Notes under the pieces: model-generated
The model's database searches: none
The model's input: only the letters and a program-made list of their open reading frames with translations
Told to the model about the DNA's origin: nothing
Program-made: the position numbers and the translations under genes
Shown: in pieces, positions 1 to 64,000 of the stretch
Layout of the letters: the number at the start of each line of letters is the position of its first letter
Numbering within the stretch: the first letter of the stretch is position 1
DNA from: Phenylobacterium sp. RIFCSPHIGHO2_01_FULL_69_31
GTDB lineage: Bacteria > Pseudomonadota > Alphaproteobacteria > Caulobacterales > Caulobacteraceae
Assembly: GCF_001824475.1 (NCBI RefSeq)
Contig: NZ_MHXN01000045.1
Coordinates: 62,001-126,000 of the forward strand
Direction: 5' to 3'
Length of the DNA: 64,000 nt

Positions 1-704
1 CCGGCCCCGATCAGGCTGTCGTGCGTGCCGGCGTCCTCCCACGCGAAGCCGCGACCCAGCAGTTCCACGTGCAGCTTGCCTTCCTGCAGGTAGACGTCGT
101 TCAGGGCGGTGATCTCGAGCTCGCCCCGGGCGGAGCGCTCCAGCGTCTTGGCGATCTCGCTCGCGCGGCCGTCGTAGAAATAGAGGCCCGTGACCGCGTA
201 GTTCGACTTCGGTTTCGCCGGCTTTTCCTCGATGGAGAGCGCCTTATTGTCGGGCGACAGCTCCACCACGCCGTAGCGCTCGGGATCGTGCACCGGGTAG
301 CCAAACACCGTGGCGCCTTCCTGGCGCGCGTCAGCGTTCTTCAGCATCTGCACGAAGTTCTGGCCGAAGAAGATGTTGTCGCCGAGGATCAGGGTCGAGG
401 GCTCGCCGCCCACGAACTCTTCGCCCAGCAGATAGGCTTCGGCGAGGCCGCCCGGCGTCGGCTGGATCACATATTCGAACCGCACACCGAACCGCGAACC
501 ATCGCCCAGAAGGCGCTTGAAGCCCGCCTGGTCCTCGGCCGTGGTGATGATCAGGATCTCGCGGATGCCGGCCAGGAACAGCACCGACAGCGGATAATAG
601 ATCATCGGCTTGTCATAGACCGGCAGCAGCTGCTTGCTGACCGCGATGGTCAGGGGGTGCAGCCGGGTGCCGGCGCCGCCGGCCAGGACGATACCGCGCC
701 TCAT
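1..704 (-). CDS. rfbA: Glucose-1-phosphate thymidylyltransferase, partial (3' end beyond window)
   Basis: Makes dTDP-glucose from glucose-1-phosphate and dTTP, the first step of dTDP-L-rhamnose synthesis for surface polysaccharide. My translation from the ATG at 704 starts [19 protein letters not shown], the nucleotidyltransferase signature, and continues with the RmlA segments [25 protein letters not shown] (metal/nucleotide site), VVELS, EEKP and [12 protein letters not shown]. About 234 codons are present of a usual 290 or so; the C-terminus is cut by the left window edge. The start codon overlaps the rfbB stop in an ATGA, so the two are translationally coupled. There is no frame damage. 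Identity is secure from the motifs. Confidence 0.96.
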
Positions 705-1750
705 GCCTTCACCAGGCCCAAGCGGTCGGAATGGAACCCGCGCTCACGGATCCGTTCGACCCAAGCGTAGTTGTCCACATACCAGCGCACGGTGTCCTCG
801 AGACCCGCGTCCAGCGGCATCCGCGGCGTCCAGCCCAGCTCGCGCTCCAGCTTGGAAGCGTCGATCGAATAGCGGAAGTCGTGACCCGGACGGTCGGTGA
901 CGAAGGTGATCTTGTCGGCGTGGCTGGTGTTGGCCGGCGCCATCTTGTCGAGGTGGGCGCAGATGATCTTGATGACCTCGAGGTTACGCTTCGAAGCGTC
1001 GCCGCCGATGCAGTAGGTGTCGCCCAGCTTGCCCTTGGCCAGGACCAGCAACAGCGCCTCGGCATGGTCGTCAACGTGCAGCCAGTCGCGCACCTGGCGG
1101 CCGTCGCCATAGACCGGGATGGTCTTGCCTTCCAGCGCCCGGGTGATGACCGTGGGGATCAGCTTCTCGGGAAATTGGTAGGGACCGTAGTTGTTCGAGC
1201 AGTTCGTGATGACGACCGGGAACTTGTAGGTGTGCCCCCAGGCGCGGACCAGATGGTCGGACGCGGCCTTGGACGCCGAATAGGGCGAACGCGGGTCGTA
1301 GGGCGTCTCCTCGGTGAAGTCGCCGTCCTCGCCCAGGGCGCCGAACACCTCGTCGGTGGAGATGTGGTGGAAGCGGAACGCGTCCTTCCGGGCGCCGTCC
1401 AGCTTGTTCCAGTACGCGCGGGCCACCTCCAGCAGGATCGCCGTGCCCAGGATATTGGAGCGCACGAAGTCCAGCGGCCCTTCGATGGCCCGGTCGTTAT
1501 GGCTCTCGGCGGCCAGGTGCATCACTGCGTCGGGCTGATGTGTCTCGAACACCGCCTCCACCTTCGCGCGATCGCAGATGTCGACGTGTTCGAACGCGTA
1601 GCCGGGCTGGCTCGCCACGCTCTCGACGTTGTCCAGGTTCGCCGAGTAGGTCAGCGCGTCCAGGTTCACGACCTGATGGCCATCCGCAATGGCGCGGCGC
1701 ACGACCGCAGACCCGATAAAGCCTGCTCCGCCCGTAATCAGGATCTTCAA
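701..1750 (-). CDS. rfbB: dTDP-glucose 4,6-dehydratase
   Basis: Converts dTDP-glucose to dTDP-4-keto-6-deoxyglucose with bound NAD, the second step towards dTDP-rhamnose. The 349-residue protein has the usual length for RmlB. It opens with the Rossmann motif GGAGFIG (7-13), carries the dehydratase active-site segment STDEVFG (131-137, Thr-Asp-Glu) and the SDR pair Tyr157/Lys161 in YSASK. It reads into rfbA through an ATGA overlap. The start is a TTG (1750-1748): homologues begin at this MKILITGG position and no ATG is available. A G-rich stretch lies five bases upstream, and a seven-codon mini-ORF ends on the start codon. Confidence 0.96.
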
Positions 1751-1799
1751 TGACGCCCCCGGCGCTGCAAACGACGGCCCTCCTTACTATGAAAGGAGG
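1747..1799 (-). promoter_or_regulatory. Leader hairpin masking a strong Shine-Dalgarno, with 7-codon mini-ORF before rfbB
   Basis: On the minus strand CCTCCTT (1799-1793) and AAGGAGG (1785-1779) form a perfect 7-bp stem with a 7-nt loop, so a full Shine-Dalgarno is paired with an anti-SD. Eight bases after AAGGAGG is a TTG (1770) that opens a seven-codon frame MQRRGRH. Its TGA (1749-1747) overlaps the TTG start of rfbB. The layout is visible in the sequence; a role in translational coupling or control of rfbB is inference. Confidence 0.35.
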
Positions 1800-1834
1800 C
1801 CGGTTCAAGGCGGTTGGTTATGGGTCATCACCCG

Positions 1835-2248
1835 CTAACGACCGGTGACCAGATTCAGATCGAGCTTCGCCGGCGTCTCGTCCGCCGGCCGCCCGTGCCG
1901 GCGCTCGATGTCCTTCTGGAGGGCTCGCGCGGCGAAGGCGTGGCCGGTGAACAGGGTGTCGATCGCCCAGCCGATCAGCGGCACGCCGGAGGCGACACTG
2001 TCCAGGCCGAGATAGGCGGCCATGCGCCCGATGGTCTTGCGCGAGGCGCCGGCCTGGACCGCCTCGGTGAGAAGCAGGGCTGCGGCGCCCACGGAATAGA
2101 CGGTTCCCGCCACCGGCACCCACGCGAGCACGCCGTCGACACCCAGGCCCCACGGGCCGAAGCCGACCACGCGGTCCGAGAGCTGCTTCACCCGTTCGGC
2201 CCGCCGCCAGGCCCGATGCGCGCGGTCACGGTCTTCGTCCATGGGCAA
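1835..2248 (-). CDS. DUF4112 domain protein
   Basis: A 137-residue protein of the DUF4112 family, of unknown function. The family hallmark is a hydrophobic core with Gly/Pro-rich turns. Here it is the segment FGPWGLGVDGVLAWVPVAGTVYS (about 30-52), then a second hydrophobic stretch VASGVPLIGWAIDTLF. It is probably a small inner-membrane-associated protein. The TTG start at 2248 is kept because GGAGG lies eight bases upstream; an ATG two codons further in (2242) is too far from that site. It is upstream of rfbB on the same strand with an 84-base gap. Confidence 0.75.
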   Translation of the reverse strand: MPMDEDRDRAHRAWRRAERVKQLSDRVVGFGPWGLGVDGVLAWVPVAGTVYSVGAAALLLTEAVQAGASRKTIGRMAAYLGLDSVASGVPLIGWAIDTLFTGHAFAARALQKDIERRHGRPADETPAKLDLNLVTGR

Positions 2249-2278
2249 TGAAAGCCCCTCCTCCGCGGCCGGTTCCCG

Positions 2279-4792
2279 CTAGATCATGTCGCCGGCGGCG
2301 GCGTCGAGCAGCAGGAAGACCCGCCCGCCTTCCGCCGCCAGCATGCCCGACAGCAGCAGGCCCGCCGGATCCCGCTGAACGGTGTCGTCGATCAGCGTCT
2401 TGTACCGGCGCAGGTAGACCTCGGTGCGGCGCTTCACGTCGTCGTCGGTGAAGAGACGGCGGGCGATCCGGCGCGTGGCCGCCGGCGCCAGCTTGCGCAC
2501 CACCTCGCGGCCGCCCTCGCGGTCGCCGGTCTGCAGCGCGGCCGCGATCTCCTCGATGCGCGCGCCGGGCAGCAGCTTCGCCGGATCGACGCCCATTCGG
2601 GCCAGCTCGGCGCCCAGCACGTCCTCCAGCCGCTCGCCCTCGCCGTCCGCCCCGTCCAGCGAGGCCAGCAGATCCTTCCACGTCCAGGTCTCGCCGCCCT
2701 CGTCGCCATCTTCGGCCTCGGCTCCGGCCGGCGCGGCAGGCGGCCCACCCGCGGCCTCGAACACCGCCGAGAATTCCCGGTCGGTGGCGGTCGGCGTCAG
2801 GCGGATCCGATTGCGCAGGCCGATCCGATCGGCCAGCGCGGCGCCGGCCGGCTCGACGGGCGTTTCCAGCTCGAGCGTCTCTTCGATCTCGGCCTCGGCG
2901 GACGGAAGCGGGGGGGCCTTCGCCTTGCGAACCGGCGGCGGCGGCGGCGCGACAGGCGACGCTGCGACGGGGGGCGCCGCGACGGCCGCCACGCCCATCA
3001 GCTTCACCGCCTCGGACAGCATCTCGAAATTGCGACGCACGCGGTCCTGGAAGGCGGCGTCGATGGCCTGGGCCTCCTCGGCCGTGCGGCGGGCCTGGGC
3101 CATCAGCTCGTCCATCCCGTCCGCCACCGCGGCCCGAACGCGATCGGCCTGGCCGGCGGCCGCGGCCGGCAGTTTCGCCGCGCGCTCTTCCAACTCCGCC
3201 ATCATCGCGGCCAGTTCGTCCAGGGTGGCCCGCGCCGCCTTGGCGCCGTCCTCCAGCTTGCGCGCCGTGACGGCTCCCGCCTCCTCGACCATCCGGGAGG
3301 ATTGCTCGACCAGCGCCCTCGCCTCCTCCAGCCGCGCCTCGAACACCTGGTTAGCCTTCTGGCCCGCGCTGAAGGCGGCCTCGGAAAGCTGGTCGACCTG
3401 CTCGCGCGCGGTTCCGGCGTGGCGGGCGGCGGCGGCTCGGGTCTCCTCCGCGGCCTTGGCCAGGGCCTCGATGGCCGCGCGGGTCTGGGCCTCCAGCTGC
3501 GCCCGCTGCTCGGCGGCGGCGGCCGACACCGCCTCAAGCGACTGCAGCGTCGACTGGCCGAACTCCTCGCGCTCGGCCTTGGCCGTCTCGGCGATATCGC
3601 GGAATTGCAGCGCCGCATCCGACATCAGGCGGCGAAGCTGCTCTCCGCCCGTGAGCGCGCGTTCGCTCATCTCGGCGGCGGACGCGCGCGCCTGGTCGAT
3701 GAACTGCCCCAGGGTGGCCGCGTGGGTGTCGGCATTTGCGGCGAACGCCTCGTGATCGCCTTTGAGCGTCTGGCTCAAGGCCACGAGGGCGGCGCGCTGC
3801 TCGGTCAGCCCGGCTTCTACCGCCCGCACCTGGTCGGCGACGCCGAGGCCGGCCGTCTCGAGACGGGCGATGTGCCGGGTGAGGTCCTCGCCCGCCGTGC
3901 GCGCGACGTCGCTCGCCTCTCCGGCGGCCGCCGCCAGATCGGCGGCCCGGGCCTGGAGGGCGTCTTCGGCCTCGCGGATCTGGGTCTCGGCCACGCCCGT
4001 GGCTTCGGCGATCATCCGGGCCTGCTGTGCGACGGCATCGGTTACCCGGTTGGCCTGGGCGTCGAGGCTCTGGGCCAAGGCTCCCATTTCGGAGCGCTCA
4101 CGGCCGAGGGTGGTCGCCAGCTCCTGCGCGGTGCGCGCCGACTGGGCGGTGGCCCCGGTGAGCTTGTCGGTCTCGAACGCGAGGGCTTCGCGCATGGCGA
4201 GCAGGGTCTCGCGCGCCTCCTCCGCGGCGGCGGCGGCGCGCTCGATCTCTTCGCGGACCGCCAGGGTGACGTCGCCGGCGCGGGCCGCAGCGGCGACCGC
4301 GGGGGCCAGCATGTCCTCGGCCATCGCCCGGGCGCGCCGGGTCTCGTACCCCAGCTTCTGCGCCTGGCGGATCAGGTAGGCGGCGCCCAGGACGAAGATG
4401 GCCGGACCGACGGCGAGCAGGGCGAAGACGGTCAGCGCGAAGGCGTCGTCCTGAAGCGGGGCGACCTTGTTGCGATATCCCACCGCGAAGGCGATGGGGG
4501 CCAGCGCCCAGAGCGCCGCCACCGCAAAGGCGATCAGCCACGTCGGCCAGCCCGACGGCGGGGGATCGGCCGGGTCGAGCGCGGCATAACCATCGGGCTC
4601 GCCGGACGCCGTCACGGCCCGCGCGCCGGGCATCACCACCGCGTGGGCGCCGCGGGACGCTTCCATCGTCCGAAATCCGACCGGCTCGGACGTCTCCATA
4701 GGCTCGGTCGCCATGTTGGCCGCCTCAGCCGCGTGGGGATCCTCGTCCGGGCCCCCGAAGTCCATCGGTCGCGGCCGCTTGGAGAACCTCAT
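2279..4792 (-). CDS. tipN: TipN-like polarity protein: two N-terminal membrane helices and a long coiled coil
   Basis: An 837-residue protein with a short acidic cytoplasmic head (1-80), two hydrophobic helices (about 83-103 and 120-143), then about 450 residues of Ala/Glu/Arg-rich coiled coil. A Pro-rich linker (about 600-640) and a globular acidic C-terminal part follow. In Caulobacter, TipN has this layout and similar length; it marks the new pole after division, orients the flagellum and acts in ParA-driven segregation. The assignment rests on architecture and on the Caulobacteraceae setting, not on aligned residues, so another coiled-coil membrane protein remains possible. ATG start; no neighbouring gene on the same strand within 490 bases upstream. 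Confidence 0.5.
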   Translation of the reverse strand: MRFSKRPRPMDFGGPDEDPHAAEAANMATEPMETSEPVGFRTMEASRGAHAVVMPGARAVTASGEPDGYAALDPADPPPSGWPTWLIAFAVAALWALAPIAFAVGYRNKVAPLQDDAFALTVFALLAVGPAIFVLGAAYLIRQAQKLGYETRRARAMAEDMLAPAVAAAARAGDVTLAVREEIERAAAAAEEARETLLAMREALAFETDKLTGATAQSARTAQELATTLGRERSEMGALAQSLDAQANRVTDAVAQQARMIAEATGVAETQIREAEDALQARAADLAAAAGEASDVARTAGEDLTRHIARLETAGLGVADQVRAVEAGLTEQRAALVALSQTLKGDHEAFAANADTHAATLGQFIDQARASAAEMSERALTGGEQLRRLMSDAALQFRDIAETAKAEREEFGQSTLQSLEAVSAAAAEQRAQLEAQTRAAIEALAKAAEETRAAAARHAGTAREQVDQLSEAAFSAGQKANQVFEARLEEARALVEQSSRMVEEAGAVTARKLEDGAKAARATLDELAAMMAELEERAAKLPAAAAGQADRVRAAVADGMDELMAQARRTAEEAQAIDAAFQDRVRRNFEMLSEAVKLMGVAAVAAPPVAASPVAPPPPPVRKAKAPPLPSAEAEIEETLELETPVEPAGAALADRIGLRNRIRLTPTATDREFSAVFEAAGGPPAAPAGAEAEDGDEGGETWTWKDLLASLDGADGEGERLEDVLGAELARMGVDPAKLLPGARIEEIAAALQTGDREGGREVVRKLAPAATRRIARRLFTDDDVKRRTEVYLRRYKTLIDDTVQRDPAGLLLSGMLAAEGGRVFLLLDAAAGDMI

Positions 4793-5292
4793 CTACGCCC
4801 GTTCCTTCCGACTGTCCGGCCAGCGCGCCCATGGCGCACACCTATCCAGGGGCGCAGGATTACCCTCGGCGCGAGCCGACGCAAACAGGCGGAACGTCTC
4901 AGACCCGCGCTTTGCGATATCGCAGGCCTTGAAGCCGCGTAACTGCAGACGCTGCGGATCGCCGCAAGTTCTCGACGGATCCGTTTGATCTCTTGTCGCC
5001 TGGTCCATTCGCCAGTTGGGCGCGGGCCCCCATCCGCGCTCGTTGAGAGGCTTTGGCCCCGTATCGGACGTGGCGTACCAGGGTGCTGCCAAATGGGAAT
5101 AGGGGAAGGCGAGCGCGTCGCGGCGTCCCGACGGCGATCGACCGACATGAAGGTGGCCGCAGATGCGGTAGGCTGACACCTTCCCTCATGGGTAAAGTGT
5201 GTATCCAGCATCATCGCTCGCGCGAACTCCGACACATGCTGCACAAGTACATGGAGGCCTTGAGCAGCTCGCTAGGGCGATCGGCGGTGTGT
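4793..5292. other. 500-base gap with no supported gene
   Basis: Several short frames run through this stretch on both strands, but all are rich in Arg/Ser/Pro/Cys, lack a Shine-Dalgarno and resemble nothing I know. Base composition looks less GC-biased in third positions than the flanking genes. The 5' part presumably carries the promoter of the TipN-like gene. I see no tRNA, terminator or repeat here. Confidence 0.5.
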
Positions 5293-5985
5293 CTAACGCC
5301 GGAAGCTTCGGATCAGCAGGATGAGGCCGGTGAGGGCCAGCCAGGTGGCGGCGGCGGCGGCAGTGACGACCAACGGGTGGTTGAAGGTCTGGCGCTGGCC
5401 GTAGTCCATGATGTGCAGCATCCAGGCGATGTCCCACAGGCGCCAGGTGTCGGTCCTGACCCCCACGACTTCGCCGTTGGCTTCCGACACCAGAAGCGTG
5501 CTGCGGTCCTTGTCGGCGAACTCCACACGCCAGACCGGCAGCGGCGCGTCGCGGGTTTCGGGCGTGGGCTGGGCGATGCGCCGCACCGATCGGACCGGGG
5601 CGTCGCCGCTGTAGCGCGCGACCGCCAGCGCCCGAGCCTTCGCGGCGTCGATGACGATCCGCCGGCCGTTGACGGCATCGAGCAGCACGACGGCGTCGGG
5701 GGTCGTCGCTTCATACACATAGGTGTCGAACAGCGGCTTCAGCTGCAGCCTCAGGATCGGCGCCCCGACACGCTCGGCCACCGACGCCAGCGGCAGCGGC
5801 GCGGCGGGCGCTGGGATCTGCGCCACCGGCAGTATCGCCGCCTCGCCGCTGACCGCGCTGGAATCCAGCAACGCCATGAACGCCCCGCTGCCGGCCCACA
5901 GCAGGACCTGCAGGCCCAGGATCAAGCCGAGCCATTTGTGAAGACTGCGGATTACGAACAAGGTGGCGGTCTCACGCAACCGCAC
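5293..5985 (-). CDS. PepSY-domain membrane protein (copper operon, distal)
   Basis: A 230-residue PepSY-associated membrane protein. It has an N-terminal helix after RSLHKWLGLILGLQVLLW (about 14-40), a periplasmic PepSY-like region (about 60-190, with WRVEF and a TWRLWDIAWMLHIMDYG segment) and a C-terminal helix (about 205-226). Such two-helix proteins are common beside TonB-dependent metal uptake or metal oxidase genes; their biochemical role is unknown. It is the last gene of the minus-strand copA-copB-PepSY-PepSY run and its start overlaps the previous gene by 14 bases. It is clearly a paralogue of that neighbour, so the pair looks like a tandem duplication. Confidence 0.8.
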   Translation of the reverse strand: MRLRETATLFVIRSLHKWLGLILGLQVLLWAGSGAFMALLDSSAVSGEAAILPVAQIPAPAAPLPLASVAERVGAPILRLQLKPLFDTYVYEATTPDAVVLLDAVNGRRIVIDAAKARALAVARYSGDAPVRSVRRIAQPTPETRDAPLPVWRVEFADKDRSTLLVSEANGEVVGVRTDTWRLWDIAWMLHIMDYGQRQTFNHPLVVTAAAAATWLALTGLILLIRSFRR

Positions 5986-6733
5986 CGCGCCGGCGGCGCC
6001 GGCGGCGGAAGCTGTAGAATAGGAGCCAGCCGCCGGTGACGGCCGACCCCACCGCCAGCCAGGTGAAGGCCCTGAGCAGCGGATTGTTCACGTCCGTCCG
6101 CCCCTCGTAGTCCATGATGTGGAGCATCCAGACGACGTCGAACGCGCGCCACAGATCGTGCCGGCGCGACACCAGTTCGCCGGTCTGGGGCGAGATGTAG
6201 AACGTCGGCCGCCAGGCGCCCTCGAACTCCACCCGCCAGATCGGCGTCGCCCGGCCCTGGATTTCCAGCGGCGCCTTGGTGAGCAGCGTGGCGCTGACGA
6301 TCTCGCCATCCTCCGCGAACAGCGCCTTGGCCCGGGCCCGCGCCTCGGCCTCGCCCAGCGGCGACAGTTTGCGGCCACTGCGGGCGTCGAAGAGCGCCCG
6401 GCCCGCCTCGGCGTCGACCACATAGACCGGCCGGCCGGCCTGGACCTCCAGCCGGGCGCTTTTCAGGCCCGGCGCCAGGTGCGCGAGGTGCGCCGGCTCG
6501 ACCAGGCCCGCGACGGGAAGCGGCCTTGGCGGGACCGCCTTCACCAGGCGATCGCCGTGGATGATGTCGATATGGACCGCGGCCATGTAGAGGCCGCCGA
6601 GCATCCAGAGGACCGCCTGGATCCCCACGACCAGAGCGAGCCACTTGTGAAGCCGGCGCGCCAGGGCCGGCCAGCGCAACGGCGGCCTAGAACCAGGCCC
6701 GGAGACCGGCGACGAACCGCGTGTCCTCGACAT
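5972..6733 (-). CDS. PepSY-domain membrane protein (copper operon, proximal)
   Basis: A paralogue of the downstream gene. It has an N-terminal helix in LARRLHKWLALVVGIQAVLWMLGGLYM, a periplasmic part ending in WRVEFEG...DLWRAFDVVWMLHIMDYEG, and a C-terminal helix followed by an Arg-rich tail. The longer open frame upstream is copB shadow. I chose the ATG at 6733 (253 aa) because GAGG stands six bases before it, although it overlaps the end of copB by 47 bases. A TTG at 6679, just after the copB stop, is the alternative and would give 235 aa. Expected in the inner membrane, transcribed with copA and copB. Confidence 0.75.
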   Translation of the reverse strand: MSRTRGSSPVSGPGSRPPLRWPALARRLHKWLALVVGIQAVLWMLGGLYMAAVHIDIIHGDRLVKAVPPRPLPVAGLVEPAHLAHLAPGLKSARLEVQAGRPVYVVDAEAGRALFDARSGRKLSPLGEAEARARAKALFAEDGEIVSATLLTKAPLEIQGRATPIWRVEFEGAWRPTFYISPQTGELVSRRHDLWRAFDVVWMLHIMDYEGRTDVNNPLLRAFTWLAVGSAVTGGWLLFYSFRRRRRRRGAVA

Positions 6734-7754
6734 CTTCCCCCTCGGCGCGCGCGAAGTCGGCCGTATCGCCGAACTTGCGGCTCCAGACCACGCCGACATA
6801 GGGCGCGAACTCCCGCTTGATCTCATAGCGCAGCCGCAGGCCCAGTTCTGCATCGGAAACGCCGGATCCGACGGCGCGCGTGGGGATGTCCTCGGCCGCG
6901 AAGTTCACCTCGGCGCGCGGTTGCAGGACCAGCCGTTGCGCGAGGCGCAGGTCGTAGGTCCCCTCCAGCCGCCCGAGCAGTTCGCCCTTGTTCGACAGGA
7001 ACAGGGCGCCCTCGGCCTCGAACCAGTAGGGAAGCAGGGTCTCGAAGCCGACGGTGGCGTAGGTCCGCTGCGGTCCGGGTTCGAAGTCGTGCCGCACGCC
7101 GAGCTGCAGGTCGGTGTAGACGCCGACGGCGCGCGAGTAGAGCGCCTGGACCTCGGCGTCGTCGACGCCATGGTCCCAGCTTCCCTCGCCCTCGGACTTC
7201 AGGACCAGGCGATTCAGGTCGCCGCCGTACCAGGCCTCGGCGTCCCAGTGGTAACCGCCGTCCGAGCCGAGCAGCGCCTCGGACAGGTTCAGCATGACCT
7301 TGGACAGGCGCGCCCCGCCATGCTCGCCGGCGAGGATGGCGCGGCCTCGGTCCATGGCGGCCGCGCCGAAGATCCGGTCGGCGGCGTTGTCCCTGGCGAC
7401 GGGCGGAGCGGGCTCGGACCCCACGGGGAGATCGGCCCCGGTCTGCGGCGCAGCCATCGCGTGGCCGGCATGCGGATCGGCTAGCGCCGGGGCGGGCATC
7501 CGATGGCCGGCGTGAGGATCGGCCGGCGGCGACGCCTGCGGCATGGCGTGCCCGGCGTGCGGGTCGGCCGGCGCCGATATGCGGTGACCGGCGTGCGGAT
7601 CCGCGGGCGGCGAAGCCTGCGGCATCGCGTGGCCGGCGTGCGGATCCGCCGCCGGGACGGGCTGCGCATGGTGAGCGTGCGGGTCGGGCGTCTGCGCCAG
7701 GGCGGGCGCGGCGGCGGCCAACGGCAGCAAGGCCAGGAGAATCAGGCGGCTCAT
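6687..7754 (-). CDS. copB: Copper resistance outer-membrane protein CopB
   Basis: A 355-residue CopB/PcoB family protein, an outer-membrane beta-barrel that works with the multicopper oxidase CopA in periplasmic copper tolerance. A signal peptide covers about residues 1-20 (MSRLILLALLPLAAAAPALA). Residues about 24-100 are a His/Met-rich repeat tract, and the rest (about 125-355) is the CopB barrel with DRIFGAAAMDRGR, WYGGDLNRL and the terminal GLRAWF strand. The start ATG overlaps the copA stop (ATGA). The N-terminal repeat tract is longer than in many homologues. Confidence 0.93.
   Translation of the reverse strand: MSRLILLALLPLAAAAPALAQTPDPHAHHAQPVPAADPHAGHAMPQASPPADPHAGHRISAPADPHAGHAMPQASPPADPHAGHRMPAPALADPHAGHAMAAPQTGADLPVGSEPAPPVARDNAADRIFGAAAMDRGRAILAGEHGGARLSKVMLNLSEALLGSDGGYHWDAEAWYGGDLNRLVLKSEGEGSWDHGVDDAEVQALYSRAVGVYTDLQLGVRHDFEPGPQRTYATVGFETLLPYWFEAEGALFLSNKGELLGRLEGTYDLRLAQRLVLQPRAEVNFAAEDIPTRAVGSGVSDAELGLRLRYEIKREFAPYVGVVWSRKFGDTADFARAEGEDVEDTRFVAGLRAWF
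7455..7685 (-). repeat. Coding tandem repeat: DPHAGH metal-binding motif in copB
   Basis: Within copB the peptide DPHAGH occurs five times plus one variant DPHAHH, separated by short Pro/Ala/Met/Gln linkers. A longer unit, DPHAGHAMPQASPPA followed by DPHAGHR, is duplicated almost exactly, and the duplication is visible in the DNA. His, Met and Asp are likely Cu ligands. Repeat number may vary between strains by slippage. Confidence 0.85.
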
Positions 7755-9586
7755 GCGGCGCCTCCGTCGAGGGGGCGGACCTTGAACACCTGAAACATGC
7801 CGGCGTGCATGTGGTACATCATGTGGCAGTGGAAGGCCCAGTCGCCCCGCTCCGCCGTCACATCGAAACTCACCTTACCGCCCGGCAGGACGTTGACCGT
7901 GTGCTTGCGCGGCATGCGCCCCACCGGCCCGTGGACCAGCTCGAAGAAGTGGCCGTGCAGGTGAATGGGATGGGTCATCATGGTGTCGTTCACCAGGGTT
8001 ACGCGCACCCGCTCCCCGTGCCGGAAGGTATAGGGCGGCGGGCGGTCGGACCATTTCCGGCCGTCGAACCCCCACATGAAGCGCTCCATGTTGCCGGTGA
8101 GCCGGATCTCCACGGCCCGGGAGGGCGCGCGGGTGTCGGGGTTGGGCTCCAGGGCGAGGAGATCCTTGTAGACCAGCACCCGGTGGCCGACGCTCTCCAA
8201 GCCCTGCCCGGGTTCGCCGGTGCGGTCCGCCGGCGAGGCCGCGATGGACTGGACGCCAGGGCCAAGCTGAAGCTGCGGCGCGTTCCGCGGGTCGCGCATG
8301 GACATCTCCATGCCGCCCATGGCGTCCGAACCGCGCACACGGGGCGGCGCCATGCCGGGCGCGGCGGACGACGCTGCGCCGTGGCCCATGGCGGCGTGAT
8401 CCATGGCCCCATGCGCCATGCCGCCATGCCCCGCGCCGGCGCCCGCCGAGGCCCCATGGGCGTGGGCCGCCATGTCCATGCCCATGTCCTTCATGGTTCC
8501 CAGCGGCCGCGCGCGCAGCGGCGGAACCTCGGCCGTCATCCCGGGCCGCGGGGCCAAGGTCGCGCGGCCCAGGCCCGACCGGTCGACCGCCTCGGAGACG
8601 ATCGTGAAGGCGCGGTCTTCGGTCGGCTGGACGATGACGTCGTAGGTCTCGGCGTTGCCGATCTGGAATTCGTCCACTTCGACCGGCTGCACGTTCTGCC
8701 CGTCGGCGGCCACGACGGTCAGCTTCAGGCCCGGGATCCGCACGTTGAAGATGGTCTGGGCGGCGGCGTTGATGAACCGCAGCCGCACCCGCTCGCCGGG
8801 CCGGAACAGGGCCGTCCAGTTGTCCTTCGGCCCGTGGCCGTTGATCAGGAACCGATACGCCGCGCCGGTGACGTCCGAGATGTCGGTGGGGTCCATCAGC
8901 ATGCGGGACCACTCGATCCGCTCCTGCAGGGTCTGGTCCCGCCCCGCCAGCAGGCCGGCGACGGTCTGCTTCTGGTAGTTGAAGATGCCGCCCTGCTGCT
9001 TCAGCTTCTGGAAGATGCGGTGCGGGTGCAGGAAGCTGTAGTCCGACAGGACCAGCACGTGCTCCCGGTCGTAGGCCACGGGGTCCGCGCCCGCCGGGTC
9101 GATCACGATGGGCCCGTAATGACCCTCCTGCTCCTGCAGGCCGGAATGGCTGTGGTACCAGTAGGTCCCGCTCTGGATGATCGGGAACTCGTAGGTGAAG
9201 GTCTCGCCCGGCCGCACACCCGGGAAGCTGACGCCCGGCACGCCGTCCATCTCGAACGGCACCAGGAGGCCGTGCCAGTGGATGGAGGTGTCCTCATCCG
9301 TCAGCGCATTGGTCAGCGACAGGCGGACCTTCTGCCCCTCCTTCAGACGGATCAGCGGGGCGGGCACAGTTCCATTGATCGTGACCGCGTGTCCGGGTCG
9401 CCCGTCGACGGTGAGATGACTGCGGGCGACCGTCAGCTTGATGTCTTCACCCGAGAGCGTGGGGAGGGTCGCCAGACCCGGCGCCGCGCTCTGGGCCCAT
9501 CCGGGGAAGAGAGCGGTCGCCGCAAGTCCGCCTCCGGCCAAGGTCGCGCCCCGCAGAAGCTGGCGGCGGCTCAAGGCGTCGTGCAT
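7751..9586 (-). CDS. copA: Copper resistance multicopper oxidase CopA
   Basis: A 611-residue periplasmic multicopper oxidase that oxidises Cu(I) and binds copper. The start ATG at 9586 places a twin-arginine signal at residues 7-9 (RRQLLRG...), as expected for a folded, metallated export substrate; the frame is open further upstream but without family similarity. Type 2/3 copper motifs are HWHG and HSHSG in the first domain. The C-terminal motifs HPIHLHGHFF and HCHMMYHMHAGM contain the type 1 ligands His, Cys, His and Met. A Met/His/Gly-rich loop before the last domain (MGMDMAAHAHG, GHGGMAHGAMDHAAMGHG, MEMSMRD) is typical of CopA/PcoA. First gene of its operon. Confidence 0.97.
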   Translation of the reverse strand: MHDALSRRQLLRGATLAGGGLAATALFPGWAQSAAPGLATLPTLSGEDIKLTVARSHLTVDGRPGHAVTINGTVPAPLIRLKEGQKVRLSLTNALTDEDTSIHWHGLLVPFEMDGVPGVSFPGVRPGETFTYEFPIIQSGTYWYHSHSGLQEQEGHYGPIVIDPAGADPVAYDREHVLVLSDYSFLHPHRIFQKLKQQGGIFNYQKQTVAGLLAGRDQTLQERIEWSRMLMDPTDISDVTGAAYRFLINGHGPKDNWTALFRPGERVRLRFINAAAQTIFNVRIPGLKLTVVAADGQNVQPVEVDEFQIGNAETYDVIVQPTEDRAFTIVSEAVDRSGLGRATLAPRPGMTAEVPPLRARPLGTMKDMGMDMAAHAHGASAGAGAGHGGMAHGAMDHAAMGHGAASSAAPGMAPPRVRGSDAMGGMEMSMRDPRNAPQLQLGPGVQSIAASPADRTGEPGQGLESVGHRVLVYKDLLALEPNPDTRAPSRAVEIRLTGNMERFMWGFDGRKWSDRPPPYTFRHGERVRVTLVNDTMMTHPIHLHGHFFELVHGPVGRMPRKHTVNVLPGGKVSFDVTAERGDWAFHCHMMYHMHAGMFQVFKVRPLDGGAA

Positions 9587-9630
9587 CGTCCATCCTGGAT
9601 CTGAACGGCCCCAGAGGGGCCCACTGGCGG

Positions 9631-9660
9631 GTATACGCACCGCGATCCCCCATCCCTCAA
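9631..9660 (-). promoter_or_regulatory. Predicted ECF-type promoter of copA operon
   Basis: Minus strand: GTGCGTATAC at 9640-9631, with GGGA beginning 16 bases before it (in TTGAGGGATG). The same GTGCGTATA plus a GGG-containing block at the same distance precedes the DUF411 gene and the cnrY-like gene. A start site just downstream would give a leader of about 38 bases to the copA ATG. Assignment to the neighbouring ECF sigma is inference. Confidence 0.6.
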
Positions 9661-9690
9661 GCTTCGCCGGGTGATTTTTCGATTGGCCGA

Positions 9691-9720
9691 ATGCGGGGCC
9701 TTCGACGCTGGTGCGTATAC
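9691..9720 (+). promoter_or_regulatory. Predicted ECF-type promoter of DUF411 gene
   Basis: GTGCGTATAC at 9711-9720 with GGGG 16 bases before it (ATGCGGGGCC at 9691-9700). It is the exact inverted copy of the copA element, so the two promoters face away from each other. The ATG lies 27 bases after the element. Confidence 0.6.
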
Positions 9721-9746
9721 TCCGGGTGCAACCCCATGAGATCACG

Positions 9747-10226
9747 ATGACCACTGCTCCCCGTAATGACCGCCTGTCGAAGAGCCGCCGGAGCCTGCTG
9801 GCAGGCGCCGCGGCGCTGGCCTTCGCCGGCTGCGCCCGGGCCGAGGCGCGCGAGCTGACGGTCTACAAGACGCCCTGGTGCGGCTGCTGCAAGGGCTGGG
9901 TCACGCACATGACCCGGTCCGGCTTCCGGGTGAAGGTGGTCGAGCTGGAGGATCTAGCGCCCATTCGGGAGCAGTATGGGGTCCCCTTCCGGCTGTCGTC
10001 CTGCCACACCGGCGTGGTGGGCGGCTATGTCGTGGAGGGCCACGTTCCCCCGGCCGACGTGGCGCGGCTGCTTCGGGAGCGACCGCGCGGCCTTGGCCTC
10101 ACTGTCCCCGGCATGCCGATCGGATCGCCCGGCATGGAGCAGCCTGGCGGCGCGACCGAGCCATACGAGACGCAGCTGCTGTTGGACAGAACCGGCCGCA
10201 CGCGCACCTTCGCCCGTCACGGCTGA
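9747..10226 (+). CDS. Exported DUF411 metal-binding protein
   Basis: A 159-residue DUF411 protein, a family regularly found with copper resistance genes and thought to bind or transfer metal in the periplasm. After the ATG at 9747 comes a basic SKSRRSLLAGAAALAFAGC segment that could be a Tat signal or, with LAFAGC, a lipoprotein signal. The conserved CxxC-type site is in TPWCGCCKGW (about 44-53). The rest matches the family: LSSCHTGVVGGYVVEGHVP and a C-terminal LTVPGMPIGSPGME. It is divergent from copA, and each has its own copy of the same promoter element. An in-frame upstream GTG (9711) lies on the promoter and is rejected. Confidence 0.88.
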   Translation: MTTAPRNDRLSKSRRSLLAGAAALAFAGCARAEARELTVYKTPWCGCCKGWVTHMTRSGFRVKVVELEDLAPIREQYGVPFRLSSCHTGVVGGYVVEGHVPPADVARLLRERPRGLGLTVPGMPIGSPGMEQPGGATEPYETQLLLDRTGRTRTFARHG

Positions 10227-10233
10227 GGTTGCG

Positions 10234-10263
10234 GTAAGGGGTTCGCGACCTGCGTGCGTATAT
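10234..10263 (+). promoter_or_regulatory. Predicted ECF-type (autoregulated) promoter of cnrYXH-like operon
   Basis: GTGCGTATAT at 10254-10263 with GGGG 16 bases before it (GTAAGGGGTT at 10234-10243). It matches the copA and DUF411 elements in sequence and spacing and lies 28 bases before the first ATG of the operon that encodes the sigma factor. Confidence 0.6.
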
Positions 10264-10291
10264 CCGCTGAGGAACAGAAGGAACCTGCGCC

Positions 10292-10585
10292 ATGGCCGAC
10301 GATCTGGACCGGATGCTCGCCCGCCTTGCGCGTGAGGCCGGCCTTCAGGCGCCCGACGGGTTCGAGGCCCGCGTGCTGGCCGGCGTGGCCGCTCGCCGCG
10401 AGGCCCTTCGCGCCGGCCACGCCCTGGGACCGGCGCAGTTCGCAGCGGTGGGCCTCGCGCTGGCGGTCGGCGTGACGGCGGGCGGCCTCGCCGGTGTTCG
10501 CACGGTGGTCGGCTCGCACGGCTTCGACACGTTCTCGACCGCGACCCACCTGGCGCCCTCGACGCTGCTGGAAGGCGACGGATGA
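10292..10585 (+). CDS. CnrY-like membrane anti-sigma factor
   Basis: A 97-residue protein with a charged N-terminal cytoplasmic part (1-45, MADDLDRMLARLAREAGLQ...), one membrane helix (about 47-68) and a short periplasmic tail. Size, topology and position match CnrY (about 95 aa), which holds the ECF sigma factor CnrH at the membrane. Sequence similarity in this family is weak, so the call rests on context: the stop overlaps the start of a CnrX-like sensor (ATGA), which overlaps an ECF sigma gene. AAGGA stands nine bases before the ATG. Confidence 0.65.
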   Translation: MADDLDRMLARLAREAGLQAPDGFEARVLAGVAARREALRAGHALGPAQFAAVGLALAVGVTAGGLAGVRTVVGSHGFDTFSTATHLAPSTLLEGDG

Positions 10586-11022
10586 CCTTTACGCCCAGAC
10601 TTCTTCTCACCCTCGTGCTGTCGGTGATCGTCGCCTTTGCCGGCGCGTGGGCCGGCGCGAAGTACATGGTGGCGCGCACTCAGCCGGAGGCGCCGCTGCA
10701 CGACCTCGTGCACAGGAAACTGAACCTGACGGCCGAGCAGGAGCGCCGCATCGATGAGCTGGAAAGCACCTTCGCGGTGCGCCGCCAGGCCCTAGAAGCC
10801 GAGATGCGGGCCGCCAACGCGGACCTCGCGCGCGCCATCGCCGCAGAGCATGCCTATTCGCCGGGGGTGCAGCAGGCCGTCGACCGATTCCATCGCGCGA
10901 TGGGCGAGTTGCAAAAGGAAACGATCCTGCACGTGCTCGCCATGCGCCGGGTCCTGACGCCCGAACAGGCTGCTACCTTCGACGACACGGTGGTGAAGGC
11001 GCTGACCGAAGACGCCACGTGA
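10582..11022 (+). CDS. CnrX-like periplasmic heavy-metal sensor
   Basis: A 146-residue membrane-anchored periplasmic sensor (CnrX is 148). One N-terminal helix (7-27) leads to a four-helix, charged domain. In CnrX the metal is held by His42, His46, Glu63, His119 and Met123. Here His40, His44, Glu61, His117 and Met121 occupy the same spacings with a constant offset of two. In CnrX metal binding changes contact with CnrY and frees the sigma factor. Overlaps both neighbours (ATGA and GTGA). The metal sensed cannot be read from sequence; cobalt/nickel is the precedent, copper the context. Confidence 0.85.
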   Translation: MTFTPRLLLTLVLSVIVAFAGAWAGAKYMVARTQPEAPLHDLVHRKLNLTAEQERRIDELESTFAVRRQALEAEMRAANADLARAIAAEHAYSPGVQQAVDRFHRAMGELQKETILHVLAMRRVLTPEQAATFDDTVVKALTEDAT

Positions 11023-11603
11023 GCCCGGCGGACGAGCCGACCGACGCCGACCTCGCCCGGGCGGCGGCGGCGGGCGATGAGCGGGCCTATGCTCGCCTCG
11101 TCGCGCGTCACAAGGATGGATTGCTTCGCCTGATCGGGAGGTACCTCGGGCGTCCGGACGAGGCGCAGGAGGCCGCGCACGAGGCGTTCATCGCGGCCTG
11201 GAGCGCCCTGCCCCGCTACGATACCGCCCGTCCCTTCGGGCCCTGGCTGCGGACCATCGCCATCAACAAGGCGCGCGACCGGGGGCGGCGACTGGCGTTT
11301 CGGCGGCTGTTGTTCGGCGACCGGCCGCCGGAGGATACCGCGGCGCGCCATCATCCCGATCCGGCCGCCACGCCCGACGAGGCCATCTCGGACTTGGAGC
11401 GGCTGCGCCTGCTGGAGCGGGCCATCGCTCAGCTTCCCGATGCCTTGAAAGCCCCGCTCGTGCTGACGGCGCTGGAGGGGTGTTCGCAACAGGAGGCGGG
11501 CGACATCCTCGGACTCACCCCCAAGGCCGTCGAGACGCGGGTCTATCGCGCCCGCCGCGTCCTGGCCGAAACGCTTGGGACAACCCTGCGGGCAGATCCC
11601 TGA
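11019..11603 (+). CDS. ECF RNA polymerase sigma factor (CnrH-like)
   Basis: A 194-residue sigma-70 family ECF factor (CnrH is 191). Region 2 spans about 10-80 (DLARAAAAGDERAYARLVARHKDGLLRLIGRYLG, then EEAAHEAFIAAWSALPRYD and RPFGPWLRTIAINKARD). Region 4 spans about 125-185 (LERAIAQLPDALKAPLVLTALEG, then SQQEAGDILGLTPKAVETRVYRARRVL). There is no extra C-terminal domain. The GTG start overlaps the sensor stop (GTGA). It is the effector of the anti-sigma/sensor module and the likely reader of the GTGCGTATA promoters at copA, DUF411 and its own operon. Confidence 0.93.
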   Translation: MSPADEPTDADLARAAAAGDERAYARLVARHKDGLLRLIGRYLGRPDEAQEAAHEAFIAAWSALPRYDTARPFGPWLRTIAINKARDRGRRLAFRRLLFGDRPPEDTAARHHPDPAATPDEAISDLERLRLLERAIAQLPDALKAPLVLTALEGCSQQEAGDILGLTPKAVETRVYRARRVLAETLGTTLRADP

Positions 11604-11612
11604 TCGGGCGGA

Positions 11613-11855
11613 TCAGTGGGCGCGGGCCAGCGCCAGCTCCGGTTCGCGCGGCAGGCCGAACGCCCTCAGGCTCGCCGGCAGCCGTGCGCTCATCCGCGTC
11701 GCTTCGCGCATCGAGGCGAACGGCGTCGCCGACGCGGGATCGGCGACCCACACCATGCGGCCGACAGGGGTCATCTGAAGGTACTGGTCGATGTGGTGGC
11801 CGGTATCGGTCCTGGCGACCAGGGCGGGGGCGATCGGGGCGACGATGCTGGGCAT
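11613..11855 (-). CDS. Small conserved hypothetical protein
   Basis: An 80-residue soluble protein that I do not recognise by name. It has a beta-rich start, HIDQYLQMTPVGRMVWVADPASATPF, then a helical Arg-rich part REATRMSARLPASLRAFGLPRE, a pattern I associate with small alphaproteobacterial proteins of unknown role. The ATG has AAGGA seven bases upstream and frame quality is good, so it is probably real. Convergent with the ECF sigma gene, nine bases between stops. Confidence 0.6.
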   Translation of the reverse strand: MPSIVAPIAPALVARTDTGHHIDQYLQMTPVGRMVWVADPASATPFASMREATRMSARLPASLRAFGLPREPELALARAH

Positions 11856-11956
11856 GGCGGGGTCCTTCGTGTTGACCCACAGTCGCCGAGCCCCTGCGCC
11901 GTCGCCATTCGGGAGCTCCCCCTAGGTAGCGATACGGAGCGGGCGCAAGGCGGAGA

Positions 11957-13162
11957 TCAGGCTCCGCGCTCGCGGATTCCAACGCCGTCGCGGACCTTGT
12001 CCGACGGAAAGACGACCACCCGCTCGCCGGGCTGCAATCCCTTGCGGATCTCGGCCTCATCGTCGGTCATGGCGCCCACGGTCACGGGCGAGAGCCGCGC
12101 GCGGCCGCCGACGACGCGGAACACCGCCCAACCCCGTCCCTCGCGAACCAGGGCGCCCACCGGGGCCTTCACCGCGTTCGCCTCGCGCCGCAGCACCACC
12201 CGTCCCCAGACCCGGTAGCCGGGCCCCAGGCGCGACCAGCGAGCGGGATCGCCGGCGAACTGGAGCAGGACGAGGACGCGCTGTTCCTCCACGCCAAGGG
12301 CCGAGACCTTGGTGAACCCCTGGGGCTCCACGCGGCGCACGATAGCGGGGATGGTCCCTTCGCCGCCCCAGTCGAAGATCTCGGCGGGCATGCCCTCGCG
12401 GACCCGCACGGCATCCTGTGTGAGAAACTCGATCGCCGCTTCCAGGCCGCTCTGGTCGCCGATCTCCACGAGCGGAGCGCCCATGGCCACGGTCCGCTCG
12501 CTCTCTTGCAGCACCCGCGTGACGTAGCCGGAGGCCGGCGAAGTGACGGGCACGGCCCGGCCGTCCGCCGCATCGGGACCCAGCAGCGCCGAGCGCGCAG
12601 CCGCCAGTTCGGAGCGGCGCACGATGAGTTGCGCGGCGGCGGCCCGCACGGCCGCCCGCGCCGCCCGGGCCCCGGCCTCTGCGGAATCCAGCGCCTGGCT
12701 GGCGGCGAATCCCCGCTCGGCCACGGTCCGCGTCCGGGCCAGGTCGTTGTCGGCCTTGCGCGCCTCTGCCGCGAGCTGGTCCTGCTGGGCGGCGGCGGCG
12801 GCGGCGCTAACCGCGGCCTGGGCGGCGGCCACCGCGGCCTGGGCCTGCGCCCGCGCGCGGGGATCGAGCAGGTCCGCGCTGGCGGGCCAGATGTGCGCGA
12901 CGACCGTCTGACCGGCGGTGACGCGGTCGCCGACGTGCAGGGCGACGCGCTGCAGGCGGCCCGAGACCGGCGCGGCCACCACATAGGCCTCGCGGACGCG
13001 TGCGAAACCCTGGTCGGCGACGCTCTCGTCGATGGCTCCGCGGGTCACCGCCGCCACGTCGGCCTCCACCGGCCGGGGCGCGAACAGCATGGCGAGCGCG
13101 GCGGCCACCAGGCCCACGAGGACCGCCCCGATCGCCCACCGCACCCACTTGGTCTTGGCCAT
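11957..13162 (-). CDS. HlyD/RND-type periplasmic adaptor of an ABC exporter
   Basis: A 401-residue membrane-fusion protein: an N-terminal signal-anchor helix (10-31), a first lipoyl half (VVAAPVSGRLQRVALHVGDRVTAGQTVV), an Ala-rich coiled-coil hairpin (about 100-190), a second lipoyl half (VTSPASGYVTRVLQESERTVAMGAPLVEIGD) and beta-barrel/membrane-proximal parts to the C-terminus. It bridges the inner-membrane transporter to the outer membrane. It lies three bases after the FtsX-type permease gene, so ATPase, permease and adaptor form one operon. Substrate unknown. Confidence 0.9.
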   Translation of the reverse strand: MAKTKWVRWAIGAVLVGLVAAALAMLFAPRPVEADVAAVTRGAIDESVADQGFARVREAYVVAAPVSGRLQRVALHVGDRVTAGQTVVAHIWPASADLLDPRARAQAQAAVAAAQAAVSAAAAAAQQDQLAAEARKADNDLARTRTVAERGFAASQALDSAEAGARAARAAVRAAAAQLIVRRSELAAARSALLGPDAADGRAVPVTSPASGYVTRVLQESERTVAMGAPLVEIGDQSGLEAAIEFLTQDAVRVREGMPAEIFDWGGEGTIPAIVRRVEPQGFTKVSALGVEEQRVLVLLQFAGDPARWSRLGPGYRVWGRVVLRREANAVKAPVGALVREGRGWAVFRVVGGRARLSPVTVGAMTDDEAEIRKGLQPGERVVVFPSDKVRDGVGIRERGA

Positions 13163-13165
13163 CGT

Positions 13166-15529
13166 CTATTCCCTCGTCTTCAGGACGGTCACGAGGTCGA
13201 AACCCCAGATGCGCCGCCCCACCAGCAGGGCGGCCAGGCTCACGGCCGCGAGATAGGCCAGGAGCGAGATTCCATAGCTGCGCGGGCCGATCACCGCGGG
13301 CAGGCGCATCTCGTCGCGCGAATAGGCCGCCACGAGACCGTGGGCGAGAGCCTGGCCGCCCAGCATGCCCAGGGGGATCGCCGCGAGCGCCAGGATCGCC
13401 AGTTCGCCCACCAGGATGTAGGCGCACTCCCCCTGCCCGAACCCCAGCACCCGCAGGGTCGCCAGGTCGCGGGCGCGCTCCGACAGTGCGATGCGGCTGG
13501 TGTTGTAGGCGACCCCGAAGGCGATTGCGGCGGCAAAGCTGACGTAGAAGCTGATCATCACGCGGAAGGCCTCGGCCATGGCCTGCCGCCAGTTGGCCAC
13601 GGTGTCGTCGCGCGACGAAGAGCCGATGATCTGGGGGATCCCCTCGATGGCGCGATAGAACGCCGGCCGTGCGTCCGGCGCTACGAGGAGCTGGGCGCCG
13701 CTGGCCAGGTCGCCCTCGCCCATCAGGTGGTTCAGCTCGCGCCGGGGCATGTAGGCGGCAAAGCCGCTGTAGTCGCGGGCCAGGGCCGTCACCGGCAGGT
13801 CGGCCGCCGGTCCGGAGCCGTCGATCACCTCCACCCGCACGCTGTCGCCCGGCTCCAGCCCCAGGCGGGCGGCGAGCGCCTCGCTGATCACCAGTCCGCG
13901 CCCCTTGAAGGGGATCGGCCGGTCCAGCCCGTCCAGCGGCCGCTGAAAGCTGGCCCCGGGATCGAGGCCGACGATGCGGGTCATCTCCTCGCGCCCGCCG
14001 GCCTTGAGGCGCGCCGCCACGATGCGGACCGGCTCGGCGGCGAAAACGCCGGGAAGCCGCTGAACGCTCGCCAGCGCGGCGACGCTGCGCGCCTCTGCGA
14101 AGCCGACGGACTCGCTCCAGCGCTGGGTTCGGTAATAGGCCTGGTCGACGACCTTATCGAGGCTGTCGAACAGGAACTGTGTCCCCACCAGCAGGGTGAG
14201 GCTGGAGGCCAGGCCCAGGATGGCCAGCGTGGCCCGCATGGGAAACCGCTCCAGGTTCCGCACGATGATGCGCGTGGCCTGGTCGACCGAGCCGTCCCGC
14301 GCCACACGGTCCAACAGTCCCTCGCGATAGGCGGTCGGCCGGAGTGGTTGCATGGCGAGGGCCGGCGACAGCCCAGCCGCACGCCGCACCGCCGCCAGGG
14401 ATCCCAGCATGGTCGCGGCGATCGCCACCCCCGCCGAACAGGCGAACGCGCCCCAATGGAAACGCGGCTCCAGCAGGGGAAACCGGAAGTACTCGCGATA
14501 CTGGTCGACGATGGCCGCGGCCAGGCCGCCCCCCGCGAGGCCGCCGGCGATCGCGCCCGTCAGGCCGATCACCGCGGCGAGCCGCAGGTATGGGACCGCC
14601 GCCTCGCGGTCGCGATAGCCGAACGCCTTCAACAGGCCGATCTGCTCGCGTTCCGCCTCGACCAGGCGCGAAACCGTGAGGTGCACGAGCGCCGCGGCGA
14701 TCACCAGGAAGATCGGCGGCAGAATCGAGGCCGAGGTCGAGAGCTCCTTCAACTCGGCGGCCAGGAAGGCGTGCGAGGCCTGGTCCTCGCGCGCATAGGC
14801 CGCCCGCCCCCCGTAGGGGGCGAGCATCCGGTCGAGGTCCGCAAGGACCGCGGGGACCGACGCCCCGGGGGCCACCCTGAGCGCGACTGCGTTCACCGCC
14901 CCGTTCATGCCGGCCGCCCGCTCGACGGCCGGCCGCGGCGCCCAGAATACGGCCTGGTGGGCGTCGTCGGGCATGAAGGACTCGGGCGCCGGCACATAGA
15001 CGTACTCAGGCGACAGCGCCGCGCCGACGATGGTGAAGGTGAAGGCGCGGCCATCGATGACGGCGGTCAGCCGATCCCCCAGCCGGACCCTCGCCGCCTC
15101 CATGAAGGTCTTCAGCGCCACCGCCTCGTCGAGCCGGTTGGGGTCGGGCATCCGGCCTTGCGTCAGGGTGATCCGGTTGAGGGCCCGACGCTCGTCGTCG
15201 GGCAGCGAGATCACCCGTGCGATCGCCGGCCGCGACAACCCGGGAACGTCCATCAGGCCGCTCTCGAGGATGCGGGCGTCCACCGTCGTCACACCGTCCA
15301 GCCGCGACAGGTCGCGGGTCACGGACGCCGGCATACGCTTGGCCTGCGCGAAGACGTCGGCGAACCGGCTGTCGGCATAGAAGGCGTCCTGGGCGCCGGC
15401 CAGCGCCCGCTGCGCCGACAGCGACATCACCGCGACCGCGACGCCGCAGCCGACCAGCAGGGCGATCGCCATCACCTGCCACTTGAGGCGCCAGAGGTCG
15501 CGCAGGAGCTTGCGGTCGAGCGCCTTCAC
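13166..15529 (-). CDS. ABC transporter permease, duplicated FtsX/MacB-type
   Basis: A 787-residue permease with two FtsX-like units: an N-terminal helix (about 14-34), a large periplasmic domain, three helices around 265-385 ([32 protein letters not shown] is the typical coupling segment), then a second periplasmic domain and three final helices to residue 787. The second coupling segment is [23 protein letters not shown]. The GTG start at 15529 overlaps the ATPase stop (GTGA); the frame stays open far upstream but that part is only the shadow of the ATPase gene. Probably exports a lipid, peptide or drug. Confidence 0.92.
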
Positions 15530-16257
15530 CAGCTCACCTCCCGCGGCGCGAGTTTCCGCGCGTTGGGCTGCACCTCCTGGATCCGCCCGTCGCGGAACCG
15601 GATCACGCGGTCGGCCATGCCCGCGATGTCGGTGTTGTGCGAGACGATCATGGCGGTCGCGCCGACGTCGCCGGTGACGTCCACGATGGCCTCCAGCACC
15701 TGGACGCCGCTGTCGCTGTCGAGGGACCCTGTCGGCTCGTCGCAGAGCAGCAACTCCGGCCGCTTGGCGATGGCGCGGGCCACGGCCACGCGCTGCTGCT
15801 GGCCGCCTGAGAGCTGAGCCGGGAAATGGTCCATCCGATCCGCCAGCCCGACCCGCGCAAGGGCTTCCTCCGGGGACATCGGGTCCGTGGCGATCTCGGT
15901 TATCAAGGCCACGTTCTCGCGGGCCGTCAGGCTGGGCACCAGGTTGAAGAACTGGAAGATGAAGCCCACGGAGCGCCGCCGGTAGCGCGTGAGCTCCGTC
16001 TCGCTGGCGCCGGTCAGTTCGAAGTCGTGGAAGCGCGCGGATCCGGAACTCGCCCGGTCCAGGCCGCCCAGGATGTTGAGCAACGTCGACTTGCCCGAAC
16101 CTGAGGGTCCCAGCAGCACCAGGGTTTCGCCGGCCAGGATCTGCAGATCGACGCCTCGCAGCGCATGCACATCGCCCGCCCCGGTGCGATAGACTTTGCT
16201 GAGGCCGCGGACATCGAACGCGACCTTCGGACCGGGCGCTGGAGGGGCGGTCGCCAT
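15526..16257 (-). CDS. ABC transporter ATP-binding protein (LolD/MacB type)
   Basis: A 243-residue nucleotide-binding subunit. Walker A is GPSGSGKST (about 50-58), the Q-loop is in [18 protein letters not shown], the signature is [19 protein letters not shown], Walker B is [12 protein letters not shown] and the H-loop is in IVSHNTD. These are those of the LolD/MacB class that serves FtsX-like permeases. First gene of the exporter operon (ATPase, permease, adaptor). Confidence 0.94.
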
Positions 16258-16323
16258 CTTTGCTCCCTAGCGGCCTGGTTCCGCTGCGCCTTGACCTCGC
16301 GCAACGGCGCGCCGCCGTCCTGC

Positions 16324-16902
16324 CTAGTCGCCGGGAGACAGCCGCACCGAGGCCTCGGCCAGCCGCCGGTACAGCCTGCGCCGGCGCGCCAGGGGCTGCC
16401 AGTCGTAGAGAAAGATCTGGATCGGCCGCCAGTTGGCCACCCATCCAAGGATGATCAGGCCCTCGTCGAACACGCGGCCGAGGTAACCGCCCAGCAGTTC
16501 ACCCAGGATCCGGCCAAGGACGACGGCCACGGCCAGGACGGCCAGCCCCACGCCGAGCGAAGCCCGTCCCACGCGGAACAGGTCGCGCAGTTCCCAGCCG
16601 ATCACCTCGGCGCGATAGGCGAAGTAGTTGCGGATCGCATCGCCGATGTGGGCCGCGTCCTCGCGCTCGGCCTGCGCCGCCGGAAGGTGGACCAGGATCT
16701 CGATCGGGGCGTTCGGCATCTCGCCCGCCCAGCCGACGACGTATTCCTCCACGCGCTCGTCCAGATCGCGCTCGCGATAGGGCAGCGGATCGAGGTTGTG
16801 GAACAGCTGGCCGATGTCATGGATGCGCAGTTCGATGGGCCGCGTACGCCGGGCCGCGCCGGACGACCGGTCTTGCGGCGACGGCCGCACCTTGTCTGTC
16901 AT
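16324..16902 (-). CDS. Conserved hypothetical protein with membrane segment
   Basis: A 192-residue protein that I do not recognise by family name. The N-terminal half is soluble and well structured (ELRIHDIGQLFHNLDPLPYRERDLDERVEEYVVGWA), followed by an amphipathic part and one or two hydrophobic helices (about 118-140). A C-terminal segment with WRPIQIFLYDWQPLARRRRLYRRLA ends it; the Arg-rich tail suggests a cytoplasmic end. The ATG at 16902 was chosen over the upstream TTG because AGGA lies seven bases before it. Same strand as the ABC operon, 66 bases upstream of it. Confidence 0.75.
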   Translation of the reverse strand: MTDKVRPSPQDRSSGAARRTRPIELRIHDIGQLFHNLDPLPYRERDLDERVEEYVVGWAGEMPNAPIEILVHLPAAQAEREDAAHIGDAIRNYFAYRAEVIGWELRDLFRVGRASLGVGLAVLAVAVVLGRILGELLGGYLGRVFDEGLIILGWVANWRPIQIFLYDWQPLARRRRLYRRLAEASVRLSPGD

Positions 16903-16945
16903 GGCTCGATCCTCGGGCAAGCCGCGAAGCTGGCGTTGACCGCGA

Positions 16946-17203
16946 TCAACTCCGCTGGCGGCCCTTGGCGCGCATCGCCAGGCCCGCGGCGATGGCGAGT
17001 TGCGCCTTCGCCGCCGCCAGAGCCTCGGCGAGCTTGTCCGCCCGCTCCGGCGAGCGGGTCAGCCGCTCGGCCGCCTCCAGATAGATGCCGAGTGCGGTCA
17101 GCGTTCCCACGAGGTCAGGCGCGACTGCGGGCCCAGCGGCGACGTTGGGAATTTCCGGGGCCTCTGCACGGGACGGCCCCCGCGTCTGTCTCTGCTCGCT
17201 CAC
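16946..17203 (-). CDS. Small hypothetical protein
   Basis: An 85-residue protein with a Pro/Ala-rich start and one helical region of about 45 residues (LVGTLTALGIYLEAAERLTRSPERADKLAEALAAAKAQLA). No family recognised. The GTG at 17203 is preferred since GGAGG stands seven bases before it; the first ATG-like start further upstream has no such site. Same strand as and 43 bases before the previous entry, so possibly cotranscribed. Confidence 0.55.
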   Translation of the reverse strand: MSEQRQTRGPSRAEAPEIPNVAAGPAVAPDLVGTLTALGIYLEAAERLTRSPERADKLAEALAAAKAQLAIAAGLAMRAKGRQRS

Positions 17204-17291
17204 GCCGCGGCCTCCAGAACGCATCGACACCATCTAGCGCACCGAACACCCAAGGTCGCAAGCACCGGTTGCGCCCGAGGACCACGGCGGG

Positions 17292-18146
17292 TCAGCGCCC
17301 ATCCGGCATCAGGCCAAGCTGTCTGCCGACGATGCGGTCCAGCAGCCGTTTGGGCAGGTGTTCCCCCATGAAGATCCTGAACATGTCCGCCGCGACCGTG
17401 TAGCGGACCTTCGGCTTCTGCGCAGTCAGGGCGTGGTGGATGACCTCGCCGACTCTCTCGGGCGGCAGGCCCGCGCGCCCGAGCTGCAGCATGTAGGCGC
17501 GGATGCGGTCCAGGGCGGCGGCGTATGGCGTGTTGGCGTAGCGGCTCACGTCGACCTGGTCGGCCTTGTCCCAGATCGGGGTCGCGACGGCGCCGGGCGC
17601 CACGACGATCACGTCCACGCCGAACGGCAGCAGCTCGCGCCGCAGCGATTCCGACAGGCCCTCCAGCCCGAACTTCGAGACGTTGTAGGGCGCCATGAAC
17701 GGGTTGGCGGTGCGCCCGCCGACCGAGGAGATGTTGACGATCCGGCCCGGGTCGCGAACGGCCGGCGTCCGCGCGCCGAGGAGCGGCGCGAAGGCCTGGG
17801 TCGCGATCACCACCCCGGTCAGGTTGACCTCCAGCTGATGCCGGAACTCGTCGACGGGCAGGTAGAGCAACGGCCCGGCCACGGCGATCCCGGCATTGTT
17901 CACGAGACCCGCCAGGGTGGCGCCCGAGAGCGCCGCCTCGACCTGCGCGGACGCCGCCTGGGCCGCCTGCGCGTCGGTGACGTCGAACACCAGGGGCGTG
18001 AATGCGTCCCCGAACTCGGCCTTGAGGCGGGCGCCGTCCTCGACCTTCCGCACGCTGCCGAAGACGTGGAAGCCCTTCGCGACGAGCACGCGCGTCGCCC
18101 CCAGTCCGATCCCCGTCGAGACTCCCGTGACCACCACAGATCGCAC
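17292..18146 (-). CDS. Short-chain dehydrogenase/reductase
   Basis: A classical SDR of about 284 residues. NAD(P)-binding TGVSTGIG at the N-terminus, NNAG (LVNNAGIAVAGPL), active-site Ser in VNISSVGG, and YNVSK with the catalytic Tyr and Lys. Substrate unknown; resembles the SDRs annotated for steroid, fatty or aromatic alcohols. The GTG at 18146 was selected because GGAGG lies eight bases upstream and the protein then begins MRSVVVTG like homologues; an ATG at 18167 without a ribosome site is the alternative. Divergent from the membrane-protein gene at 18278. Confidence 0.88.
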   Translation of the reverse strand: MRSVVVTGVSTGIGLGATRVLVAKGFHVFGSVRKVEDGARLKAEFGDAFTPLVFDVTDAQAAQAASAQVEAALSGATLAGLVNNAGIAVAGPLLYLPVDEFRHQLEVNLTGVVIATQAFAPLLGARTPAVRDPGRIVNISSVGGRTANPFMAPYNVSKFGLEGLSESLRRELLPFGVDVIVVAPGAVATPIWDKADQVDVSRYANTPYAAALDRIRAYMLQLGRAGLPPERVGEVIHHALTAQKPKVRYTVAADMFRIFMGEHLPKRLLDRIVGRQLGLMPDGR

Positions 18147-18277
18147 CACCACCGCCTCCCGCCTCATTGTTGTACGGCCAAGCTCACACGGGCCCCGCCA
18201 AGGGTTCAATCCCCTTCCCTGCAAAGGGAATCGGGGGCTCTATCCCCGCCTCCATCGCCTCAGAGGTCGATCGCCGC

Positions 18278-19177
18278 ATGAGTCCCGCCGACATCGTCCT
18301 CGCCATGGCCGCCGTGTTCCTCGGCGGCCCGACGCTCTGGTCGCTGGCGATGATGGTCCGCAGTCCGCGATGGTCGGGGCCGCGCTCGGCCTGGGATTGG
18401 AGCCTCAGCCTCGCCTCGGCGCTCGCCTACGCCCTGGCCTTCAACATCATCTTCTTCATCCAGGAACTGTTCCTGGTGGTCCCGAAGGCGCTGACGCCGG
18501 GGCTCAAGCCCACGCTCTTCCACAACAACCATAGCTGGACGGGCCAGAACCCGCTCGCCGAACTGTTCCAGGGAACGGGAGCCCTGGCGACCGTCATCGC
18601 CGGCGTCGCCTTCGCCGTCTGGGCCACCCGGCGGGCGCCGCGCGCGCTGGGCCTGCGCCTGTTCGTGACCTGGATGGCGCTGCTGGGCCTGCTGGAAGCG
18701 CTTCCACAGGTGCTGATCGGCACGGTGATCCCGCAGAACGACGTGGGCCGGGCGATGACCTATCTTCAGCTCCACGAGGTTGCGAAGGTCGCGGCCTCCG
18801 CCGGCGCCCTGGCGGCCATGGCGCTGGCGTGCGGGCTCGCCACCCCGCTCGTCCTTAGCCTGGTTCCGGGCGCCGAGGCCCAGGGGCCGCGCGGCCGGGC
18901 GCGCACGGTGTTCCGCTATGCCGTCCTGCCGGCCTTGCTGGCCGTGGCGCTGATCGTCCCCTTCCGCCTGCCGGGCGCGCCGATCGAGGTGCTGTTCCCG
19001 CCGGCGGTGGCGACGCTGGTCGCGGCGACCTGGCTGCAGGCCTGGTCCTGGCACGCGCCGCGCGCACCCGCGGGCGCCCCATCGCGAAGCTGGACCCTCC
19101 CCAGCCTGCTGGCGGCGCTGATTGCGCTCCTGGCCATTTTCCAGATCGCCCTCCGCCCCGGCGTACCGTTTTTCTGA
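18278..19177 (+). CDS. Multi-pass membrane protein of unknown function
   Basis: A 299-residue protein with about eight hydrophobic helices spread over the whole length (first at 4-25, last at about 272-292). No charged catalytic motif stands out, and a hydrophilic loop GLKPTLFHNNHSWTGQNPLAEL lies between helices 2 and 3. No family recognised. The ATG at 18278 was chosen; the frame is open for 37 more codons upstream but those overlap a GC-rich hairpin and the SDR start region. Confidence 0.75.
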   Translation: MSPADIVLAMAAVFLGGPTLWSLAMMVRSPRWSGPRSAWDWSLSLASALAYALAFNIIFFIQELFLVVPKALTPGLKPTLFHNNHSWTGQNPLAELFQGTGALATVIAGVAFAVWATRRAPRALGLRLFVTWMALLGLLEALPQVLIGTVIPQNDVGRAMTYLQLHEVAKVAASAGALAAMALACGLATPLVLSLVPGAEAQGPRGRARTVFRYAVLPALLAVALIVPFRLPGAPIEVLFPPAVATLVAATWLQAWSWHAPRAPAGAPSRSWTLPSLLAALIALLAIFQIALRPGVPFF

Positions 19178-19305
19178 GCCGCGAGGCAGCGCCGTCGACT
19201 CCGTTCTGCGAACATCGATATGCTTTTTGGTAACATTCCGCCGCGGCAAGCGACGGTTTCGTGACAACGGCGCCACAGGTCACCGCAAGAAAGCCCGCCG
19301 AACGC

Positions 19306-19334
19306 CGCAATCCCTTTGCCCATAAGGGATTGCG
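19306..19334 (+). promoter_or_regulatory. Strong hairpin in leader of TonB-dependent receptor gene
   Basis: GCAATCCCTT (19307-19316) and AAGGGATTGC (19324-19333) are perfect inverted repeats, extended by a C-G pair to 11 bp, with the 7-nt loop TGCCCAT. No T-run follows on either strand, so it is not a normal terminator. It lies 78 bases before the receptor ATG in a 234-base intergenic stretch. It could be an operator for a dimeric regulator or an mRNA leader element. Confidence 0.5.
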
Positions 19335-19411
19335 CCCGCTACGCGCGCGTCTCCGAGCGAAGATCCTGCACCTCCCCATAAGCAGGGCCGCATCGGGGAG
19401 AACGGACCGAA

Positions 19412-21880
19412 ATGAAATCTGGAATGCTGTTCCGCACGTCGGCGCTCGCCGTCGTGCTGGCGGGCGCGTTTGCGTCCACCATCCAAGCCCAAGAGGCTGC
19501 CGCGGATCGCGAGATCGAAGAGATCGTCGTCACCGCCCAAAAGCGCGAGCAGAGCCTGCAGGACGTGCCGATCGTGGTGACCACGGTCAGCGGCGAACTG
19601 CTGCAGGACGCGGGCGTGAAGGACATCCGCGACCTGACCGTGCTGACGCCCGGCCTGACCGTCACCTCGACGTCGAACGAAACCATCGTCACCGCCCGCG
19701 TCCGCGGCGTGGGCACCGTGGGCGACAACCCCGGCCTGGAAAGCTCGGTCGGCGTGGTGATCGACGGCGTCTATCGCCCCCGCAACGGCGTGTCGTTCGG
19801 CGACCTGGGCCAGGTGAGCCGCATCGAGGTGCTGAAGGGCCCGCAAGGCACCCTGTTCGGCAAGAACACTTCGGCCGGCGTCATCAACGTCATCACCGCC
19901 GGTCCGACCAAGGACTTCCAGGCGGAAGCCGAAGCCACCTACGGAAACTTCGACCAGATGGGCGTGACCGGCTCGGTCAGCGGCCCGATCAGCGACAAGG
20001 TCTCGGCCCGCCTGTTCGCCGGCACGCGCCAGCGTGACGGGTACCAGGACATCATCGTGGGCCCGGGCCCGCGCACCAAGACGCGCGACAACGACCAGAA
20101 CTTCTACACCGTCCGCGGCCAGCTCGAGGTCGAGGCTACCGACGACGTGAACATCCGCTTCATCGCGGACTACACCAAGCGGGACGAGAACTGCTGCGTC
20201 GGCACCCAGCTCTTCGTGGGCCAGGCCGCGAACAGCCGCGGCAACCTGATCAACGCGGTCCGTCCCGGCTCGCTGGACCTGACCTCCACGCCGTTCGACC
20301 GCCAGGGCTACGCCAACCGCGCGACCAGCCAGGACGTCGAGGATATGGGGCTCTCGGGTGAGCTCAACTGGAACCTCGGCAACGGGATGCGCCTGACCGC
20401 CATCACCGCGGTCCGCAACTGGCGCTCCGAGACCGGGCAGGACAGCGACTTCACCGCCGCCGACCTCGTTTATCGTCCGGCGGACGGCTCGAACTTCGTC
20501 GAGTTCGGCCAGTTCAGCCAGGAACTGCGCCTGGCCGGCGAAGGCCTCGACGGCAAGCTCAACTGGCTGGTCGGTGGCTTCTACGCCAAGGAAGACCTGA
20601 AGACCCGCTCGGTCTTCAAGTACGGCACGGACTACTATGCCTACTTCGCCGGCCGCGTTCTGGGCGGCGTCCCGGCCCTCATCGGCCTGACGCCTGGCAC
20701 GGTGCTGCAAAACGGCGCCGGTTCGGACGACCGCTACAAGCAGGAAGGCGAGACCTTCGCCCTCTTCACGAACAACAGCCTGCAGATCACCGAGCAGCTG
20801 GAACTGACCGTCGGCCTGCGCTTCACCCGGGACGAGAAGTCGCTCCGGTCGCAGTACAGCACCACGGGTTCGACCTGCGATCAGGGCGAAGCGGCCTTTG
20901 GCACGCTCGCTGGCCTCCTCGGCCAGGCCACGGCTTCCACGATCGTCGGTGGCCTCTGCCTGAACGCCCAGAACAACGACTTCGACGCCCTGGGCCGCTA
21001 CACGCAGAAGAACACCGAAGAGGAGTTCTCGGGGACGGCCAAGCTGGCCTACCGCTGGAACCCGGACGTCATGACCTATGCCTCGTACTCGCGCGGCTAC
21101 AAGGCGGGCGGCTTCAACCTCGACCGTGAGCAGGCGATCGTGGTGACGGCGGCGGGCCCGAACTTCACGGCCGACGGCGACACCGGCTTCAAGGGCGAGT
21201 TCGTGGACAGCTACGAGCTCGGCGCCAAGACCAGCTGGCTCGACCGCACGCTGCTGCTGAACGTCGCGGCGTTCTACCAGAAGTTCACGGACTTCCAGCT
21301 GAACACCTTCGTCGGCACGGCCTTCGTCGTGGAGACCCTGCCGAAGGTGGTGTCCAAGGGCGTGGACCTGGACTTCATCTACCTGCCGCCGATCGACGGC
21401 CTGACCCTCCAGGGCGGCGTCACCTACGCCGAGACGGAGATCGGGAAGTTCGCGGCCGCGGACCTCATCAATCCCACCCGCTTCAACAGCCTGCGCCGCC
21501 TGCCCGGCGCCCGGCTGTCGTTCGCGCCGCTGTGGTCGGCCTCCCTGGCCGGCACCTACGAGCGTGAGGTGGGCAACGGCCTGAAGTTCAAGGCCAACCT
21601 CTCGGGCAAGTTCACCTCGAGCTACAACACCGGCTCCGACCTGCATCCCTCGAAGCTGCAGGACGAGATGGTGCTGGTGAACGGCCGCATCGGCCTGGGC
21701 TCCGAGGACGAGCGCTGGATCGTCGAGCTGTGGTCCAACAACCTGTTCGACAAGGACTACGTCCAGGTCGGCTTCAACGGGCCGTTCCAGGTGGATGAGA
21801 ACAATGACGCCGTCAGCGTCTACGACGCCTTCCTGGGCGCGCCGCGCACCTACGGCGTGACCCTGCGACTGAAGTACTGA
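19412..21880 (+). CDS. TonB-dependent receptor
   Basis: An 822-residue outer-membrane receptor: signal peptide 1-26 (ending IQAQ), a TonB-box-like EEIVVTAQKREQSLQDVP (about 33-50), plug domain to about 160 (PGLTVTST, RVRGVGT, VGVVIDGVY, RIEVLKGPQGTLFGKNTSAGVINVIT) and a 22-strand beta-barrel ending in the signature YGVTLRLKY. The plug with VTAQKREQSLQDVPI is typical of the large receptor families of Caulobacterales and Sphingomonadales used for siderophores, oligosaccharides or aromatic compounds; the ligand cannot be read. Single-gene unit with its own leader hairpin and terminator. Confidence 0.96.
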   Translation: MKSGMLFRTSALAVVLAGAFASTIQAQEAAADREIEEIVVTAQKREQSLQDVPIVVTTVSGELLQDAGVKDIRDLTVLTPGLTVTSTSNETIVTARVRGVGTVGDNPGLESSVGVVIDGVYRPRNGVSFGDLGQVSRIEVLKGPQGTLFGKNTSAGVINVITAGPTKDFQAEAEATYGNFDQMGVTGSVSGPISDKVSARLFAGTRQRDGYQDIIVGPGPRTKTRDNDQNFYTVRGQLEVEATDDVNIRFIADYTKRDENCCVGTQLFVGQAANSRGNLINAVRPGSLDLTSTPFDRQGYANRATSQDVEDMGLSGELNWNLGNGMRLTAITAVRNWRSETGQDSDFTAADLVYRPADGSNFVEFGQFSQELRLAGEGLDGKLNWLVGGFYAKEDLKTRSVFKYGTDYYAYFAGRVLGGVPALIGLTPGTVLQNGAGSDDRYKQEGETFALFTNNSLQITEQLELTVGLRFTRDEKSLRSQYSTTGSTCDQGEAAFGTLAGLLGQATASTIVGGLCLNAQNNDFDALGRYTQKNTEEEFSGTAKLAYRWNPDVMTYASYSRGYKAGGFNLDREQAIVVTAAGPNFTADGDTGFKGEFVDSYELGAKTSWLDRTLLLNVAAFYQKFTDFQLNTFVGTAFVVETLPKVVSKGVDLDFIYLPPIDGLTLQGGVTYAETEIGKFAAADLINPTRFNSLRRLPGARLSFAPLWSASLAGTYEREVGNGLKFKANLSGKFTSSYNTGSDLHPSKLQDEMVLVNGRIGLGSEDERWIVELWSNNLFDKDYVQVGFNGPFQVDENNDAVSVYDAFLGAPRTYGVTLRLKY

Positions 21881-21910
21881 TCGCTCTGCGTACCTGAGCG
21901 TCGGTGGAGG

Positions 21911-21942
21911 GGGCGGCCCGGAGCAATCCGGGCCGCCCTTTT
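21911..21942 (+). terminator. Intrinsic terminator after TonB-dependent receptor gene
   Basis: GGGCGGCCCGG (21911-21921) and CCGGGCCGCCC (21928-21938) form a perfect 11-bp stem with a 6-nt loop, followed by TTTT. It stands 30 bases after the receptor stop and before the convergent gene. Confidence 0.9.
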
Positions 21943-21961
21943 CGTTTGCGCGGGATCGGCG

Positions 21962-22780
21962 TCAGTCGCGGCGCGTCGAGACGGGCGCGTTCGGATCCGG
22001 CGCGGCGGGCGGCGTGTAGCTGGGCAGCGGCTCGGGGGCCGGCGCGGGCGGCGCCGCAACGACGGGTGGCGGCAGCGAAAGCACGGGCGCCGCAGGCGCC
22101 TCGTCGGCTGCCGCCGTCGGCGGCGCGACCCTGGCCGCGGGGGCTGCGACTCGGGCCGCCGGGCGGGCTGGCGGCGGCGTCTCTACGCTCGCGACCGTGG
22201 GCGCCGGCGATGACGCCGCGGGCGCTCCGACCGGGGCCGAGGCAACGGCGCCCGCCGCTGGGGGGCCCGACGCCGGCGCCGATTCCAGAGCCGCCTCCTG
22301 CCCGCGGCTCAGGGCATAGGCGACGCCGAGAACCGCGGCGAGGCCCGCCACGGTCGCGGCGATGACCGGGGCCGGCGACTTTCGACGGACCTTGCGGACG
22401 CCCGCGCCCACCGGCTGCACGATCACCGGCGCGACCTCGCTGTAGGATTGCGGAGGCGGCGCGGGCTCCGGCTCCGGCGCGGCCGCCAAGGGCGTCTCGG
22501 CGCGTGGGGGCTCGGCGCTCGGGATCTCGGTGACGACCGGCGGCGCGGGTGGGGCCCGCTCGGGCTGCGCGGGACGCGGAGGGGCGACGCCGGGGAGGCC
22601 GGCGAAGGCCGCCGGGCCGGCGGGCCGGACGAATGCGGGGGTGATCGTGCGCGGCGGCGGCTCGGCCGGCGCAGGTGACGGCGCGGCCTTCGGGAGCGGC
22701 CCGACGCGGAACGGCGCCTGGGGCATCTGGGGCCAGGCGCTGTTGCGGGCGAAGGGGTTGTCGTCCTGTTCGGAAGCCAT
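21962..22780 (-). CDS. Pro/Ala-rich single-pass membrane protein
   Basis: A 272-residue low-complexity protein. It opens MASEQDDNPFARNSAWPQMPQAPF, then about 110 residues of Pro/Ala-rich sequence, a short basic RKVRRKSP stretch, one membrane helix (about 137-157) and another Pro/Ala-rich region to the end. This is the layout of divisome- or envelope-associated bitopic proteins, but no known domain is visible. Sequence is compositionally biased, so identity cannot be pushed further. It is the sensible frame here; the frames on the opposite strand are its Arg-rich shadows. Confidence 0.6.
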   Translation of the reverse strand: MASEQDDNPFARNSAWPQMPQAPFRVGPLPKAAPSPAPAEPPPRTITPAFVRPAGPAAFAGLPGVAPPRPAQPERAPPAPPVVTEIPSAEPPRAETPLAAAPEPEPAPPPQSYSEVAPVIVQPVGAGVRKVRRKSPAPVIAATVAGLAAVLGVAYALSRGQEAALESAPASGPPAAGAVASAPVGAPAASSPAPTVASVETPPPARPAARVAAPAARVAPPTAAADEAPAAPVLSLPPPVVAAPPAPAPEPLPSYTPPAAPDPNAPVSTRRD

Positions 22781-22810
22781 GGCTCAAAATTCAGCGGGAC
22801 TTGGACAGCA

Positions 22811-23314
22811 CTATGACGCGCGTCGGCCCCGGCGCGCCATCGCCAGCGCCAGATTGTGGGGGATCGCCAGGCCCTCGCGCAGGGTCATGCCCAGGCCATG
22901 GCCGAAAGGCGGGCGCTCGCCGCAGGGCCAAGGCTCGCTCGCCACGCCGTGCAGCGCCAGCAGCAGGCGGATCCGCGGCAGATGATAGGCGTCGCTGCAG
23001 GCGACCACGCGGGGATGTCCGCCCGCCGCGACCTGGCGAGCCGCGGCCGCGGCATTGTCGGCCGTCGTGCGGCTCGCCTCGTCCAGGATCAGGCGCTTCG
23101 GCGCCACCCCCTGCGCCGCCAGCACCCGGCCCATGACCGAGGCCTCGGACGGCGCGCCGGGGACCGCGGCTCCGCCCGAGCAGAGAACCGGCGCCTCGGG
23201 ATGCGCCCGCGCCGCGGCCAAGCCGCCGCCGATCCGCCGCAGCAGGGCCGGCGACGGGGCTCCGTCGGGTCGCACCATGGCGCCGAAGATCACGATGAGG
23301 GGTGGCGCGCTCAC
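22811..23314 (-). CDS. YdcF/SanA-like DUF218 protein
   Basis: A 167-residue DUF218 (YdcF/ElyC/SanA) family protein. Motifs: IVIFGAMVRPDG at the start, VLCSGGAA, EASVMGRVLAAQGV, LILDEASRTTADNAAAAA (the conserved E..S..T..N signature) and VACSDAYHLPR. Family members act around envelope polysaccharide metabolism, with unclear chemistry. It lacks the membrane helices of ElyC, so this is the soluble short form. Lies 30 bases from the previous gene on the same strand. Confidence 0.85.
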   Translation of the reverse strand: MSAPPLIVIFGAMVRPDGAPSPALLRRIGGGLAAARAHPEAPVLCSGGAAVPGAPSEASVMGRVLAAQGVAPKRLILDEASRTTADNAAAAARQVAAGGHPRVVACSDAYHLPRIRLLLALHGVASEPWPCGERPPFGHGLGMTLREGLAIPHNLALAMARRGRRAS

Positions 23315-23338
23315 GCCCCCAGCATGGCGCGCGCCGCC

Positions 23339-23650
23339 CTAGCCGTTCAACGGCGGATGATAATGCTCGATGAGGTCGGCCCGTTCAGCCTCGCGGATGG
23401 CGCGGGTCACGTTGAGCCGGGTCAGCACGGTCGCCTCGGCGTATTTCCGGCGCGCCTTCTCGAGGTCGGAGCGCCACGTCTGGCTGGCGAGGTTGTCGGT
23501 CTCGCCGGCGTAGACGACGTTGGCGCCCTCCTCCGTCAGTTCCGCAATGACATAATTGGCGCCGGCCGGCGGCAGGAACCGCTCCTCATCCAGCGGGCTG
23601 TAGCGATAACGCGCGCCGGAGGCCCCTGCGAGGTCGATCTGTCGGGTCAC
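23339..23650 (-). CDS. Small protein with GIY-YIG-like pattern
   Basis: A 103-residue protein. The segment ANYVIAELTEEGANVVYAGETDNL followed by a helical region and the end AIREAERADLIEHYHPPLNG resembles the GIY-YIG nuclease outline (strand, turn, VYxGET, later a Glu and a terminal P-x-N), but the catalytic Arg is not where expected, so activity is doubtful. The GTG at 23650 was chosen because the conserved-looking part begins there; the longer open frame upstream has no such character. No operon partner. Confidence 0.5.
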   Translation of the reverse strand: MTRQIDLAGASGARYRYSPLDEERFLPPAGANYVIAELTEEGANVVYAGETDNLASQTWRSDLEKARRKYAEATVLTRLNVTRAIREAERADLIEHYHPPLNG

Positions 23651-23901
23651 TCTCTCCACTCCTACGCTAGCGAGTCGGGTCCGTAGCGGGACCTCGGGAT
23701 GCTTACCCGCCGGACTTGGACCAAAACTTGGCTGAGCGTTGCCGTAGAGGGCTCTGGAGCGCGAAATCATCGTTGGGAACAACCTTCGCCATATGGACGT
23801 TGGGCCCTGGCGCTGTCTCTGTAAGGCGCCAACGCCAAGAGGGAGACTGAATTCGGCGACCGGGGCTGGACAGCCGCCTCGCACCCCGAAACAACCCGAG
23901 T

Positions 23902-25029
23902 ATGGAGAAGCCCGCCGACTTCCGGATGCAGGCCGCGACCGATCGCCCCACGGCGGCGCTCAGCGGGGACTGGACGACCAACCTGCTGGCCGGGGTGGGC
24001 GAACGGCTGGCGCAGGAGCTTCGCGGCCGCCAGGGCGTGAGCCTGGACCTGACCAAGGTCAGGCGGATGGATACGGCCGGCGCGTACGCCATCGTCCGGG
24101 CCGTGGGAACCGACTTCAAGCTCGACCAGGTGGTGGCCCGCCCGGAGACGCGGCGGCTGCTCGAGCTGGTGGACAACGCCGCCCGCGTCCAACCGGTCGT
24201 CCGGCCCGAGCCCAGGGGCTTTCACAACCTGACCATCCGGATCGGCCGGGGGATGGTGAACCTGGGGGTCGAGTTCCTCGACACCATGGGCTTCCTCGGC
24301 CACCTGCTGGTGGTGGCGCTCAGGGCCCTCGTCAATCTCGTCACCGCCCCGCACAAGGTCCGCTGGGCGCCGATCTTCACCCAAATGGAGCGCGCGGGCC
24401 TCGACGCCATCCCCATCGTGGCGATCACCACCTTCTTTATCGGCGCCGTGGTCGCCCTGCTCGGGGTGAACATGCTGCGCCAGTTCGGCGCCGAGGTTTT
24501 CGTGGTCGAACTGATCGGGGTGGCGGTGATCCGCGAATTCAACATCGTGATCACGGCCGTCCTGCTCTCGGGCCGTTCCGCCTCCGCGTTCGCCGCCGAG
24601 CTGGGCTCGATGAAGATGCAGCAGGAGGTCGACGCCATGCAGGTGATGGGCGTCGACCCGTTCGAGGCCCTGGTGCTGCCGCGCTTCATAGCGCTGCTGG
24701 TGACCATCCCCCTGCTCACCTTCGTGGCCACGCTAGCCGGCCTGCTGGGCGGCCTGATGGTCACCTGGTCCACCCTGGGGCTGGGACCGACGTTCTTCCT
24801 GCAGCGGATCGTCGACAATGTGGGCGCCACCCACTTCTGGATCGCACTCTCCAAGGCGCCGGTGATGGCCGGCGTCGTGGCCGGCATCGGCTGCCGTCAG
24901 GGCCTGCTCGTCGGCGGCGATGTCCAGTCCCTGGGCCAGCGGGTCACGGCCGCCGTGGTCCACGCGATCTTCGCGATCATCATGCTCGATGCCGTCTTCG
25001 CGCTCATCTACATGGAGCTCGACCTGTGA
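23902..25029 (+). CDS. mlaE: MlaE-family ABC permease with N-terminal STAS domain
   Basis: A 375-residue permease of the MCE/Mla type that moves phospholipids between inner and outer membrane. Residues 1-100 form a STAS-like domain (VSLDLTKVRRMDTAGAYAIVRAV); in E. coli the STAS part is a separate protein (MlaB), here it is fused. Residues about 130-375 are the MlaE domain with five to six helices and the conserved core EFNIVITAVLLSGRSASAFAAELGSMKMQQEVDAMQVMGVDP. It is the first gene of a four-gene operon with GTGA/ATGA overlaps. Confidence 0.93.
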   Translation: MEKPADFRMQAATDRPTAALSGDWTTNLLAGVGERLAQELRGRQGVSLDLTKVRRMDTAGAYAIVRAVGTDFKLDQVVARPETRRLLELVDNAARVQPVVRPEPRGFHNLTIRIGRGMVNLGVEFLDTMGFLGHLLVVALRALVNLVTAPHKVRWAPIFTQMERAGLDAIPIVAITTFFIGAVVALLGVNMLRQFGAEVFVVELIGVAVIREFNIVITAVLLSGRSASAFAAELGSMKMQQEVDAMQVMGVDPFEALVLPRFIALLVTIPLLTFVATLAGLLGGLMVTWSTLGLGPTFFLQRIVDNVGATHFWIALSKAPVMAGVVAGIGCRQGLLVGGDVQSLGQRVTAAVVHAIFAIIMLDAVFALIYMELDL

Positions 25030-25856
25030 CGGACGTCGTCAACGAGAACACCCTGTCGGACGAGGAACTGCTGGACCAGTCGGGCCCCGCCATCGAGGTG
25101 CGCGGCCTGCGCTCCCAGTTCGGCGACCACGTGGTTCACGACAACCTCGACCTGACCGCGATGCGCGGCGAGGTCCTGGGCGTGGTCGGCGGGTCCGGCA
25201 CCGGCAAGTCGGTCCTGCTCAACACCATCATCGGCCTGCGCAATCCGGACGCCGGCACAGTCACCGTCTTCGGACAGGAGCTCAAACGCGCCTCCCGGCG
25301 CCGCTGGAGCGCGCTGGAGCGGTCGTGGGGCGTGCTGTTCCAGGGCGGCGCCCTGTTCTCGAACCTGACCGTGCGCGAGAACATCGCAGCCCCCATGTTC
25401 GAGCACACCAAGCTGTCCCGGCGCGAGGCCTATGAGCTGGCGGAGCTGAAGATTTCCATGGTGGGCCTCCGCCCCGAGGCCGGCTCGCTCAAGCCGGCCG
25501 AGCTCTCGGGCGGGATGCGCAAGCGCGCGGGCCTCGCCCGGGCGCTCGCCCTGGACCCGGAACTGCTCTTCCTCGACGAGCCCACCTCGGGTCTCGACCC
25601 AATCGGCGCGGCGGCCTTCGACGAACTGATCCGCGACCTGGCGGACAGCCTGGACCTCACGGTGTTCATGATCACCCACGACCTCGACTCCCTCTACGAG
25701 ATCACCGACCGCGTCGCCGTGCTGGCGGACAAGCACGTGGTCGCCACGGCGCCGGTTCGCGAGCTCGAGCGTTCCGATCATCCGTGGATCCGCGAATACT
25801 TCCTCGGAGCGCGGGGCCGCGCGGCCCGCGACGCCCGAACGGGGACGAAAGGCTGA
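25026..25856 (+). CDS. mlaF: Mla/MCE-type ABC transporter ATP-binding protein
   Basis: A 276-residue ATPase. Walker A GGSGTGKS (about 58-65), Q-loop in LFQGGALFSNLTVRENI, signature LSGGMRKRAGLARALALDP (the MKRAGLARA form typical of MlaF), Walker B LLFLDEPTSGLDP, H-loop ITHD. A 25-residue acidic N-terminal extension precedes the core. The GTG start at 25026 overlaps the mlaE stop (GTGA); the longer frame upstream is the mlaE shadow. Confidence 0.95.
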   Translation: MTDVVNENTLSDEELLDQSGPAIEVRGLRSQFGDHVVHDNLDLTAMRGEVLGVVGGSGTGKSVLLNTIIGLRNPDAGTVTVFGQELKRASRRRWSALERSWGVLFQGGALFSNLTVRENIAAPMFEHTKLSRREAYELAELKISMVGLRPEAGSLKPAELSGGMRKRAGLARALALDPELLFLDEPTSGLDPIGAAAFDELIRDLADSLDLTVFMITHDLDSLYEITDRVAVLADKHVVATAPVRELERSDHPWIREYFLGARGRAARDARTGTKG

Positions 25857-26821
25857 TGGAAAGAAACGCCAACTACGCCCTCGTGGGGCTTTCCACCCTG
25901 ATCCTCACGGTGGCGCTCGTGGTCTTCGTCGTCTGGCTGGCGCGGCTGCGGATCAACGCCGAGTACGACCTGTACGACATCGTCTTCCAGGGGCCGGTGC
26001 GCGGCCTCAACGAGGGCGGCGAGGTCCATTTCAACGGCATCAAGGTGGGCGAGGTCAGCAAGATCGCCCTGGACAAGTTCAATCCGCGCAACGTCATCGC
26101 CCGCGTGCGGGTCACCGAGGACGTGCCGATCCGGGTCGACAGCTATGCGACGCTGGAGCCGCAAGGGATCACCGGCCTGAATTACGTGCAGATCACCGCC
26201 GGCACCGGCACGCGCCCCCTGCTCAAGGAGGCCGACCAGCCGCGGTGCGAACGCCTTGGACTGGGCCGCGACTGCATTCCCATCATCCGCAGCCAGCGCA
26301 GCGCCATCTCCGACCTGCTGGAGGGCGGCGGCACCGTGCTGACCCGGACCATCGAGGCGCTGGACCGGGTGAACCGGGTCCTCTCGGACCAGAACATCAA
26401 GACCTTCTCGGCCTCGCTCTCCGACGCCCAGGCGGTCACCGCCGAACTGCGCGAGCGCAAGGCGATCATCGCCGACGCCCAGGCCGCGGTGCAGCGCATC
26501 GAGGAGGCGACCACCGAGATCGCCGCCCTTTCCCGCGCCACCCGCGAGGTGGTCGATGGCGACGGCCGCCGCGCGATCAAGAACCTGGCCGACGCCGCCG
26601 AAGAGGGCCGCGCCGCCGCCAAGGACGCCCGCGAGATGCTGGGACGGCTGCAGGGACCCACGACCGATTTCGCCACCAACGGCCTGCCTCAGGTAACCTC
26701 GGCGGTAATCCAGCTGCAGTCCACGGCCGAGTCGCTGGAGCGGCTGGTCAACGAGGTCCAGTCCAACCCCACGGGCGCGCTCGGCAAGGGCAAGGCCGAG
26801 GAAGTGAAGGTGCCCCAATGA
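25856..26821 (+). CDS. mlaD: MCE-domain periplasmic lipid-binding protein
   Basis: A 321-residue MlaD-family protein: membrane helix at 6-28, MCE domain about 38-115 (YDIVFQGPVRGLNEGGEVHFNGIKVGEVSKI, VRVTEDVPI, GITGLNYVQI), then a long helical tail rich in Ala/Glu (about 180-300) that forms the tunnel or coiled coil. It passes phospholipid between the permease and the outer membrane. ATG start overlaps the mlaF stop by one base. Confidence 0.94.
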   Translation: MERNANYALVGLSTLILTVALVVFVVWLARLRINAEYDLYDIVFQGPVRGLNEGGEVHFNGIKVGEVSKIALDKFNPRNVIARVRVTEDVPIRVDSYATLEPQGITGLNYVQITAGTGTRPLLKEADQPRCERLGLGRDCIPIIRSQRSAISDLLEGGGTVLTRTIEALDRVNRVLSDQNIKTFSASLSDAQAVTAELRERKAIIADAQAAVQRIEEATTEIAALSRATREVVDGDGRRAIKNLADAAEEGRAAAKDAREMLGRLQGPTTDFATNGLPQVTSAVIQLQSTAESLERLVNEVQSNPTGALGKGKAEEVKVPQ

Positions 26822-27447
26822 TGCGCTCGCCCGCCCTCCTCCGCCTGCTGGCCGTCGGCGCGACATCGCTGGCGCTCTCGGCCTGCGTCTCGCTGCTGCC
26901 CAAGACCAAGCCGGCGCACCTCTACCGCTTCGGCCAGCCGGTGAGCGCCGACGCGGTCGCCACGCCGATGGGCGCCGTCGGCGTCTTCCGCACCAACGCG
27001 TCCTTCCAGCGCGAGGCCGCGGGCGACCGCCTGCTCACCATCACGGGCGGCAAGGCGGCCTATGTGGCCGAGACCCGCTGGGTGGCGCCCGCCGCGGTGC
27101 TGTGGGACGAGGCCGTGGTCGCCGCCTTCGACGCCGACGCAGGCCCTGTTCGGCTGATCGCGCGCGGCGAGCCGGCCTCCGCCGCCTATGTGCTGCGGCT
27201 CGATGTCCGGAACTTCGAGGCGCACTACGACCAGGGCCCGAAGGCGCCGCCGCTGGTGGTCGTGCGGGTTCGGGCCGCGATGACGGGCGCTACCGATCGC
27301 GGCCTGGTGGGCGAGAAGCTGTTCGAGAAGCGGATCCGCGCCGGCGACAACCGCGTCTCGGCCATCGTGCCGGCCTATGACCGCGCGGTCTCCGAAGTGC
27401 TGGCCGAGGTCGTCGCCTGGACCAACGAGAACGCCAAGCCGACCTAG
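26818..27447 (+). CDS. ABC-type transport auxiliary lipoprotein (PqiC-like)
   Basis: A 209-residue lipoprotein with lipobox LALSAC (Cys at about 22) and the LptE/PqiC-type domain seen as the last gene of many MCE operons: [44 protein letters not shown]. It probably forms the outer-membrane contact of the MlaEFD complex. Start ATG overlaps the mlaD stop (ATGA). Its TAG stop shares the tetranucleotide CTAG with the stop of convergent folD. Confidence 0.88.
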
Positions 27448-28337
27448 GCTTCGATGCCCGCCTGGCGCTTGGCGGCCGTCACGGTGTTCTGAAGCAGGAC
27501 GGCGACGGTCATCAGCCCGACGCCGCCCGGCACCGGCGTGATCGATCCGGCGACCTGCAGCGCCTCCTTGTAGTGGACGTCGCCCACCAGCTTCGTCCGG
27601 CCCTCGGCGGCCTTGATCGGGTCGTCGAACGGCACGCGGTTGATGCCCACGTCGATGACGCAGGCGCCGGGCTTGATCCAGTCGCCGCGGATCATGCGCG
27701 GGCGTCCCACGGCGGCGACCAGGATGTCGGCCTCGCGGCAGACGGCCGGCAGGTCGCGGGTGCGCGAATGGGCCATGGTCACCGTGCAGTCTTCGGCCAG
27801 CAGCAGCTGGGCGACGGGCTTACCCACCAGCAGCGAGCGACCCACCACCACCGCGCGCTTGCCGGTCAGGTCGCCCAGCGTGGCCTTGAGCATGATGAGG
27901 CAGCCCGTGGGCGTGCAGGCCACCAGCGCCGGCAGACCCGCCACCAGGCGGCCCGCGTTGACGACGTGAAGGCCGTCCACGTCCTTGTCGGGGTCGATGG
28001 CGGCGATCACCGCCTTCTCGTCGAGGTGCTTCGGCAGCGGGAGCTGTACGAGGATGCCGTGGATCAGGGGATCGGCGTTGAGGTCGGCCACTAGGCGGAG
28101 CAGCTCGCCCTGCTGGGTGTCCGCCGGCAGGCGGTGGGTGACCGAATGCATGCCAACGGCCAGCGAATGCTCGCCCTTGGATTTCACATAGACCTGGCTC
28201 GCCGGATCGTCGCCCACCAGCACCACGGCCAGGCCGGGCTGCAGCCCGTGCTTTGCGCGCAATTCGGCGACCTCGGCCGCCACCTTGGCCCGCACGCGCT
28301 CGGCGTGGACCTTTCCGTCGATGATTCCCGCCGTCAT
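27444..28337 (-). CDS. folD: Methylenetetrahydrofolate dehydrogenase / methenyltetrahydrofolate cyclohydrolase
   Basis: A 297-residue FolD of normal length. It interconverts 5,10-methylene-, methenyl- and 10-formyl-tetrahydrofolate with NADP, feeding purine and formyl-Met synthesis. Motifs: [14 protein letters not shown] with the catalytic Lys, [55 protein letters not shown] (NADP site) and [22 protein letters not shown]. Cytosolic housekeeping enzyme. It ends on the CTAG shared with the lipoprotein gene. Confidence 0.97.
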
Positions 28338-28354
28338 GGCGCGCTGCTAGACCC

Positions 28355-28813
28355 TCAGGCCCGCGCGCGCAATCTCAGCCACGCCGCAACGGCCCAGGCA
28401 TGGGCGTCGTGCCGCAGGATCGCCAGCGCCTCGTGCGGGTCCATCCAGACCAGGGTGTGGTCGTCCTCGACCTTCAGGCCGGGGTCGTCGCCCGCCACGG
28501 CAAGGGTGAAGAACACCGCGCGGTTGTCGAACGCCTCGCCATCGGTATTGAGGAAATACTGGTCCGCCCGGGCATACTCGCGCTCGACGGCAACCTTCAG
28601 GCCGGCTTCTTCCCCGAACTCGCGGACCACGGCGTCTTCAGCCGTCTCGCCGGGGTCCAGCGCCCCGCCGGGCAGGTCATGCCAGGCCGGATGGCGCGGC
28701 TTCTCGATCCGGACCAGGGCGATCCGTCCATCGCGCTGGGCAATCCCGAAGGCGGCCGGACGGTCGCGATAATCCCGGCCGTCCTCGCGCGTCCCGAACT
28801 GCGGCACGGCCAT
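28355..28813 (-). CDS. NUDIX hydrolase
   Basis: A 152-residue NUDIX protein. The Nudix box is GGALDPGETAEDAVVREFGEEAGL (G-x5-E-x7-REU-x-EE-x-G), about residues 48-71. Substrate unknown; the short form with a C-terminal WMDPHEAL is like 8-oxo-dGTP or ADP-ribose type members. The ATG at 28813 shares one base with the upstream nuclease stop (TGATG), indicating coupling; the longer frame upstream is shadow. Confidence 0.9.
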   Translation of the reverse strand: MAVPQFGTREDGRDYRDRPAAFGIAQRDGRIALVRIEKPRHPAWHDLPGGALDPGETAEDAVVREFGEEAGLKVAVEREYARADQYFLNTDGEAFDNRAVFFTLAVAGDDPGLKVEDDHTLVWMDPHEALAILRHDAHAWAVAAWLRLRARA

Positions 28814-29820
28814 CAGTCGATTCCGTAGAGGGCCGGATACGGATCGGCCGTGCCGGCCAGCACGTCCTTCACCGCCACCGGCCGCCAGCCGACCTTGGAG
28901 TTCAGGCTGGCCCGCCACGCCTCGACGATCACGTCACGTAACTCGGACGCGCCGACTGCCAGGCGCTCGGTGGCCATGGCCGTGCCGCGTGGGTCTCCCG
29001 GCGCCATGCCTCCGGCCTTCTCCATCTCATAGAATGGGATCACCTGCTTACCCGTGGCGGAAAGGTAGTCGGACACGCGCTGCTCGATCGGGCAGTTGCA
29101 GAGGCGCAGCGGCGTGACCTTCGCCGCCACCGCCGCCGGCTTCACCGTCGCCTGGACAAGGTCGCTCTCGAACGGCCCATGCAGGCGCGCCTTGGAATAG
29201 TTGTTGGGGTTCGGGCCATCGCCCCAGCCGTTGTAGTGGCTGGTCACGTGCAGCGGCTGGCTGCCGTCGCCGACGAAGTGGCCGAGCTCGCCGATGCCCT
29301 TCAGGATCAGGGCCTCCCGGCGGATTCGGTCGGCGGTGAACCACTTGCGGTTCGCCTTCCATTTCGGATTGGACTCAGCCGCCTTCAGCACCCGCCAGTA
29401 GGCGAAATCGCTGGTGAGCTGCTGGTAGCGGTCGATGATCGAATACGGCAGGTAGCCGACCTTCCATTGATCGAGACCCGCCGCGCGAAGCTGGGTCTCG
29501 AACTCGGCCCGGGTGGCCGCCAGGGGCAGCATCTGGGGCCCGCCCAGCAGCTTGCCGTCGTCGTCCAGGTCGATGAAGTGCCCGGGGTCGCGATCCTGGT
29601 CGTGCAGCTTGCCGGCGCCCTTGGACCGGTCGGGCTCGCGCGACAGCTCGCCGACATCGGTGGCCGCCTTCTTGGTGAGCAGGAAGGCCGGCATCTCGGA
29701 CGGCAGCGCCCGCATGGCGATCTCGCCCAGCATCCGGTGGCCGGTGTTGCCCCAGGCGAAGAGCGAGCTGGGCGCGGCGGCGAGGACGACGGCGAGGGCG
29801 AGGGCGGGAAGGCGCTTCAT
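28813..29820 (-). CDS. Secreted S1/P1-type nuclease
   Basis: A 335-residue zinc-dependent nuclease of the S1/P1 family, exported: signal peptide 1-22, cleaved so that the mature chain begins WGNTGH, where the amino-terminal Trp is itself a zinc ligand in this family. Further ligands are visible in GELGHFVGDGSQPLHVTSHYNGWGD. It degrades single-stranded DNA/RNA outside the cytoplasm, probably for phosphate or nucleotide scavenging. The ATG at 29820 was preferred over the upstream start because it gives a proper signal peptide. Confidence 0.92.
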   Translation of the reverse strand: MKRLPALALAVVLAAAPSSLFAWGNTGHRMLGEIAMRALPSEMPAFLLTKKAATDVGELSREPDRSKGAGKLHDQDRDPGHFIDLDDDGKLLGGPQMLPLAATRAEFETQLRAAGLDQWKVGYLPYSIIDRYQQLTSDFAYWRVLKAAESNPKWKANRKWFTADRIRREALILKGIGELGHFVGDGSQPLHVTSHYNGWGDGPNPNNYSKARLHGPFESDLVQATVKPAAVAAKVTPLRLCNCPIEQRVSDYLSATGKQVIPFYEMEKAGGMAPGDPRGTAMATERLAVGASELRDVIVEAWRASLNSKVGWRPVAVKDVLAGTADPYPALYGID

Positions 29821-29862
29821 GCCTCCGCTTTTCACGCCCGTCCGCGACAATGGCAAGCGCGC

Positions 29863-30444
29863 TCAGCGAATGCCGAGGGCGGCCTCCACGCGCGCCACCC
29901 AGGCCTTCACCTGCGGATAGGGATCGAGGCTGAAGCCGCCCTCGTGGGCGACGCGGGTGTAGGCGACCAGCGCAACGTCGGCGAGCGACAGGGCCTCGCC
30001 CACGAGGAACGGCGTCTGGCCAAGGGCAAGCTCCATCCGTTGCAGCGCCCCGTTCCCCCGCTCGACCAGCCGGGGCTCCAGATCGGCGACAGGCTTGCCC
30101 AGGTACAGCACCTGGAACCGGGCGACGGCCACGTAGGGCTCGTGGCTGTACTGCTCCCAGAACATCCACTCGAACATCTTCGCCCGGGCGTAGGCGTCCG
30201 CCGGAATGAGGTCGGAGCCCTCGGCGAAATGGAGAATGATGGCGTTGGACTGGGCCAGGGCCCGCCCGTCGTCGAAGACCACCGCGGGCACTTGGCCCGC
30301 CGGATTCATCGCCAGGAAGTCGGCGGTGCGCGACTCGCCCTTGAGCACGCTGGTCTCGATCCAGGCGTACTTCAGGCCCAGAAAATCGGCCGTCCACTTC
30401 ACCTTCAGGCAGTTGCCCGAGATGCTGTCACCATAGATTTTCAC
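29863..30444 (-). CDS. Glutathione S-transferase family protein
   Basis: A 193-residue GST: thioredoxin-fold N-terminus (VKIYGDSISGNCLKVKWTADFLGL, MNPAGQVPAVVFDDGRALAQSNAIILHFAEG with the glutathione-binding VP and Glu-Ser-like site QSNAI) and a helical C-terminus (LSLADVALVAYTRVAHEGGF). Cytosolic; substrate unknown. The GTG at 30444 has GGAGG five bases upstream. Located 42 bases upstream of the S1/P1 gene on the same strand. Confidence 0.9.
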   Translation of the reverse strand: MKIYGDSISGNCLKVKWTADFLGLKYAWIETSVLKGESRTADFLAMNPAGQVPAVVFDDGRALAQSNAIILHFAEGSDLIPADAYARAKMFEWMFWEQYSHEPYVAVARFQVLYLGKPVADLEPRLVERGNGALQRMELALGQTPFLVGEALSLADVALVAYTRVAHEGGFSLDPYPQVKAWVARVEAALGIR

Positions 30445-30492
30445 GCGCCGGCCTCCCTCTCGCTCAGGGCGCGTTGTGCCGCAATCCCTCCG

Positions 30493-30508
30493 GGTATCAA
30501 GCGATACC
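30493..30508. promoter_or_regulatory. Inverted repeat between divergent GST and 3D-domain genes
   Basis: GGTATC-aagc-GATACC, a perfect 6-bp inverted repeat, in the 186-base divergent region. It could be an operator; no regulator gene is adjacent. Weak evidence. Confidence 0.25.
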
Positions 30509-30630
30509 GTCTTACGACCGCTGTAAGGAAAACTCACAGGGCGCGGCGAATGGCCCGCCAGGGGTTGCCCCGCGGGACCTCAGCCGGTAGGACTCCGGCA
30601 CCAGTTCAACGACGAAGGAGGACGCCGTCC

Positions 30631-31110
30631 ATGCGACGCCGCCTCGCCGCCCTGGCAGCACTTTCCGCCATCGGTATCGCCTCAAACGCGCAAGCCGCGA
30701 GCAACGATCCCGTCGGGGACCTCGTAAGCTCCATCATTTCGGGAGCCCTCCCCGGATCGGCGGTCTTCAACGTGAAGGCCACGCTCTATCACGCCGGCGC
30801 CAAGGGCGTGGGCGCCCTGGACAGCCTGGGCTGCCGCGTCGTTCCGATGCGCACCCTGGCGGTGGACAAGAACATCATCCCGCGCCGCACCGTGGTCTTC
30901 ATCAAGGAGACGGTGGGCATCAAGATGCCCGACGGCCAGGCGCACGACGGCTACTGGTACGCCTCCGATGTGGGCGGCGCGATCAAGGGCCAGCGGATCG
31001 ACCTCTACACCGGTCACGGCGCGGCTTCGATGAAGCCGATGCAGAAGCTCAACCTCGGCACCCTCACCGCGGTGAAGGTCGGGAACTTCACGGGCTGCCC
31101 GCCGAAGTAA
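30631..31110 (+). CDS. Exported 3D-domain protein
   Basis: A 159-residue protein with a signal peptide (1-23, ending AQAA) and a C-terminal 3D domain, named for its three Asp residues, as in the C-terminus of MltA-type lytic transglycosylases. Here YWYASDVGGAIKGQRIDLYTG contains two of them, with the third probably near NVKATLYHAG. It may act on peptidoglycan or be a non-catalytic relative; two Cys (about 70 and 156) may form a disulfide. The start is firm: AAGGAGGA stands eight bases before the ATG. Confidence 0.85.
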   Translation: MRRRLAALAALSAIGIASNAQAASNDPVGDLVSSIISGALPGSAVFNVKATLYHAGAKGVGALDSLGCRVVPMRTLAVDKNIIPRRTVVFIKETVGIKMPDGQAHDGYWYASDVGGAIKGQRIDLYTGHGAASMKPMQKLNLGTLTAVKVGNFTGCPPK

Positions 31111-31141
31111 GGCGGGCCGGCCCTCGCCTTCGGGGGCAGCC

Positions 31142-31735
31142 ATCCACAAGCCGAACTTCTTCGTCCTCACCGGCGGTCCCGGCGTGGGCAAGACCGCGCT
31201 TATTCGTCATCTGCAGGCCAGGGGCGAGCGCGTCGTCGAGGAGACGGCGCGCGCGGTGATCCGCGAGCAGGTGGAGACGGGCGGCGCCGCCGTGCCCTGG
31301 CTCGACAACGACGCCTTCGTGGCGCGGTGCGTGGAGCGCGACGTCGCCATCTTCGAGGCCTTGGCGGGCGAGACGCGCCGGGTCTTCTTCGACCGGGGGA
31401 TCATCGACAGCTATGGCGCGAACGGCGCCCTGCCCTCGCCGCGGATCGCAGAGGCGGTGCGGACGCGGCGGTATAATGCGCGGGTCTTCATCTTCCCGCC
31501 CTGGCGCAAGATCTACGCGACCGACTCGGAGCGGCGGCAGGACTGGCAGGAGGCCGAGGCAACGTTCGGGATCATCCGCGCGCGGCTTCCGACCCTGGGC
31601 TACGAGCCGATTATCGTCCCGAAGGCCAGCGTGCCGGCGCGGGCGGCGTTCGTGCTGCGCCAGACGGCCGCGTGGCGAGGATCAGCCGAACAGTCGGATC
31701 GCGCCGTGGATCAAGAGCGCCCAGAGGCCGACTGA
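31142..31735 (+). CDS. AAA-type ATPase/kinase without a canonical start codon (ATC start proposed)
   Basis: A P-loop protein of about 197 residues: Walker A LTGGPGVGKTAL, later VFFDRGIIDSYGANG (Walker-B-like with kinase-type DRG) and RRYNARVFIFPPWRKIYATDSERRQDWQEAE, typical of the AAA_28/NTPase-kinase group of small stand-alone proteins of unknown substrate. In frame, between the stop at 31073 and the Walker A there is no ATG, GTG, TTG or CTG. The first GTG (31184) lies inside the P-loop. The natural start is the ATC at 31142 (I-HKPNFFVLTGGPG), after a GGGGG stretch. Either a rare ATC start, a recent loss of the start codon, or a sequence error. Confidence 0.65.
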   Translation: MHKPNFFVLTGGPGVGKTALIRHLQARGERVVEETARAVIREQVETGGAAVPWLDNDAFVARCVERDVAIFEALAGETRRVFFDRGIIDSYGANGALPSPRIAEAVRTRRYNARVFIFPPWRKIYATDSERRQDWQEAEATFGIIRARLPTLGYEPIIVPKASVPARAAFVLRQTAAWRGSAEQSDRAVDQERPEAD

Positions 31736-31831
31736 AGCGACGGCTCCGATCGCCAGGCCAAGGCCTCGCGGAAGTCGCTCGCCCGTGCGGACGGCGGGCC
31801 GGGCTTGCTCATGGGCCGTGGTGAAGCTCAT
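31682..31831 (-). CDS. 49-residue membrane protein coupled to the cyclase gene
   Basis: A small frame read by hand. It begins MSFTTAHEQARPAVRTGERL and goes on to one hydrophobic helix (about 24-40, GLAIGAVASVGLWALLI) and a short end HGAIRLFG. Its ATG (31831-31829) overlaps the stop of the adenylate/guanylate cyclase (ATGA), the same coupling used by genuine neighbours in this genome. Its last 54 bases are antisense to the end of the ATPase gene. No family recognised; probably a small membrane partner of the cyclase. Confidence 0.6.
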   Translation of the reverse strand: MSFTTAHEQARPAVRTGERLPRGLGLAIGAVASVGLWALLIHGAIRLFG

Positions 31832-32790
31832 GCCGCCAGCTCCGCGCGCGCCTGGGGCGCCAGGGCGAAGACGCCCATCCGCTGGCTGCGGCCGCGCAAG
31901 GTGATGCGGCCGATGGGACCCAGGCCCGCATCCGGCCCAAGCCGCCGCGCCGTCTCCTCACCGACCAGCAGGGGCGTCGCGTAGGTCTTGCAGAGCCCCT
32001 CGAGCCGCGAGGCCACGTTCACGGGATCGCCCAGCACCGAATAGTCGAAGCGACGGCGGCTACCCACGTTGCCGACGATGCAGTCGCCGGAGTTGATCCC
32101 GATGCTGACCCCGATATCGACCGGCGGCGGCTCGCGCTCGTCCGCGAAGATGGCGCGGAAGCGGTCGCGCACGTCGTCCATCGCCGCGATCATGGCCTGG
32201 GCCGCGTCGAAGGCGTGCGAGGCCTGGGCAGGGTCGTCGGCGGGCGCGCCCCAGAAGGCCATGACGCAGTCCCCCATGTACTTGTCGATCGTACCGCCGT
32301 GCGCCAGCACGATCTCGGTCATCGGGTCGAGGAAGGCGTTGATCAGGTCGGCCAGACGTCCCGGATTGTCCTTCAAGGCCTCCGCCAGCGAGGTGAAGCC
32401 CTGGAGGTCTGCGAACAGCACGGTCACGTCGCGGGTCTCGCTGCCCGGCCCCACCCCGTCCGGATCGGCCATCAGGCGCTCCAGCACCCCGGGCGAGACG
32501 TATTGGGAAAGAAGGCGCTCCATCTCCCGCCCACGCTGCTGCTCGGCACGGAGCTGGGCGGCGATATCGCAGGCCGGCGCGGTCGTCTCGGAGCCGCAGG
32601 CGCTCGGCGAACCGCAAGAGCCGGCGCTGGCCCCACTGCAGCCCGAGGAAGGACCGGTATCCAGTCGCATGACCGCCGAGCTTTCCGCCGGCGCGCGATA
32701 GGCGCACGCCTGCTGTACGCCGAACCACCCCGACAGGTGGGTCTTGAGCGCCTTGGAGGTCGCGGCGGTGTCAAAATGCGTCTCGGACAT
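31828..32790 (-). CDS. Class III adenylate/guanylate cyclase with Cys-rich N-terminus
   Basis: A 320-residue soluble cyclase. The catalytic domain (about 115-300) has TVLFADLQGFTSLAE (metal Asp), HGGTIDKYMGDCVMAFWGAP (second metal Asp), GINSGDCIVGNVGSRRRFDYSVLGDPVNVASRLEGL (Arg/Asn of the transition state). Before it, at about 85-110, lies a short coiled coil and the LLSQYVSPGVLERL motif. Residues 25-80 have no known domain but hold five Cys in a Ser/Gly-rich stretch (GCSGASAGSCGSPSACG). Ends with ATGA into a 49-aa membrane protein. Whether the product is cAMP or cGMP cannot be told. Confidence 0.92.
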   Translation of the reverse strand: MSETHFDTAATSKALKTHLSGWFGVQQACAYRAPAESSAVMRLDTGPSSGCSGASAGSCGSPSACGSETTAPACDIAAQLRAEQQRGREMERLLSQYVSPGVLERLMADPDGVGPGSETRDVTVLFADLQGFTSLAEALKDNPGRLADLINAFLDPMTEIVLAHGGTIDKYMGDCVMAFWGAPADDPAQASHAFDAAQAMIAAMDDVRDRFRAIFADEREPPPVDIGVSIGINSGDCIVGNVGSRRRFDYSVLGDPVNVASRLEGLCKTYATPLLVGEETARRLGPDAGLGPIGRITLRGRSQRMGVFALAPQARAELAA

Positions 32791-32833
32791 GGAGGCTTTC
32801 CCTCGATCTGTCCGAATTTCTCACCTGCGGGGT

Positions 32834-32841
32834 ATGGTTAA
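32834..32841 (-). promoter_or_regulatory. CtrA half-site-like TTAACCAT upstream of cyclase
   Basis: Minus-strand TTAACCAT, a known alphaproteobacterial CtrA half-site sequence, 44 bases before the cyclase start, in an AT-richer 142-base gap that must hold the cyclase promoter. A single 8-base match is weak evidence. Confidence 0.3.
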
Positions 32842-32932
32842 CATTCGGGACGAATCCCTACGTAAAACCTCTTATGAGTAATGTCGCAGGGCGGAATTAA
32901 CCTTTTGGCGAGCGAGACGTGCAGGCCCTCGC

Positions 32933-33757
32933 TCAGGTCTCGACGAAGGCCTTTTCCAGCACGAAGTCGCCAGGCTGGGCGATCGAACCTTCCTGATAGC
33001 CTAGGTCGATGAGCTGCTGCTTGAGGTCGGCCAGCACCGACGGCCCGCCGCACAGCATGACCCGGTCTTCTGCCGGGTTGAACGGCGGCAGCCCGAGGTC
33101 GGCGAACATCTGCCCGGAGGCGATGAGATCGGTGATCCGTCCCTTGGTCCGGAAGTCTTCGCGCGTGACCGTCGGATAGTACTTCAGCTTCCCATCGATC
33201 AGCTCGCCGAGGATCTCGTCCCGCGGCAGGTCGTCGAAGAGGTCGGCGTAGTTGAGGTCGGCCACCTCGCGAACGGTGTGAGTCACCACCACCGTCTCGA
33301 ACCGCTCGTAGACCTCCGGGTCGCGGGCCAGCGACAGCCAGGGCGCGAGGCCCGTGCCGGTGCCCAGCATGTAGAGGCGCTTGCCGGGCTTCAGGCCGTC
33401 CAGCACCAGCGTGCCCGTCGGTTTGCGGCCGATCAGCACCTGGTCGCCAACCTTGATGTTCTGCAGGCGCGAGGTGAGCGGGCCGTCCGGCACCTTGATC
33501 GAATAGAACTCCAACTCCTCATGCCACGACGGCGAGGCGATGGAATAGGCGCGGACCAGCGGCTTGCCGTCCTCCTTCTGCAACCCGACCATCACGAACT
33601 GGCCGCTGGAGAAGCGGAGCGCGGGATCGCGCGTCGTCCGGAACGAGAACAGGCTGGGGGTCCAGTGATGGACCCAGGTCACCGTCTCGACGAAGAAGGC
33701 GCCGGACGCCTTCATTCCGCCGGCCGGCGCCGGCTGAGCCAGAGTCACGTCGTTCAT
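32933..33757 (-). CDS. fpr: Ferredoxin-NADP+ reductase
   Basis: A 274-residue FAD enzyme of the bacterial FPR type. FAD site RAYSIASP (about 68-75) and GPLTSRL, NADP site MLGTGTGLAPWLSL, TVVVTHTVREVADLNY, C-terminal VMLCGGPSVLADLKQQLIDLGYQEGS and the terminal EKAFVE. It transfers electrons between NADPH and ferredoxin, which suits sulfite reductase and APS reductase encoded directly upstream. It follows cysH by 12 bases and is the last gene of the sulfate operon. Confidence 0.94.
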   Translation of the reverse strand: MNDVTLAQPAPAGGMKASGAFFVETVTWVHHWTPSLFSFRTTRDPALRFSSGQFVMVGLQKEDGKPLVRAYSIASPSWHEELEFYSIKVPDGPLTSRLQNIKVGDQVLIGRKPTGTLVLDGLKPGKRLYMLGTGTGLAPWLSLARDPEVYERFETVVVTHTVREVADLNYADLFDDLPRDEILGELIDGKLKYYPTVTREDFRTKGRITDLIASGQMFADLGLPPFNPAEDRVMLCGGPSVLADLKQQLIDLGYQEGSIAQPGDFVLEKAFVET

Positions 33758-33769
33758 TCCTGAAATACC

Positions 33770-34507
33770 CTAGATATCGCCGCCGACGTTGTCGGGCGTC
33801 CCCGGCGCACGCGCCAGATGGATGCCGCATTCCGTCTTGTCCATCCCCTTCCAGCGGCCGGCGCGGACATCCTCGCCCTCCTCCGCCGGCTGGGTGCAGG
33901 GCCAGCAGCCGATCGAGGGGAAGCCCTGGGCCACCAGCGGATGGGCCGGCAGGCCATGCTCGGCCGCATAGGCGTCGAGGTCGGACTTGCCCCAATTGGC
34001 CAGCGGGTTGAACTTGAGCTTGCCCTCGGACTGCTCGACCACGGGCAGGTGCAGACGGTCGCCGCCGTGGAAGCGCTTGCGGCCGGTGATCCAGGCGTCG
34101 AACTCGCCCAGGGCCTTGTCCAGCGGCAGGACCTTGCGGATGTGGCAGCAGGCGTCGGTGTCGGACTGCCACAGCTTGGCCTGGGGATCCGAGGTCGCCA
34201 GGTCCTGGTACTGGGGCCGCAGGTCGCGCACGTTGGTGAGACCCAGGCGCGCGGCGAGCTGCTGGCGGTAGTCCAGCGTCTGGCCAAACAACATGCCGGT
34301 ATCCAGGAACAGCACCGCGACGTCGGGCTTCACCTTGGCGGCGATGTCCAGGAGCACGGCCGACTCGGCGCCGAACGACGACACCAGGGCCAGCTTGTCG
34401 CCGAAACTCTCGACGGCGGCTTCGAGGATGGTGCGCGGGTGCGCATGGCGCAGCTCGGCGTCGAGGCGCAGAGCCACGGGGTTACGATCGAGCGCGTCAA
34501 AGGCCAT
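33770..34507 (-). CDS. cysH: Adenylyl-sulfate (APS) reductase, iron-sulfur type
   Basis: A 245-residue assimilatory reductase that makes sulfite from APS (or PAPS). The PP-loop-like nucleotide site is LALVSSFGAESAVLLD (40-54). The CC pair (120-121, DACCHIRK) and CWPC near residue 205 are the four Cys of a [4Fe-4S] cluster, which marks the APS-using class, and ECGIH near the C-terminus has the catalytic Cys. Starts are GTG 34510 or ATG 34507; GGAGG lies eight bases before the ATG. Directly follows the DUF934 gene. Confidence 0.95.
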   Translation of the reverse strand: MAFDALDRNPVALRLDAELRHAHPRTILEAAVESFGDKLALVSSFGAESAVLLDIAAKVKPDVAVLFLDTGMLFGQTLDYRQQLAARLGLTNVRDLRPQYQDLATSDPQAKLWQSDTDACCHIRKVLPLDKALGEFDAWITGRKRFHGGDRLHLPVVEQSEGKLKFNPLANWGKSDLDAYAAEHGLPAHPLVAQGFPSIGCWPCTQPAEEGEDVRAGRWKGMDKTECGIHLARAPGTPDNVGGDI

Positions 34508-34510
34508 CAC

Positions 34511-35011
34511 TCAGCCCTCCCGTTCCGCGAAGGCCGGCGCACGGCCGTCGGCGGACCTCTGGTAGACGTGGCGATACCGGTGGGCCGCGGCCTGCCACTC
34601 GTTGGAGCTGGCGTCGTCGGCGGGCTCGAAGGCGTCGAAGCCCACCCGGACCATGAAAGCGGCCTGCTCGCGCAGCACGTCGCCCACCGCCCGGACCTCG
34701 CCCTTGAAGTGGAACCGTTCGCGCAGCAGCCGGGCGTTCGTGTAGGCCCGCCCGTCGCGGTACTTGGGGAATTCGAGCGCCACCACCGACAACTGGGGCA
34801 GGTCGTAAGCCAGGGCCTCGACCTCCTCCTCCGCCTTCAGGCGCACGCCGACGCGGCGGCCCTCGGACAGAAGCCCCTCGCCCTCAGCCTGGAAGCGGCC
34901 GAGGGAGACGATCACGTCGCCGCTCGCCATGTCCTGGTCGTCCGCGACGTGGGTGAACGGATCTTCGGCGGCCTTGGCGACGCCGTCCTTCAGTTCAATG
35001 AGCGTCGGCAT
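34511..35011 (-). CDS. DUF934 protein of the sulfite reductase operon
   Basis: A 166-residue DUF934 protein, a family almost always found between sulfite reductase and APS reductase genes and presumed to help sulfite reduction or sirohaem enzyme function. Typical motifs: LPQLSVVALEFPKYRDGRAYTNARLLRERFHFKGEVRAVGDVLREQAAFMVRVGFDAFEP. The ATG at 35011 sits inside the end of cysI, a 17-base overlap, so translation is coupled. Confidence 0.9.
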   Translation of the reverse strand: MPTLIELKDGVAKAAEDPFTHVADDQDMASGDVIVSLGRFQAEGEGLLSEGRRVGVRLKAEEEVEALAYDLPQLSVVALEFPKYRDGRAYTNARLLRERFHFKGEVRAVGDVLREQAAFMVRVGFDAFEPADDASSNEWQAAAHRYRHVYQRSADGRAPAFAEREG

Positions 35012-36650
35012 AGACGGCCTCCTTGAAGGGGGTGACGCCGGTGCGGCGGAAGGTGTCGAGGAAGCGCTCGCCGTCGTGCCGCTCGCGCAGGTAGACGTCG
35101 ACCAGGGTGTCCACGGCGTCGGCGACCTTGTCGTAGGGCAGCGCCGGGCCGAGCATGGAGCCCACTGAGGCGTCCTCGGCGCCCGACCCGCCCAGGGTGA
35201 GCTGGTAGAACTCCTCGCCCTTCTTATCGACGCCCAGGATGCCGATGTGGCCCACGTGGTGGTGGCCACAGGCGTTGATGCAGCCGCTGATCTTGATCTT
35301 CAGCTCGCCGATCTTCTCGGCGCGGTCCTGGTCGCGGAACTTCTCCGCGATGTGCTGGGCGATCGGGATCGCCCGGGCGTTGGCTAGGGCGCAATAGTCC
35401 AGCCCCGGGCAGGCGATGATGTCGCTGACCAGGTTGATGTTCGGCGTGGCGATGCCGGCCTCCGCCAGCGCGGCCCAGACCGCCGGAACGTCGTCCAGCT
35501 TGACGTGCGGCAGCACCAGGTTCTGTTCGTGCGTCACGCGGATGTCGCCGAGGCCGTACTGCTCGGCCAGGTCGGCCACGACTTCCATCTGTTCGGAGGT
35601 GGCGTCGCCGGGCGTGTCGCCGATGCCCTTCAGGCTGATCTCGACGATGCCGTAGCCGGGCCTCTTGTGCGGCTTGACGTTGTTGCGGACGAAGCGGGCG
35701 AAGGCCGGCTTCGCCGCCTTGGCCGCTTCGAACGCCTCCGACTGCGCCGGCAGGGTCTCGAAGTTGGTCTGGGCGAAGGCGCCGCGGATGCGGGCAAGCT
35801 CGGTGTCCGGCAGGTCCGCGCCCTCGCCGATCTTGGCCCATTCGGCCTCCACCTGGCGGGCGAACTCGTCCTTGCCCAGGGCTGCGACCAGGATCTTGAT
35901 CCGGGCCTTGTAGATGTTGTCCCGGCGGCCGTGGCGATTGTACACGCGCAGGATCGCTTCCAGGTACGAGAGCAGCCGATTGACCGGCAGGAACTCGCGG
36001 ATGGTCGGGCCGACGTAAGGGGTGCGCCCCATGCCGCCGCCGACGATCACCTCGAAGCCCAGCGCCCCGTCGCGGGCGCGCTTCAGCACCAGGCCGATGT
36101 CATGCACGCGGGCCGCAGTCCGATCCTTCGGCGCAGCGGTGATGGCGATCTTGAACTTGCGGGGCAGGAACGAGAATTCCGGGTGGAACGTAGACCACTG
36201 GCGGATCGCCTCGGCCCACACCCGCGGATCGTCCACCTCCTCCGCCGTGGCCCCGGCATAAGGGTCGGTGGTGGTGTTCCGGATGCAGTTCCCGGAGGTC
36301 TGGATCGCGTGCATGTCGACGCTGGCCAGGTGATCCAGGATGTCCGGCGTGTCGGCCAGCTTGATCCAGTGGAACTGCAGGTTCGTGCGGGTGGTGAAGT
36401 GGCCGTAGCCCTTGTCGTAGGTGCGGCCGATCCAGGCCAGCTTGCGCAGCTGGGTCGGGTTCAGCGAGCCGTACGGGATGGCGACCCGTAGCATGTAGGC
36501 ATGAAGCTGCAGATAGAGGCCGTTCATCAGCCGCAGCGGCTTGAACTGGTCCTCGGTCAGCTCGCCGGCGAGGCGGCGGGCGACCTGGCCGCGGAACTCG
36601 GCCGAGCGGTCGGCGAGCATCGCCTTGTCGATAGTGTCGTACTGGTACAT
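34995..36650 (-). CDS. cysI: Sulfite reductase haemoprotein (nitrite/sulfite reductase family)
   Basis: A 551-residue sirohaem/[4Fe-4S] enzyme that reduces sulfite to sulfide with six electrons. Ferrodoxin-like halves are at about 40-110 and 330-400 (HFTTRTNLQFHWI, RVTHEQNLVLP), the sirohaem domains with QTSGNCIRNTTTDP, and the cluster cysteines are in CPGLDYC (about 430) and CINACGHHH (about 470). The RTNLQ and TSGN segments are the family signatures. A partner fpr in the operon suggests ferredoxin as donor rather than a CysJ flavoprotein. Confidence 0.95.
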   Translation of the reverse strand: MYQYDTIDKAMLADRSAEFRGQVARRLAGELTEDQFKPLRLMNGLYLQLHAYMLRVAIPYGSLNPTQLRKLAWIGRTYDKGYGHFTTRTNLQFHWIKLADTPDILDHLASVDMHAIQTSGNCIRNTTTDPYAGATAEEVDDPRVWAEAIRQWSTFHPEFSFLPRKFKIAITAAPKDRTAARVHDIGLVLKRARDGALGFEVIVGGGMGRTPYVGPTIREFLPVNRLLSYLEAILRVYNRHGRRDNIYKARIKILVAALGKDEFARQVEAEWAKIGEGADLPDTELARIRGAFAQTNFETLPAQSEAFEAAKAAKPAFARFVRNNVKPHKRPGYGIVEISLKGIGDTPGDATSEQMEVVADLAEQYGLGDIRVTHEQNLVLPHVKLDDVPAVWAALAEAGIATPNINLVSDIIACPGLDYCALANARAIPIAQHIAEKFRDQDRAEKIGELKIKISGCINACGHHHVGHIGILGVDKKGEEFYQLTLGGSGAEDASVGSMLGPALPYDKVADAVDTLVDVYLRERHDGERFLDTFRRTGVTPFKEAVYADAH

Positions 36651-36654
36651 CGCG

Positions 36655-37017
36655 CTACTTCCGCTTGATCAGGTTGACGCGGCCGGTGGAGCGGGCCGCG
36701 CCGTGGGCGTGCTGCAGCGCCGCGATCACCGCCCCGCCCTCGGCCTGCTTGCCGTGGTGGAGGTGGTTCGAGGGCCCGAGCGCGCGGATGCGCTCGCGGT
36801 AGCTCAGCGGGGCCCAGAGCCCTTCGGATTCCACCAGGTCGATCAGGTAGGCGTCGACTACGACCTTTGGCTGGTTCTTGGCCGTCGCCTCGGCCGCGAT
36901 GGCCGCCGGGTCGTCGTCGGCCCAGAGCTGCGCGTCGGCGAAGCGCTCGACCCACTGGCCGGCGTTCCAGAACACGACCTCGCCGTCGAGCAGGCGGTTG
37001 GCGGTCAGAGCTTTCAT
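36655..37017 (-). CDS. DUF2849 protein
   Basis: A 120-residue protein of the DUF2849 family, found between siroheme synthase and sulfite reductase genes in alphaproteobacteria. It has two short conserved parts: TANRLLDGEVVFWNAGQWVERFADAQLW and VVDAYLIDLVESEGLWAPLSYRERIRALGPSNHLHHGKQ. Role unknown, by context in sulfite reduction or sirohaem delivery. ATG overlaps the cobA stop (ATGA); four bases separate it from cysI. Confidence 0.88.
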   Translation of the reverse strand: MKALTANRLLDGEVVFWNAGQWVERFADAQLWADDDPAAIAAEATAKNQPKVVVDAYLIDLVESEGLWAPLSYRERIRALGPSNHLHHGKQAEGGAVIAALQHAHGAARSTGRVNLIKRK

Positions 37018-37853
37018 GCCCGGGCCTCGCGGATAAGCGTTTCGACTTCCGTTCGCCCCTCGCCTTCGCGGGCCAGGGCCATGGCCTCGCCCACGATCAG
37101 CAGGGCCGGACCATTCAGGTTCGCCGCCGCCTCGGCGAGGCCGGCCAGCGTGGTGGTTAAGCGGCGCTCGGCGGCGCGGCTGGCGTTCTCGACGATCAGG
37201 GCCGGCGTCGAACCGGCCCGGCCGGCGGCCATCAGGCGCGCAGCGATCGGAGCGGCCATCGACAGGCCCATGTAGATCACCACCGTCTGATTGGCCTTGG
37301 CCAGGCTCTCCCAGTCCAGGTCGGGCTCGCCGCCCTTGGCCGCATGGCCGGTGACGAACGTCACAGCCTGGGCCGAGCCCCGGTGGGTCAGGGGCGCGCC
37401 GGCACTGGCGCTCGCCGCCAGGGCCGCGGTGACGCCGGGCACGATATCGCAGTCGACGCCCGCCTCGCGGCAGGCTTCCAGTTCCTCGCCGCCGCGGCCG
37501 AAGATGAAGGGATCGCCGCCCTTGAGCCGGACGACGTTCAGGCCGTCGAGCGCGAAGGCCACGAGCATCCGGTTGATCTCGTCTTGGCTGTAGGAGTGCC
37601 GCGACTTGCGCTTTGCCACCGAAATCCGGCGCGCCGACGCCGGCGCCAGGTCCAGGATCTCGTCCGACACCAGGCCGTCGTGGACCACGACTTCGGCGGC
37701 CTGCAGGGCCTTCAGGGCCTTGATGGTCAGCAGTTCCGGATCGCCGGGTCCCGCGCCGACCAACCACACCCGGCCCGGGCCGCGCGAAGGGGCGCCGCCG
37801 CCCAGCACCACGAGGCGATCGTTCCGCCTGCCTTTGCCGCTGCTGACACCCAT
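37014..37853 (-). CDS. cobA: Uroporphyrinogen-III C-methyltransferase
   Basis: A 279-residue SAM-dependent methyltransferase that makes precorrin-2 for sirohaem. Signatures: VWLVGAGPGDPELLTIKALKAL, VVRLKGGDPFIFGRGGEE, VPGVTAALAASASAGAPLTHR, YMGL. It corresponds to the C-terminal half of CysG; the dehydrogenase/ferrochelatase half is absent and must be elsewhere. First gene of the cobA-DUF2849-cysI-DUF934-cysH-fpr operon. The ATG at 37853 is used; the frame is open upstream across the promoter region but without similarity. Confidence 0.95.
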   Translation of the reverse strand: MGVSSGKGRRNDRLVVLGGGAPSRGPGRVWLVGAGPGDPELLTIKALKALQAAEVVVHDGLVSDEILDLAPASARRISVAKRKSRHSYSQDEINRMLVAFALDGLNVVRLKGGDPFIFGRGGEELEACREAGVDCDIVPGVTAALAASASAGAPLTHRGSAQAVTFVTGHAAKGGEPDLDWESLAKANQTVVIYMGLSMAAPIAARLMAAGRAGSTPALIVENASRAAERRLTTTLAGLAEAAANLNGPALLIVGEAMALAREGEGRTEVETLIREARA

Positions 37854-37891
37854 GTTTAGCTTCTCTATCGACACACCGGCCCCGAAATCAG

Positions 37892-37919
37892 GACGGGGCG
37901 GACTGGCGCCCGCCCCGTC
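37892..37919 (-). promoter_or_regulatory. Perfect 10-bp hairpin in the sulfate operon leader
   Basis: GACGGGGCGG (37892-37901) and CCGCCCCGTC (37910-37919) with an 8-nt loop, 39 bases before the cobA ATG and within the 177-base divergent region with the LysR gene. No T-run follows on the minus strand. It could be part of the mRNA leader or a protein-binding dyad. Confidence 0.4.
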
Positions 37920-38030
37920 TGTCGCCCGCCAGTGAAAAGGGCCGATACACCGGCGGACGCTTGCAAATAGGGGCGGAGAAGCCCAAGTCGCAACCCGAGG
38001 ACTTCTGCCCGGGGTGTCAGGAATTCTAGG

Positions 38031-38987
38031 ATGGATCGAAACCAGCAGCGCCGCCGCCTGCCGCCGCTCAACGCCCTTCGGGCGTTCGAGGCGGCCGCGC
38101 GCCACCTGAACTTCAGCCGGGCCGCGGACGAGCTGTCGGTGACGCCCGGCGCCGTCAGCCAGCAGATCCAGAACCTGGAAGACTATGTCGGCGCGGCCCT
38201 CTTCAAGCGCACCCCGAAGGGCCTCCTGCTGACCGACGCGGCCCAGACCGCCCTGCCCGCCCTGCGCGAGGCGTTCGACCGCCTGGCCGAGGCCGCCAGC
38301 CTGCTGACCGCCGCCGTGGACGGACGGCGCCTGACCATCACCGCCCCGCCCTCCTTCGCCGCCAAGTGGCTCGCCCCGCGCCTGGGCGCCTTCGAGCGTG
38401 CCCATCCGCAGGTCGACGTGTGGCTCAACGCCGGCATGGACCTCGTCGACCTCAACGCGGGCGAGGTCGACCTGGCGCTCCGCTACGGCGCCGGCCGCTA
38501 TCCGGGCCTGGAGGTGAAGCGGCTGGTCAGCGAGGCGGTGATCCCGGTGATCAGCCCGGAGCTCATCAAGGAGCATCCGCTGGAGACGCCCGAGGACCTA
38601 GCCAATCATACCCTGCTGCACGACGGTTCGCCCGAGATCGATGACAGCTGTCCCGACTGGCCCATGTGGCTGGCGGCCCGCGGGCTGCGCGGCATCGACG
38701 GGCACCGCGGCCCGCGGTTCAACCAGTCCAGCCTGGTGATCGAGGCGGCCGCCAACGGCCGCGGCGTGGCCCTGGCCAAGCGCACCCTGGCCCAGGCCGA
38801 CCTGGATGCAGGACGCCTGGTGGCCCCGCTGCAGATGGCGCAGGCCGTCGACTTCGCCTATTACCTCGTCCATCCCAAAGCCAAGGGACGGCTGCCGCAG
38901 GTGAAGGCCTTCATCGGCTGGATCGAGGCGGAGGCGCAGGCGCACGAAGAGGCGCTGCGGGCCATCGACAATGGCGCGGGCATTTAG
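38031..38987 (+). CDS. LysR-family transcriptional regulator, GcvA type
   Basis: A 318-residue LysR regulator. The N-terminal winged helix (about 10-70) has LPPLNALRAFEAAARHLNFSRAADELSVTPGAVSQQIQNLEDYVGAALFKR, the GcvA-like form; residues about 95-305 are the periplasmic-binding-like effector domain (LTITAPPSFAAKWLAPRLGAF). Divergent from the sulfate operon, so control of that operon is plausible but unproven: the classical sulfur regulators CysB/Cbl are of a different LysR branch. Confidence 0.93.
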   Translation: MDRNQQRRRLPPLNALRAFEAAARHLNFSRAADELSVTPGAVSQQIQNLEDYVGAALFKRTPKGLLLTDAAQTALPALREAFDRLAEAASLLTAAVDGRRLTITAPPSFAAKWLAPRLGAFERAHPQVDVWLNAGMDLVDLNAGEVDLALRYGAGRYPGLEVKRLVSEAVIPVISPELIKEHPLETPEDLANHTLLHDGSPEIDDSCPDWPMWLAARGLRGIDGHRGPRFNQSSLVIEAAANGRGVALAKRTLAQADLDAGRLVAPLQMAQAVDFAYYLVHPKAKGRLPQVKAFIGWIEAEAQAHEEALRAIDNGAGI

Positions 38988-39642
38988 GGATTTGAGGTTG
39001 GCAGGAGGTCTCGTGGCGGCGTTTCTGGCCGCGACCTCGCTCGCGCCCGGCGGCGCGGCGGCGGAAGGCTCGCAAGCGGACTACATCCAGCGCCTGCGCC
39101 TGCAGGCCCAGCTCCAGACGCTGAACGCGGACCTGCTGAGCCAGGACAGCGCCACGGCCGTGCTGCAGGACCTCTGCAATCGCCGCGATCCCGAGGCGCC
39201 GAAGATCCTCGCCCGGCAGGTGGAGGTTCCGGACAACCTGCCCGCCGCCAACGCCGCCCGCCGCCAGCTGGGCGCGGCCGCCAACGAGCCGGTCCGCCAT
39301 CGCCGAGTCGAGTTGACCTGCGGCGACGTCGTCCTGTCGCGCGCCGACAACTGGTACCTGCCCAGCCGTCTGACGGCCCAGATGAACATCGACCTGGAAT
39401 CGACCCAGCGGCCCTTCGGCGTGGTCGTGCGGCCGCTGGCGTTCCAGCGTCGGACTCTCTCAGCGCGACTGCTCTTCAACCCCCTGCCGCGCGGCTGGGA
39501 GGCGGCGGACCCCGCGGGGTTCGACGCGCCAGTGGCCATCCCCGCCAATGTGTTGCAGCACCGCGCCTATCTTCAGACGCCGGACGGCCGTCCGTTCGCC
39601 CTGCTGATCGAGACCTATTCGGACCGGGTGCTGGTCCCCTAG
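38971..39642 (+). CDS. Exported protein resembling chorismate lyase
   Basis: A 223-residue protein with a signal peptide (about 1-31, ending AAAE). After a helical QADYIQRLRLQAQLQTLNADLLSQDSATAVLQDLC region, the C-terminal part reads RRVELTCGDVVLSRADNWYLPSRLTAQMNIDLESTQRPFGVVVRPLAFQRRTLSARLLF. The pattern of Arg-Leu-T, then L-T..PFG, resembles UbiC/UTRA-fold proteins (chorismate lyase). With an export signal it cannot act on cytosolic chorismate, so it may be a binding relative. It overlaps the LysR gene by 17 bases and shares a CTAG stop with the next, convergent gene. Confidence 0.5.
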   Translation: MARAFRDLRLAGGLVAAFLAATSLAPGGAAAEGSQADYIQRLRLQAQLQTLNADLLSQDSATAVLQDLCNRRDPEAPKILARQVEVPDNLPAANAARRQLGAAANEPVRHRRVELTCGDVVLSRADNWYLPSRLTAQMNIDLESTQRPFGVVVRPLAFQRRTLSARLLFNPLPRGWEAADPAGFDAPVAIPANVLQHRAYLQTPDGRPFALLIETYSDRVLVP

Positions 39643-39929
39643 AGCCGGTGCCAGCGCAGCGGCTTGCCGTGGCGCGCGAGCACGCCCTTGGCCTCCAGAT
39701 CCAGTTGCACGGCCTTGACCCACCAGCCCGCGGTCTGGCCGCCGGGAAACAGGTCGTCCGGCAGATGCGGTTTCACTGCGGCGGTCATCTCGGCCTGCGA
39801 CAGTCCGGGCTCGGTGGCCGGCAGGACCGCCATCAGCGCCGCGCGCATCGCCTCATACTTCGCCCGGTTCACCGGGCTCGTGCGTCCGGGGTGATTGACG
39901 TTCTCCACCAGGATGGTGTCGTCACGCAT
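39639..39929 (-). CDS. Small conserved hypothetical protein
   Basis: A 96-residue soluble protein with the pattern ILVENVNHPGRTSPVNRAKYEAMRAALMAVLP, then LSQAEMTAAVKPHLPDDLFPGGQTAGWWVKAVQLDLEAKGVLAR and a final RWHRL. It reads as a compact winged-helix-like fold and I think it belongs to a small family of unknown function spread in proteobacteria; I cannot name it. Convergent with the previous gene, sharing CTAG. Confidence 0.75.
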   Translation of the reverse strand: MRDDTILVENVNHPGRTSPVNRAKYEAMRAALMAVLPATEPGLSQAEMTAAVKPHLPDDLFPGGQTAGWWVKAVQLDLEAKGVLARHGKPLRWHRL

Positions 39930-39989
39930 GAACCGTCCTCCGCCTTTCGCCTGGATGGAAGACGAACGAGCGGAGCCGATTCCGACCGT

Positions 39990-40310
39990 TCAGCCGCCCC
40001 CGATGCGGGTAAGATAGCCCTCGATCTCGGCCAGCGTATCGGCCAGCGCGCGCTTCAGTTCGGGCGCCATGGAGGCGTCGCCCCGCTCGGCGCGGTCGGC
40101 CACCTCGCCCAGCGCCACCGCGCCGATCCCGCGCGCCGCCCCCTTGATCGTGTGCGCCAGGTCCCGCCAGTCGGCGGCCGCGGGAGCCTCGAGCCGGGCC
40201 TGCCAGCCTTCGGCCTGGCCCTGGAACAGGCCCAGCACCTCGGTGACGATCTGCATGTCGCCGGCCATGAAGCTTTCGAGATACTCGAAGTCGACCGCCC
40301 CGCCGTCCAT
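39990..40310 (-). CDS. Single-domain histidine phosphotransfer (Hpt) protein
   Basis: A 106-residue Hpt domain. The phospho-accepting His is His53 in LAHTIKGAARGIGA (H-x-x-K-G). A preceding helix MAGDMQIVTEVLGLFQGQAEGWQARL and a following GEVADRAERGDAS complete the bundle. It relays phosphate between a hybrid kinase and a response regulator; no kinase gene is adjacent, as with lone Hpt proteins of Caulobacter phosphorelays. The ATG at 40310 has GAGGAG upstream; the longer frame runs through tRNA-Lys and is not coding. Confidence 0.88.
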   Translation of the reverse strand: MDGGAVDFEYLESFMAGDMQIVTEVLGLFQGQAEGWQARLEAPAAADWRDLAHTIKGAARGIGAVALGEVADRAERGDASMAPELKRALADTLAEIEGYLTRIGGG

Positions 40311-40447
40311 CGCCTGAAACTCCTCGCCCGCGCGCCGCTGGTAGCGGGACGGGCGGCTTCCTTCAACCGTGGACCGGAGTTGCGCGCACGGTGGCGCACC
40401 CGCGGACGCAAGCGCCTCGAGACAGTCACCATCATTCCGGGAGGAAG

Positions 40448-40523
<76 letters not shown>

Positions 40524-40566
40524 GCCGTGCCCCGAACACCCCAGGGGGGCCGGCGGCGAGGGCGCG

Positions 40567-40594
40567 GAAAATACGCAAAATCGCGCCGTTGGCA
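40567..40594 (-). promoter_or_regulatory. Predicted sigma-70 promoter of tRNA-Lys
   Basis: Minus strand TTGCCA (40594-40589), 16-base spacer, TATTTT (40572-40567), placing a start about 35-40 bases before the tRNA 5' end. It stands out in an otherwise GC-rich stretch. Confidence 0.5.
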
Positions 40595-40761
40595 AGGCGC
40601 GTCTTCGCCGCCTCGAAAAGAACGCTCCCCCCGGTCGCACCTCCGCCGTGGCGCCGGCCGCGTTAGCCGCGCAAAAGCTCCCGCATAGGGCGCATGCCCT
40701 TGACCCCATTCGCGCGAGGCGGGATCACTCCCGCAGCGTCGGGGGGTGCTAGGAGCGGTTC

Positions 40762-41208
40762 ATGCGCAAGACGATCCTGGGCTTCATGCTCGCCGCCGGC
40801 CTCGCCGGCGTGGCCCAAGCTGCCGACTACGTCGTCGTCAAGTCGACCGATCCCGCGGTCAGGCCGGGCCTGGAGCTCAGCGCTGGCCAGCGGCTGGCCC
40901 TGGGCGAGGGTCAGGTCGCGACTCTGATGTCGGCCAGCGGCTCGGTCGCCACCCTCCGCGGCGGCCCGGGCGGCGCCGTGGCGCCCCGCGCGGGCGGCCA
41001 GGGCGACGCGGCCCGGCTGGCGGCGCTGAAGGTGCTGGTCGAGCCGGCGCCGACGGGCCGCACGTTCGGAGCCCGGCGCTCGGGCGTCTGCCCCGACCCG
41101 TCGACCCTCACCACCCTGGACGAGATCCTGTCGGTGCAGTCCGGCGGCTGCGCGACCCAGGCCAAGGTGGCGCTGGACGCCTACGTCGCGCAGCAGAGCA
41201 ATCCCTGA
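40762..41208 (+). CDS. Exported small protein of unknown function
   Basis: A 148-residue protein with a signal peptide (1-20, MRKTILGFMLAAGLAGVAQA). The mature chain has a beta-like YVVVKSTDPAVRPGLELSAGQRLALGEGQVATLMSASGSVATLRGG, reminiscent of FecR-type surface beta-modules, and a C-terminal part with two Cys (CPDPST, GGCATQAK) likely forming a disulfide. No named family. It is convergent with the caspase-like gene, four bases apart, and the two may be functionally linked exported proteins. Confidence 0.7.
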   Translation: MRKTILGFMLAAGLAGVAQAADYVVVKSTDPAVRPGLELSAGQRLALGEGQVATLMSASGSVATLRGGPGGAVAPRAGGQGDAARLAALKVLVEPAPTGRTFGARRSGVCPDPSTLTTLDEILSVQSGGCATQAKVALDAYVAQQSNP

Positions 41209-41212
41209 GCCG

Positions 41213-42796
41213 TCAGGGGCCGGTGTAGAGCTCGCCGAGCGCCATCGCCGCCTGGCCCTTGGCGGCGTCAAGTTCGTCGCGCACCAGGCCCGCGGCCACC
41301 ATGGCGTCGCGCTTGCCGTCGATGCGCTTCAGGGCGGCGCGCAGCACCGTGGGCTCGGTGGGCGTGGCGATGGCGACGACATTGTCGACCCCGAACGGCG
41401 GAACCGCCTTGGTGCGCGCCATCACGACCCGGGTCTGGCCGGCCACCATGCGCCCGTCCCCGTCGCCCTCCAGCGGGAACAGCACCTGCACCGTGCCGTC
41501 GCCGGCCAGGTTGAACGCCGTCAGCCACGCCTCGCCGCCCCGGTGGGTGACGGCCAGGTCGACGCTTTCGCCCTTCTTGTAGAGCTGGCCCTTGGGCCGC
41601 GGCCCGATGTCGACCTTCAGCTGCCGCTCGTTGGCCGAGGCGGCGAGCTGGCTGATGGCCCGCCGCTTCATGATCACGCCGGAGAGCTGCTCGGCGCTGG
41701 TGAGGTTCTCGGCCACCCGGTCGCCGCGGCTGTCGGTGACCCAGCCCTCCTTGGCGTTCCAGGTCAGGTCGGGCGTCCCACGCGGAATCGAGGCCCAGGG
41801 CCCTTTGCCGCCCAGGAGGTCGGCGGCCTGTTCGTCGGCGGGCTTCACCTCGATCGGGCGCTCGTCCGGCGGCGGCGGCTTCAGCGGCTGGAAGATCACG
41901 CTGCGCTCGTTGCGCGGCGGTACGGCGGCGCTGGACCACTGCTGGGTGCTAGAGAGTTCGCGCGTGCGGCTTTCCAGGCTTGAGGTGAGTTCGGCCAGCG
42001 ACAGCTTGCCGTCGTCGTCCGCATCGGCGGCCAGGCGGCCGTTGGGGCGGCGGTCCTTGAGCGCGCCCTCCAGGGCATAGGTCAGCAGGCCCCGGGGCGG
42101 CGAGTCGCCGCGCGGCAGCGGGCCCTCCAGGGCGAACTGGTTGTCCTGGGCGGCGCCGACGTAGACGAGGTTGGGCGGGTCCACACCGGCCGGCGCCACC
42201 GCCATCGGGTCGGCGGGGCTGGGCGGCAGCGAGATCGCCATGGGATTGTCCAGGGCCGAGCGCCGCTTGAACGGCGTCGCAGCGACCAGGCTGCGGTTCA
42301 TCGTGCCGGAGTGGCAGGCGTCGGCGATCTGCAGCACATTGACCGTGGCCGGGAAGAAGTTGATCAGCCAGCCGCGCAGGTCATTGTCGAGGACGAATTG
42401 GTTGGGATCCGGCTTGGCGACCCGAAAGCCGCCCAGCGCCAGGAACTCGTCCATGCCGTCGGCCTCGGTGGGATCGCGTGACTTCGCCTGCGAGCCGTGG
42501 CCCGCGTAGTAGAAGATCACCCAGTCCCCCGGCTTTGCGCGCTGGCCCAGGGCCTGGAGCTGGGCCCGGATCGAGGCGCGGGTGGCCTGAGCGTCGCTCA
42601 GCGAGACGATGTCCTTGGCGCCCTGGGCCTCCAGCACCGACTTCAGGGCCGCAGCGTCGTTGGGCGGGCCCTCCAGCGACGGAATCGGGGCCGTGTACTG
42701 GGCGACCGTCACGATCAGCGCCCGGATCTCGGCGCTGGCCGGCTGGGCCGCCGACATCATCGCCGCTGCGGCCAGACCCGCGAACCACCTGCGCAT
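41213..42796 (-). CDS. Exported caspase-family (metacaspase-like) protein with EF-hand and DUF4384-like end
   Basis: A 527-residue protein: signal peptide 1-22; caspase p20-like domain (about 24-245) with the catalytic His100 in FYYAGHGSQ and Cys161 in DACHSG. A canonical EF-hand loop follows at 258-269 (DADDDGKLSLAE: Asp at positions 1, 3, 5, Gly 6, Glu 12). The C-terminal domain (about 385-527) with KKGESVDLAVTHRGGEAWLTAFNLAGDGTVQVLFP is DUF4384-like. Caspase-DUF4384 proteins occur in many bacteria; their substrates are unknown. The EF-hand suggests calcium control, as in metacaspases. The ATG at 42796 gives the signal peptide; upstream frame is noise. Confidence 0.88.
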   Translation of the reverse strand: MRRWFAGLAAAAMMSAAQPASAEIRALIVTVAQYTAPIPSLEGPPNDAAALKSVLEAQGAKDIVSLSDAQATRASIRAQLQALGQRAKPGDWVIFYYAGHGSQAKSRDPTEADGMDEFLALGGFRVAKPDPNQFVLDNDLRGWLINFFPATVNVLQIADACHSGTMNRSLVAATPFKRRSALDNPMAISLPPSPADPMAVAPAGVDPPNLVYVGAAQDNQFALEGPLPRGDSPPRGLLTYALEGALKDRRPNGRLAADADDDGKLSLAELTSSLESRTRELSSTQQWSSAAVPPRNERSVIFQPLKPPPPDERPIEVKPADEQAADLLGGKGPWASIPRGTPDLTWNAKEGWVTDSRGDRVAENLTSAEQLSGVIMKRRAISQLAASANERQLKVDIGPRPKGQLYKKGESVDLAVTHRGGEAWLTAFNLAGDGTVQVLFPLEGDGDGRMVAGQTRVVMARTKAVPPFGVDNVVAIATPTEPTVLRAALKRIDGKRDAMVAAGLVRDELDAAKGQAAMALGELYTGP

Positions 42797-43009
42797 TGAC
42801 CCACCCCGCTCCTTAAGCACCCGCCGCGTAGAATGACGTGCGCGCCGCTCGCGACAAGCAGCTCCGCCACAAATCCTACGGCCCAGCGCCCGGTTCGGAG
42901 GCGTCCGCCCTGCGCCCGCGGGTCGCGCGGAGCTTTGCGCAGGGGCATGGTAGGGGCTAGTTGAAGCGCGCCGCCCCGAGGCGGCCACCCACGGAGTTCG
43001 AGTCCGCGC

Positions 43010-44380
43010 ATGAGCGCTTCCCAGGCGGAACAGATCGCCGGCGTCCGGCCGATCCTGAAGCGCGTGGTGGCCAACGCGGGCCTCCTGCTGGGCGGTCGGA
43101 CCGTGAACGCGATCCTCGGCCTCGCCTTCATGGCCATCGCTGGCCGGGCGCTGGGCGCCGCCGAACTCGGCGTCTTCGTCCTGATCCAGGCGTTCGGCCA
43201 GTTCCTCGGCGAGGTGGTCAAGTTCCAGTCCTGGCAGACCATCCTGCACTATGGCGCCCGGCCGCTGGCCGAAGGCCGGGTCGCTGAATTCCAGCACGTC
43301 CTGCGCTTCACCCTCCTCCTCGACCTGGCCAGCACGGTGCTGGGCATCGCCGTCGGCGTGGTCGGCGCCTTCGCCTTTGCAGGCGCGCTCGGCTGGGGGC
43401 CGGACGAAGCGCCCGCCGCCGCGCTCTACATGTTCTCGATCGCCTTCATGGTCTCGGCGACGCCGCTGGGGCTGCTTAGGCTGTTCGATCGCTTCGACGT
43501 CCTGGCCTGGCAGGCCGGCCTGATCTCGTTGATCCGCGTCGTCGGCGGCGTCGTCGCCCTTGCGCTCGGCGCTTCCATGGAGGGCTTCCTGCTCGCGGCG
43601 GCGGTCGCCACGGTCGGCAGCTGGCTCTACCTGGCCGGTTCGGCGGTGGCCGAACTGAAGAAGCGCGGCCTGCTTCAGGACTTCTCGTGGCGCGGGCCGC
43701 TGACCGCGGGGATGCCGGGCGCCTGGCGCTTTGCCTGGAACACCAATCTCGCCAGCACCCTGGACGTGGCCTTCACCCACGTGGCGACGCTGATCGTCGG
43801 CGCGCTGGTCGGTCCCTCACAAGCGGCGTTCTGGCGGATCGGCCGCCAGGTCGCCGACGCCCTGGCCAAGCCCGCCAAGCTGCTCACCCCGGCCCTCTAT
43901 CCCGAACTGGCCCGGCTGCGGGCGGACGACCGCCATCACGCCATGTGGCGGCTGGCGCGGAATGTCGGCCTTCTGGCCGGCGGGGTGGCCCTGGTGATCC
44001 TGGGTGCGAGCGCCCTCGCTGGCCCCGCCCTGCTGACCCTGGTGATGGGCAAGGCGTTCGCGCCGGCCGCGGACGTGATGAACTGGCAGGTGGGCGCCGC
44101 GGTGATCGGCGTCTTCGCCCTGCCGCTGGAGCCGATGCTGATCTCGCTGGGCAAGCCCGGCGCGGCGGTGCGGGTCAGGCTGGCGGTCAGCGCGGCCTTC
44201 CTCGCCGCCCTGCCCTTCCTCGTGACGCGGTTCGGCCTTATAGGCGCGGGCGCCGGACTGGCTGCGGCGGCAGGCGCCCTTGCCCTCGGCATGCTGTGGT
44301 TCATCCTGCGAGAGAACGGGACTCGGCGGAAAGCGGCGACGCCCGCGCCAGAGCCCGAAAGTCTGAAAGGCGACGTTTGA
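43010..44380 (+). CDS. Wzx/MATE-like polysaccharide or lipid flippase
   Basis: A 456-residue integral membrane protein with about 12-14 helices of the oligosaccharide flippase superfamily (N-terminal VVANAGLLLGGRTVNAILGLAFMAIAGRALGAAELGVFVLIQAF is typical of Wzx). It translocates a lipid-linked substrate across the inner membrane. It is the first gene of the ceramide operon and its stop overlaps the TTG start of aasR, so the substrate may be a sphingolipid or a glycan built on one. No clear Shine-Dalgarno precedes the ATG. Confidence 0.88.
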   Translation: MSASQAEQIAGVRPILKRVVANAGLLLGGRTVNAILGLAFMAIAGRALGAAELGVFVLIQAFGQFLGEVVKFQSWQTILHYGARPLAEGRVAEFQHVLRFTLLLDLASTVLGIAVGVVGAFAFAGALGWGPDEAPAAALYMFSIAFMVSATPLGLLRLFDRFDVLAWQAGLISLIRVVGGVVALALGASMEGFLLAAAVATVGSWLYLAGSAVAELKKRGLLQDFSWRGPLTAGMPGAWRFAWNTNLASTLDVAFTHVATLIVGALVGPSQAAFWRIGRQVADALAKPAKLLTPALYPELARLRADDRHHAMWRLARNVGLLAGGVALVILGASALAGPALLTLVMGKAFAPAADVMNWQVGAAVIGVFALPLEPMLISLGKPGAAVRVRLAVSAAFLAALPFLVTRFGLIGAGAGLAAAAGALALGMLWFILRENGTRRKAATPAPEPESLKGDV

Positions 44381-46086
44381 CTGCTACCCCTACCGCTCCG
44401 GACCGTCCGTTCCATCCGGACGGCTTCGCGACCCTGACGGAGGCGCTCGATTTCGCCGCCCAGGGTCCGACCGGCATCAACCTCTACGGCCTGCGCGGCG
44501 AGCTGATCGAGGCCATCCCCTACGCCACGCTGCGCGATCGCGCCCGGGCCATGGCTGCCCGTTTCCTGGCCGCGGGCCTGAAGCCGAACGATCGCATCGG
44601 CCTCGTGGCCGAGACCGACGTGGACTTCGTCGTCGCCTTCTTCGCCTGCCAGTACGCCCGCGTCACCCCGGCGCCCTTGCCCCTTCCCGCCCCGCTGGGG
44701 GGCCGCGACGCCTATGTCCAGCAGATCGGCCGCATGCTGGCCTCGGCCAGCGCCGCGGCGGTGTTCGGGTCGGAGAGCCTCTTGCCCTGGCTGCAGGAGG
44801 CCGCCGAAACGGCGGGCGTGAGGATCGCCATGCGTGTCGGCGACCTGCCCGAGGCCGAGGCGCGCGACCTGCCCGCGCCAACCCCGGACGATCCGAGCTA
44901 CGTGCAGTTTTCGTCGGGCAGCACGCGCAACCCCACGGGCGTGCTCTGCACCCACCGCGCCCTGATGGCCAACGCCCTGGCCTCGACCCGCGAGGGGCTG
45001 CAGGTCACGCCGCACGACCGCGCGGTCTCCTGGCTGCCGCTCTACCACGACATGGGCCTCGTCGGATTCCTGCTGATGCCCCTCTCGGCGCAGATGTCCA
45101 TCGACCTGATGCCGACAGGCGCCTTCGTGCGCCGGCCGCTCCTGTGGTTGGACCTGATCTCCAAGAACGGCGGCACCATCTCCTACAGCCCCAGCTTCGG
45201 TTACGAGCTCTGCGCCAAGCGGGGCGACGGCTCGCGCGAGGGCCTGGACTTGTCGGGCTGGCGGGTCGCCGGCTGCGGCGGCGACATGGTGCGTCCGGGG
45301 CCGCTGACGGCCTTCGCCGAGCGCTATGCGGCGGCCGGCTTCTCCCCGACGGCCTTCGTGGCCAGCTACGGCATGGCGGAGGCGACGCTGGGCCTGTCGA
45401 TGTCTCCCCTCGGCCAAGGCCTGATCTTCGACATGGTCGACGTCGACCGGATGGAGAAGGACGGCGAGGTCGCCGGCGGCGTCGGGCCGCGGGCGCGTGC
45501 GTTCGTCCGCTGCGGACGGATCTTCGGCGGCCACGAACTCGAGGTGCGCGACGAGGACGGCAAGGCCCTGCCGGAGCGCAAGGTCGGCCGCATCTTCGTC
45601 CGCGGGCCCAGCCTGATGCGCGAATACTACGGCGACCCGCAGGCGACCGCGGCCGTGCTGAGCTCCGACGGCTGGCTCGACACGGGCGATCTCGGCTACC
45701 TGGCCGAGGGCCAGATCGTGCCCACGGGCCGCGCCAAGGACCTGATCCTGCTGAACGGCCGCAACGTCTGGCCGCAGGATCTCGAATGGACCGCTGAATC
45801 GGAGATCGAGCGGCTCCGCAGCGGCGACGTCGCCGCGTTTTCCATCGATGAAGACGCCGGCGAGCAGCTGGTGGTTCTGGTCCAGACGCGCACCAGCGAT
45901 CCGGCACTGCGCCGCACGCTCGCGGACGATGTGGCGGCCCTCCTGCGCGCCCGGCACGGCGTCGAGGCCCGGGTGGAGCTGGTGGGGCACAACACCCTGC
46001 CCCAGACCTCGTCCGGCAAGCTGAGCCGATCCAAGGCCCGCACCCTGTTCCTCAGCGGCGCGTTCAGGCAGCAGGAGCCGGCCTGA
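44377..46086 (+). CDS. aasR: Fatty acyl-AMP ligase / acyl-ACP synthetase for ceramide synthesis
   Basis: A 569-residue adenylating enzyme of the FAAL type. Motifs: YVQFSSGSTRNPTGVLCTHRAL (P-loop-like A3), WLPLYHDMGLVGFLLMPL (FAAL hallmark), SYGMAEATLG, WLDTGDLGYLAEGQIVPTGRAKDLILLNGRN and a C-terminal TSSGKLSRSKARTLFLSG. It activates a fatty acid and loads it on the dedicated ACP two genes later, supplying acyl-ACP to serine palmitoyltransferase, as shown for the Caulobacter locus. TTG start overlapping the flippase stop (TTGA); AAAGG five bases upstream. Confidence 0.9.
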   Translation: MTATPTAPDRPFHPDGFATLTEALDFAAQGPTGINLYGLRGELIEAIPYATLRDRARAMAARFLAAGLKPNDRIGLVAETDVDFVVAFFACQYARVTPAPLPLPAPLGGRDAYVQQIGRMLASASAAAVFGSESLLPWLQEAAETAGVRIAMRVGDLPEAEARDLPAPTPDDPSYVQFSSGSTRNPTGVLCTHRALMANALASTREGLQVTPHDRAVSWLPLYHDMGLVGFLLMPLSAQMSIDLMPTGAFVRRPLLWLDLISKNGGTISYSPSFGYELCAKRGDGSREGLDLSGWRVAGCGGDMVRPGPLTAFAERYAAAGFSPTAFVASYGMAEATLGLSMSPLGQGLIFDMVDVDRMEKDGEVAGGVGPRARAFVRCGRIFGGHELEVRDEDGKALPERKVGRIFVRGPSLMREYYGDPQATAAVLSSDGWLDTGDLGYLAEGQIVPTGRAKDLILLNGRNVWPQDLEWTAESEIERLRSGDVAAFSIDEDAGEQLVVLVQTRTSDPALRRTLADDVAALLRARHGVEARVELVGHNTLPQTSSGKLSRSKARTLFLSGAFRQQEPA

Positions 46087-47033
46087 GCCGGGCAAGCGCC
46101 GCGGGGCGACTGGCCGCGGTCACCGGGGCCACCGGCTTCCTCGGCCGCCAGATCGTCCGCGCCCTCGCCGCCGAGGGCTGGCGGGTCCGAATTCTCGCGC
46201 GGCGCGACCCGGTCGACCCGCTCTGGCGCGAGGCCACGCCGGAAGTCGTCATCGGGGATCTCGGCGACCGGACGGCCCTGAACCGCCTCTGCGAGGGCGC
46301 CGACGTGGTGATCCATGGCGCCGGGCTGGTGAAGGCGCCGAATCGCGCGGCCTTCGACGCCGTGAACGTGGCCGGCGCGCGCCGGGTGGCCGAGGCCGCC
46401 GCCGAGGCGCCGCACGTGCTGCTGGTCTCGAGCCTCACCGCCCGCGAACCGCGCCTCTCGCACTACGGCGCCAGCAAGCATGCGGGCGAGCAGGCGATGG
46501 CCGAGGTGCTGCGGGATCGGCTGACGATCGCCCGGCCCTGCGCCATCTATGGCCCCGGCGACCGCGAGTTGCTGCCGGTGTTCCAGGCCGCCGCCGCCAG
46601 CCCAATTCTGCCCGTCCTCAGCGAAGCCGGCCGCGTGGCTATGATCCATGTGGAGGACGCCGCCCGCCAGACCGTCGCGTTGGCGGCCGGACCGCCCGCC
46701 CCGGCGCCGGTCGTGCTGTGCGACGAGCGGCCGGACGGCTATTCCTGGCGCGAACTGATGGCCGCGGCGGCCCGCGCCTGCGACCGCACGCCGCGGCTGG
46801 CGCCCGTTCCGAGGGCTCTCGTCCACGCCATCGGGATCACGAATGATTTCACAGTGCTTCTGCGGCGCACCCCCATGTTGACCTCGGCCAAGGCGCGGGA
46901 GTTGCTGCATCCCGATTGGGCAGTTTCGCCCGAGGAGCGCTCAGAGGGCCTGCCGCGCGCAATATACGACCTGGAGGCTGGGTTTTCGGCTACGGTGGCG
47001 TGGTACCGCAGCGCGGCATGGATGAAACATTAG
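46083..47033 (+). CDS. cerR: NAD-dependent epimerase/reductase (ceramide reductase), CTG start
   Basis: A 316-residue extended SDR. NAD site TGATGFLG (about 15-22), Tyr-x-x-x-Lys in HYGASKHAGEQA and the following RPCAIYGPGDRE are those of the NAD-dependent epimerase family. In Caulobacter the matching gene reduces the 3-keto group of ceramide. No ATG, GTG or TTG precedes the Rossmann motif in frame; the first GTG (46305) would delete it. The CTG at 46083 overlaps the aasR stop (CTGA) and has AGGAG five bases upstream, so CTG is the likely start. It lies between aasR and acpR. Confidence 0.85.
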   Translation: MSRASAAGRLAAVTGATGFLGRQIVRALAAEGWRVRILARRDPVDPLWREATPEVVIGDLGDRTALNRLCEGADVVIHGAGLVKAPNRAAFDAVNVAGARRVAEAAAEAPHVLLVSSLTAREPRLSHYGASKHAGEQAMAEVLRDRLTIARPCAIYGPGDRELLPVFQAAAASPILPVLSEAGRVAMIHVEDAARQTVALAAGPPAPAPVVLCDERPDGYSWRELMAAAARACDRTPRLAPVPRALVHAIGITNDFTVLLRRTPMLTSAKARELLHPDWAVSPEERSEGLPRAIYDLEAGFSATVAWYRSAAWMKH

Positions 47034-47123
47034 CTGCGGTTTTGTGACCCGCTTTCCCCGCACGGGTGGAAAAACCCGGCGGAGAGGCTTAGTTACGCGT
47101 TTGGCGTTGAGCAGCGAGAGCCG

Positions 47124-47393
47124 ATGGGGGGCTCGTCTATGGTGGAACTGGCGACGGATTTGACCGTCCGCGAGGTCGCGCGAGCGGCCGAGACGGTCCT
47201 GGGCCGAAGCGTTCAGGTCACGCCCGAGACGGACATCGCCCGCGACCTCGCAGTGGATTCGCTTGCGCTGATGAACATCGTCATGGAGCTTGAGGATCGT
47301 TTCGACCTCTCGATTCCCTTGGATCGTCTGGCGACGGTGCAGACGGTCGGCGACCTCTCTGAACTGATCAACAAGCTGCGGGTGAAGGCTTAA
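47124..47393 (+). CDS. acpR: Dedicated acyl carrier protein of the ceramide operon
   Basis: An 89-residue acyl carrier protein. The phosphopantetheine serine is Ser46 in the DSLALM motif; flanking helices are TVREVARAAETVLG and FDLSIPLDRLATVQTVGDLSELINKL. It is less acidic than the housekeeping AcpP and sits two bases before spt, hence the carrier for the acyl chain used in sphingolipid synthesis. ATG at 47124 or 47139; the second has GGGGGG seven bases upstream. Confidence 0.93.
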   Translation: MGGSSMVELATDLTVREVARAAETVLGRSVQVTPETDIARDLAVDSLALMNIVMELEDRFDLSIPLDRLATVQTVGDLSELINKLRVKA

Positions 47394-47395
47394 GG

Positions 47396-48610
47396 ATGTC
47401 GCTGCTCGACAAGCACCTGGGCTATCGCGCCCCGTTGGATGGCATCCGTGCGGCGGGCGCCGATCCCTCCGCCGTCCGATTCGACGCGGTCCTGTCCCCC
47501 ACCGAAGGCATGCTCGACGGCCGGAAGGTGATCCTTCTGGGCACGAACAACTACCTGGGCCTGACGTTCGACCCGGCCTGCATCGAGGCTTCGGCCGACG
47601 CGGTGCGCCAGTGGGGCACCGGCACCACCGGGTCGCGCTTCGCGAACGGCACCTTCGCTGGCCACACGGCGCTGGAGACGGCGCTGGCCAAGTTCTACGG
47701 CCGCAAGCACGCCATGGTCTTCACGACCGGCTACCAGGCGAACCTGGGCGGCATCTCCGGCCTGGTCGGCCGCGGGGATCACCTGATCCTGGACGCCGAC
47801 AGCCATGCCTCGATCTATGACGCCGCCAAGCTTTCGGGGGCCGAGGTCATCCGCTTCCGCCACAACGACCCCGAGGACCTGGCCAAGCGCCTGCGCCGCA
47901 TGGGCGACGCCGCCAAGGGCAGCCTCATCGTGGTCGAGGGCATCTACTCCATGATCGGCGACGTCGCGCCCCTCAAGGAGATGGTCGCGATCAAGAAGGA
48001 GGCGGGCGCCTACCTGCTGGTGGACGAGGCCCACTCCATGGGCGTCCTGGGCGAGAAGGGCCGCGGCCTGGCCGAGGCGGCCGGCGTCGAGGACGATGTC
48101 GACTTCATCGTCGGCACCTTCTCCAAGAGCCTGGGCGCGGTGGGCGGCTTCCTGGTGTCCGACGAAGACAACTTCGACCTGCTGCGGATCGTCAGCCGGC
48201 CGTACATGTTCACCGCGTCGCTGCCCCCGGCCGTGATCGCCTCGACCCTGACCGCGCTCAAGCGCCTGGAGGAAGATTCCAGCCTGCGCGCCCAGCTCGC
48301 GGCCAACGCCGACCGCCTCTACGAAGGCCTGCGCGACATGGGCTATGCCGTGGGTCCCCACGCCAGCCCCATCACCGCCGTCGTGATGCCCGACCAGGCC
48401 ACGGCCGTGATGATGTGGAACGCCCTGCTCGCCAACGGCGTCTACCTGAACCTGGCGATCCCGCCGGCCACGCCCGAGAACAAGTCGCTGCTGCGCTCCA
48501 GCGTCAGCGCCGCGCACACGGCCGAGCAGATCGACGCCGTGCTGGATATCTTCGAGCGCCTGGGCCTCGAGTACGGCCTCCTTCAGCGCCCGCGCCGCGC
48601 CTCCGCCTGA
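47396..48610 (+). CDS. spt: Serine palmitoyltransferase
   Basis: A 404-residue PLP-dependent alpha-oxoamine synthase condensing L-serine with an acyl thioester to 3-ketosphinganine, the committed step of sphingolipid synthesis. PLP Lys244 in GTFSKSLG; His137 in DADSHASIYD stacks on the cofactor; DEAHS (210-214) is the Asp/His pair; GTGTTGSRFANGT near 74-86 is the family glycine loop. It is soluble with no membrane segment, as in other bacterial SPTs. Downstream end overlaps the convergent cpgC by 28 bases. Confidence 0.96.
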   Translation: MSLLDKHLGYRAPLDGIRAAGADPSAVRFDAVLSPTEGMLDGRKVILLGTNNYLGLTFDPACIEASADAVRQWGTGTTGSRFANGTFAGHTALETALAKFYGRKHAMVFTTGYQANLGGISGLVGRGDHLILDADSHASIYDAAKLSGAEVIRFRHNDPEDLAKRLRRMGDAAKGSLIVVEGIYSMIGDVAPLKEMVAIKKEAGAYLLVDEAHSMGVLGEKGRGLAEAAGVEDDVDFIVGTFSKSLGAVGGFLVSDEDNFDLLRIVSRPYMFTASLPPAVIASTLTALKRLEEDSSLRAQLAANADRLYEGLRDMGYAVGPHASPITAVVMPDQATAVMMWNALLANGVYLNLAIPPATPENKSLLRSSVSAAHTAEQIDAVLDIFERLGLEYGLLQRPRRASA

Positions 48611-49494
48611 CGCCGTCGTAGTTCGAGCCACGCGCCGGGCGCCGCCAGGAACGGGTGGCGCTCGCGGAAGGGCGTGATCGCAAGCTCGATGCCGGTGTGC
48701 CGCTCGACCTTGTAGGCCGCATAGCGCGCCGCCCCGTCGAAGGTGAAGGCCGCCTTCAGGATCCGCGCCACGTTCAGCGGCTTGCCCATGAGGTCCGGCA
48801 GCGTCCAGCCTGGCACACCGCGCTTCACGGGCCGCAGCGTCCCGCCCTCAGCCGCATACCCGACGCCGCCCGCATCCCAGGCCAGCGGCAGGATCGCGGC
48901 GTAGCGGTCCCCGCCCGCCGCCATCACGGTGTCCGCGCGACCGACCCCCTCCACCCGGAACTCCGCCGCATAGGTGCGCCGGAACAGCGCCCGCCAGAAG
49001 GCGTCGGCCGGTCCGGCGTGCGGCCCCAGCGCGGCGGCGTATCGCGCTGCGGTCACCGCCGCGGCCGTGACCGCCTGGGCCGCAGCCTCGGCCGCTGCGG
49101 GGTCCGTAGCCCACACGCGCTGCGCCGGCTGGACGAACCGGGCCCAGATCGTGGTGTCCAGCGTCCGCCCCTCCGCCGCCCGCTGGAAGGTCGCCAGCGG
49201 CAGGGTCGCCACCTTGGCGCGCAGCACCCGGCCGCCCACCTGGACCTCGTGGTAGCTGACCTCCGGCCAGATCACCCGCTCGACCAGCCCATGGAGTCCG
49301 CGGCGATGCGGCCGCCGGGTCAGGCGGTAGAAGTCGAGGATGCCGGAAAGGTCGCCCGTCCGCAGCGTCGAGCCATAGTAGAGGATCGCCGCATCGCGGG
49401 CCGGATCGGCCAGGGCCCGGGCCAGCTCCGCCACCGCCTCGGGCGCGCTCGACGCCAGCTCGGCCTCGATGCGCCGGGCAAGCTCTCCCGTCAC
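48583..49494 (-). CDS. cpgC: Tam41-like nucleotidyltransferase of the ceramide-phosphoglycerate operon
   Basis: A 303-residue soluble protein. YYGSTLRTGDLSGILDFY (about 39-56) has the GS plus spaced Asp pattern of pol-beta-type nucleotidyltransferases. The following VSYHEV...RVLRAKVATLPLATFQRAAEGRTLDTTIWARFVQPAQRVW resembles mitochondrial Tam41, the CDP-diacylglycerol synthase. By analogy it would make CDP-ceramide (or CDP-lipid) from ceramide-1-phosphate and CTP. Position directly convergent to spt and after the lipid kinase corresponds to Caulobacter cpgC. GTG start overlapping the kinase stop (GTGA). The Tam41 link is my pattern reading and needs a profile search. Confidence 0.7.
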   Translation of the reverse strand: MTGELARRIEAELASSAPEAVAELARALADPARDAAILYYGSTLRTGDLSGILDFYRLTRRPHRRGLHGLVERVIWPEVSYHEVQVGGRVLRAKVATLPLATFQRAAEGRTLDTTIWARFVQPAQRVWATDPAAAEAAAQAVTAAAVTAARYAAALGPHAGPADAFWRALFRRTYAAEFRVEGVGRADTVMAAGGDRYAAILPLAWDAGGVGYAAEGGTLRPVKRGVPGWTLPDLMGKPLNVARILKAAFTFDGAARYAAYKVERHTGIELAITPFRERHPFLAAPGAWLELRRRQAEARRGR

Positions 49495-50408
49495 GGGATC
49501 ACGAACTCCAGCGCCGGCCCCTGGCGCACGGTAAGGTCGCCGCCCTTGTACGGCTCGCCGTCCAGCACGAAGTCGCCGTCGAACGAGAGGTCGAAGCTGT
49601 CGACGTCGTGACGCCGGTAGCCGCAGGGCTCCAGCCAGGGCGCGTCCTCCCCCCGGACGATCACCGGCAGGGCGCGGAGCAGCCGCCTGGGCGGCGCCTC
49701 CACCGACAGCACCTTCAGGCCCTCCCGCGGCTCGCCGTAGGGCTTCAGCCCCAGCGGGAAGCGCTTGAGCGTCGAGGCCATGACCAGAAACCAGCGGCGC
49801 TCCTCGGGCGTCGGCGCGATGGACAGGCTTGCCGCCTCCCCGCGCCGCCAGCGATCGCCCGCGCCCCCCAGGACGGTGCGCACCAGCGCCCCGGCCATGG
49901 TGATCCCCACGGCCGCATCGTCGACGAAGCCGCGCCCGTGATTCTTCTGCGCCAGCTTGGTCGCCCGCACGAAGGCGCCGACGCCCAGCAGGAAGCCGCG
50001 CCGCTCGGGCGCCGTCTGGCCCGCCCGGACCACCTCCAGGCACTGGCGGCGCTTGGTGGGCCGGCCCGCCTGGCAGGCCGCGAGGATCTGTTCCAGCGTC
50101 GTGCCCAGGGGCGTCTCGATATCGAGGGCCAGGGCGTTGGTCTTGCCGTTCGGCAGCACCGCCAGCCGCGGCAGGCGCCCGTCGAACGCCTCGGGCAGGC
50201 GCGTCAGCACCTCGCGCACCGTGCCGTCGCCGCCGTCGATGACCACCAGTTCGACGCCCGTGGCCGCGAAGCGGCGGAGGCCGGCCAGCAGGTGGCTGGG
50301 CTCCTCGGGAACGATGTCCAGCACGTCTTCGGGCAAGCAGGGCGGCGCGCCGCCGGCGCCGCGGTTGCGGTGGCTGTAGCGGTTCCAGATGAGGCCGGCG
50401 CGGATCAC
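49491..50408 (-). CDS. cpgB: Ceramide kinase, diacylglycerol-kinase family
   Basis: A 305-residue lipid kinase of the DAGK catalytic family. The nucleotide motif GGDGT is at 59-63 (VVIDGGDGTVREVL), with LAVLPNGKTNALALDIETP following and the C-terminal beta sandwich ending FDGDFVLDGEPYKGGDLTVRQGPALEFVIP. In Caulobacter the matching gene phosphorylates ceramide. The first residues VIRAGLIWNRYSHRNRG follow the pattern of the family N-terminus. GTG start overlapping the cpgA stop (GTGA). Confidence 0.9.
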   Translation of the reverse strand: MIRAGLIWNRYSHRNRGAGGAPPCLPEDVLDIVPEEPSHLLAGLRRFAATGVELVVIDGGDGTVREVLTRLPEAFDGRLPRLAVLPNGKTNALALDIETPLGTTLEQILAACQAGRPTKRRQCLEVVRAGQTAPERRGFLLGVGAFVRATKLAQKNHGRGFVDDAAVGITMAGALVRTVLGGAGDRWRRGEAASLSIAPTPEERRWFLVMASTLKRFPLGLKPYGEPREGLKVLSVEAPPRRLLRALPVIVRGEDAPWLEPCGYRRHDVDSFDLSFDGDFVLDGEPYKGGDLTVRQGPALEFVIP

Positions 50409-51511
50409 CGCGACAGCCAGGAGACCACGCGCTCGCGCGGCATGGCCATGGCCTGGACCACCTGGGCGCCGTGGACGATCAGGCACAGGCCCGTCCAGAC
50501 GGCGACAAGGAAGAAGCCGATCTGCGGATAGCCCAGCAGCCAGGCCGGGGTCAGGATCAGCAGGTTCGGGTTCCGCCGGGCGGTGATCAGGCGGAAGAAG
50601 CTGTCGAACGGCCGCCAGGCGTGAACGTGGAAGCCGAAGAGGCGCATGAAGATCCCCTCCTCCACGCGCTGCAGCACATAGCCCGCGAGGATCACCGCCA
50701 GCGACAGCTCGGCCCAAGGCGGCGGCAGCCCCACCTGGAAGCAGCCGACGTACCACGCCCACCACCAGAACGGCGGGTGGATCAGGTCGATGCCGTGGTC
50801 GAAGACGTTGCCGATGGCCGACGAGGTCAGGGTCACCCGCGCCAGCTTGCCGTCGACGGTATCGAGGAAGGTCATGATCCAGGCGCAGACCAGGCCCCAG
50901 CCGAACTGGCCCTCCCAGAACAGCCAGAAGGCCGCCAGGACCAGCAGGAAGCCCGCGAAGGTCACATGGTTGGGCTTCAGGCCCGCGATAGCGCACCACC
51001 GGGTGACGATCCGGGCCGGCACGGGCCACCAGTACTTGGTGACCACGTCCGTGACGCCCTTGTACGAGCCGGCGAAGGTCCGGGCCTCCACCGCGCGGAC
51101 GTTGTCGGGGGTCAGCCGCACCAGCACCGGCGGCTCGCGCTTGCGCAGCGCCTCGTTGTAGGCGAGCTCGGCCAGCGAAAGGCGCTGCAAGCCCCCGGGG
51201 TCCGCGCCCCGCTCCAGCGCCGCGGCCGCTTCGGCGACCCGCGCGGCCGGCACGTGCGCGGCCACCGCCTCGCCCGCGTCGGTCACCAGAACCGAGCCCG
51301 GACGCTTCGCCAGCGTGGCCAGCAGGGATTCGTCATAGACCCAGGCGCCCAGCGCCAGCACCACGCCGCCCGAGGCCGGCGCGGTCTCGACGACGTTCAG
51401 CTTCGCCCTCACGAAGGTCCGGCGCAGCCGCTCGCGCGCCGTCATCCCCCAGATGCGCACCTCGCCCGCGCCCAGGATCATCCCGGCCGGCGCGGCCGCC
51501 GTCTCAGCCAT
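50405..51511 (-). CDS. cpgA: CDP-alcohol phosphatidyltransferase with extra N-terminal domain
   Basis: A 368-residue protein. The C-terminal half (about 165-368, six helices) is a CDP-alcohol phosphotransferase with D-x-x-D-G-x-x-A-R-x8-G-x3-D-x3-D seen as DTVDGKLARVTLTSSAIGNVFDHGID. The N-terminal 150 residues look like an incomplete nucleotidyltransferase-like domain (ILGAGEVRIWGMTARERLRRTFVRAKL, VLVTDAGEAVAAHV). In this context it should join CDP-activated ceramide to a glycerate-type acceptor, or CDP-acceptor to ceramide. First gene of cpgABC. ATG 51511 preferred over TTG 51520. Confidence 0.85.
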   Translation of the reverse strand: MAETAAAPAGMILGAGEVRIWGMTARERLRRTFVRAKLNVVETAPASGGVVLALGAWVYDESLLATLAKRPGSVLVTDAGEAVAAHVPAARVAEAAAALERGADPGGLQRLSLAELAYNEALRKREPPVLVRLTPDNVRAVEARTFAGSYKGVTDVVTKYWWPVPARIVTRWCAIAGLKPNHVTFAGFLLVLAAFWLFWEGQFGWGLVCAWIMTFLDTVDGKLARVTLTSSAIGNVFDHGIDLIHPPFWWWAWYVGCFQVGLPPPWAELSLAVILAGYVLQRVEEGIFMRLFGFHVHAWRPFDSFFRLITARRNPNLLILTPAWLLGYPQIGFFLVAVWTGLCLIVHGAQVVQAMAMPRERVVSWLSR

Positions 51512-51587
51512 GGTCTGCAAAAGCTCGCGCGCCTCTCACGCAAATCAGTGGAACCTGATACCGAGCGCCGTTCCGTTAGGAAAGCTC

Positions 51588-52472
51588 GTGACCACCTTCC
51601 GCCTCGCCCACCTGTCGGACCTGCAGCTTCCGCCGCCGCCCCTGCCCTTCCGCTGGCGTGACGCCGCCTCCAAGCGCCTGCTGAGCCGGTTCGCCTGGCG
51701 GCGCAAGCAGCACAGGCACCTCCAGGCCGTGCTCGACGCCATCGCGGCCGACGTCGCCGCACGTGCCCCCGATCACATCGCTATAACCGGCGACGTCATC
51801 AACTTTGCGACGCCCGAGGAGTTCGCCGCCGCCCGCCAGTGGCTGGAAGCCCTGGGCGCGCCCGACCACATCACCGTCAGCCCCGGCAACCACGACGCCC
51901 TCAGCGCCGCGGGCGCGCCGAAGGGATTCGAGCCCTGGAAGCCGTGGTTGTCCGACGGCGCCGAGGGCGGTTTCCCATATCTGCGCGTCCGCGGGCCGGT
52001 GGCGCTGGTCAACCTGTCGTCCGCCGTGCCGACCGCCCTCCACCTGGCGCAGGGTACGCTCGGTCGGGCGCAGATCGAGGCGGCCGGCCGGCTGCTGCGC
52101 GAAAGCGGCGAGCGCGGCCTCTACCGCGTGGTCCTGCTCCATCACCCGGTGGCGCGGGGCGTCGTGGCGGGCCGCAAGGCGCTGACCGACGCGGAGGCCC
52201 TGCGGGCCATGCTGGCCGAGACTGGCGCCGAGCTGGTCCTTCACGGCCATGCCCACGAGGCGTTGATGACGTCGACGCCGGGCCCGCGCGGCGCCATCCC
52301 GATCCTCGCGGTCCCCGCGGCCTCCACCCCCGCCGGCGGCCGCGGCCAGCCCGCCCGCTGGAACGAGATCGCCATCACCGCGGAGGACAGGCGCTTCCGG
52401 ACAGAGGTCACCGCGCGCGGGATCACGCCGACCCTGGCCGTCGAGACGCTGGGGAGCTTCGTCCTGTGCTAG
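51588..52472 (+). CDS. Metallophosphoesterase with altered first motif
   Basis: A 294-residue calcineurin-type phosphoesterase. Motifs: HLSDLQLP (position of D-x-H, but His is Gln), GDVINF, GNHD, HHP, GHAH. The other metal residues are present, so activity may be kept with an altered first metal site. It lies in the sphingolipid island divergent from cpgA and could remove a phosphate from a lipid or headgroup intermediate; this is context only. GTG start with AGGA six bases upstream. Its stop shares a CTAG with the DUF2141 gene. Confidence 0.85.
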   Translation: MTTFRLAHLSDLQLPPPPLPFRWRDAASKRLLSRFAWRRKQHRHLQAVLDAIAADVAARAPDHIAITGDVINFATPEEFAAARQWLEALGAPDHITVSPGNHDALSAAGAPKGFEPWKPWLSDGAEGGFPYLRVRGPVALVNLSSAVPTALHLAQGTLGRAQIEAAGRLLRESGERGLYRVVLLHHPVARGVVAGRKALTDAEALRAMLAETGAELVLHGHAHEALMTSTPGPRGAIPILAVPAASTPAGGRGQPARWNEIAITAEDRRFRTEVTARGITPTLAVETLGSFVLC

Positions 52473-52936
52473 CGCAGGTACTTCATCTGGATCGCCACGA
52501 GCCGCTCGCCGGGCCCCACGCGGAACCGGACGGCGGACAGCGGCGGCAGGCCGGTCCGGGTGTCCGGGTCGTTCGAGAAGCCGAACCCCTCGGCCGGCAG
52601 GCCGACGATCGTGCGGTCGAAATCCCGGTCCCCGTCGCGGTCGTGATAGACCGCCACGGCGTAGCTCCCCTGGGGGGCCCAGAAACAGGCGCGCACGGTG
52701 GCGGCCGCCCGCACCCGCTGGCGCGCCCACTTGCCGCCCTTGGCCAGGAATCGCCGCTTGTCGTCGGGATAGACCGTGATTGCCACCTCGCCGGTCGCGG
52801 GTCGCACACCCGCCACCTGCACCGTCAGCTTGGAGGAGCTCGGGGTACGCGTTCCCGCGCAGCCTTGGTCGGCCAGCGCCGGGCCGGCCGTCAGCAATCC
52901 TGCGGCGGCGGCGATTGCGGCCGTTCGGCCTTTCAT
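52469..52936 (-). CDS. Exported DUF2141 protein
   Basis: A 155-residue secreted beta-rich protein of the DUF2141 family: signal peptide 1-22 (ending ALA), then VQVAGVRPATGEVAITVYPDDKRRFLAKGGKW and the hallmark YAVAVYHDRDGDRDFDRTIVGLPAEGFGFSNDP (Asp-rich DxDxD loop that may bind calcium, followed by P-x-E-GFGFSN). Two Cys (CAGTR, RACFW) could form a disulfide. Function unknown. Convergent with the metallophosphoesterase, sharing CTAG. Confidence 0.9.
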   Translation of the reverse strand: MKGRTAAIAAAAGLLTAGPALADQGCAGTRTPSSSKLTVQVAGVRPATGEVAITVYPDDKRRFLAKGGKWARQRVRAAATVRACFWAPQGSYAVAVYHDRDGDRDFDRTIVGLPAEGFGFSNDPDTRTGLPPLSAVRFRVGPGERLVAIQMKYLR

Positions 52937-52999
52937 GCTCAGGACCGGCTCCCTATGATCTTCCGCGCGGCCTGGCCGCTCACCTGGCATGGATAAGTC

Positions 53000-53434
53000 G
53001 TGACGAACCCGACGGCCCGCAAGTTCGGCTACCCCCACACCCTGGTCGCCGAGACCGCGCACTGGCTGGTGCTGGTGCGCCCGCAACAGCCCACCTTTGG
53101 CGCGCTCGTCCTGGTTTGCAAGGATGAGGCGACGGCGTTCTCCGACCTCTCTGCGGCCGCCTTCGCCGACATGAAGGCGGCTGTGGACGGTATCGAGCGT
53201 CTTCTCCGCCAGGCCGTGGGCTACGAGCGCATCAACTACCTGATGCTGATGATGGTCGACCCCGACGTCCACTTCCATGTCTTGCCCCGCTACGACGGCG
53301 AGCGGGAATACGCGGGCCAGACGTTCAAGGATGCGGGCTGGCCGGGGCCGCCGGCGCTTGCGTCTCACGTCGCGCTGAGCGAGGAGGGGGCGACGGCGCT
53401 GGCCGCCGATTTCGCCGCCCGCTGGCGGGCATGA
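53000..53434 (+). CDS. HIT-family protein
   Basis: A 144-residue HIT-superfamily nucleotide hydrolase or transferase. The His triad is represented by VHFHVLPRYDGE (H-F-H-V-L-P); an upstream YERINYLMLMMVDPD strand matches the HIT core. The third His of the classic H-x-H-x-H is replaced by Pro-Arg, as in the HxH-only branch. GTG start. It precedes the LptF-like gene by 22 bases and is probably in the same transcript. Confidence 0.85.
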   Translation: MTNPTARKFGYPHTLVAETAHWLVLVRPQQPTFGALVLVCKDEATAFSDLSAAAFADMKAAVDGIERLLRQAVGYERINYLMLMMVDPDVHFHVLPRYDGEREYAGQTFKDAGWPGPPALASHVALSEEGATALAADFAARWRA

Positions 53435-53456
53435 CCGCCGCTGACCGGGGGACCCG

Positions 53457-54644
53457 TTGAGTCTCATCGACCGCTACCTGCTCCGCCTGGCCCTCTGGCC
53501 GATGGTGGGAGCGATGGGGGTGACCCTGGTCGCGCTCCTGCTGGAGCGGATCCTGCGCCTGCTCGACATGCTGTCGGCCTCCAGCGACCGCTTCGGCTTC
53601 GTGGCCCAGCTCGCGGTGAACCTGGTGCCGCACTACCTGGGTCTCACCCTGCCCGCCGCCTTCTTTCTGGCGCTGGTGGTGGTGGTCAACCGGATGAACC
53701 AGTCTTCCGAGGTGGACGCCCTGCTGGCCGCAGGGGTTTCGCTGACCCGGCTCGCGGCGCCCTATCTCTGCCTGGCGGCGGCGCTCACGGCGGTGAGCCT
53801 GCTGGTGTTCGGCTTCCTGCAGCCCTACAGCCGCTATGCCTATCGCGCGGTGCTTCACACGGCCCAGAACGCGGGCTGGAACGGGCTGGTGCCGGCCGAG
53901 ACGATCCTGGCGCCGTCCAAGGACCTGACCATGACCACCGACGAGGCGGACGCGGCGGGTCAGCGGCTTTCGCGCATCTTCATCCGACGGATCACCGACA
54001 AGGGCCGCGAGGAGATAACCACCGCCAAGATGGCCGAGATCCGCCGCGCCGCGGATGGCAAGAACGTCCGGCTCGAGCTGCAGGACGGCCAGCAGCTCCG
54101 CTTCAACGAGCAGGGCCGGCCCGAGATTCTCAGCTTCAAGACCTTCACCATGCAGCTGCCGATGACCGGGCCCGCCCGCCTGCTCCGCGCCCGGGGCGGC
54201 GACGAGCGGGAGCTGACCCTGTTCGAACTGGCGGATCAGGCCCGCACGGGTAGTTCCACGCTGTCCAGCGCGGCTCTGAAGGGCGAGCTGTACGGGCGTT
54301 TGGCCCGCGCGTTCTCCCTGCCCTTGCTCCCGCTGCTTGCGGTGCCATTGGGACTGGCCGCCAAGCGCAGCGGCCGCGCGCCCGGCGCCATCGTCGGCGG
54401 TATCCTGCTCCTGGCCTTCCACCACCTCATCCAGCTTGGCGAGGGCCTGGCCGCGAAGGGTCGCGTCTCGGCCGAGCTGGCCGTCGGCGCGCCGTATCTG
54501 GCGTTCGCGGCCATCGCCCTCACCGTCTTCTTCACCAGTCGCAAGCGGCCCGGCGAGACGCCCATCGGCCAGGCGATGGAGCACCTCGGCGCCTTCATGG
54601 CGCGGATGCGGATGAAGAAGGCTACCGCGGGCGCGGCGCCGTGA
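53457..54644 (+). CDS. lptF: LptF/YjgP-family permease (second copy type)
   Basis: A 395-residue YjgP/YjgQ permease with the LptF layout: three helices near the N-terminus (about 12-125), a periplasmic beta-jellyroll (about 140-265, EDADAAGQRLSRIFIRRI-like strands) and three C-terminal helices (about 285-375) with LYGRLARAFSLPLLPLLAVPLGL. The usual partner genes of lipopolysaccharide transport (lptD, surA, pdxA, ksgA) are absent; instead it is coupled to ceramide synthase, so it may belong to a sphingolipid exporter. TTG start; next gene overlaps by GTGA. Confidence 0.85.
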   Translation: MSLIDRYLLRLALWPMVGAMGVTLVALLLERILRLLDMLSASSDRFGFVAQLAVNLVPHYLGLTLPAAFFLALVVVVNRMNQSSEVDALLAAGVSLTRLAAPYLCLAAALTAVSLLVFGFLQPYSRYAYRAVLHTAQNAGWNGLVPAETILAPSKDLTMTTDEADAAGQRLSRIFIRRITDKGREEITTAKMAEIRRAADGKNVRLELQDGQQLRFNEQGRPEILSFKTFTMQLPMTGPARLLRARGGDERELTLFELADQARTGSSTLSSAALKGELYGRLARAFSLPLLPLLAVPLGLAAKRSGRAPGAIVGGILLLAFHHLIQLGEGLAAKGRVSAELAVGAPYLAFAAIALTVFFTSRKRPGETPIGQAMEHLGAFMARMRMKKATAGAAP

Positions 54645-55699
54645 CCCTGGGCGGCTATCTTCTGAAGCTGGTGGGATCGCGCATCCTGATCGCGCTGCTG
54701 GTGCTGGTCGGCATCCTGCAGATCCTCGACCTGTTGGACGTCACGAACGACATCCTCGACCGCGACCTGGGCGCCGCCGGCGTGGGATACTACGCCATGC
54801 TGCGCCTGCCGCGGCTCATCGAGCAGGCCGCGCCGCTGGCGGTGCTGGCCGGGGCCCTGTTCGCCTTCGGCAAGCTGGCCGGAGACAGCGCGGTGACCGC
54901 CATGCGCTCCACGGGCATCTCCACCTACCGCATCACCTTGATGGCCGTCCCGGCGGCCCTGGTCCTGGCGCTGACCCAGCTCGCCATCGGCCTGCAGATC
55001 GCGCCCCGCACCGACAGCATGCTGTCCGACTGGTGGCAGGCCAGCACGCCCAAGGACAAGGCCGAGAGCGTGGATCCCGTGACCTTCCGCGTCGGCGACG
55101 AGATCGTGGTGGCCGTCCCGCGCGATCCCGACGGGCGCAGCCTGGAGCAGGTCACGATCTATCGCCGGGACGCCAATGGACGCCTCGTGCAGCGCACCAG
55201 CGCCCAGGCCGCCGTGTTCGAGAACGAGCGCTGGCGGCTGGTCGAGCCGCGATTCGAGAGCCTGGGAACCGCCAGCATCGCCGAGGGACAGGCGCGCTCC
55301 ATGGACTGGACGGAGAACCTGCGACCCAGCGACGTGCGGATGCTGGCCGCGGGCGAGACCACGGTCACCGCCGCGGAGGCCCGGCGCGCCCTCACCGGCG
55401 GGCTCTCGGTGCGGCCGCGCACCTACTACGACACCCAGCTCCAGCGGGCCTGGGCCGCGCCCCTGGCATGCCTGGTGATGCTGTTGCTGGCCGCGCCCGC
55501 GTCGCTGGCGAACTTCCGCGGCGGCGGGGCGACCCTGATGGTCCAGTGCCTGGCCGCGGGCCTGCTCTACCTGGTGTTCGACGGCGCATTCACTGCGCTG
55601 GGCCAGAACGGCGCGGCGCCCCCGATCCTGGCGGCCTGGGCGGCGCCGGCGATGTTCGCCGCGCTCGGGGTGACCGTGCTGCTCTATCTGGAAGGATGA
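54641..55699 (+). CDS. lptG: LptG/YjgQ-family permease (second copy type)
   Basis: A 352-residue partner of the previous protein: helices at about 8-30, 47-68 and 95-115, jellyroll about 125-250 (VSVDPVTFRVGDEIVVAVPRDPDG-like strands), helices about 270-348. The two form the permease heterodimer that would pair with the LptB ATPase encoded elsewhere. GTG start overlaps the lptF-like stop and its own stop overlaps the bcerS ATG, giving tight coupling of lipid transport to ceramide synthesis. Confidence 0.85.
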   Translation: MTLGGYLLKLVGSRILIALLVLVGILQILDLLDVTNDILDRDLGAAGVGYYAMLRLPRLIEQAAPLAVLAGALFAFGKLAGDSAVTAMRSTGISTYRITLMAVPAALVLALTQLAIGLQIAPRTDSMLSDWWQASTPKDKAESVDPVTFRVGDEIVVAVPRDPDGRSLEQVTIYRRDANGRLVQRTSAQAAVFENERWRLVEPRFESLGTASIAEGQARSMDWTENLRPSDVRMLAAGETTVTAAEARRALTGGLSVRPRTYYDTQLQRAWAAPLACLVMLLLAAPASLANFRGGGATLMVQCLAAGLLYLVFDGAFTALGQNGAAPPILAAWAAPAMFAALGVTVLLYLEG

Positions 55700-56838
55700 T
55701 CGTGGCGGGGGGCGTCGATATCGTCCCGGTCGGCTCCAAGGCGGAGCTGGACCGGTTCATCCGCGTGCCCATGCGGCTGGGCGAACGCGATCCGAACTAC
55801 ATCGCCCCGTTGATCCTGGAACGCGGCGAGTCGCTGACCCCCAAGGGCAACCCCTTCTTCGAGCATGCGGACGTCCAGTTCTGGCTGGCGGTGAAGGACG
55901 GCCGGGACGTCGGCCGCATCAGCGCCCAGGTCGACCATCTGAACCCCCAGACCCGGCAGGGCGTCGGTCACTTCGGCATGATCGCGGCCGAGGACGATCC
56001 AGCGGTGTTCGAGGCGCTTTTCGCCGCGGCCGAGGCCTGGCTCAAGGCCAAGGGCTGCCGGGTCGCGATGGGGCCGGTGAACCTCTCCACCAACGAGGAG
56101 GTGGGGTTGCTGGTCGAAGGGCACGACACCCCGCCGATGTTCATGATGAGCCACGATGCGCCCCATACGCCCGGCCGCATCGAGGGCGCGGGCTACGCCA
56201 AGGCCAAGGACATCTTCGCTTACGTCTGCAGCGTGGCCGACGACCTGCCCGCCCCCATCCGGCGGCGGATCCGCAAGGGCCTGCCCGAGGGCGTGACGCT
56301 CCGGACGCTGAAGATGAAGCGCCTCGATGAGGAGGTTCGCACGCTGACGGCGATCCTCAACGACGCGTGGTCGGACAACTGGGGCTTCACACCGACCACC
56401 GAGGCCGAGACCAAGGCGCTGGCCACGACCTTGAAGCTGCTGATCGACGCCCGCCTGGCCTGGTTCGCCGAGATCGACGGCGAGCCGGCGGGCTTCATGA
56501 TCCTCCTGCCCAACATCAACGAGGCGATCGCCGACCTGAAGGGCAAGCTGTTCCCGTTCGGCTGGGCCAAGCTCCTCTGGCGGCTGAAGGTGAAGGGCCC
56601 GAAGACGGGCCGGGTGCCGCTGATGGGCGTGCGGCGCAAGTTCGCAAACAGCCTGCGCGGCCAACTCCTGCCTTTCCACCTCATCGATGCGGTGGCCCAG
56701 GCCGCCCGCAAACAGGGCTACGAGCGCTACGAGCTGTCGTGGATCCTCGAGGACAACATGGCCATGCGCCGCATCTGCGACGCCGGCGGGGCCAGGGTCT
56801 ACAAGACCTATCGGCTCTACGAGAAGGCGCTGGCGTGA
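55696..56838 (+). CDS. bcerS: Bacterial ceramide synthase (GNAT-like N-acyltransferase)
   Basis: A 380-residue GNAT-fold protein (VDIVPVGSKAELDRFIRVPMRLGERDPNYIAPL, then GHFGMIAAEDD, CRVAMGPVNLSTNEEVGLLVEGHDTPPMFMMSHD, and a second acetyltransferase-like half with ILNDAWSDNWGFTPTTEAE and YERYELSWILEDNMAMRRICDAGG). It resembles the soluble acyltransferase that N-acylates the sphingoid base in Caulobacter ceramide synthesis. ATG overlaps the lptG-like stop. A GTG two codons on is possible. Confidence 0.88.
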   Translation: MIVAGGVDIVPVGSKAELDRFIRVPMRLGERDPNYIAPLILERGESLTPKGNPFFEHADVQFWLAVKDGRDVGRISAQVDHLNPQTRQGVGHFGMIAAEDDPAVFEALFAAAEAWLKAKGCRVAMGPVNLSTNEEVGLLVEGHDTPPMFMMSHDAPHTPGRIEGAGYAKAKDIFAYVCSVADDLPAPIRRRIRKGLPEGVTLRTLKMKRLDEEVRTLTAILNDAWSDNWGFTPTTEAETKALATTLKLLIDARLAWFAEIDGEPAGFMILLPNINEAIADLKGKLFPFGWAKLLWRLKVKGPKTGRVPLMGVRRKFANSLRGQLLPFHLIDAVAQAARKQGYERYELSWILEDNMAMRRICDAGGARVYKTYRLYEKALA

Positions 56839-57584
56839 CGGCGTTCCAGGCGCTGGTGCTGGCGGGCTCGCGCGGCGGCGACGACCCGGTGGCGGCCTAT
56901 GGCGGCGCCTCGCACAAGGCGCTGATCCGCCTGCAGGGCGAGACGCTGCTGGCGCGGGTGGTGGGCGCGGTGCGGGCGGCCGGCGCCACGCGCGTCGCGG
57001 TGATCTCCAGCCATCCCGAGGTCCGCGCCGAGATCGCACGCCTGGGCGCCGAGGCGCTGGACGAGGCGGCGGGCCCCAGCCTGAGCGTCCGGGCGGGCGC
57101 GTTGCGCCTGGGAACGCCGCTCCTGGTCACCACGGCCGACCACGCCCTGCTGGAACCGGCCTGGATTACGCGCTTCCTGGCCGACACGCCGCCCGACGCC
57201 GACGTCACGGTCCTGGTCGCCGCCCGCGCGACGGTCGAGGCGGCGGCGCCCGGCACGAAGCGCACCTGGCTCAAGCTCGCCGATGGCGACTGGTCAGGCT
57301 GCAACCTCTTCTACCTGGCCAACGACCGGGCCCTCGGCGTCATCGACCTCTGGCGACGCGTCGAAGCCGAGCGCAAACGGCCCTGGAAGATGGCCCAGAT
57401 CCTCGGCCCTGGAATGCTTCTGCGCTATCTCAGCCGCCGGCTGGGGCTGCGGGATGCGGCGGCCCGCCTCGGCGCCCTGGCGGGCGTCCGCGCCGGCATC
57501 GTCGAGACGCCCTTCGGGCTGGCTTCGGTGGACGTCGACAAGCCGGCCGACCTCGACCTCGTCCGCGAGCTGACCAGTCGCTAG
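56835..57584 (+). CDS. MobA-like nucleotidyltransferase next to ceramide synthase
   Basis: A 249-residue NTP-transferase-fold protein. It starts FQALVLAGSRGGDDPVAAYGGASHKALIRLQGETLLARVV (G-rich nucleotide loop, then K-A-L as in MobA), has LLVTTADHALL (the metal Asp is in TADHAL) and ends FGLASVDVDKPADLDLVREL. It would transfer a nucleotide to a small phosphate such as a glycerol- or glycerate-phosphate headgroup precursor; substrate unproven. GTG start overlaps the bcerS stop. Its TAG stop shares CTAG with the convergent sensor gene. Confidence 0.85.
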   Translation: MTAFQALVLAGSRGGDDPVAAYGGASHKALIRLQGETLLARVVGAVRAAGATRVAVISSHPEVRAEIARLGAEALDEAAGPSLSVRAGALRLGTPLLVTTADHALLEPAWITRFLADTPPDADVTVLVAARATVEAAAPGTKRTWLKLADGDWSGCNLFYLANDRALGVIDLWRRVEAERKRPWKMAQILGPGMLLRYLSRRLGLRDAAARLGALAGVRAGIVETPFGLASVDVDKPADLDLVRELTSR

Positions 57585-58663
57585 GCGGCGTTGGCCCGCC
57601 GTACGGTCTCCGTGGCCGCGCCGCGCTCGTCCTGGACGATGCAGCCGTACCAGCCCAGGCCTTCGTAGGTCTCGTAGCCCGGTGTGAGGGCATAGCCGAC
57701 GGTCACGCCCTGGGCCGCATAGCTGCCCATGCTCTCCGCGCTCGCCGGAAGGCTGAACGTGTCGGCGAGTTCGCCCCGGCGGTCGGACGCAGCCAGCACC
57801 CGGCCGGTGCGGTCCAGCAACAGGACGCGCGAGCGCTGCCGCTCCTCGTCGGTGAGGCGCACCCCGTCGACGACCGCGTGGGCCTGCGGCTGCCAGTCGA
57901 AATGGATGCCGAGCACCCCGATGACTTCGCCGTTCACGGCGCCGTTGCGCCGGATCGCCGCGGCATAGGTAGCGACCGGGGCGTCGTTCAGCAGTGTGGC
58001 GCGCTCCACGTCGCAGGCCACGAAATCCTGTCCCGAGGCGGTCGCCTTGGCGTTCTTGAACCAGCCGGCGTTGGCCACGGAGCTGCCGGCGACCCGCGGA
58101 TAGCGCTCGGGCCGGCCCGTCGCGATCACCCGCCCCTCCGCATCGCAGATCCACAGGTCGAGATAGACGGTGTAGGCGTCGAGAATGACCTTCAGGCGCG
58201 CGCTGGCGTGCCGGGCCGCGGCGTCGGTGCCCGCGCCGGCGCAGTCCACGACCGCGGAGTCGGTGGCCCACCAGCGGACGTCGCAGGTCCGCTCATAGAG
58301 GTTCCGGTCGATGATCTCGATGGCGTTCAGCGCCAGGTCGGCCAGACGCTGCCCGCGGAGATGGCCAAGGATCGCGCCGCCGACCGCGGACAGCTCGCGC
58401 AGGTCGCCCTGCACCTGGCTCTGCAGGTCCGCCGTCACCTCGTCGATGCGGGACGAGATCTGCTTGAACTCCTCCGCCACGACCGAGAAACCGCGGCCGG
58501 CCTCCCCGGCCCGCGCGGCCGTGATCAGGGCGTTGATGGCCAGCATCTTCGCCTCGCGGTTGATGCGGGCGATCTCGCCGATGCTGGTCGCGGCGGCCGT
58601 GGACAGCCGCTCGGACAGCTCGAGGATCCGCTCGGGAACCAGGGCTTCTTCGCTGTCGGACAA
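57581..58663 (-). CDS. Soluble MCP-like signal protein with C-terminal Cache-type sensor
   Basis: A 360-residue protein with no membrane helix and inverted order: the chemoreceptor signalling segment comes first (about 20-75, INREAKMLAINALITAARAGEAGRGFSVVAEEFKQIS, the conserved hairpin tip region). It is followed by DVRWWATD (about 128-135) and a sensory Cache/dCache-like module (about 140-300, LDLWICDAEGRVIATGRPERYPRVAG and VIGVLGIHFDWQ). The receptor half is short and lacks the adaptation helices. Possible regulator of chemotaxis or of diguanylate cyclases. An inverted repeat GCGTTA-acgg-TAACGC lies at 58698-58713 upstream. Confidence 0.8.
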   Translation of the reverse strand: MSDSEEALVPERILELSERLSTAAATSIGEIARINREAKMLAINALITAARAGEAGRGFSVVAEEFKQISSRIDEVTADLQSQVQGDLRELSAVGGAILGHLRGQRLADLALNAIEIIDRNLYERTCDVRWWATDSAVVDCAGAGTDAAARHASARLKVILDAYTVYLDLWICDAEGRVIATGRPERYPRVAGSSVANAGWFKNAKATASGQDFVACDVERATLLNDAPVATYAAAIRRNGAVNGEVIGVLGIHFDWQPQAHAVVDGVRLTDEERQRSRVLLLDRTGRVLAASDRRGELADTFSLPASAESMGSYAAQGVTVGYALTPGYETYEGLGWYGCIVQDERGAATETVRRANAA

Positions 58664-58818
58664 CGGAACCTCTGCACGCCTGTCGCCCCGTGCGGGCGCG
58701 TTAACGGTAACGCTAGGCAGCCGATTCTTTAGAAGATGTTGTCAGGCGCCGAGCAAGTCGCCGCGCCCTGCTCCCCACGCGCCGGAACGCTCAATTCCTA
58801 GGCAATACAGCCGCGAGA

Positions 58819-59568
58819 CTAGGCGCCGGCCGGCGCCGCCCATCCACTGGAAAGACGGGTCAGGTTCTCGACATCCTGAGGGAAATCCATCTCGCCCCAC
58901 TCGAGGCCCTCGATGGACACCACCTTTACATCGACGCCCGCGCGAGCCAGTTCGTCGATGACCGAAAGATACCAGCGGCGCAGCCCTTCCGGCGTCTGCA
59001 GCACCTGCTCGACACCCGCCGCGAACTTCGCCGCTCCCGCCTTGGAGAAGCGCAGGAAGCCGATCGACTCGGCGTCATAAGCCTCGATCGTCTTGCCGAT
59101 GGCCTTCAGCCGGCCGTGCTCGGTCAGCACCTTCATGTCGTCGGCGTCGTAGGCGGGCTTCCGATCGATGGTGACCGTGATCTCGGCGGGCGGGGCGGCG
59201 AGCAGGGCCTCCGCGACACCCGGCCCGAACAGGGTGTCGCCGTTGAGGATCAGCACCTCGCGGTCGAACTCCTGGCGCACGATCCAGCACGAGGCGGTGT
59301 TGTCCGACACCGTGTAGAAGGGATTGAAGGCCAGCCGCACCGGCATGGTGAGGTCCAGGGCCGCGACCTCGGCCTCGACGGCGTCGGCGCGGAAGCCCGT
59401 GACGATCACGGCCTCCTGCACTCCGGCCGCCTGCAGGCGCAGGAGCTGCCACGCCAGAAGCGTACGGCCGGACAGCTCGATCAGGCATTTCGGACGGGTC
59501 TCGGTCAGCGGCAGCAGCCGCTTGCCCTGCCCTGCAGCGAGGATGATGGCTCTGTTGGGCGAGGTCAC
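58819..59568 (-). CDS. Sugar/choline-phosphate-type nucleotidyltransferase
   Basis: A 249-residue NTP-transferase: AIILAAGQGKRLLPLTETRPKCLIELSGRTLL (signature with R-x-x-P-K-x-L), VLILNGDTLFGP (metal Asp), VTIDRKPAYDADDMKVL and a C-terminal GLEWGEMDFPQDVENL. It resembles the LicC/choline-phosphate or phosphosugar cytidylyl/thymidylyl transferases. It stands alone on the minus strand; a link to the nearby sphingolipid genes is not supported by position (74 bases from the sensor gene and separate). Confidence 0.85.
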   Translation of the reverse strand: MTSPNRAIILAAGQGKRLLPLTETRPKCLIELSGRTLLAWQLLRLQAAGVQEAVIVTGFRADAVEAEVAALDLTMPVRLAFNPFYTVSDNTASCWIVRQEFDREVLILNGDTLFGPGVAEALLAAPPAEITVTIDRKPAYDADDMKVLTEHGRLKAIGKTIEAYDAESIGFLRFSKAGAAKFAAGVEQVLQTPEGLRRWYLSVIDELARAGVDVKVVSIEGLEWGEMDFPQDVENLTRLSSGWAAPAGA

Positions 59569-59646
59569 GAAAGCGTCCGTGAGAAAGGGGGTCGCGGCGC
59601 GCGCCGCGAAGGTCGGCCCTTATGTAGGCACAGGGCCCAAAAGTGA

Positions 59647-59682
59647 AGAGACCCCGCAGGGCGAGCGGCCCGCGAGGTCTCT
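59647..59682 (-). terminator. Hairpin terminator between SWIB gene and nucleotidyltransferase gene
   Basis: AGAGACC...GGTCTCT forms a stem of about 14 pairs (two G-T wobbles), a short loop, then TTCACTTTT on the minus strand and CTTTTC on the plus strand. It lies 49 bases after the SWIB stop; a T6 run (59709-59714 as A-run on plus) precedes it. Likely ends the SWIB transcript. Confidence 0.55.
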
Positions 59683-59730
59683 CTTTTCAGCATGGCTGCG
59701 GCGCGGGCAAAAAAGCGCGCCGCGTGCGTC

Positions 59731-59991
59731 CTACTTCAGGTGCGCGGCCAGATGCTTGTTCATCTCGAACATGCTGACCTTGTCCTTGCCGCCGAAGACG
59801 GGCTTCAGCTTGGCGTCGGCCAGGATCTCGCGCTTGTTGGCGGGATTCTGGAGGTTGTTCTTCTTGATGTAGTCCCAGATCTTCGAGACGGTCTCGCCGC
59901 GCGAAAGCTGGCCAGCGCCCACGACGGCCGCCAGTTCGGCGGAGGGCGTCAGGGGCTTCTGCAGTGCGTTCGTCTTCTTTTCCGTGGCCAT
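59731..59991 (-). CDS. SWIB/MDM2 domain protein
   Basis: An 86-residue protein consisting of a SWIB/MDM2 fold: LTPSAELAAVVGAGQLSRGETVSKIWDYIKKNNLQNPANKREILADAKLKPVFGGKDKVSMFEMNKHLAAHL. Such stand-alone domains occur in chlamydiae and many proteobacteria; role probably in DNA or topoisomerase interaction. Single gene with its own downstream terminator. Confidence 0.95.
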   Translation of the reverse strand: MATEKKTNALQKPLTPSAELAAVVGAGQLSRGETVSKIWDYIKKNNLQNPANKREILADAKLKPVFGGKDKVSMFEMNKHLAAHLK

Positions 59992-60111
59992 GGGCTCCCC
60001 CGGCTAAAATGTTGGCGCGAGGTTCCGGCGGGGGTCGCCGGGACCGAGTCGCTTTAGGCATCCTAGCGCGGCGCGCGTCGGGCGCCACCGAAGATGCGTC
60101 ACATCAGTCGT

Positions 60112-60750
60112 CTAGGGGTTGAGCGCGCGATGGGCGGGGTTCGTTCCAAGGACGGGCGCGGGCGCCGGCACGACGAGCGCGCGGCTGAAGAAATCCAGCA
60201 GGTCGGGCCAGCGGGGCTCCGTCTCGTACACCTCGGTGTCGAACAGCACGCCGGAAAGACTGAGCGCGGCCTCAAGAATCCCCGCCCGGCGCTGCACGGC
60301 GCCCACCTGATAGCCGATTCTCACCACGCCATTGATTCTTTGGGATATTTCGAGCGCGGTTCGGGCGCCGAAGCCACGAGCGCCGTAGGCCGCCGCCGCG
60401 GCGATCCGCTCGGCCCGATCCGCCGCGAGATGCAGCGCCATGTCCCCGCCCCCGCCGAATCCCAGGACCCCGACACGGCTGTCGTCCACGCGCCGCTCGT
60501 CGGCGAGGTAGTCCATGCAGGCCCAGGCGGCCTCCCGCCGATCGTCCGCCGCCAGGGTTGCGAGGTCGGGCGCCAGGACAAAATAATTGTGGGCGGATAG
60601 ACGCCGCGCGGTCGATTCTGCCCTCTCATCCCGGTCCGGCGGGCCGGAAAGCAGCAGAATCGGGGGCTTGCGGCCCGGCGTGTCGGGCCAGGCCACGAAG
60701 GCGTCGAGCGCCCCTTCGTCCAGTTCGAGCTCAATGCGGGCTTCCGGCAT
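60112..60750 (-). CDS. Dienelactone-hydrolase-like alpha/beta hydrolase, nucleophile missing
   Basis: A 212-residue alpha/beta-hydrolase of the DLH family (LELDEGALDAFVAWPDTPGRKPPILLLSGPPDRDERAESTARRLSAHNYFVLAPDL). The nucleophile motif G-x-[CS]-x-G-G is replaced by GFGGGG (97-102), Gly where Cys or Ser should be, so hydrolase activity is unlikely. A D-E-like acid region (YLADERRVDD) remains. ATG 60750 chosen over GTG 60759 because AGGTGG lies upstream. Single gene. Confidence 0.8.
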   Translation of the reverse strand: MPEARIELELDEGALDAFVAWPDTPGRKPPILLLSGPPDRDERAESTARRLSAHNYFVLAPDLATLAADDRREAAWACMDYLADERRVDDSRVGVLGFGGGGDMALHLAADRAERIAAAAAYGARGFGARTALEISQRINGVVRIGYQVGAVQRRAGILEAALSLSGVLFDTEVYETEPRWPDLLDFFSRALVVPAPAPVLGTNPAHRALNP

Positions 60751-60819
60751 GCCCGCCACCTTAATCCTACATTTTCAGTAGGAATAAGCCGATTGTCTGC
60801 GGCGGGCTTGAGATTCCCT

Positions 60820-61932
60820 CTAAGCGCCGTCCAGAGCCACCGTCACCTTGGCGGAGAGGCCGGGCCGCAGGCGCGCCACCTCCGGCTGGCCCGGATCGAA
60901 ACGCAGCCGCACGGGCACCCGCTGGACGATCTTGGTGAAGTTGCCCACGCCCGGCTCGAACGGCAGCAGGGCGAACTCCGAGCCGGTCCCAGGGGCGAAG
61001 CTCTCCACGCGCGCCTTCAGGGTCACGCCCGGCAGCGCGTCGACCTTCACCGTGGCGGCCTGGCCGTTGAGCATCCGGGCCGTCTGGGTCTCCTTGAAGT
61101 TGGCCGTGATGTAGAGGCGGTCCAGGGGGTTGACCACCAGCAGGCGGGAGCCCGGCTGCACGTAGTCGCCCACGTTGGCCTGGCGATCGCCCACGACGCC
61201 GGAGACGGGCGCCTTCACGTCCACGTGCTGGCGGTCCTGGCGGGCGAGTTCCAGCGCGGCCAGCGCCTTCTGCCGCTGCGCCCGGGCCTGGGCCACGGCG
61301 GCGACCAGCTCGCCCCGCCGGCTGGCCGTGGCGGCCGCCTGGCTGCGGCTGACCGCCAGGCTGGCGCGGGTCCTGTCCGCGGCCGCGGCCGCGGCGACGG
61401 CCTGGGTCTGGATCCGGTCGGCGTCGCGGCGGGGGGCATAGCCGGTCTTCAGCAGGGCGTCGTAGCGCGCCCAGTCGGCCCGAGCGCGGTTGGCCTCGGC
61501 GTCGGCGGCGCGGATTCCCGTCTCGGCCTCGCGGACCTCGGCGACGGCCATGGCCTCCTCCGAGCCCAACCGCACGAGGGCGGCCTCGGCCGAGGCCACC
61601 GCGGCGTCGGCCAGGGCCACATCGCCCTCGGCCGCGGCGACGCGGGCGGCGTATTCCTCCGGGTCCAGCCGCACCAGCACCTGGCCGGCCTTCACCGGCT
61701 GGTTGTCGCCCACCAGCACCTGCGCCACATGTCCGCGCACCCGCGGCGCCACGATGGTCACGTCGGTCTTCACATAGGCGTTGTCGGTGGTGGCCGACGC
61801 CTTGGCCGCGTGGATGTAGGCATAGCCGCCCGCCCCCACAGCCAGCGCCGCGCCGAGGATCAGCACCCCGCGTGGCGGCAGCCGCCGCCGGGGCTTCACG
61901 GGCGAGCCCGTGGTGACGGTCTCCATCTTCAT
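60820..61932 (-). CDS. emrA: EmrA-like HlyD-family adaptor
   Basis: A 370-residue membrane-fusion protein: N-terminal helix (about 22-42), first lipoyl half (VTIVAPRVRGHVAQVLVGDNQPVKAGQVLVRLD), long coiled-coil hairpin (about 95-210), second lipoyl half (VDVKAPVSGVVGDRQANVGDYVQPGSRLLVV) and a barrel domain. The DNAYVKTDV segment is typical of EmrA. With the divergent EmrB-like transporter it forms a drug efflux system. Start ATG overlaps the thioesterase stop (ATGA). Confidence 0.92.
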   Translation of the reverse strand: MKMETVTTGSPVKPRRRLPPRGVLILGAALAVGAGGYAYIHAAKASATTDNAYVKTDVTIVAPRVRGHVAQVLVGDNQPVKAGQVLVRLDPEEYAARVAAAEGDVALADAAVASAEAALVRLGSEEAMAVAEVREAETGIRAADAEANRARADWARYDALLKTGYAPRRDADRIQTQAVAAAAAADRTRASLAVSRSQAAATASRRGELVAAVAQARAQRQKALAALELARQDRQHVDVKAPVSGVVGDRQANVGDYVQPGSRLLVVNPLDRLYITANFKETQTARMLNGQAATVKVDALPGVTLKARVESFAPGTGSEFALLPFEPGVGNFTKIVQRVPVRLRFDPGQPEVARLRPGLSAKVTVALDGA

Positions 61933-62384
61933 CGGTCGAACACCAGCAGCGTGGAGGTGGCCGTGGCGTAGAGGCGGCCCTCGGCGTCGGTCAGCCGGCC
62001 CTCGGCGAAGGCGGCGCGGCGCCCCGCCTGGACCACGCGGCCCTCGGCGCGGACCGGTCCCGTGTGCTTGGTCATGGCCCGGTGATAGGCGACCTTGAGC
62101 TCCAGGGTCGTGTACCCCTGCCCCGCCTTCAGCACCGAATGGACGGCGCAGCCCACGGCCGAGTCCAGCAAGGTCGCCGCATAGCCGCCGTGCACCGTGC
62201 CGATGGGGTTGTAGACGCTCTCGTCCGGCGTGCCGCCGAACACCACCCGGCCCTCTTCGATCTCGATGACGGTGAAGCCCATGGTCCTGCCGATCCCCGG
62301 CGCCCGTTCGGGCCGGTCGGGATCGAAGGCCGCACGCAGTTGTTCGAGGCCCGAGAGCTGGGCTGTGGGCGTGACGGCGTTCAT
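61929..62384 (-). CDS. PaaI-family hotdog thioesterase
   Basis: A 151-residue hotdog-fold thioesterase. Motif YNPIGTVHGGYAATLLDSAVGCAVHS (about 58-84) with the active Asp/Glu-type DSAVG and the HGG turn, then LELKVAYHRAMTKHTGPVRAEGRVVQAGRR. It hydrolyses an acyl-CoA; substrate unknown. It lies between tetR and emrA, both joined by ATGA, so it is under the same control as the efflux adaptor. Confidence 0.9.
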   Translation of the reverse strand: MNAVTPTAQLSGLEQLRAAFDPDRPERAPGIGRTMGFTVIEIEEGRVVFGGTPDESVYNPIGTVHGGYAATLLDSAVGCAVHSVLKAGQGYTTLELKVAYHRAMTKHTGPVRAEGRVVQAGRRAAFAEGRLTDAEGRLYATATSTLLVFDR

Positions 62385-62965
62385 TGGACGATCCCCATGC
62401 GATGCTTGATGCGATCCCGCGCCTCGGCGAGCAGACGGCCGGCCTCGGCCTCGTCGGAGATGGCGCGGGAGAGCGCGACGGTCCCCGACATCTCGGCCAC
62501 CAGGGACGCGGCGAGGCTGTCGCGGTCGGGCGTCGTCTCGGGCAGCCAGCCGGCGATCCGCTCGATCATCCGCCGCACGCCGCGCTCGTAGGCCTCCCGA
62601 ACGGGCGCGCCCTGGCGCGGCAGGTCGCTGGAAAGGCCCGCCACCGGGCAGCCCCGCTCGGGATGGGCGCGATGTTCCAGCGTCACATAGAAGTCCACGA
62701 AGGCGGCCAGGGCCTGGGCCGGCGCCATGCCGGCGGTCGCCCGGCCGAACCGGCGCCCGCTCTGGCCGAACGCCTCGTCGATGGCGGCGACGATCAGCGC
62801 CTCCTTATTCGGGAAGTGGGCGTAGAAGCCGCCGTGCGTCAGGCCGGCCTCGGCCATGATCTCGGCGACGCCCACCCCGTCCGGTCCCTTGGCGCGCACG
62901 GCCTTGGCGGCGGCCTTCAAGACCTTGTCCCGCGTCTCCTGCTTGTGCGTGTCGCTGTAGCGCAT
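62381..62965 (-). CDS. TetR/AcrR-family repressor of the efflux operon
   Basis: A 194-residue TetR regulator. The DNA-binding domain (about 10-57) has VGVAEIMAEAGLTHGGFYAHFPNKEALIVAAIDEAF, the typical GFYAHF helix-turn-helix. The C-terminal domain holds GCPVAGLSSDLPRQG, found in the branch linked to EmrAB-type transporters. It probably represses its own operon and emrB through the palindrome in the 63-base divergent region. Confidence 0.93.
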   Translation of the reverse strand: MRYSDTHKQETRDKVLKAAAKAVRAKGPDGVGVAEIMAEAGLTHGGFYAHFPNKEALIVAAIDEAFGQSGRRFGRATAGMAPAQALAAFVDFYVTLEHRAHPERGCPVAGLSSDLPRQGAPVREAYERGVRRMIERIAGWLPETTPDRDSLAASLVAEMSGTVALSRAISDEAEAGRLLAEARDRIKHRMGIVQ

Positions 62966-62978
62966 GGCCTTGCCCGCA

Positions 62979-63002
62979 TTTATATGATGCCCATAATATT
63001 AA
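62979..63002. promoter_or_regulatory. Predicted TetR operator between tetR and emrB
   Basis: TTTATATGATG (62979-62989) and CATAATATTAA (62992-63002) are inverted repeats with 9 of 11 matched positions around a CC centre. This is an AT-rich island exactly between the divergent starts, so it overlaps both promoters. Typical of TetR-family operators. Confidence 0.6.
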
Positions 63003-63028
63003 GCGTCGGCCGCCGGAGCGCAAGGACC

Positions 63029-64000
63029 ATGACTGTCGCATCGGCTGCCGCAGGCGCCCCGCCCGCCGGCCCCGCCACCCTCAGCGAAGGCCGCAAGCTC
63101 CTGATCTTCGCGATCATGGCGTTCGGCCAGTTCATGGCCCTGCTCGACATCCAGATCGTGGCGGCGTCGCTGAATTCGATCCAGGCGGGCCTCAACGCCG
63201 GCCCCGACGAGATCGCCTGGGTGCAGACCGCCTATCTGATGGCCGAGATCGTGATGATCCCCCTGGCCGCCTTCCTGTCCCAGGCGCTCTCGACCCGCTG
63301 GCTGTTCACCCTCTCGGCGGGTCTCTTCACCATCTCCAGCCTGCTGTGCGGCCTGGCGTGGGACATCAACTCGATGATCGTCTTCCGCGCCATCCAGGGC
63401 TTCACGGGCGGGGCCATGGTGCCGCTGGTCTTCGCCACCGGCTTTGCGATGTTCGAGGGGCCCAAGCGCGCCGCGGTGCCGGCCATCCTGGGGATGGTCT
63501 CGACCCTCGCCCCGACCCTCGGGCCCAGCGTCGGCGGGCTGGTCACCGAGTACTGGGACTGGCGCTGGCTGTTCTTCATGAACATCGTGCCCGGCGTCGC
63601 CGTGACGATCCTGTTCCCCCTGCTGGGCAAGGTCGACGGCGCCAATCCCCAGATGCTCCGGCGCATCGACTGGCTGCACGTGGCCTCGCTGGCGGTCTTC
63701 CTGGGAGGCCTCCAGTACGTGCTGGAAGAAGGTCCCCGGCATGAGTGGTTCACCGACGAGAAGGTGCTGACCGCGGCCTGGTTCTCGTTCGTGGGCGCGG
63801 TGGTGTTCTTCGAGCGCACGTTCTTCTCGACCATGCCGGTGGTGAAGCTGACGCCCTTCCGGCGGCCGACCTTCGCCATGGCCTGCGTCCTGAACGTGGT
63901 GATCGGCTTCGGCCTCTACGCCTCCACCTATCTGACGCCGGTATACTTGGGGCGGGTGCGCGAGTTCTCCAGCCTGCAGATTGGCACGACCGTGTTCGTC
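63029..64000 (+). CDS. emrB: EmrB/QacA-type (DHA2) MFS transporter, partial
   Basis: The first 324 codons of a 14-helix major facilitator; the window ends inside it. N-terminal helices start after LSEGRKLLIFAIMAFGQFMALLDIQIVAASLNSIQ. Motif C of the drug antiporters is in GMVSTLAPTLGPSVGGLVTEYWDWRWLFFMN. It works with EmrA (encoded divergently) to export hydrophobic drugs. ATG start after CAAGGACC; translation verified by hand through the end of the window without a stop. Confidence 0.93.
   Translation, partial: MTVASAAAGAPPAGPATLSEGRKLLIFAIMAFGQFMALLDIQIVAASLNSIQAGLNAGPDEIAWVQTAYLMAEIVMIPLAAFLSQALSTRWLFTLSAGLFTISSLLCGLAWDINSMIVFRAIQGFTGGAMVPLVFATGFAMFEGPKRAAVPAILGMVSTLAPTLGPSVGGLVTEYWDWRWLFFMNIVPGVAVTILFPLLGKVDGANPQMLRRIDWLHVASLAVFLGGLQYVLEEGPRHEWFTDEKVLTAAWFSFVGAVVFFERTFFSTMPVVKLTPFRRPTFAMACVLNVVIGFGLYASTYLTPVYLGRVREFSSLQIGTTVFV

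Follow-up and report, generated by a model that had tools for sequence, protein, structure and literature searches.

Organization of the locus

The window, which here means the whole 64,000-nucleotide stretch of Phenylobacterium sp. DNA that was analyzed, contains a Caulobacter-type ceramide-phosphoglycerate (CPG/CPG2) cluster. Its genes are homologous to those of the Caulobacter crescentus CPG/CPG2 cluster (CC_1168-CC_1152) and follow the same order, and no mechanistic difference between the two was seen. The proteins of the Caulobacter vibrioides locus (L108) share 61% (CpgA), 47% (CpgB), 49% (CpgC), and 61% (CpgD) identity with those of the window. The relevant features are as follows.

47396..48610, plus strand: serine palmitoyltransferase (SPT; NF047599, 659 bits versus a cut-off of 500)
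48583..49494, minus strand: cpgC, Tam41-fold nucleotidyltransferase, proposed CTP:ceramide-1-phosphate cytidylyltransferase (AF2 model, Foldseek, invariant residues)
49491..50408, minus strand: cpgB, ceramide kinase (DAGK_cat, GGDGT)
50405..51511, minus strand: cpgA, CDP-alcohol phosphotransferase, Af2299/IPCT-DIPPS-like (Pfam, motif, model fold)
51453..52472, plus strand: metallophosphoesterase homologous to CC_1158, of uncertain start (its ORF and the start of cpgA overlap)
55696..56838, plus strand: ceramide synthase CerS homologue (CC_1154), named by the gene order given in the available text of PMC11324152
56835..57584, plus strand: NTP1153 (our label), CC_1153/CCNA_01211 homologue, MobA/CofC-like nucleotidyltransferase
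58819..59568, minus strand: cpgD, CTP:phosphoglycerate cytidylyltransferase homologue (CDP-glycerate), CpgA partner (family matches, co-occurrence)

The ORF coordinates indicate that cpgC, cpgB, and cpgA are joined by 4-bp start/stop overlaps, and the span 48583-51511, which the initial annotation had singled out as a possible CDP-ceramide pathway, is exactly these three genes, coding for proteins of 303, 305, and 368 amino acids, respectively. The SPT gene is convergent with cpgC, the NTP1153 gene has a GTG start that overlaps the end of the CerS gene, and the position of the CerS homologue matches that in C. vibrioides.

Published genetics from C. crescentus provide the functional frame. CC_1160 and CC_1161 (CpgC) are required for CPG, CpgA (CC_1159) is required for CPG2 only and is dispensable for CPG, and mutants of CC_1152 and CC_1153 have CPG levels that exceed the wild type.

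CpgB is a DAGK-type lipid kinase

CpgB was first read as a DAGK-type kinase from its GGDGT motif. This assignment is confirmed by the sequence VIDGGDGT together with a DAGK_cat score of 44.0 bits (cut-off, 23.6), which place the protein among the DAGK-type lipid kinases. Ceramide kinase activity has been published for C. crescentus CpgB, according to the available text of PMC10331486.

CpgC resembles Tam41 in fold and conserved residues

When the AlphaFold model of CpgC (pLDDT, 93.6) was searched against the PDB with Foldseek, Tam41 CDP-diacylglycerol synthases were the five best matches (probability 1.00; E values of 6e-7 to 1e-5), aligned over 277-288 columns. The matched entries are 6ig4, 6ig2, and 7ecd, the latter two with CTP. 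TM-scores were moderate (0.48-0.60; rmsd 4.2-8.8). The match to the Tam41 fold (nucleotidyltransferase plus winged-helix domain), taken as a whole, runs the length of the protein. The relation to Tam41 thus held in structure prediction, where Tam41 ranked first.

The YGS...D pattern that had originally suggested Tam41 also proved robust: the window protein has YYGS followed by D, and across all 109 sequences compared, Y40, G41, S42, and D54 do not vary. These four residues, along with K94, R119, P123, Y175, and R180, align with residues that are invariant in three Tam41s, and E178 is aligned to an invariant D. Within the 109 sequences, no acid before E178 other than D54 is fully invariant. The accessible portion of PMC11646218 describes Tam41 as having kept just one member of the acid triad customary for the nucleotidyltransferase fold, and this combination of a single acid of the triad with a GS motif is found in CpgC as well.

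Sequence profiles give a more divided picture. The window CpgC matches no Pfam family, even at E<=10, and a PF09139 (Tam41/Mmp37) search of the window's own genome returned no match; across 299 genomes of the phylum, there were 6 weak matches, none above the cut-off. Among 29 aligned CpgC sequences (L012, with an internal stop, was left out), two match PF09139 at E<=10 and the other 27 do not: L031 lies above the cut-off (28.8 versus 24 bits; E 9.8e-7), and L017 falls short of significance (E 0.18). L033, a relative outside the 29, scores 21.8 bits, below the cut-off. The CpgC family therefore touches PF09139 at its edge, and the window CpgC is not filed there. PDB sequence searches by CpgC, its family profile, L009, L031, and L004 gave no Tam41 match. 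A profile-profile comparison of the CpgC family with three Tam41 sequences scored 31.1, against 21.9 for the best of 200 column shuffles (hhalign in local mode, with scores from 200 of 200 shuffles); hhalign's own probability was only 17%. Profile searching, which had been suggested as a check, thus favors the relation at the level of the family, while PF09139 misses the window protein. The Tam41 likeness proposed for cpgC stands on fold, invariant residues, and the L031 score, but not on any Pfam match of the protein itself. CpgC shares only 10-13% identity with Tam41, and its nearest relatives (68-80% identity) are Phenylobacterium and other Caulobacteraceae records.

Genomic association with ceramide synthesis

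Whereas Tam41 acts on phosphatidic acid, the cpgC gene is linked to ceramide genes. SPT was found in 41 of 42 CpgC-bearing alphaproteobacterial genomes and in 1 of 38 others, and therefore ceramide is the likely lipid. The genome counts come from a single search of 385 genomes with one CpgC sequence, so distant CpgC proteins may have escaped it. Among the 42 CpgC matches, two are partial and one is split across contigs, and the Fisher values ignore the relatedness of the genomes. The spt gene lies within 3 kb of cpgC in 28 of the 41 genomes and is convergent with it in 27 of those 28. CpgB accompanies CpgC in 78 of 80 loci.

As a separate observation, neighbor clustering of 53 loci without SPT, six of them read by eye on one strand, pointed to ribulose-phosphate epimerase and purH as neighbors of cpgC.

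CpgA and CpgD occur together

The CDP-alcohol transferase motif reported for cpgA is genuine. CpgA scores 41.8 bits against CDP-OH_P_transf (PF01066; cut-off, 22), and the sequence D..DG..AR.{8}G...D...D, which we take to be the class I CDP-alcohol phosphotransferase signature, is present in 36 of 36 CpgA rows (the window and 35 of 37 loci, omitting L060 and L103); CpgA thus belongs to this class. Its N-terminal domain is cytidylyltransferase-like and lacks the nucleotide signature of an active cytidylyltransferase that would define an IPCT-DIPPS front domain (0 of 36 rows, versus 20 of 20 for CpgD, whose rows comprise 17 of 27 loci, two others, and the window). Against NF041135, CpgA scores 25.1 bits (cut-off, 580).

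The model fold of CpgA matches Af2299 (4o6n; TM 0.69/0.75) and Archaeoglobus IPCT-DIPPS (4mnd), with which it shares cytidylyltransferase-like and CDP-alcohol phosphotransferase domains; these relatives use soluble CDP-alcohols. In contrast to the IPCT-DIPPS type, the cytidylyltransferase here is a separate protein, CpgD. Six long helices follow a juxtamembrane one in the CpgA model, as read from the helix list of the model. Because the six-helix form is associated with soluble acceptors in the available part of PMC4634129, CPG would seem ill-suited as the acceptor of CpgA.

Of 67 CpgC-bearing genomes, 38 have both CpgA and CpgD, neither was found in 29, and none is mixed. A profile search for CpgA covered 54 of these genomes (the 42 plus 12 of 25 named ones), the other 13 being read from loci, and presence was called at E<1e-100 for CpgA and E<1e-80 for CpgD; some of the searched genomes supplied profile rows and so match by construction. 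Weaker CpgA-profile matches (E 1e-9 to 1e-3) occur in several CpgA-less genomes, and the CpgD profile matches at 1e-30 in one CpgA-less genome (G334) and in two CpgC-less genomes. The NTP1153 profile was built from 20 of 39 loci, five others, and the window. Genome comparison thus separates a head-group core, CpgB-CpgC, from an extension, CpgA-CpgD, a split that predicts CPG-only species.

The initial annotation had taken a CDP-ceramide intermediate to explain a need for all three genes. This idea of a single pathway requiring each of them fails: in C. crescentus, CpgA is required for CPG2 only, no CpgA was found in 29 of the 67 CpgC-bearing genomes, and CpgA occurs strictly with CpgD.

Search for the condensing enzyme

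An enzyme joining CDP-ceramide to (phospho)glycerate is still missing from the cluster. A condensing enzyme beside cpgBC was set aside after a search for the CDP-alcohol phosphotransferase signature alone. In the set L040-L119, the signature is present at 37 of 80 loci and lies within CpgA each time, apart from one additional ORF located at the L068 edge. In the set L166-L202, it is present at 15 of 37 loci, and 0 of the 17 CpgA-less ones have it; second CpgA-like genes exist among these ORFs. In both the window genome and that of C. vibrioides, the only PF01066 genes detected at E<=0.001 were those for PgsA and CpgA. PssA was discarded as a candidate, since no such gene was found in these two genomes.

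PgsA is the sole CDP-alcohol phosphotransferase type common to five minimal genomes, and it was not found in two metagenome-assembled genomes (G655 and G676). Its naming relies on NCBIfam for 5 proteins and, in 27 of 29 genomes, on the similarity of the top-scoring hits; in a further PgsA set of 37, it was verified for one. PgsA is perhaps the condensing enzyme, a guess by elimination.

Proposed pathway and alternatives

We propose, with a probability of roughly 60%, that cpgB, cpgC, and cpgA serve two successive steps of CPG2 head-group synthesis, in which CpgC makes CDP-ceramide and CpgA does not use it. CpgB would phosphorylate ceramide, as others have shown in C. crescentus, and CpgC would couple ceramide-1-phosphate with CMP from CTP to give CDP-ceramide. 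A separate CDP-alcohol phosphotransferase outside the cluster, perhaps PgsA, might then condense (phospho)glycerate with CDP-ceramide to form CPG. CpgD would supply CDP-glycerate, an activity shown by others, from which CpgA may add the second phosphoglycerate, yielding the anionic sphingolipid CPG2 as the end product of both steps. CDP-ceramide synthase is the best reading of CpgC, and a likely one, given its fold, conserved residues, SPT association, and published genetics. We found no report of a CTP-dependent CpgC product and no mention of CDP-ceramide in the literature searched.

Activation of ceramide by CpgC is not a new idea. Olea-Ozuna et al. (2024), in the available text of PMC11324152, proposed that CC_1161 yields NDP-activated ceramide, on the basis of an InterPro domain, left the condensing enzyme open, and placed CC_1159 at a later step. 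The initial annotation agrees with that text on CpgC and differs in putting CpgA at the first condensation. The mechanism leading from ceramide-1-phosphate to CPG is termed unidentified in a paper of 2025 and a preprint of 2026. If our proposal is true, a Tam41-type CDP-ceramide synthase fills this gap, and CTP activation enters sphingolipid synthesis. Bacterial phosphosphingolipids can replace lipopolysaccharide in Caulobacter.

Four alternatives merit consideration. First, CpgC might perform both half reactions, activating ceramide-1-phosphate with CTP and holding the intermediate until glycerate displaces CMP to give CPG directly. The cpgC mutant is without CPG, only the kinase is also required for CPG among the other cluster genes tested, and the minimal genomes have no common CDP-alcohol phosphotransferase type except PgsA. 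The closest folds are plain cytidylyltransferases, however, and we know of no precedent for a Tam41 catalyzing both halves, making this scheme unlikely.

Second, the head group could be built first, with CpgD and CpgA acting as a split counterpart of the archaeal IPCT-DIPPS pair (di-inositol-phosphate synthase) that joins CDP-glycerate to soluble phosphoglycerate; the dimer would then be passed to CDP-ceramide, and CPG and CPG2 would arise in parallel. The modeled CpgA architecture, which equals that of Af2299/IPCT-DIPPS, its six predicted long helices, the CpgA/CpgD pairing with 0 exceptions in 67 genomes, and a nearby phosphoesterase gene are all in keeping with this order, as are mutants that lose CPG2 while retaining CPG. 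Nonetheless, the elevated CPG of the CC_1152 and CC_1153 mutants resembles a precursor-product relation, and no soluble di-phosphoglycerate dimer is known to us; we regard the scheme as distinctly improbable. We give a low probability to its broader form, too, in which CpgC makes CDP-ceramide that accepts either a single or a CpgD/CpgA-built soluble di-phosphoglycerate head, with parallel formation of CPG and CPG2.

Third, the condensation of CDP-ceramide with the head group may fall to CpgA, in parallel to the action of PgsA on CDP-diacylglycerol. This was the full scheme first put forward, and its kinase and Tam41-type steps are supported by fold, residues, SPT, and genetics. CpgA is a true CDP-alcohol phosphotransferase in the gene string of cpgC, and six-helix members typically take soluble acceptors, some with CDP-lipid donors, in the available text of PMC4634129. 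However, CpgA as a user of CDP-ceramide is very hard to reconcile with its dispensability for CPG in C. crescentus, its absence from the matches in 29 of 67 CpgC-bearing genomes, its occurrence only with CpgD, and fold relatives (Af2299 and DIPP synthase) that process no lipids according to the same text. The proposed mirror of phosphatidylglycerol synthesis consequently lacks its last enzyme.

Finally, that CpgC is an auxiliary CDP-diacylglycerol synthase using phosphatidic acid, the reaction that its nearest fold relatives catalyze, is scarcely credible in view of the SPT distribution (41 of 42 versus 1 of 38 genomes) and the loss of CPG from the cpgC mutant.

Genomic setting of cpgABC

In the window, cpgABC sits within a counterpart of the sphingolipid cluster known from Caulobacter. 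The three genes are arranged on the minus strand with a 4-bp overlap between each start and the preceding stop (48583-51511).

50405-51511, minus strand, cpgA
49491-50408, minus strand, cpgB
48583-49494, minus strand, cpgC
57581-58663, ORF between the CC_1153 homologue and cpgD, methyl-accepting-like in appearance (by eye)

The other members are a flippase, an acyl-activating enzyme, an SDR, serine palmitoyltransferase (SPT), a metallophosphoesterase, a HIT protein, a second LptF and LptG, ceramide synthase (CerS), the CofC-like nucleotidyltransferase NTP1153 (CC_1153), and CpgD, a homologue of CTP:phosphoglycerate cytidylyltransferase. The nearest relatives of CpgC are Phenylobacterium and other Caulobacteraceae records (68-80% identity), and the source genome is, judged by sequence, Phenylobacterium-like. 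Compared with Caulobacter vibrioides, CpgB and CpgC (48583-50408) share 47-49% identity, and CpgA, CpgD, CerS, and SPT share 61-70%; LptF2, LptG2, CerR, the flippase, and the phosphoesterase are intermediate, at 50-53%.

CpgC resembles Tam41

The predicted structure of CpgC has the fold of Tam41, and at the sequence level the CpgC family borders on PF09139. An AlphaFold2 model built on the CpgC alignment (pLDDT 93.6, pTM 0.90) had 465 matches in the PDB at E<=10, of which the five best were all Tam41 CDP-DAG synthases (6ig4, 6ig2, and 7ecd; E 6e-7 to 1e-5, probability 1.00, 277-288 columns), in agreement with the initial annotation of CpgC as Tam41-like. TM-scores to Tam41 were moderate (0.48-0.60; rmsd 4.2-8.8), and aminoglycoside nucleotidyltransferases followed with worse E-values.

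At the profile level, the proposed kinship was borne out in part. The window CpgC alone is not recognized by Pfam and stays out of PF09139 because it falls below the cut-off. Within a family alignment of 29 sequences, one member (L031) exceeds that cut-off (28.8 versus 24 bits), the match of another (L017) is not significant (E 0.18), and the remaining 27 gave nothing for PF09139 at E<=10. Another relative, adjoining a CpgB-like gene named by eye, scored 21.8 bits. Aligned with three Tam41 sequences, the CpgC profile was colinear over 168 columns with a score of 31.1, at a probability of 17%; for comparison, the highest score among 200 column shuffles was 21.9, reversing the alignment gave 10.6, and eight further families from the cluster gave 12.8-20.3. 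In this alignment, Y40, G41, S42, D54, K94, R119, P123, Y175, and R180 are identical to residues that do not vary among the three Tam41 sequences, and an invariant Asp stands opposite E178; all of these CpgC positions are conserved at 99-100% among 109 CpgC sequences. Of the three acids that belong to the nucleotidyltransferase fold, Tam41 is described, in the text available, as keeping one (PMC11646218), and CpgC is consistent with this trait, since D54 is its sole fully invariant acid before E178 (n=109).

Ceramide as the probable lipid

A single-sequence search of 385 alphaproteobacterial genomes found CpgC in 42. SPT exceeded its curated cut-off in 41 of these, the lone exception being G334, versus 1 of 38 CpgC-less genomes. 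At the G334 locus (L169, contig C41), an SPT-like aminotransferase (275 bits versus a cut-off of 500) occupies the usual position adjoining cpgC. The spt gene lies within 3 kb of cpgC in 28/41 genomes and is convergent with it in 27 of those 28, while CpgB accompanies CpgC in 78/80 other loci. We infer that the product of CpgC is CDP-ceramide.

CpgA is paired with CpgD

CpgA is a true CDP-alcohol phosphotransferase by domain and signature. Its model (pLDDT 85.8) matches Af2299 (4o6n; TM 0.69/0.75) along the full length, as it does IPCT-DIPPS (4mnd) and the Renibacterium PIP synthase structures 5d91 and 5d92, which are chimeras carrying the Af2299 front domain; lipids are not processed by Af2299 or DIPP synthase (PMC4634129, in the portion available). 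A nucleotide-binding signature is present in 0/36 CpgA front domains versus 20/20 CpgD sequences.

Of the 42 CpgC-bearing genomes, 24 gave a CpgA match (profile E<1e-100); CpgD (E<1e-80) was detected in the same 24 and in none of the other 18. Among 25 further CpgC-bearing genomes, CpgD occurs in 14, all with CpgA, and was not found in 11, all without it, so that over all 67 genomes both were found in 38 and neither in 29. This strict pairing agrees with a scheme already in print that has CpgD providing CDP-glycerate to CpgA (PMC12275187 and PMC13228409, available text), and with C. crescentus genetics, in which CC_1159 (CpgA) is required for the ceramide-phosphoglycerate lipid CPG2 and dispensable for CPG (PMC11324152, available text). 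Both lines of evidence weigh against the earlier proposal that CpgA acts on CDP-ceramide. The donor and acceptor of CpgA are best regarded as putative.

A second CpgA-like gene lies between CerS and LptG2 in five loci (L187, L190, L191, L193, and L194), scoring 198-228 bits against the CpgA profile (E 1e-57 to 1e-67); it may perhaps perform a further head-group transfer.

A candidate condensing enzyme

At E<=0.001, PF01066 detects two genes in the window genome, PgsA (124.6 versus a cut-off of 109.1 bits) and CpgA, and the same two in C. vibrioides. Three CpgA-less genomes (G026, G158, and G256) also have two each, PgsA and a PssA-type gene, the latter above its cut-off in two of the three. 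PgsA is therefore the sole PF01066 type common to these five genomes. The best PF01066 match was PgsA-like in 27 of 29 genomes of one search set, the other two, the MAGs G655 and G676, having no match; in another set of 37 genomes, each had 2-8 matches, and the best match was named in one genome. By elimination within PF01066, which is not proof, PgsA may be the condensing enzyme; an enzyme from another family may also fill this role. Separately, one sphingolipid locus carries at its outer end an ORF (L068:3-692) that is distinct from CpgA and bears the CDP-alcohol phosphotransferase signature.

Relation to published work

The idea of ceramide activation is already published: Olea-Ozuna 2024 proposed that CC_1161 (CpgC), to which InterPro assigns a CDP-DAG synthase domain, could produce NDP-activated ceramide, and left the enzyme of the subsequent condensation unknown (PMC11324152, available text). 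The term CDP-ceramide was not found in the literature searched, and in the available text of two later publications, a paper from 2025 and a preprint from 2026 (PMC12275187, PMC13228409), the CpgC mechanism is still called unidentified. Neither the Tam41 structural match nor the CpgA/CpgD co-occurrence was found in the portions of the literature on this pathway that were available. The activities of CpgB and CpgD and the mutant lipids were demonstrated by others; the fold, conserved residues, and gene associations were established in the present analysis.

NTP1153 and the metallophosphoesterase

In C. crescentus, CC_1153 is reported as required for CPG2, and its mutant grows poorly; ceramide builds up in CC_1153, CC_1161, and CC_1159/1160 mutants and not in a CC_1152 mutant (PMC11324152, available text). 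Strong NTP1153 homologues (E<1e-59) occur in 38/38 CpgA-bearing and also in 16/29 CpgA-less genomes, indicating a role not restricted to CpgA. The other 13 CpgA-less genomes have a weaker, perhaps paralogous match (11) or none (2), and 0/18 CpgC-less genomes have one at E<=1e-10. The NTP1153 gene of the window (56835-57584) has a weaker second copy in the same genome (G000:C14:185684-186391). A CC_1158-type metallophosphoesterase adjoins cpgBC in 8/17 CpgA-less loci (L166-L169, L174, L176, L179, and L182) and is thus not bound to the CpgA step.
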